In this document: in pieces, positions 1-21,806 of the stretch | How positions within the stretch are numbered: position 1 is the first letter of the stretch | Layout of the letters: each line of letters starts with the position of its first letter | Source: a virus | IMG/VR virus record: IMGVR_UViG_3300037961_003817 | Span: 10,345-32,150 of that record | Strand: one strand, 5' to 3' | Length of the DNA: 21,806 bases | Position numbers and translations under genes: made by a program | The notes under the pieces: model-generated | Told to the model about the DNA's origin: nothing | The model's database searches: none | What the model saw: the letters and a program-made list of their open reading frames with translations, nothing else

Positions 1-987
1 AATGCGCCTGTTGAATCTAAAGAAGAAGAAAAGCCGATAATAGAAGAAGTAGTAGAAGAACCTGAAAAGGAAGAAGAAGTTATTGAAATCGGTGAAAAAA
101 TGGTACAAGAATCTAACAGACCAACAGCTGTTATATCTGATGAAGTACCAAAAGAAAATATACCTACGTTACCAGAAAACATTGTTAAAGTTGTAGACTT
201 TATGAATGAAACTGGTGGAACATTAGAAGATTATGTAAGATTAAATCATGATTATTCAAACGTAGACAATGATACTTTATTAAAAGAGTATTATAAGCAA
301 ACGAAATCACATTTAAATTCTGAAGAAATTAACTTTTTAATTGAAGATAATTTTTCTTGGGATGAGGATGTAGATGAACCGCGAGAAGTGCGTAAAGCAC
401 AACTTGCATATAAAGAAGAGGTTGCAAAAGCTAAACAGCATTTGGAAGGTTTGAAAAACCAATATTACCAGGAAATTAAGTTAAGACCTGGGGTTACTCA
501 AGAACAACAAAAAGCTATGGACTTTTTCAATCGCTACAATGAAGAACAGAAAATAGCAGAACAGCAACATGAAGCGTTCAAATCTAACACTAAAGAGTAT
601 TTTGGTCCCGAGTTCAAAGGTTTTGATTTTTCGGTAGGAGAAAAAAAGTTTAGATATGGAATTAAAAACGTTAATGATGTAGCTGATAATCAATCAAATA
701 TTTCCAACACCATTAAGAAGTTCTTAGACAAGGAAGGAAATGTTACAGACGTAAAAGGTTATCATAAAGCTATGTATGCTGCTAATAATGCTGATACTAT
801 AGCGCAACATTTTTATGAGCAAGGCAAAGCCGATGCAATTAAAGATTTAAGTGCAAAATCTAAAAATATAAATACAGAACCTAGAACAAGTAATCCAGGT
901 GATGTATTTGTTGGAGGATTAAAAGTTAAGTCAATTAGTGGTATGGATTCTTCAAAACTTAAAATTAAAACACGTAAATTTAACTAA
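1..987 (+). CDS. Putative head scaffolding / head-assembly protein, 5' end outside the window
   Basis: The frame is open from base 1 with no stop, so 328 residues are visible and the true start lies upstream; the ATG at 100 is probably internal. The first 33 visible residues are extremely acidic (about 14 Glu), followed by helical, charged segments rich in Glu, Lys and Gln (around visible residues 120-195) that look like coiled coil. The C-terminus ends in a short basic tail after an SSKLKIK stretch. An acidic, mostly helical protein with a basic C-terminal tail directly before the capsid gene is what scaffolding proteins look like (T7 gp9, P22 gp8 as general models), but no diagnostic motif is seen. 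It lies 15 bp before the capsid gene and is surely co-transcribed with it. From memory it resembles conserved proteins at this position in uncultured marine phages. It could instead be a minor head protein. Confidence 0.6.
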   Translation, partial: NAPVESKEEEKPIIEEVVEEPEKEEEVIEIGEKMVQESNRPTAVISDEVPKENIPTLPENIVKVVDFMNETGGTLEDYVRLNHDYSNVDNDTLLKEYYKQTKSHLNSEEINFLIEDNFSWDEDVDEPREVRKAQLAYKEEVAKAKQHLEGLKNQYYQEIKLRPGVTQEQQKAMDFFNRYNEEQKIAEQQHEAFKSNTKEYFGPEFKGFDFSVGEKKFRYGIKNVNDVADNQSNISNTIKKFLDKEGNVTDVKGYHKAMYAANNADTIAQHFYEQGKADAIKDLSAKSKNINTEPRTSNPGDVFVGGLKVKSISGMDSSKLKIKTRKFN

Positions 988-1002
988 AAATTTTAAATTA
1001 TT

Positions 1003-2460
1003 ATGGGATCAATTTCTCCTGTATTTGGGTCGATCGTACCTTCTCAAGTACAACAAGCTTTACAAAGTAACTATTTAGCTTTCAATGGTGGAGCTAATGA
1101 CTTTGCTCAGCAATATCTCCCTGAGATATATGAGCAAGAAGTTGAAAGATATGGTAATAGAACTTTATCTGGATTCTTAAGAATGGTTGGCGCTGAAATG
1201 CCAATGACATCTGATCAGGTTATCTGGTCTGAGCAAAACAGATTACACATCTCTTACACAGGTGTAACTGGGCCTGGAGCTGGTTTAGCTGTATTTAATG
1301 TACCAACAAACAACGGTACTATTCAAAACGCTATCGCTCCTAATGACACTATCGTTGTTATGAACCCTGACTCTGGTGTAGTATTAAAAGGTATTGTTGG
1401 TGCAACTGCCGCTGGTGCAGGTACAACAACTAACGTAACTGCGTATCCTTTTACTGCTGCTAACTGGGACGGATTGTTCACAGGTGGTGGTGCTGCTACG
1501 AACCTTAAAATATTTGTTTATGGTTCATTATTTGCAAAAGGAACTAACAGTGGATCTTTCTCTGTAGAGCCTCAATTCACACAATATTCTAATCAGCCGA
1601 TTATCATCAAAGATAGATATGCTATCAATGGTTCTGATATGGCTCAGATTGGTTGGGTTGAAGTAGCTACTGAAGACGGAACTTCTGGATACCTATGGTA
1701 CTTAAAATCTGAGTCTGAAACAAGACTAAGATTTGATGATTATTTAGAAATGGCAATGGTAGAAGGTGAATTAGCTTCTGGTGCTGGTGGTGTGAGCTTT
1801 GCTGCTCAAGCTGCTAACGTACCTGGTTTCTCAGCTACTATTAATGCTCACGGTTCTCAAGGTTTATTCGCTGCTATCTCTGCAAGAGGTAACGTATTTA
1901 GCGGATTTGCTGGTGCAACTGGTATTTCTGACTTTGACTCAGTACTTAAAAATCTTGATACTCAAGGTGCAATAGAAGAAAACATGCTATTCTTAAATAG
2001 AGACATGGATTTAGAATTCGACGACATGCTAGGACAAATTTCTGCGGGTGGTCTAGGTGGTGTTGCTTATGGTTTATTTGAAAACTCTGAGGACATGGCA
2101 TTAAATCTTGGTTTCTCTGGTTTCAGAAGAGGTTCTTATGACTTCTATAAAACATCATGGAAATACTTAAACGACGCTTCTACAAGAGGTGCTGTTTCAG
2201 TAAATAATATCGACGGTGTTCTTATCCCTGCTGGAACTTCAACTGTTTATGACCAAATTCTTGGTACAAACATTAGAAGACCTTTCTTGCATGTAAGATA
2301 TAGAGCTTCTCAAGCTGACGACAGAAGATACAAAAACTGGATCACTGGTACTGCTGGTGGTGCTTATACTTCTGAAGTTGATGAGATGGTAGTTAACTGG
2401 TTATCTGAAAGATGTCTAGTAACTCAAGCTGCGAACAACTTCGTGTTATTCCAAAATTAA
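1003..2460 (+). CDS. Major capsid protein
   Basis: This 485-residue protein is called the major capsid protein, the subunit of the icosahedral shell. Evidence is its place directly after a scaffold-like gene, its size, its Gly/Ala-rich beta-type composition, and segments I recall as conserved in capsid proteins of marine phages: a GNRTLSGFLRMVGAEMPMTS stretch near residues 52-71, a SGSDMAQIGWVEV-like stretch near 208-220 and a YLWYLKSESETRLRFDDYLE stretch just after it. Codon choice supports high expression: by hand count Asn is AAC about 21 times and AAT about 14, while neighbouring genes use mostly AAT. The start follows a run of A/T with no Shine-Dalgarno sequence. A strong hairpin follows the stop codon, as is usual after a highly expressed capsid gene. 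The fold (HK97 expected for tailed phages) cannot be read directly from the sequence. Confidence 0.85.
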   Translation: MGSISPVFGSIVPSQVQQALQSNYLAFNGGANDFAQQYLPEIYEQEVERYGNRTLSGFLRMVGAEMPMTSDQVIWSEQNRLHISYTGVTGPGAGLAVFNVPTNNGTIQNAIAPNDTIVVMNPDSGVVLKGIVGATAAGAGTTTNVTAYPFTAANWDGLFTGGGAATNLKIFVYGSLFAKGTNSGSFSVEPQFTQYSNQPIIIKDRYAINGSDMAQIGWVEVATEDGTSGYLWYLKSESETRLRFDDYLEMAMVEGELASGAGGVSFAAQAANVPGFSATINAHGSQGLFAAISARGNVFSGFAGATGISDFDSVLKNLDTQGAIEENMLFLNRDMDLEFDDMLGQISAGGLGGVAYGLFENSEDMALNLGFSGFRRGSYDFYKTSWKYLNDASTRGAVSVNNIDGVLIPAGTSTVYDQILGTNIRRPFLHVRYRASQADDRRYKNWITGTAGGAYTSEVDEMVVNWLSERCLVTQAANNFVLFQN

Positions 2461-2473
2461 GATTATTCTTATT

Positions 2474-2506
2474 AAAAGTGTTAGGTGCTTCGGCACCTAG
2501 CCTTTT
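2474..2506 (+). terminator. Intrinsic terminator after the capsid gene, UUCG tetraloop
   Basis: A 14-pair stem forms with one bulged T at 2479 and one G-T pair (2481/2500). The inner seven pairs (TAGGTGC, 2482-2488, with GCACCTA, 2493-2499) close a C(TTCG)G tetraloop at 2489-2492. The outer stem pairs AAAAG (2474-2478) with CTTTT (2502-2506), and T-rich sequence continues past the stem. This is a textbook rho-independent shape starting 13 bp after the capsid stop codon. It may act as a partial terminator, lowering transcription of downstream genes relative to the capsid gene, or may protect the 3' end of the capsid mRNA. Confidence 0.85.
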
Positions 2507-2520
2507 ATTTTATTAAATTA

Positions 2521-2537
2521 TTATATTATATTATATT
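2521..2537 (+). repeat. TTATA pentamer tandem repeat running into a start codon
   Basis: Three perfect TTATA units (2521-2535) are followed by TTATG, so the ATG of the next gene sits inside the fourth unit. It forms the A/T-rich, Shine-Dalgarno-free leader of that gene. Changes in unit number would alter leader length without affecting the coding sequence. Confidence 0.75.
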
Positions 2538-3356
2538 ATGGCAAAACAAAAACAAGAAGAAGTATTGGTTAAAGAACCAGTACAAGTGAAAAAAGTAGAG
2601 GTTAAACAACCTCAAAAACCTAAATGGGAAATTAAAGATAGAACTTATCTTTTACTGCACGATCAGTCTCCATTAACATATAGGTTAGCATCTAGGCATT
2701 CTACAAGATATCCTTTATTATGGTTTGATGCAGAAAAAAACGAACAAAGAGAATTAAGATATGCAACTAATCAAAATTCACCATTTGTAGATGAACAAAA
2801 AGGTGAAGCAACAATGGGGCATATTGTATTTGATGACGGTGTATTAACCGTACCAAAAGAACAACAAAACTTACAAAAACTTTTATCCTTATATCATCCA
2901 AGATTAGGATCAACATACAGAGAGTTTGAACCAACTGTTGTTGCTGAAAACGAAGTTGATGAAATACATGCAGAAATAGAAGCTTTAATGTTTGCTAAGC
3001 AGTTAGATATTGATCACGCTGAAGCAATATTAAGAGTAGAAAAAGGATCTTCTGTTTCTAGTATGAGTTCAAAAGAAATTAAAAGAGATTTACTTTTAAT
3101 GGCTAAGAAAAATCCTCATGCCTTTATGGCAATAGCTAATGATGAAAACGTAGGTTTAAGAAACACAGCAATTGTAGCTGTTGAACAAGGAATTTTAAAA
3201 TTATCACAAGATCAGAGAACTTTCCATTGGGCTTCTAATGATAGAAAACTAATGACGGTTCCTTTTGATGAAAATCCTTATTCAGCTATGGCGGCTTGGT
3301 TTAAAACCGACGAAGGAGTAGAAGTTTATAAGACTATAAATAAAAAGTTACAATAA
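2538..3356 (+). CDS. Conserved phage virion-associated protein of unknown role
   Basis: This 272-residue protein begins with a flexible, Lys/Gln/Val/Pro-rich tail (residues 1-29), then a compact domain starting at KWEIKDRTYLLLH with a NQNSPFVDEQKGEA stretch near residues 79-92. A helical C-terminal half follows (about 130-270) with SSMSSKEIKRDLLLMAKKNP near 176-195 and DENPYSAMAAWFKTDEGVEV near 245-264. I recall this arrangement as a conserved protein next to the capsid gene in uncultured marine phages, but no function is established to my knowledge. A capsid-auxiliary, decoration or head-completion role is possible from position alone. The gene is isolated from both neighbours by hairpin-bearing gaps of 77 and 67 bp, unlike the rest of the tightly packed cluster, so it may be expressed at its own level. 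Confidence 0.7.
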   Translation: MAKQKQEEVLVKEPVQVKKVEVKQPQKPKWEIKDRTYLLLHDQSPLTYRLASRHSTRYPLLWFDAEKNEQRELRYATNQNSPFVDEQKGEATMGHIVFDDGVLTVPKEQQNLQKLLSLYHPRLGSTYREFEPTVVAENEVDEIHAEIEALMFAKQLDIDHAEAILRVEKGSSVSSMSSKEIKRDLLLMAKKNPHAFMAIANDENVGLRNTAIVAVEQGILKLSQDQRTFHWASNDRKLMTVPFDENPYSAMAAWFKTDEGVEVYKTINKKLQ

Positions 3357-3371
3357 TACGTAACTATAATT

Positions 3372-3406
3372 ATAATAGCGGGTCACTTCGGTGGCCCAGC
3401 TGTTAT
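3372..3406 (+). terminator. Second UUCG-loop hairpin, terminator-like but without a clear U tract
   Basis: GGGTCAC (3380-3386) pairs with GTGGCCC (3391-3397) around a C(TTCG)G tetraloop, with one G-T pair. The stem continues, after a bulged A at 3398, by pairing ATAATAGC (3372-3379) with GCTGTTAT (3399-3406), giving about 15 pairs in all. Only a short, interrupted T-run follows, so it may be a weak terminator, an RNA-processing site or an mRNA-stabilising structure rather than a strong terminator. It lies 15 bp after the stop codon of the preceding gene. Confidence 0.7.
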
Positions 3407-3423
3407 TCACATAAAATATTAAA

Positions 3424-4356
3424 ATGGCAATAAACGTAAACACTGTATATCAAACCGTTTTATTAATACTAAACAAAGAACAAAGAGGTTATATGACACC
3501 TTTGGAATTTAATAAAATAGGTGCTCAATCACAACTAGAAATATTTGAAACATATTTTGATAGTTTAAATCAGCAGTTACGTGTACCGCAAGCAAACACA
3601 GATTACGCTGATAGAGTCGTAAATCTTGATGAAAAAATCTCTATATTCAAAGATTATGGAAACGCTACATCAGTATCTTCAAGTAACGTTTTTAACTTAC
3701 CTACTCAATATTCAGGAACTTCTTCCGCAACACAACAATTTACAGCTGTGAACCCTGGTTTAGCATATACGCTAACTGGAGATGCTTTAGCATTATCTAA
3801 TGCCGGTGCTATTACAAATGTTTTTGTAAATGGCGTTGAATTAGCATCAACAGCATATACTTTAAGCGGGGCAACACTAACATTAAGTAGTCAACCAACT
3901 GCTGGCCAAATTATAATTATAAATCTTTATCCAAAAGAATTTTATAGATTAGGTCAAGTATTATATCAAGTAGGTGCTTTACCAACGGAAGAATTACAAA
4001 GAGTTGATCGAGGTGAATTATATCATTTATTAAGTTCTAACTTAACCAAACCTACTACTACCAATCCTATTTATACATACGAAAATAATCAGCTTACAGT
4101 TTATCCCACTAGTATAACTAGCGGATTATCAACAAGTTATATAAGAAAACCTATACCCCCTATTTGGGCTTTTACTTCAGGATCTCAATATGTATTTCAA
4201 CCAACTTCATCTTGTAATTTTGAATTACACTCTAGTGAGCAAGTAGAATTAATAACAAGAATATTATTATATGCTGGGGTTGTAATTAAAAATCAAGAAG
4301 TAATACAAGTTGCCGCTTCTCAAATTCAACAAGAAAATATAAATCAAAAAAGTTAA
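3424..4356 (+). CDS. Putative head-tail adaptor / tail-tube protein with an inserted beta domain
   Basis: This 310-residue protein has a helical N-terminal part (INVNTVYQTVLLILNKEQRG, residues 3-22; a YMTPLEFNKIGAQSQLEIFE stretch after it) and a C-terminal part with FYRLGQVLYQVG near 173-184, IYTYENNQLTVYPTSI near 216-231 and a final helical segment SSEQVELITRILLYAGVVIK. I recall this N- and C-terminal pair as a conserved family located after the capsid genes of marine phages; position suggests a role like tail tubular protein A or a head-tail adaptor. Between residues about 95 and 171 lies an Ala/Thr/Ser-rich beta stretch containing VFVNGVEL (133-140), which looks like an added phage fibre-type domain. 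The next gene begins 6 bp after the stop. Family assignment is from memory; the molecular role is inferred from position. Confidence 0.65.
   Translation: MAINVNTVYQTVLLILNKEQRGYMTPLEFNKIGAQSQLEIFETYFDSLNQQLRVPQANTDYADRVVNLDEKISIFKDYGNATSVSSSNVFNLPTQYSGTSSATQQFTAVNPGLAYTLTGDALALSNAGAITNVFVNGVELASTAYTLSGATLTLSSQPTAGQIIIINLYPKEFYRLGQVLYQVGALPTEELQRVDRGELYHLLSSNLTKPTTTNPIYTYENNQLTVYPTSITSGLSTSYIRKPIPPIWAFTSGSQYVFQPTSSCNFELHSSEQVELITRILLYAGVVIKNQEVIQVAASQIQQENINQKS
3706..3936 (+). other. Inserted fibre-type beta domain inside the head-tail protein
   Basis: This segment encodes residues 95-171 of the host gene. It is rich in Ala, Thr and Ser and contains the pattern FVNGVEL, a short YTL turn, LTLSSQPTAG and a final IIIINLY strand, typical of small beta domains in phage fibre and adhesin proteins. 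The sequence on each side (FNLPT before, EFYRLGQVLYQ after) reads as a continuous conserved core, which suggests an insertion. Confidence 0.5.
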
Positions 4357-4362
4357 TAAATT

Positions 4363-5787
4363 ATGCCTATACCTAATGGTGGTTTAATCACCGAAACTAA
4401 CAGACAATATTACGCAGGTGCAGAACAATTTTCTATCACAAGTACAGGTGTTGGTCAAACTTTTACTAGCACATTTGAAACTAATTTAACTTTTGGTAGT
4501 TCTGATCCTTCAGCAACAGGTTATGGTTTAAATAACTTTAAAGTTTATACAAGCCCTGATGCAAATACATGGACTGAGCTAACGCCAACGTCGGCTGTGT
4601 CTTCAACTACAGGTAAGAATACAGCAGCGGTTGTAAATACAGGCAACCCAAGAGCTTTACCTTTAACAGTAACTAATCCAAATGTTTTAAAAGACATGAC
4701 TGTTGTAAACGCTTCTACAGGTGCAGTTTATGGAACTGTTTTAATAGATCTTCCTGTTGGGAATACTAATGTAACCTGTAATATAACAACTCAAATTCCT
4801 CCATCTACAGATTTAAGGTTTCAATTTGCAAATCCTTGGAGTGAAGCAAATAATATAGTAACAGTAAACGCTAGTTTAACATCCGGTAATTATCTTAAAA
4901 TTCAAATGAATGAAGATACATTATGGGATATGCACGGAAGTTATGAATATACTAAATTAGATGATATTATTAATAATTTTTTAATAGCTTATGTAGGACC
5001 TGGGAAATTAATACCTAGTGTAAAAAGAACAGATGTTATATTTCATGCAAAACGTGGACTACAAGAATTTAGTTATGATACATTAAAGAGTGTAAGATCA
5101 CAAGAATTAACTGTTCCACAAAGTTTATCTCTTGTAATACCTCAAGATTATGTTAATTACGTAAGACTTTCTTATATAGATAATATGGGTGTACAGCATA
5201 CGATATTCCCAGCTAATGAATTAACATTGAGACCTTATGCTACACCTACACAAGACAATGATGGTTTACCTACTCAAGATGCTAATAATTCCAATATAGA
5301 TGGTACATCTCAAACTACAGAAAAATGGGATGCTAATAACCCAAGAAAAATTAGTGGTGCTTATATCAATGATTATTCTATTGCTGATGTTTACTGGACA
5401 AGTTATTATGATGGGGCTTTAGGTCAAAGATATGGATTAAATCCTGAAACAAGTCAAAGAAACGGTTGGTTTATAATTGATGATAGAAAAGGTTTGTTTG
5501 GGTTTTCAAGCAATTTAAAAGAAAAATTAATAATATTAGAATATATATCAGATGGTAATGCTTATGATTTAGATTTAAGAATACCTAAGATGGCAGAAGA
5601 AGCTTTATATGCCCATATATTATATTCTATATTATCTACAAGTGTAGGAATACAAGAATACATCGTTCAAAGATTTAAAAGAGAACGAAGCGCTAAATTA
5701 AGAAATGCTAAAATTAGATTATCTAATATTAAACTTGATCAAATAGTTCAAGTAATGAGGAATAAATCTAAGTGGATTAAATACTAA
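4363..5787 (+). CDS. Putative tail-tube / head-tail connector protein with N-terminal beta domains
   Basis: This 474-residue protein has two parts. Residues 1-185 are Ser/Thr/Asn-rich and beta-type; residues from about 186 on, starting at LWDMHGSYEYTKLDDIINNF, are a mixed helical/beta core with VGPGKLIPSVKRTDVIFHAK, GLQEFSYDTLKS and LVIPQDYVNYVRLSYIDN stretches and a basic C-terminal helix rich in Arg and Lys. I recall the core as conserved in marine phages, next to the preceding gene's family, so a joint role in the head-tail junction or tail tube is likely but unproved. The N-terminal beta part seems to be interrupted by another small domain (residues 99-156). The stop codon is only 2 bp before the next start, implying coupled expression with the giant tail protein. 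The start is the first ATG after the upstream stop and gives a typical A/T-rich leader. Confidence 0.65.
   Translation: MPIPNGGLITETNRQYYAGAEQFSITSTGVGQTFTSTFETNLTFGSSDPSATGYGLNNFKVYTSPDANTWTELTPTSAVSSTTGKNTAAVVNTGNPRALPLTVTNPNVLKDMTVVNASTGAVYGTVLIDLPVGNTNVTCNITTQIPPSTDLRFQFANPWSEANNIVTVNASLTSGNYLKIQMNEDTLWDMHGSYEYTKLDDIINNFLIAYVGPGKLIPSVKRTDVIFHAKRGLQEFSYDTLKSVRSQELTVPQSLSLVIPQDYVNYVRLSYIDNMGVQHTIFPANELTLRPYATPTQDNDGLPTQDANNSNIDGTSQTTEKWDANNPRKISGAYINDYSIADVYWTSYYDGALGQRYGLNPETSQRNGWFIIDDRKGLFGFSSNLKEKLIILEYISDGNAYDLDLRIPKMAEEALYAHILYSILSTSVGIQEYIVQRFKRERSAKLRNAKIRLSNIKLDQIVQVMRNKSKWIKY
4657..4830 (+). other. Ig-like beta module nested in the N-terminal domain of the 474-residue protein
   Basis: Residues 99-156 of the host protein. 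The pattern LTVTNPNVLKDMTVV, then GAV, then NTNVTCN and a final TDLRFQFA resembles residues 183-245 of the next gene's product (LTLAQSNTNIKKGMLVV, GAV, GTTVTLN, TDTVKFLA). It lies between the strands FKVYTSPDANTWTEL (59-73) and NNIVTVNASLTSGNYLKIQM (163-182), which together look like one fibre-type domain. Confidence 0.45.
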
Positions 5788-5789
5788 AT

Positions 5790-8700
5790 ATGGCTGAAAT
5801 TAAAAATAGTTTCTTAAAGTCCAAGATGAATAAAGACTTGGATGATAGACTAATACCTAATGGTGAATATCGTGATGCGCAGAATATATCTGTAGGTAAA
5901 TCAGAATCTGATGATATAGGTGCTTTAGAAAACGTATTAGGTAATACTTTAGTTCCAGGAACTGATTTAGGAAATGCTAATTTAGAAGTTATTGGCTATT
6001 TTGCTGATGATAACAATAGTACTATATATTTATTTTTAACAGACAATACTAATCATTATATATATAAATATTTTAATAATACTTATACAAAATTAGTTGA
6101 AGGTAGTTTTTTAAACTTTAGTAAAAATAATGTAATTACAGGTGTTAATTTAGTAGAAAATTTATTATTTTGGACTGATAATTTAAATCAACCAAGAAAA
6201 ATAAATGTTACAAAGTCTTTAGGTTATTATACTAAAGAAAATCAAATATCAGTTGCTAAATACAATCCTTATAAAGCTTTAACATTATTAAAAACTGTTG
6301 AAGTAACAGGTGCTACTTGTCCTCCATCAACAACATTAACTTTAGCTCAATCAAATACTAATATTAAAAAAGGTATGTTGGTTGTAGCTACCACGAATGC
6401 TGGTGCTGTTAAAATTGCAGCTTCAGAATATTTATATGTAAGCAATATATCAGGCACTACAGTAACTTTAAATGCTGCCCCTGCTTCTGCTGTTATAGCT
6501 ACTGATACAGTTAAGTTTTTAGCAACAACAATGACAGGTAAAGATATTACTTATGATTTTAATGGTGGTGTTGATTGGCCAGGTGATCCAGATTTTTTAG
6601 AAGATTTATTTGTAAGGTTTAGCTATAGATTTAAATTTGATGACGAAGAATATTCATTAATGGCTCCTTTTAGTCAACCTGCTTTTATTCCACAACAAAA
6701 AGGTTATTTTTTAGAGGACAATGAAAATGCTGCTTATAGAAGTACTATTCTAGATTTTATGCAAAATGGTGTGCAAAATGTAGAATTAATAATACCATTA
6801 CCAGACTCACAAAATAAATTAGGGGATCAAGCCGCTGATACATATAAAATAACTGAAATAGATATATTATATAAAGAATCTGATGGAAGAGCAGTCAAAG
6901 TATTAGATACAATTCAAACAAATACTTTTGATGTTAATTCAACTTTAACTACTTATACATATGATTATCAATCAAGAAAACCTTATAAAACACTTCCTGA
7001 AAGACAGACAGTAAGGGTATATGATAGAGTGCCTGTTAGGGCCTTAGCCCAAGAGGTATCTGGAAACAGGGTAATATATGGTAATTTTCAAAGTCAACAT
7101 ACTCCGCCTGCTTCGATAGACTATAATGTGGGTGCTAATGCAAAAAGTACAACATCCTTTGAAACATGGGCAGAATATCCTAATCATACATTAAAACAAA
7201 ATAGAAATTATCAAGTTGGTTTTATTTTAGCTGATAAATTTGGAAGACAATCATCAGTAATTTTGTCTTCAGTAGATGATGGCAGAAGTTTAGGTGGAAC
7301 ATTTTTTGGTGGTTCAACTTTTTATCACCCATATAGATCAAGTACACAAAACTTGAAAGAATGGTGGGGTGATGCATTAAAAGTTGTAATTAATAGTTCT
7401 ATTACGAGTGTTAAAAATCTTAATACAGGTGTGCCTGGTTTATATGCTGACGCTATATCAAATGGTTTTAACACAACAGGTGTTGCTACAACAATAAATA
7501 ATAACACTTATACTTTTACTTTAAATGGTGGTGATACTAGCGGTATACCTGTAACTAACTCATATTTAAGAGGTGAATATACTGATTTTGTAAAAGTAAC
7601 AAATGTTACTGGTGGACCAGCTTATACTGTTACCACAGATGGTGAAATAAACAATGAGTTATATTTATCAAACTTAAATAATCCAGATATAAAGTTTGCA
7701 TATAATCTTAACAATCCTTTAGGTTGGTATTCCTATAAAATAGTTGTTAAACAACAAGAACAAGATTATTATAACTGTTATTTTCCAGGATTTTTAGATG
7801 GCTATCCTGGTCAAAGTAGTGTAACATTCCCTACTAATGAAGATGGTAAAACAGGACATGTTGTATTATTAAATGATAATATTAATAAAGTTCCTCGAGA
7901 CTTATCAGAAGTAGGGCCAGAGCAAAAACAATTTAGGAGCTCAGTAAGATTATATGGTAGAGTAAATAATACAGTTGCAGATAATGTACAGTTTTTCCCT
8001 GTAAATGTTAGTGGTACTCAAGTATTGCCTTTAGCTATGACTGCAGATACTATAGCTGACGCTGATGATTTAAAAATGGCAACAAGTGAAATAACTACGC
8101 CTACTAATTTTTATCAATTAGATACAAATCCTTTAATAGCTAGATTAGCAACATTAAACTCAGGAACTACTACAATAGGAATAACAGACGCTACAATGGT
8201 TCCACAACTATCTGTAGCTGAAACTGAACCTACAGAATCAGCATTACAGTTATTTTATGAAACATCTACAACAGGCTTAATAGCAGATTTAAATGCAGAT
8301 GTAGAGACTGGTTTTGATGGTGTTGCTGGGTTATCAGCTTTATCATATTCACAAAATGAGAATATGGCTGCCAGTACAGATTTAACTGGTGTATTTCACC
8401 CGCAAAATAATCAAGGCAGTAATTTTGCTAATACAGATATTTCGAGTGTAAACATGGTTGTTAAAGATGGTACTGATGCAACTAGAACAGCAGAGTTTAA
8501 TTTAATAACTTCAGGAACAGGATATAAATTACAAACAGCAAATAATCAATTTGTTTTTAGAGATGATAGTTCTACAAAAGATGTATATACTTTTTCATTT
8601 ACATTTACAACAAATGCTGGTGATACTAGTACTGTAACAGCTGCAGGATCTTTAGGTAATATTGCTCCTGAGTTTACTGCTGGTGGAAGTTTACCAGATG

Positions 8701-9989
8701 TAACAGTCGCTGTAGATGCCGGAAATTCTGTAAATAGTCCAATAGTTACAAGAGATGGTAATAATGGCTCTAATAGTAATAATGCGGATGATTTGTTATA
8801 TAGTATAACTGCTGGTAATACTAATAATTATTTTAGTATAGAATCTACAACAGGTAAAATTTGGAAATCTAGTAATACTCCTATTGGAGTTTACACTTTA
8901 ACGTTAAAAATAGATGATGCAGTTCTTAATGGTGTTCCACAAACAGGTAGTTTAAATGTAACTAAAACTCAAGAAATAACTGTTGGGGCAACAGCTGTTA
9001 ATGCTGGCATAAAATCAACATGTAGAAATGTTGGAAGTGCCGGGAATGCCGCTACAAATCAATTATCAGCACCTATAAATGGTTCTGCGGTTACTGGTGT
9101 TTGGTATCTTAGTGACAGTACTTTAGCTTCTAATGATTTACCAATAACGCCAACGGCTGCTCAAGCAGGGTTTTCACAAGGTGGAGGATTTAAAATAGGT
9201 AGTGCATTATCACAAGGAACAGTAGTGTTCCAATGTATCATCCAGCAGGCTTTTACGAGTAATGGTGGAGATGCTTTCTTTACTAATACAGAAGGTGGTG
9301 TAACTTGGAAAGTTTATTATAGAGACCCAAATGGAGCTAATACTTGGAATCAAATCGCGGATATAAATAACTTTGATCAAAATCCGGTAGCTGCTACAGG
9401 TATTCTTACTAATAATACATTAGATGCGGCAGACGCAGTTGGTAAACAAGCTTCTGTAGCTTTTGCTTTTGATGAAGTGGGTGAATATGCTGTATGTGCT
9501 ACGGAATTAGTAACTAATCAAGCCCAAGTTAATGCAGATGCTATTTGTGCATGGGTAAACTCTAATGATTTATATTACAGTGATTGTGTAATTGAAAACG
9601 CAGTTAATGTCCCGGATAGTGGAACACCTAAGGCTTATAAATATGATGTATCAGCTACTCAAACATCTTATGGATGTGTTGCGACAACTTCTACACATTA
9701 TTATGCACCAATACCTTATGCTCAATATGTAGATTTATTTTATAGTAATGTTGGTTTAACAACACCTGTAGAGCCTGCTTCTAGCGAGTTTAGAACATTT
9801 AATACGGATACTGCAACAAGTGAGCCTTTTGATCATATTAAAGTATCAGCTAAGTTTGGTACAGATGGAATAAAAATAGCTCCAACTATAAGTGAAAAAG
9901 TTTGTAATTCAGGTGCATATGCAGTTGCTTGTCAAGGTGGATTTAGTACTTGTGCACAACCAATGCCAGGTGCAACCGGCTGGGTGTAA
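5790..9989 (+). CDS. Giant tail protein: propeller-like N-terminal part, Ig-like and cadherin-like domains, Cys-rich end
   Basis: This is a 1399-residue structural tail protein. The N-terminus (AEIKNSFLKSKMNKDLDDRL, with GEYRDAQNIS and ENVLGN) and LLFWTDNLNQPRKINV near 125-140 suggest a beta-propeller-type tail hub like the P22 gp10 or crAss-phage muzzle class; this is by resemblance only. An Ig-like insert occupies about 183-245. A conserved RFSYRFKFDDEEYS stretch follows near 275-289, then NPLGWYSYKIVVKQ and RDLSEVGPEQKQFRSSVRLY blocks near 643 and 706-725. FYETSTTGLIADLN starts at about 822. Residues 956-1065 look cadherin-like (NIAPEF, then YFSIESTTGKI, then GVYTLTLKIDDA). From about 1079 to the end there are nine cysteines, an unusual density for this cluster, with no recognised domain. 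The distal half probably forms an exposed, variable, host-facing part. The gene ends in four consecutive stop codons. Confidence 0.75.
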   Translation: MAEIKNSFLKSKMNKDLDDRLIPNGEYRDAQNISVGKSESDDIGALENVLGNTLVPGTDLGNANLEVIGYFADDNNSTIYLFLTDNTNHYIYKYFNNTYTKLVEGSFLNFSKNNVITGVNLVENLLFWTDNLNQPRKINVTKSLGYYTKENQISVAKYNPYKALTLLKTVEVTGATCPPSTTLTLAQSNTNIKKGMLVVATTNAGAVKIAASEYLYVSNISGTTVTLNAAPASAVIATDTVKFLATTMTGKDITYDFNGGVDWPGDPDFLEDLFVRFSYRFKFDDEEYSLMAPFSQPAFIPQQKGYFLEDNENAAYRSTILDFMQNGVQNVELIIPLPDSQNKLGDQAADTYKITEIDILYKESDGRAVKVLDTIQTNTFDVNSTLTTYTYDYQSRKPYKTLPERQTVRVYDRVPVRALAQEVSGNRVIYGNFQSQHTPPASIDYNVGANAKSTTSFETWAEYPNHTLKQNRNYQVGFILADKFGRQSSVILSSVDDGRSLGGTFFGGSTFYHPYRSSTQNLKEWWGDALKVVINSSITSVKNLNTGVPGLYADAISNGFNTTGVATTINNNTYTFTLNGGDTSGIPVTNSYLRGEYTDFVKVTNVTGGPAYTVTTDGEINNELYLSNLNNPDIKFAYNLNNPLGWYSYKIVVKQQEQDYYNCYFPGFLDGYPGQSSVTFPTNEDGKTGHVVLLNDNINKVPRDLSEVGPEQKQFRSSVRLYGRVNNTVADNVQFFPVNVSGTQVLPLAMTADTIADADDLKMATSEITTPTNFYQLDTNPLIARLATLNSGTTTIGITDATMVPQLSVAETEPTESALQLFYETSTTGLIADLNADVETGFDGVAGLSALSYSQNENMAASTDLTGVFHPQNNQGSNFANTDISSVNMVVKDGTDATRTAEFNLITSGTGYKLQTANNQFVFRDDSSTKDVYTFSFTFTTNAGDTSTVTAAGSLGNIAPEFTAGGSLPDVTVAVDAGNSVNSPIVTRDGNNGSNSNNADDLLYSITAGNTNNYFSIESTTGKIWKSSNTPIGVYTLTLKIDDAVLNGVPQTGSLNVTKTQEITVGATAVNAGIKSTCRNVGSAGNAATNQLSAPINGSAVTGVWYLSDSTLASNDLPITPTAAQAGFSQGGGFKIGSALSQGTVVFQCIIQQAFTSNGGDAFFTNTEGGVTWKVYYRDPNGANTWNQIADINNFDQNPVAATGILTNNTLDAADAVGKQASVAFAFDEVGEYAVCATELVTNQAQVNADAICAWVNSNDLYYSDCVIENAVNVPDSGTPKAYKYDVSATQTSYGCVATTSTHYYAPIPYAQYVDLFYSNVGLTTPVEPASSEFRTFNTDTATSEPFDHIKVSAKFGTDGIKIAPTISEKVCNSGAYAVACQGGFSTCAQPMPGATGWV
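6336..6524 (+). other. Ig-like beta module inserted in the giant tail protein
   Basis: Residues 183-245 of the host protein, between AKYNPYKAL and DWPGDPDFLEDLFVRFSYRF, two segments that I recall as close neighbours in related phage proteins. The module has the pattern of small Ig-like phage domains: TLTLAQSNTNIKKGMLVV, then YLYVSNISGTTVTLNAAP and a final TDTVKFLA. It resembles the module in the preceding gene (residues 99-156 of that protein). Confidence 0.5.
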
Positions 9990-9998
9990 TAATGATAA
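9987..9998 (+). other. Four consecutive in-frame stop codons at the tail-gene junction
   Basis: The giant tail gene ends TAA TAA TGA TAA. The 32-bp gap also carries three consecutive TAA codons in the frame of the next gene (10007-10015) and a TAA in the third frame (10003-10005). Read-through or frameshift fusion of the two flanking proteins is therefore very unlikely. Confidence 0.9.
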
Positions 9999-10021
9999 AA
10001 AATAAGTAATAATAAAAGAAT

Positions 10022-11344
10022 ATGGCTGCTACATTAGAATTAAAATATTTTAACTCATATTGGTTGAAGAAATTATCTAATGTTGTGGATGCAAATCCGC
10101 AACCTACGGCACCTTATGCAAATGTACCACAAGCATATAATAATGATAATACTAATGACTGGTATATTGAAGAGGCTAGGATTAGGGGCGGTTATAATAA
10201 TACTATTACTGATTTAGGTGTAAAAGCACATATTGTTGAAGATAATCCTAATAATCAAAATAGATTTAATACAATGATTTATTCAGGTGTATTTAACTCT
10301 AGAACAGGCATAAACCAAACAAATGAATTTTCAGTAGGTGAAGATATAACAAGATCAGTAGATCCTGCAAAAGGATCGATACAAAAGTTATATGCAGAAG
10401 ATACAAATTTAATTATTTTCCAAGAAGACAAAATTAATAGAGCTTTAATAGACAAAGATGCTATATACTCTGCAGAAGGTAATCCAGCAGTTACATCTTC
10501 TAATGTTGTCATAGGTCAAATAGTTCCTTATCAAGGAGAATACGGTATATCAACCGACCCTACAAGTTTTGCTATATATGGTTATAGAAAATACTTTACG
10601 GATAGAAAAAGAGGTTGTGTACTTAGATTATCAAGCGCTGGAGAAATTATAGAAGTATCTGGTTATGGTATGCATGATTTCTTTAGAGATAACTTAACAT
10701 CTACGGCTGTTACTAAAGTTGTAGGTGGATGGGATATGCACACTAAAAACTATATTCTATCTATACAAACAGCATCAAGTTATAATACTTTATCGTTTGA
10801 TGAAAGTGTACAAGGTTGGACTAGTAGATTAACATATAAACCATCTTGGATATTTAGTTTATCATCTACGTTTTTTACAACTAATACAGGTAAATTATAT
10901 CAACATTATGGATCTGCACCTTACTGTAGTTTTTATGGAACAGTTTCAGATTCAACAGTAACGGTAGTTTTAAATGCTAAACCATCAACGGTTAAAGTAT
11001 TTCAAACAATAAATTATGAAGGTAGTGGAGATTGGACAGTAAGTTCTCTTGACGCCAGCTCAGGTGATGTGGCTTTGGTTCCAGTTTCTAAATATATACT
11101 ACCAACATCATTAACAGATTTTTCTAATGAACTATTTACTAATAGTTTTAAAAGAAAAGAAAATAAATATTTTGCAAATATACTTAATAACTCTTCTGCT
11201 ACAGCAGGAGAAGTAATATTTGGAAACAATATGACTGGTATTAAAGGATTCTTTAGTACAGTTAAGTTTAGTTTAAGTAACGCAGCAAATGAAAGAAAAG
11301 AATTATTTGCAGTATCTAGTGATACTGTAGAGTCATCATATTAA
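10022..11344 (+). CDS. Conserved tail structural protein, partner of the giant tail protein
   Basis: This 440-residue protein contains blocks I recall from the C-terminal part of very large tail proteins in other phages: GVFNSRTGINQTNEFSVGED near residue 90-109, SIQKLYAEDTNLIIFQEDKI near 120-139, YGYRKYFTDRKRGCVLRLSS near 187-206, GYGMHDFFRDNL near 215-226 and GGWDMHTKNYILSIQT near 238-253. The C-terminus ends GIKGFFSTVKFSLSN, then KELFAVSSDTVESSY, also a recalled family signature. The protein is beta-rich with Trp- and Tyr-containing repeats and probably completes the propeller or tail tip built by the upstream product. It starts 32 bp after that gene, with no Shine-Dalgarno sequence. Whether the two were once one gene is an inference. 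An independent tail knob or fibre-anchor role cannot be excluded. Confidence 0.7.
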   Translation: MAATLELKYFNSYWLKKLSNVVDANPQPTAPYANVPQAYNNDNTNDWYIEEARIRGGYNNTITDLGVKAHIVEDNPNNQNRFNTMIYSGVFNSRTGINQTNEFSVGEDITRSVDPAKGSIQKLYAEDTNLIIFQEDKINRALIDKDAIYSAEGNPAVTSSNVVIGQIVPYQGEYGISTDPTSFAIYGYRKYFTDRKRGCVLRLSSAGEIIEVSGYGMHDFFRDNLTSTAVTKVVGGWDMHTKNYILSIQTASSYNTLSFDESVQGWTSRLTYKPSWIFSLSSTFFTTNTGKLYQHYGSAPYCSFYGTVSDSTVTVVLNAKPSTVKVFQTINYEGSGDWTVSSLDASSGDVALVPVSKYILPTSLTDFSNELFTNSFKRKENKYFANILNNSSATAGEVIFGNNMTGIKGFFSTVKFSLSNAANERKELFAVSSDTVESSY

Positions 11345-11354
11345 TAAATAAATT

Positions 11355-12080
11355 ATGGGATTATTTAGTGGTTTAGGAAATTTGTTTGGTAGTTTTGCAC
11401 AAAAAGCTGGAGCAAAAAGAGCTCAAAGAAGAGCTGCTTCTGATAGAAGAAAAGCAACAGCTGAATTAAAAGCTTTAGAAAACAGCCGTCAAGCAATTAT
11501 AAATCCTTATGAAAATACAAAAGACCTTAGCTCTTTAGCTAAAGATTTATCAGGTAAATTATCAAATCCATTTGCTAGTTTAGGCGTTGCAACTGCAGCT
11601 GCTGATATGCAAGCAGAGCAAACAGATATTGCTTTAGCAAATACATTAGATACATTAAGAGCTACAGGCGCAAGTGCAGGTGGTGCAACCGCTTTAGCAC
11701 AAGCTGCTTTACAAAGTAAAAAAGGTGTAGCTGCAAGTATAGAACAACAAGAAGCTCAAAATGAAAAGCTTAGAGCACAAGGGCAACAACAATTAGAAAG
11801 ATTACAACTTCAAGAAGGTCAACGTATACAAGGTGTACAATTGGCCGAAGGTAGAAGAGTACAAACTGCTGATGCTGCTGGTCGAGCATTTATGTTCAAT
11901 GCCAAGGAAAGAAGAGAATCAGATAAAATAAATTATGTAAGAGGTCAAAAAGATATGGCAAAAAGGAGAGAACTTGGCGCTGCTCAAGCTAAATCTAATG
12001 CAATTGCGAACACATGGAGTGCCGTAGGCGAAATGGGTGATAGTTTAACAGGTGGAGGGGCCTTTGATTTGACTAAATAA
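11355..12080 (+). CDS. Putative internal virion / DNA-ejection protein (T7 gp14-like by position)
   Basis: This 241-residue protein begins with a Gly/Phe-rich N-terminus (GLFSGLGNLFGSFAQKAG), then long Ala-, Gln- and Arg-rich helical segments. SNPFASLGVATAAADMQAEQ and TDIALANTLDTLRATGASAG (about residues 73-112) form a low-complexity Ala-rich block that I recall as conserved in small ejection-type proteins of marine phages. Residues 150-171 hold two 11-residue repeats (LQLQEGQRIQG, VQLAEGRRVQT). Size, composition and position just before two further inner-virion candidates match the T7 gp14-gp15-gp16 order; such proteins are packed in the capsid and pass into the cell envelope at infection. 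No catalytic motif is seen. The gene starts 10 bp after its neighbour. Confidence 0.65.
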   Translation: MGLFSGLGNLFGSFAQKAGAKRAQRRAASDRRKATAELKALENSRQAIINPYENTKDLSSLAKDLSGKLSNPFASLGVATAAADMQAEQTDIALANTLDTLRATGASAGGATALAQAALQSKKGVAASIEQQEAQNEKLRAQGQQQLERLQLQEGQRIQGVQLAEGRRVQTADAAGRAFMFNAKERRESDKINYVRGQKDMAKRRELGAAQAKSNAIANTWSAVGEMGDSLTGGGAFDLTK

Positions 12081-12090
12081 AATTTAAAAC

Positions 12091-13161
12091 ATGGGATTAA
12101 AAGAAAAACTTTTAGAAAACAAACGCCTTAACGAAGAGACTCAACAAAAGGTTGCACAACAACATTCACAAGCTAGTTATGAACTAGGTTATAATGAAAG
12201 TGAAGATAAAGATGTTGACTATGCTAAATTATATGATCCATTTATTAAAGTATATGCTGATATACAATTAAATTTACAAAATAACACAAGCGAAAATCCT
12301 GCTTTTGATCGTCAATATGCTGAAAGCATAGTTAAAAGTGTTTCAGTAATACAAAGTGCATTAGAAAATATTTTATCAAATGTAGAAATATGGACACCTG
12401 CAGTTCAAAAAGCTGGTATGATGGGCGGTGTAGATCTTATGGGCACACCACAAAGTAGATATAGAGCTATGAATATATTTGCAGATGATTTAAAAGGCGT
12501 TATAGATATTGTAGCCGACAATGGTGATATAAATAGATTAGCTTATGATTTATATGATGATATGGGTTATGTTGAAAGGATTTATTTAAATAAATTAAAT
12601 AAGCTTTCCGAATCACAAGACATGTTTATATCTATACCAGACACCGGTCAAGAAAATATGGATTTTAAATTATTAAGTTCAGAAATATTTGAACAAGAGA
12701 AAGTAGGTGAAAATCCTGTACTAACTGGTGGTGTTACAGAAAGTTATAGAAAAACAGATAAAAATGGAGAACTCGTAATTGAAGAAGAAAAATTAAGTAA
12801 TGGAGATGTTCAACAGTTCTACGTAATAGATAAAGAAGCTATCGGAAATAGCATGCAGTTTAATACTGAAATGGATAAGATATCTGCTGGATTATTAGGA
12901 AGCTATGAAGGCTTTGATGAAGTAGTTGCTTTTAATAATAATATATTAGCAACAGTTACAGATCATTATTTAAAACCAGCAAAAGCTTTAAATAAACAAC
13001 AAGAAAAAAGATTTCAAGAAGATTATAAAAAGTGGTTTTTAGAAAAAGAAATAGGTAAACGATTCCCTATGGATGAACCACAACCTCCTCAACCAGAAGA
13101 ACAACCAGCTGAAGCAAGTCCAGAAATACAAGAAGAAGCAGCTGCAACTTTAATGCAATAA
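12091..13161 (+). CDS. Putative internal virion protein (T7 gp15-like by position only)
   Basis: I do not recognise a characterised domain in this 356-residue protein. It starts with a charged helical segment (LKEKLLENKRLNEETQQKVA, residues 3-22), has a helical middle with YDPFIKVYADIQLNLQ near 48-63 and a DLYDDMGYVERIYLNKLNKL stretch near 153-172, a short beta hairpin-like part near 211-250, and a Lys-rich helix near 305-325. The last 30 residues are Pro/Glu/Gln/Ala-rich, a probable disordered tail. It lies between a gp14-like gene and a giant gp16-like gene, with gaps of 10 and 6 bp, so a role in the same ejection complex is inferred from position. It ends with a double TAA. Confidence 0.55.
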   Translation: MGLKEKLLENKRLNEETQQKVAQQHSQASYELGYNESEDKDVDYAKLYDPFIKVYADIQLNLQNNTSENPAFDRQYAESIVKSVSVIQSALENILSNVEIWTPAVQKAGMMGGVDLMGTPQSRYRAMNIFADDLKGVIDIVADNGDINRLAYDLYDDMGYVERIYLNKLNKLSESQDMFISIPDTGQENMDFKLLSSEIFEQEKVGENPVLTGGVTESYRKTDKNGELVIEEEKLSNGDVQQFYVIDKEAIGNSMQFNTEMDKISAGLLGSYEGFDEVVAFNNNILATVTDHYLKPAKALNKQQEKRFQEDYKKWFLEKEIGKRFPMDEPQPPQPEEQPAEASPEIQEEAAATLMQ

Positions 13162-13167
13162 TAATTT

Positions 13168-16100
13168 ATGTCAGACTTTAATTTTCAAACTCCCTGTGAA
13201 GACCAAAATCTTACATCAGAAGAGTTAAAAAAATGTCAGCAAGAATATAAAAAATATCTAGCTAGAGAAAAAGCAGAAAAACGTTTTAGATTACAGCTTA
13301 AAAACACTGGGGGAAATAGATCTAAAAGCGCAGAATATGCGTTTAAAAAAAGACAAGAAGAAATTGATACTGATGGCGATGGAAATATAACTGCAGAGGA
13401 AACATCTAATTTTTATGATAGTCAAACAGGTGGTACAGCTTTAGTAGACGGATATCTTAATATTAAAAATATATACAACAGCGGTGAAAAAGATAATGAT
13501 ATAAGCAAAGGTATTTATGGAGATATAGAAAAAATATATAAATCAAGACAAAAAAATAGACCTTTTAAAGAAGATATAAATATACAGCAAAGGAAGAATA
13601 AATATGAAAATTTTGCTGAAGCATTAACGGATGATTTTTTAGAAATATGGAAACAGCAAGAAGGATATGAAGATAGGTACGCTTATAAAACATTAGGTTT
13701 AGGTAATGAATCAAGAGAAAAAAGTGGTTATAATAAAGCTTTAAAAATATGGCAAGAACAACAACAGCAAGTTTCCAATAATGAAATAGCTTCTATATAT
13801 GGTGAAGAAGTACTACAAAATTTTCTAAAAGGTTCTTATACTACTGGAGAATTTGGCTCTATGAAAACTGTTAAAGGTTTAGATATAAGCTTATTAGACC
13901 AAAAAAAAATAGATGCCAAAAGAAATGAATTAATATTAGAGGAAACTAAATTATTATTAGACCCAACCGGAGAAAGAGATTTAGACCCAGTATTGATGCC
14001 GGCTTTGGAAAAATATTTATATACTGATAAAGATAGGAATAAAGATGGCTTACTTCCTAATGAAGCTATTGTAAAACACAATACAGAGGAAAGGTTAAGA
14101 TTTATGGAGCTTGGATGTGGCGGATCTAGTCTTGCTGATTCAATACCATTAGGAAAAGAAATAACTTTAAATTGTAGAGGCAAGGAGCATACTTTTAAAT
14201 TAAAAGAATTTCAATCAAAAGAAGAAATTTATGAAACATTCCAAGAAGGACAACAGCAACTAAAAGAAAGATCTGAAGCTTTAAGTAAAGAAATTACTAA
14301 AGCTCAATCAGATGCTGCCCCGCTTTTAAAAACAGTAAATGATTTAAAAACTAAATTAGAAAACTATGGAGAAATAACTCCCCTTACTTCTCCAAGAACT
14401 AGATGGGCTTATCAACAAGATGTTAAAGATTATCAAAACGCAATTGAAGCTTATAATGGTAGTGAAGCTGGTAAAGAATTAGAGCGTTTAGCTGGGCGAA
14501 CAAATTTATTAAATGCTGAATATGATGCATTAGAAGCTGAAGGTGTAAAGCTAGATGATTATGGTATTTTATTAGAAGCGGGAAGTTTAAATTATAACTT
14601 GCTTGATAAAACTTTTGCAACGTTAAATGCTCAGTTTGTAGCGCCCGTGCAAGCATTAGTAGGGAGTATAGATAATGCCTTAGGTAAGTTATTTGATAAA
14701 GACTATAGTGACGCTAATTTAAAAAGCTCTATGAATTATTATAAAATGGCTCAAGAAGACATGGCTAATTTTGCAACATTTGGTAGTGATCATTTTGGAT
14801 TAGATGGTTTTGGGTTTGGAAGATACTTATTAAATTTAGCAGCTGACAATAGTTTTAGTATTGGAGCTACTTTATTGCCAGGAGGTTTTATTGGTGGTTT
14901 AGGCGGCAGGCTTTTAGCTAGAAATTTAACAGGCGCTGCACAAAAAGCTGCTTTCGCAACAGCTAATAAAATGGCACAAAGTGCAACTATGGCTACATTT
15001 TTTGTTAGTGGATCTGGAGATCAATGGGGTAAACTAACCTTAGCTAGCATGCAAGCAGATGAAAAACTAGCCGAAATCAATAAAGACTTGCTTAATGAAG
15101 AGCTTACACCTGAAATGAAAGAGCAATTAATGAGTGATAAGCAGTTTTATGAAAGTCAGAAAAACTTAAAATATGGTGGAGCGCAAAGAGCATTTGCTGC
15201 TATACTATATGGCGGTATGGACATGATTGGGGAAAGATTAGGATCATTAAGAGTTATAAGTAATTTACAAAAAGTAGGTAGTTCATATGCTAGACAAGGT
15301 ATACTTAAGTCTTGGAGAAAAAGCCAGATAGAGGGTATTAAAGCTACATTAACATCAGGTTATAGATTTGGGGCTGGTATAGGATCAGAATTGTTAGAAG
15401 AATCTTTTGTAAATCTTGGTACAGCTTTTGTTGATAGAAATATACTAGGTATTGATACAGGTTATTTAGACGGCTTTTCTACAGACTTTGCATTAAATAC
15501 AGCATTTACTAGTATAGCATTACAAAGTCCTTATATGGCAAATAATGTTATGAGTGGCGTTAGATACGAATTAATGTCTAATGCTGATAGAAAAGCTATG
15601 AGAAAAATCCATGGTGACTTAATGAGTATAACTACAAAACTTGAAAATGGTAAGTTAGATGGTAGTTTATCTAGTGCAGAAATAAAAGAATTACAAGACC
15701 AAAAACAAGATTTATTTGAGCAAGCTACGGTTTCAGATTTTTTAAGTATGAACTCTTGGACCAAACTTGATCAAAAGTCTAGAAACCAATTAATTGAAAT
15801 AGGTAGTGAATTAAGAGCTGCTGAAAAAGATTTATATTCTTTAACTAGTGATCCACAATTTGGTCAAGAAGGATTTTTAGAAGAAGTTACAGCTGCAGAA
15901 AAAAGGGTAGAAAAAATTGATGCAAAAAAAGCTGAACTATTAAAATCTAAAAAATTATCAGAATATAATCAAGCAGAAGCAGATTTTTTAAAGGCTAACC
16001 CGGATGCACAATTAGCTAATAGCACGGTAGCTAAAGCAAGAGTTCAAGTATATGAAGCAGCATTAGATATAGCGGGTTTTCAATATGACGGAACAACAGA

Positions 16101-19100
16101 TGTTTTAACAGATCCTGAATCTGTTGAAGCATTTATAGAGCAAAACAAAGATAGATTAAGTGATAAAGATATTGAAGGTATTAGAAATGAATCTGCATTT
16201 GTAGACCCTGCTACCGGTAATTTAGTAGTTAATCAACAAAATATTTATGAGTCTATAATGACGGGAACCACGTCACAAGCTTTAACAGCCGCTATTGCGC
16301 CGTTACATGAATTAATGCATGCTCAAATAAAAGCAACTAAATTATTCGATGCAAAAAATAGTCCTGAGCTACAAGAAAATATAAATACAGCCACAATAGG
16401 TTTAACCGATGTTCTAAAGTCTAAAATGGAGGACGGTTCATTAGATTCTAAAAGAGGACAAGAATTATTAGATAGAATAGATCAATATGATAAATCTAAT
16501 ATAGAAGAAGTTATGACAGTATTTAGTGAAGCTCTTTTATTAGGTGATATAAAAGGAGCTGATATGAATGCAATGTACGGTTTAAAAAATATGTTAAATT
16601 CAGTATGGGGACAATTTAATCCTACTGCTTCTAATGTTTTAAACCCTTTTAAAACTACAAATGATATATATTCTTTTGTAACTGACTTTGCTCAAAAAAC
16701 AGCAAATATACAAAGTGATAAAGTCCAACAAGTCTACACAATGGACTCTACTGGAAGAACTAAGTATGAATCAGGTTTAGTATTTTCAAAAGGAGACGCC
16801 CAAGAACAAGGTCAAAAGGTTATACCTCCTCAATATGATATAGATAGAATTGAAACAAATCTTGAATTAAATAAAGAAGTTGGTAATGTTTTTGTAAGAG
16901 AAAATAATAGAAAAGATTTAGAGGCAGAATTAGCAAGAGCTAAAGAGGTACAAAGAATGATTGACGAACGTAGCCCTGATGAGTTAAGACAAGAACTTGA
17001 ACTTGCAAAAGATATTGGTAATGTTTTTTCAAGAAAAAGAGTAACAGATGATATAAAGTATGCTTTAGAAGCTATAACACTTGATAGAAGAGGTCCAGAT
17101 ATAGATCCATTAACAGGTGACCCAAAACCTACTCAAGCGCCAAAAGGAATTGCTTTTTCTATAAATCCAACAAAAATTGCAGAAAATTTAGCTGGAAAAG
17201 GTTTAGAAGTATCTGAAAAGCAAATAAATGATATGGTAGGTAAAATTGCATCAAGAGCAACTACTAAATTTTGGTCTAGAATGAGCGCGTCTAATCAAAA
17301 TATTGTACCTAGAAAATTATATAAAGACAGTGCTAAAAATTTATTACTTGAAATAGCAAATAATTATAGAAGAGAAGTATCTAAAAACACAGGTAAACAA
17401 GTTACCTTTGATGCATACATGGCCAACACTGGTATGCAAAGATTAAACAGTCTTGCTGCAGATTTAGGCGCTAAACAAAAAGACGATAAAAGCTTAAGCG
17501 ATGAAGCAACATTAAGAAAAGCAGAGCAAAAGCAACAAACAACTGAAGAAACAACTGTTGCAAAACCTGGAGTTACACCTACTACTGAAATATTTGACGT
17601 AATAAAAAGTATAAATCCAGATATTAATGTTAAAGATTTTGAAAAGAAATTTACTGAAGCAGCTTTAGCTAATGCTAAAAAACAAGGTTTAAATATATCA
17701 GATCCTAATTTAACACCAAAACAGAGAGCTAAAATAACACCTTATGATGTATTAGCTGAAGCATTGGGTATTGATCCAAAAAAGATATCTAATCCTGCAC
17801 AAAATTTAAATCAAGATGCTAAAAAAGTACAAAGGTTTTTATTTAAAGCTAGTCAGTTAATTAAAACAGCTGTATTAAGTAAAGCATATACAGACGTACA
17901 AACGGTAGCATCAAAAGTAAAAGGTGGTAAACCTGTAAAGGTTGGTGGTACAACACTTGGTTATGGTAAAGATTTATTAAATGAATTTTTTAATGAACCA
18001 AAAAGATTAGGAAGTGGAAAATATGTAAGGTCTCCTAAACAATGGAGTAAAGCTAGATATGAACAAGCTATAGGTATTAAAGACGGCAAAATAGACCCTA
18101 ATTATGTTGCTAGAAAAGAACAAGAGCAAATGATGAAAGCTATGCTAAAAGCATTAGCTGAGCAAATGGCTTTAAGAGCTACAAGTAGAGTTTTAGATAC
18201 AAAAGCTCCAACTAAAGAAATTACTCTTACTCAAGCCCAGCTAGACTCTATGAAAAGCCCATTGTTATTTAGCAAAGCTCCATCAAATATAAAAACTAAA
18301 ATACCTAAGTTTAAAAAAGATGCTAATGGTAAAAAACAATATAAAGAGTTTTTACAACAAAAATTATTTCCATTATTTCCAAAAAGTTTCTTTTTACAAG
18401 GAGGAGATAGCGCTTTACAATTTTTAGAAAGCAAATTCCAATATTTTAGTAAAAAAGAAATTGATGCTATAATAAAAGAACAAGGTAATAATTTTGGAAA
18501 ACCTTTCCCTAAAGGTGTAAATCTTAAGTATATAAATAAAAGATATAACCAAATATTTCCAAAAGGTTGGGATTCAATGTTAGAAATGCACAATTCTGGT
18601 GATCTTAAAGCAATGAATGACAGCAACTCGAAATTGGGTAAGGTAATGTGGGGTAGAATTTATAAAGCAATAAGAACTGCTGTTGATGCAAATGATCAAA
18701 ATTTTTTACAAGGCTTACAAAGCTATATGGCAGGAGTTGGAAGTATAGATAATCACCCTTTAAAAATGATAGCGCCTGTAGTAGGTGGAACGTTTGGTTA
18801 TCAAAAAGGAAAGGAAAATGTAACATATGAGCATGCTAGACCTGCCACCGATACTTATAATGTATTAGTAAATGCCGCTATAGCTTATAAAAGCAAAACA
18901 AGTTTTGATAAAGTATATAATGAAATGATGAAAAATTATAAAGTTATAGCTTTATCTAAAGTAGATGCTGAAAAAGTTGATGCTGTTTATAAATTAAAAA
19001 TGCCTGAAGGAGTAACAGAATGGTTTAGAAGATATGCCAATCCAAAAGTTGCTTTAGAAAATGGGGGTGTTGATGTAAACAATTTGTATTTATTTGATCA

Positions 19101-21609
19101 AGGCAAAGTATTTTCTGATGCTTTCAATATGGATGCCGCAGGTAAACCTTTAACTAAAGAAGGTAAAGTTGTTGCTAAAGCTGCTACAAAAAAATATAAA
19201 ACATTAGACAATGGTTTAAAATTTTCATTAAGTCCAAAAGGCAAAAAAGCTATTGATAATTTAAAAAATAATCAACCTGAAGGTTTAAGTAAAGATTTTA
19301 ATGATATAATAGAACAAAACAAAGGTATTAAATCTGAAGCAAGATTTTCAGAAATTGTTGCTAAGCGAAGAGGTAGAGGTAAAGGCAGGTTTAGATTTTT
19401 TATACCGCCTGGTGCAGAAGACTTTAAAGGATTATTATATAACTTTTTAGGTAAAGGTCGAAAAGGAGAACAACAATGGCAGTTTTTGGATAAAAATCTA
19501 TTAAAACCTTATTGGCAAGCTATATCTCAAATAGAAAGAGCCAGAAGAGCCTTAAAAGGAGATTATTCAACATTATTGAAAGGTATGCCTGCGGCTAGAA
19601 AAAAATTAGGTACTAAAATACCTACAAAAGGTAAAACGGCATTTACATATGATCATGCTGTTAGAGCTTATTTAATGGATCAATCTGGTTATGATTTAGT
19701 AGCTGAGGCTGGTTTATCTAAAAGAGATGCTAAAATATTGGTTGATGCTATTGCTAAAGATCAAACAATGTTAGATTTTGCTCAAGGTTTACAAATGATA
19801 ACCAAACAAGATGTATGGGTAAAACCTACTAGTGGATTTGATATACAAACAATACAATCAGACATACATCGATTTACATCTGGAGAAGGTAGAAAAAAGT
19901 TTTTAGATAATTCTGGCTTTATGCAAAATGTTGATCAAATATTTAGCACAGAAAATTTAAGAAAAATTGAAGCTGCATATGGAACTAATTTAAGAGAAGC
20001 ACTAGAGGATACGATTTATCGTATGAAAAATGGAACAAATAGACAGTCTGGTACAAATAGATTAACAAATACATTTAATAATTGGATTAATAGATCTGTG
20101 GGGGCTATAATGTTCTTTAATAGAAAATCTGCTTTATTACAAACTATATCTTCTGTAAACTTTATAAATTGGAGTGATAATAATCCATTAAAAGCAGGTA
20201 TAGCTTTTGCAAATCAAAAACAATATTGGAAAGATTTTGCTTTTATATTTAATTCACCTAAATTAAAAGAAAGAAGAGCAGGATTAAAAGGTGATATAAA
20301 TGAAGCTGAAATTGCAGATGCTGCAAGAGGTGCTACTAATAAAGCTGAGGCTGTTTTATCATATTTATTAAAAATAGGTTTTACTCCTACTCAATTAGCA
20401 GATAGTTTTGCTATTGCTTCTGGTGGTGCAACTTTTTATAGAAATAGAATCAATACATATTTAAAACAAGGTATGAACCCACAAGCTGCAGAAAAAAAAG
20501 CTTGGCAAGATTTTTCAAGAATATCAGAAGAATCTCAGCAGTCTGCAGATCCAGCAATGATATCAGAACAACAAGCAAGCCCATTAGGTAGGTTTACATT
20601 AAACTTTCAAAATACTCCAATGCAGTATACAAGGTTAATGAAAAGAGCTGGACAAGATTTAATTAATAGAAGAAGAATACCAGGGTTAACTCAAGCACAA
20701 AGTGATGCAACATATATAAGTAAAATAATATATTATGGAGCTGTACAAAACTTTATATTTGCTGCTTTACAAAATGCATTATTTGCTGTTATACCAGGAT
20801 TTGGAGGAGAAGATGATGAAGAAGAGTTGACTAAAGAACAAATGAAAAGAAAAAAAGAACTTAGGATAGCTAATAACATGATAGACACTATATTAAGAGG
20901 TACAGGGGTTTATGGAGCTATTGCTGCGACTATTAAAAATACAGCTATTAAGTTTTATGAAAACGAACAAAAAGATCCTTTTGCTAAAGATAACGCAGAT
21001 ATACTAATAGAAGCTGCTAATTTATCACCGGTAATAGGTTCTAAACTTAGAAAATTAAACAATGCTCTAAAAACTAGAGAATTTGAAAAAGATGTTATAG
21101 AAGAAAGAGGTTGGGAAATAACTAGAGATGGTAGATTAAATTTAAGCCCTTCATACAATGTTCTAGGCTCAACTGCAGAAGCATTATTAAATATACCTTT
21201 AGAAAGAACTATAGCTGAAATAGACGCTTTAGTTGAAATGACTGATCAAAGAAACTCATCACTGGAAAGAATAGCTTTAGCCCTAGGTTGGAGAACATGG
21301 GATATTGGCATACCAAATGAAGAAGAGGATCAAATAAAAGTTGAAGTTAAAGAAAGAAAAAAACAAGAAAGAAAAGATAAATTAAAAAGAGAAAAAGAAG
21401 AAAAGAAAAGATTAGAAGAAGAAAAAAGATTTGAAGGATTATCTAATAAAGAAATAAATAACTTAAAAAGAAGAGATCAAATAGAAGCCTTAACTAAGCA
21501 ACAACAAATAGATAGTTTAATAAAATTAGGTGTAAGTAAAAAAGATATTAGAGCTTTACGCCTTGAATCAGATAGAATAGATAAAATAATAGAAATAAAT
21601 ACAAAATAA
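13168..21609 (+). CDS. Giant 2813-residue inner-virion / polyvalent protein with HExxH metallopeptidase motif
   Basis: Visible parts, in order: an EF-hand loop at 67-78 (DTDGDGNITAEE), a degenerate one at 289-300, a glutamine- and Glu-rich helical region, a Gly-rich hydrophobic stretch at about 563-585, HELMH at 1047-1051 with Glu 1113, 1114 and 1121 as possible third zinc ligands, a two-copy repeat at 1232-1300, a TYEHARPATDTYNVL stretch from 1886, a basic patch from 2066 (KRRGRGKGRFRFF), and a C-terminal region from about 2309 (RSVGAIMFFNRKSALLQTIS) to 2700 that I recall as strongly conserved in giant marine phage proteins, with a hydrophobic segment at 2522-2546. The last 90 residues are a highly charged helix. 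The HExxH motif fits the metallopeptidase domains described in phage polyvalent proteins. Position and size suggest a protein injected with the DNA, like T7 gp16. No RNA polymerase or transglycosylase motif was seen. Confidence 0.7.
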   Translation: MSDFNFQTPCEDQNLTSEELKKCQQEYKKYLAREKAEKRFRLQLKNTGGNRSKSAEYAFKKRQEEIDTDGDGNITAEETSNFYDSQTGGTALVDGYLNIKNIYNSGEKDNDISKGIYGDIEKIYKSRQKNRPFKEDINIQQRKNKYENFAEALTDDFLEIWKQQEGYEDRYAYKTLGLGNESREKSGYNKALKIWQEQQQQVSNNEIASIYGEEVLQNFLKGSYTTGEFGSMKTVKGLDISLLDQKKIDAKRNELILEETKLLLDPTGERDLDPVLMPALEKYLYTDKDRNKDGLLPNEAIVKHNTEERLRFMELGCGGSSLADSIPLGKEITLNCRGKEHTFKLKEFQSKEEIYETFQEGQQQLKERSEALSKEITKAQSDAAPLLKTVNDLKTKLENYGEITPLTSPRTRWAYQQDVKDYQNAIEAYNGSEAGKELERLAGRTNLLNAEYDALEAEGVKLDDYGILLEAGSLNYNLLDKTFATLNAQFVAPVQALVGSIDNALGKLFDKDYSDANLKSSMNYYKMAQEDMANFATFGSDHFGLDGFGFGRYLLNLAADNSFSIGATLLPGGFIGGLGGRLLARNLTGAAQKAAFATANKMAQSATMATFFVSGSGDQWGKLTLASMQADEKLAEINKDLLNEELTPEMKEQLMSDKQFYESQKNLKYGGAQRAFAAILYGGMDMIGERLGSLRVISNLQKVGSSYARQGILKSWRKSQIEGIKATLTSGYRFGAGIGSELLEESFVNLGTAFVDRNILGIDTGYLDGFSTDFALNTAFTSIALQSPYMANNVMSGVRYELMSNADRKAMRKIHGDLMSITTKLENGKLDGSLSSAEIKELQDQKQDLFEQATVSDFLSMNSWTKLDQKSRNQLIEIGSELRAAEKDLYSLTSDPQFGQEGFLEEVTAAEKRVEKIDAKKAELLKSKKLSEYNQAEADFLKANPDAQLANSTVAKARVQVYEAALDIAGFQYDGTTDVLTDPESVEAFIEQNKDRLSDKDIEGIRNESAFVDPATGNLVVNQQNIYESIMTGTTSQALTAAIAPLHELMHAQIKATKLFDAKNSPELQENINTATIGLTDVLKSKMEDGSLDSKRGQELLDRIDQYDKSNIEEVMTVFSEALLLGDIKGADMNAMYGLKNMLNSVWGQFNPTASNVLNPFKTTNDIYSFVTDFAQKTANIQSDKVQQVYTMDSTGRTKYESGLVFSKGDAQEQGQKVIPPQYDIDRIETNLELNKEVGNVFVRENNRKDLEAELARAKEVQRMIDERSPDELRQELELAKDIGNVFSRKRVTDDIKYALEAITLDRRGPDIDPLTGDPKPTQAPKGIAFSINPTKIAENLAGKGLEVSEKQINDMVGKIASRATTKFWSRMSASNQNIVPRKLYKDSAKNLLLEIANNYRREVSKNTGKQVTFDAYMANTGMQRLNSLAADLGAKQKDDKSLSDEATLRKAEQKQQTTEETTVAKPGVTPTTEIFDVIKSINPDINVKDFEKKFTEAALANAKKQGLNISDPNLTPKQRAKITPYDVLAEALGIDPKKISNPAQNLNQDAKKVQRFLFKASQLIKTAVLSKAYTDVQTVASKVKGGKPVKVGGTTLGYGKDLLNEFFNEPKRLGSGKYVRSPKQWSKARYEQAIGIKDGKIDPNYVARKEQEQMMKAMLKALAEQMALRATSRVLDTKAPTKEITLTQAQLDSMKSPLLFSKAPSNIKTKIPKFKKDANGKKQYKEFLQQKLFPLFPKSFFLQGGDSALQFLESKFQYFSKKEIDAIIKEQGNNFGKPFPKGVNLKYINKRYNQIFPKGWDSMLEMHNSGDLKAMNDSNSKLGKVMWGRIYKAIRTAVDANDQNFLQGLQSYMAGVGSIDNHPLKMIAPVVGGTFGYQKGKENVTYEHARPATDTYNVLVNAAIAYKSKTSFDKVYNEMMKNYKVIALSKVDAEKVDAVYKLKMPEGVTEWFRRYANPKVALENGGVDVNNLYLFDQGKVFSDAFNMDAAGKPLTKEGKVVAKAATKKYKTLDNGLKFSLSPKGKKAIDNLKNNQPEGLSKDFNDIIEQNKGIKSEARFSEIVAKRRGRGKGRFRFFIPPGAEDFKGLLYNFLGKGRKGEQQWQFLDKNLLKPYWQAISQIERARRALKGDYSTLLKGMPAARKKLGTKIPTKGKTAFTYDHAVRAYLMDQSGYDLVAEAGLSKRDAKILVDAIAKDQTMLDFAQGLQMITKQDVWVKPTSGFDIQTIQSDIHRFTSGEGRKKFLDNSGFMQNVDQIFSTENLRKIEAAYGTNLREALEDTIYRMKNGTNRQSGTNRLTNTFNNWINRSVGAIMFFNRKSALLQTISSVNFINWSDNNPLKAGIAFANQKQYWKDFAFIFNSPKLKERRAGLKGDINEAEIADAARGATNKAEAVLSYLLKIGFTPTQLADSFAIASGGATFYRNRINTYLKQGMNPQAAEKKAWQDFSRISEESQQSADPAMISEQQASPLGRFTLNFQNTPMQYTRLMKRAGQDLINRRRIPGLTQAQSDATYISKIIYYGAVQNFIFAALQNALFAVIPGFGGEDDEEELTKEQMKRKKELRIANNMIDTILRGTGVYGAIAATIKNTAIKFYENEQKDPFAKDNADILIEAANLSPVIGSKLRKLNNALKTREFEKDVIEERGWEITRDGRLNLSPSYNVLGSTAEALLNIPLERTIAEIDALVEMTDQRNSSLERIALALGWRTWDIGIPNEEEDQIKVEVKERKKQERKDKLKREKEEKKRLEEEKRFEGLSNKEINNLKRRDQIEALTKQQQIDSLIKLGVSKKDIRALRLESDRIDKIIEINTK
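16861..17067 (+). repeat. Two-copy protein-coding repeat within the giant gene (135-nt period)
   Basis: Residues 1232-1255 and 1277-1300 align without gaps: LELNKEVGNVFVR and LELAKDIGNVFSR start the copies, and DL and DI, then L, match further on. At DNA level GGTAATGTTTTT is shared exactly. This is an old, diverged duplication of a helical unit. Confidence 0.6.
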
Positions 21610-21806
21610 TGAAATTATGGAAAATTGTCCTTTTTGCACTAATTGCTATTGCAAGTAGTTGCTCAATACAACCAAAACCAACGATACAAATTACTCATGT
21701 ATTAGCTGTTACACAAGAAGGTGATACTTTAAAATTACCTATTGATGTTATAAGGCCAGTTAATTATAGAATTATAAATTATAGTTCTGGATATGGTTAC
21801 GGCTGG
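21609..21806 (+). CDS. Small secreted lipoprotein, 3' end outside the window
   Basis: The start ATG uses the last A of the preceding TAA stop codon (TAATG), so translation is probably coupled. The visible 66 residues begin with a lipoprotein signal: a Lys at 2 and 5, a hydrophobic run (IVLFALIAIA) and a lipobox ASSC with Cys 18. The mature part starts with SIQPKPTIQITHVL, then AVTQEGDTLKLPIDVIRP and a Tyr/Gly-rich stretch at the window edge. A lipoprotein in a phage late region could be an outer spanin for lysis or a superinfection-exclusion protein; the sequence does not decide. No characterised family is recognised, and the next gene is not visible. Confidence 0.65.
   Translation, partial: MKLWKIVLFALIAIASSCSIQPKPTIQITHVLAVTQEGDTLKLPIDVIRPVNYRIINYSSGYGYGW

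Follow-up and report, generated by a model that had tools for sequence, protein, structure and literature searches.

In an uncultured marine crAss-like phage, two adjacent tail genes carry the same small inserted module. The two copies, designated B and B', lie in a 474-aa protein and in a 1399-aa protein encoded next to it, within the 21,806-nucleotide stretch of DNA analyzed here (the window; Table 1). They probably belong to a single family of six-stranded-barrel modules, members of which were separately inserted into virion proteins and are exchanged among relatives at the site in the 474-aa protein.

Table 1. Features of the tail gene region (coordinates are those of the window)
Feature	Coordinates	Strand	Residues	Description
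Separate insert in 310-aa structural protein	3703..3933	+	94-170	DUF4183-like, not module B
474-aa ORF	4363..5787	+		Virion structural protein, phrog_13977; directly before the muzzle gene
Inserted domain A, first part	4414..4587	+	~18-75	AlphaFold pLDDT ~90-93 from residue 21
Module B	4588..4833	+	~76-157	Nested in domain A; small beta-barrel (predicted); exchangeable cassette
Inserted domain A, second part	4834..4920	+	~158-186	From alignment
Conserved core of 474-aa protein	4930..5784	+	190-474	Aligned with phi38:1, elemo, Panino, L086
Muzzle N-terminal part	5790..6287	+	1-166 of 1399-aa protein	Ring-joining domain and propeller start, by homology
Module B'	6288..6539	+	~167-250 of 1399-aa protein	Insertion point at the IG1 start of crAss001 gp44
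440-aa protein	10022..11344	+		C-terminal part of split muzzle (crAss_MUZ_C)
Empty site in 440-aa protein	10771..10778	+	After 251	Protein alignment; DNA alignment of window and L003

Profile evidence for a module shared by two genes

Both ORFs were as the original prediction had described them (the 1399-aa ORF occupies positions 5790-9989). That prediction rested on a pattern noticed by eye in residues 99-156 of the 474-aa protein (positions 4657-4830) and residues 183-245 of the 1399-aa protein (positions 6336-6524), and the listed residues (LT-x-N-x-K-x-M-x-VV, GAV, VT-x-N and TD-x-x-x-F-x-A) were indeed present. The location of the segments was correct; the modules proved somewhat longer, with the extents given in Table 1.

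In direct comparisons between the two segments, neither BLAST nor Smith-Waterman gave a significant result: the Smith-Waterman score of 41 was equalled or exceeded by 5.1% of shuffles, and the best alignment of the whole proteins falls elsewhere. Though the pairwise and by-eye match was thus not significant, a significant collinear match was obtained with profiles of the modules, built from 41 and 69 relatives. The comparison of B with B' by hhalign gave a probability of 92.8% (P 4e-7), or 94.9% (P 5e-8) on reference columns, over 60 collinear columns. None of 11 other segments from these genes exceeded 7.4%, and none of 200 column-shuffled profiles exceeded 3.7%. The domain-A profile comparison reached 24.8% over 12 columns, but in residues that also belong to the module B profile. 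Both places in the contig were recovered by a profile of the modules of other genomes (6e-10 and 6e-7). These results upheld the claim of one module in both genes and indicate that B and B' are distant members of a single insertion-module family of ~70-85 residues.

Insertions in the 474-aa protein and in the muzzle

Residues 189-463 of the 474-aa protein match phrog_13977 (E 5.9e-36), and its homologues include phi38:1 gp96 and elemo gp23. The order of its gene and the muzzle gene is that of crAss001 gp43-gp44, and by this gene order alone the protein is a candidate tail-ring or head-tail connector protein. The hhalign values of its profile against the crAss001 ring proteins gp34, gp35, gp40 and gp43, used as single target sequences, were all <1%, and no hhalign match to crAss001 proteins was found for its core or for the 310-aa protein. 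Searching the PDB by sequence returned nothing significant, whether the query was the 474-aa protein, its core profile or the 440-aa protein.

The alignments revealed that module B sits inside another inserted domain (domain A), forming a nested insertion. Domain A is missing from phi38:1, elemo, Panino and L086, and is found in homologues of the 402-420-aa and 470-aa classes; module B is missing from the 402-420-aa class, which keeps domain A. The structural matches 9k09_U and 7y22_e span residues 17..187 and 18..192 of the 474-aa protein with only 74-76 aligned residues, a pattern that fits a discontinuous domain. A BFVD structure search with a model of residues 1-200 yielded weak matches, mostly to proteins without names. 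AlphaFold pLDDT was 94-97 for module B and 89-96 for module B', the structural matches of the latter extending over ~167-247.

The 1399-aa protein, originally taken for a tail hub, is identified by sequence comparison as the N-terminal portion of a crAss-type muzzle that is split in two. Its N-terminal region matches residues 8-179 of crAss001 gp44 (hhalign 95.8%, P 7e-9) and residues 5-183 of phi38:1 gp97 (E 3e-26), while the 440-aa protein matches Pfam crAss_MUZ_C (E 3.7e-10) and aligns with phi38:1 gp97 851-1237 (E 1e-49). The two parts are separate ORFs here and in relatives, and one fused protein in phi38:1 and elemo. Module B' is missing from phi38:1, elemo and Panino and is carried by marine relatives. 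Both segments therefore interrupt conserved sequence, as had been suspected, with insert-free relatives at each site, and within its protein family neither copy is invariant. An iterated HMM search (E 2e-25) had pointed to a further module in the 1399-aa protein, at residues 560-635; independent profile comparison gave only 0.2-14%, and this candidate was rejected as iteration drift.

Cassette exchange at the 474-aa site and possible function of the module

The most striking feature of the locus, which had no place in the original prediction, is cassette exchange at one site. The module of the 474-aa protein behaves as an exchangeable cassette, swapped by relatives while the scaffold stays ~98% identical. 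Comparison of the window with L007 gave 98% identity in the flanks and 32% in the module; for L001 and L013 the values were 98% and 35%. The window and L015 share 91% identity in the module and 73% in the rest. In controls, two equal-sized segments of the same core never fell below 93% where the background was at least 93%.

Recombination at this site swaps strongly different module versions into a nearly identical scaffold, presumably through the short conserved flanks and perhaps driven by diversifying pressure on the module surface. By homology with crAss001, the module may be tail-exposed and present in many copies. It could then provide a variable contact surface, used in weak binding of host surfaces or particles or in contacts between subunits; we infer that its function is that of an exposed accessory surface. 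A bolder proposal would make it a dedicated variable-surface cassette of marine crAss-like phages: a single family of small barrels, distributed across several tail and fibre genes, that phages keep exchanging among themselves at short conserved flanks. This we put forward only tentatively and on balance doubt; if it is true, tail parts beyond the classical receptor-binding proteins gain a variable host- or particle-facing surface.

A credible alternative, to which we give about one chance in three, is that the modules are structural cement or neutral decorations rather than host-contact surfaces. The P22 I-domain, for which such a role has been proposed, is thought to stabilize subunit contacts (PMC5957328; PMC5701251), and relatives with empty sites occur in nature. 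However, the exchange of markedly divergent versions within a scaffold that does not change would be better explained by a variable outward surface than by a fitted subunit contact.

Distribution of the module family

The original prediction of a paired insertion was too narrow. A third copy of the module is located upstream in the same contig, in a 172-aa gene, and in relatives the module occurs at several sites across four adjacent tail genes. The 440-aa gene, with an empty site in the window, carries a module in L003, L004, L005, L015, L016, L037, L038, L049 and L074 (HMM matches 3e-11 to 6e-16). In L012, L052, L043, L054 and L059 a module is present in the 310-aa gene. The DUF4183-like insert of this gene (Pfam DUF4183, E 1e-4, below the cut-off) is missing from L100-L104, and some relatives have module B beside it. 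A tblastn search of a phage collection with single modules gave no match, with short length and the low-complexity filter probably limiting and one query being consensus-like rather than real.

On the core tree, the presence of module B at the 474-aa site required one change, and that of the 440-aa-gene copy six. The module tree sorts by site and not by genome (8 label changes, compared to an average of 60 in shuffles), and therefore a recent copy between the two genes, one of the two origins initially envisaged beside independent acquisition, is not supported. Neighbouring genes of one genome do hold the same family, as direct copying from one to the other within the phage lineage would predict, but this origin appears unlikely for two further reasons: the nearest match of the 474-aa copy is the copy in the 440-aa gene of relatives (97.9%, 6e-13), the muzzle N-site (4e-8) showing no special closeness, and L086 combines a muzzle module with a 474-aa homologue lacking the insert.

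We favour separate insertion. The modules would have entered turns of virion proteins in a marine crAss-like phage lineage, namely the transition between the propeller and the first Ig-like domain of the muzzle, domain A of the 474-aa protein, and the product of the upstream 172-aa gene. Each site, once occupied, would be inherited mainly as its own lineage.

Predicted fold of the module

The AlphaFold models of B and B', both confident, agree in the solved domains that they match, which are for the most part six-stranded beta-barrels such as the N-terminal barrel of F1/V1-ATPase and insertion domains of phages. Chain parts matched by both are 9n71_A 103-180, 8vjh_B 231-311, 6tba_7A 160-254 and lambda gpJ 490-567; the matches listed for the 474-aa module, which cover residues 81-156, also include the crAss001 capsid I-domain (7qof_A 79-176). 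It should be noted that the structural Z values are 5-8.7 (best 8.7 and 7.9), most being <8, and that according to VIA-align a Z <8 can mean a mere common arrangement. The fold is predicted to be most likely a small six-stranded beta-barrel rather than an antibody-like one.

The segments had initially been described as Ig-like, and Big/FN3-type domains would not be out of place: Ig-like accretions are often seen on the structural proteins of phages, and the crAss001 muzzle carries two such domains. In addition, the lambda gpJ insertion (483-569), whose domain is matched by both models, was termed a beta-sandwich in one paper, so that the naming as barrel or sandwich is not fully settled. We nevertheless consider this description improbable, given that barrels and not Ig domains lead the structural match lists of both modules. 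Greek-key beta-sandwiches were likewise missing from the top of these lists, although a fold may be missing there and still be correct. No Pfam Ig family matched either window segment, Big_2 had no match anywhere in the contig, and two other members of the alignment A1 matched Ig-fold families only weakly (E 0.009-0.026).

Module borders and recurrence of the versions

Along the alignments at the 474-aa site, identity drops from 95-98% to 40-60% at the module borders and then recovers. One module version is present in L007, L011, L013 and L021, the other in the window, L001-L006, L012, L015 and L016. Point mutation in a fast-evolving domain, without exchange, is very improbable as the source of the divergent versions: all inserted domains here do outpace the core at moderate distances, but the changes in identity fall at the module borders, and diverged phages such as the window and L015 hold near-identical modules. 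Assembly chimeras are just as hard to credit, although the near relatives are all metagenome contigs, since each version recurs in contigs of several metagenomes, always in frame with both flanks, and the mosaic pattern is repeated independently in two backgrounds.

Comparison with known systems

The modules resemble the coat I-domains of P22 and crAss001, residues 283-370 of the LKA1 tailspike gp49 and residues 483-569 of lambda gpJ, which are likewise insertions of 70-90 residues in loops of virion proteins. Their structural matches overlap with those of P22 I-domain-type insertions, the V-ATPase barrel included; for the six-stranded barrel insertion of LKA1, the DALI matches were the P22 I-domain and V-ATPase (PMC5701251). 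No sequence relation to the insertion domains of P22, crAss001, LKA1 or gpJ was detected. Unlike the insertions of P22, LKA1 and gpJ, the modules belong to a single sequence family that occupies several genes of the same genome, with nesting and cassette exchange.

With phage Ig-like domains, as portrayed by Fraser et al. 2006 (via PMC10721106), the modules share the character of small accessory additions to virion proteins with patchy occurrence; they differ in matching barrels by prediction and in the lack of an Ig family match to the window segments. The crAss001 muzzle gp44, itself variable in length through insertions, carries an Ig-like insertion of its own at the position of module B' (PMC10172136). 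The N-terminal 1399-aa and C-terminal 440-aa parts match this crassvirus muzzle, but here the gene is split in two and an extra module precedes IG1.

Smug et al. 2023 (PMC10684548) describe RIFT-related and mosaic domains common to unrelated phage proteins, and report recent shuffling in receptor-binding proteins as well as neck passage proteins. The sharp difference in identity between one domain and the remainder, seen in the window with both L015 and L007, is of the same kind; in contrast to those cases, the module described here is nested in a connector-like tail protein that is itself conserved, and relatives occur in empty-site, one-module and two-module forms. The phage proteins in which module exchange has been described best are receptor-binding proteins, endolysins and neck passage proteins. 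Here exchange affects a conserved protein of the tail, connector-like and encoded beside the muzzle of crAss-like relatives, and is seen at the resolution of a single module together with those three forms. The natural pairs differing mainly in the module offer a direct test of the role of barrel insertions, a question also posed by the insertion domain of LKA1.

Relationship of the two inserts

The residues that the original prediction listed for both segments, when it placed one Ig-like module in two neighbouring structural genes, are present as described. The best local alignment score of the two segments was equalled by 5% of shuffles; two sequences alone are no proof of relatedness. Module B (the insert in the 474-aa protein) and module B' (the insert in the 1399-aa protein) were then represented by profiles of 41 and 69 relatives. 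The profile-profile match was clear, with an hhalign probability of 92.8% (P 4e-7) over about 60 collinear columns, and 94.9% (P 5e-8) on reference columns only. Eleven control segments from the same genes reached at most 7.4% and column-shuffled profiles (n = 200) at most 3.7%; a twelfth control, domain A, gave 24.8% over 12 columns, with residues overlapping those of the module. A profile of modules from other genomes picked up both sites in the window's contig (6e-10 and 6e-7) and a third (3e-13). The two genes thus carry homologous modules, clearly above the controls.

AlphaFold models computed from the alignments were confident on both modules (pLDDT 94-97 for B, 89-96 for B'). The lists of structural matches (Foldseek and VIA-align) overlap, sharing the tail tube of phage Mystique (103-180), the tail tip of phage Chi (231-311), the GTA hub (160-254), lambda gpJ (490-567) and the N-terminal barrels of F1/V1-ATPase; the top Z scores of 8.7 and 7.9 are suggestive, short of decisive. 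The crAss001 coat-protein I-domain is among the matches listed for the 474-aa module. One caveat is that the lambda gpJ insertion has been termed a beta-sandwich (PMC10721106). The window segments matched no Ig family, and two other members of the alignment matched Ig-fold families weakly (E 0.009-0.026). Because of the barrel matches and the lack of an Ig family match for the window segments, the label "Ig-like" is not supported and the models favour a small beta-barrel.

Modules, inserts and genes (L numbers denote compared virus contigs; L122 is the window's own)
Feature	Position or length	Contigs, phages or remarks
Module B, 474-aa protein	residues about 76-157	window
Domain A, 474-aa protein	residues about 18-75 and 158-186	window; surrounds module B
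Core, 474-aa protein	residues 190-474	window
Module B', 1399-aa protein	residues about 167-250	window
Insert of 310-aa structural protein	3703-3933 (residues 94-170)	window; DUF4183-like
Muzzle gene, N piece (1399 aa)	5790-9989	window
Muzzle gene, C piece (440 aa)	10022-11344	window
ORF of 2813 aa	13168-21609	window; after tail genes
172-aa gene, third module copy	L122:18-536 (module residues 54-126)	near contig start, outside window
Unrelated 264-aa phage protein, module near C-terminus	L111:3443-4237	near-identical in L112-L117; starts MAYPSVPAPYGLKPVNLIGGQVFAG
Module in 440-aa gene	after residue 251	L003, L004, L005, L015, L016, L037, L038, L049, L074
Module in 440-aa gene	near N-terminus	L059, L063, L067
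Module in 310-aa gene		L012, L052, L043, L054, L059
Modules in 1399-aa gene	middle; at about 900	relatives
474-aa homologues without insert	about 285-304 aa	phi38:1, elemo, Panino, L086
474-aa homologues with domain A (about 95 residues)	about 402-420 aa	
474-aa homologues, domain A broken by module B	about 470 aa	
474-aa homologues with still longer insert	about 630 aa	L074, L079, L092; about 155 residues longer, apparently additional or expanded modules

Genomic setting

The window (21.8 kb) runs from 10345 to 32150 on a virus contig of 32 kb, and its closest relatives are metagenome virus contigs. The portal gene is followed by genes for a major capsid-like protein (485 aa) and for proteins of 272, 310, 474, 1399 and 440 aa. 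This order agrees with the structural regions of Cellulophaga phage phi38:1 and Flavobacterium phage elemo; the likeness to crAss001 is more distant.

The N-terminal stretch of the 1399-aa protein matches residues 8-179 of the crAss001 muzzle gp44 (hhalign 95.8%, P 7e-9), the crassvirus muzzle C-terminal domain is present in the 440-aa protein, and the counterparts of both form a single polypeptide in phi38:1 and elemo. The 1399-aa protein is therefore the N piece of a muzzle whose gene is divided in two in this lineage, and not the tail hub originally proposed. The muzzle of Maribacter phage Panino is also split, apparently at a different place. In the crAss001 muzzle, Ig-like domain IG1 (163-292) sits between propeller blades 2 and 3 (PMC10172136); module B' starts at residue 167, right at the point where IG1 starts.

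The 474-aa protein, a match to phrog_13977, is a structural protein of the virion; its gene directly precedes the muzzle gene, like the ring protein gene gp43 in crAss001. Since hhalign found no sequence match between it and the crAss001 ring proteins, it is a candidate ring protein on gene order. In crAss-like phages, some of the giant late proteins encoded at the position of the 2813-aa ORF are virion cargo or subunits of RNA polymerase.

Insertion and nesting

By length, 474-aa homologues divide into classes (Table). Their alignment places module B within domain A. The structure model points the same way, since structural matches to domain A cover residues 17-187 yet align only about 75 of them. 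On the core tree, module B at this site requires one change and domain A two. The muzzles of phi38:1, elemo and Panino lack module B', whereas those of the marine relatives have it, so that, as had been suggested for checking, relatives with an empty site were found for both genes. One of these marine relatives, L086, has the muzzle module and a 474-aa homologue with neither insert; the two genes therefore received their insertions on separate occasions.

Cassette exchange in the 474-aa protein

The strongest new result is the exchange of modules at the 474-aa site. Between the window and L007, domain A is 97-98% and the core 98% identical, against 32% in module B; DNA identity falls from 98% to 42-60% over the module and returns to 95-98%. 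L001 and L013 show the same pattern in another background (98% versus 35% in the module), and the window and L015 the reverse (91% in the module, 73% outside). Equal-sized control segments of the core never fell below 93% where the background was at least 93%. Both module versions recur, in frame, in contigs from several metagenomes, which makes assembly chimerism an unlikely source of the divergent versions. Codons flanking the module (left WTEL..P, right F.FA.PW) stay conserved from version to version and could act as recombination arms.

No comparably clear exchange of the muzzle module was found in near-identical pairs, the lowest pair having 43% identity against a background of 88-93%. 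For the 310-aa protein insert, eight pairs fell below 50% in the 88-93% background band.

Distribution and origin of the module family

In relatives, modules of this family occupy further sites within the same four genes (Table). The 440-aa gene of the window has an empty site after residue 251, with flanks otherwise similar to those of module-bearing relatives. Relatives of the 172-aa protein, whose C-terminal part weakly resembles a tail-fibre PHROG (E 0.025), carry this module, another at a different loop (weakly scoring in some), or both. The 310-aa protein's own insert is absent from L100-L104 and is distantly similar to domain A (33.7%, P 4e-4).

The module tree clusters by site (8 label changes versus 60 in shuffles), with few columns and weak forks. 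The nearest counterpart of the 474-aa-site module lies in the 440-aa gene (97.9%, P 6e-13), followed by the one at the N site of the muzzle (95.0%, 4e-8). The grouping by site and the closeness of the 440-aa site argue against recent copying between the two neighbouring genes, one of the origins allowed by the original prediction, and speak for what would be an old, dispersed family.

Possible role and comparison with known systems

The insertion points are probably outward turns and, by analogy with crAss001, many copies of the modules would lie on the tail. The exchange of very different versions in a constant scaffold would fit an exposed surface under diversifying pressure, which may, for example, bind cell-surface polysaccharides weakly or track changes of the host surface. 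The modules may instead cement subunits, the role proposed for the P22 I-domain, or be neutral decoration.

Barrel insertion domains are already known in phages. Domain mosaicism and barrel (RIFT-related) domains have also been described in phage tail and neck proteins (PMC10684548). In the open-access literature searched, we found no earlier description of the combination seen here, in which members of one sequence family sit in three or more virion-type genes on a single contig, insertion is nested, and exchange is resolved down to a single module within a conserved, connector-like protein.
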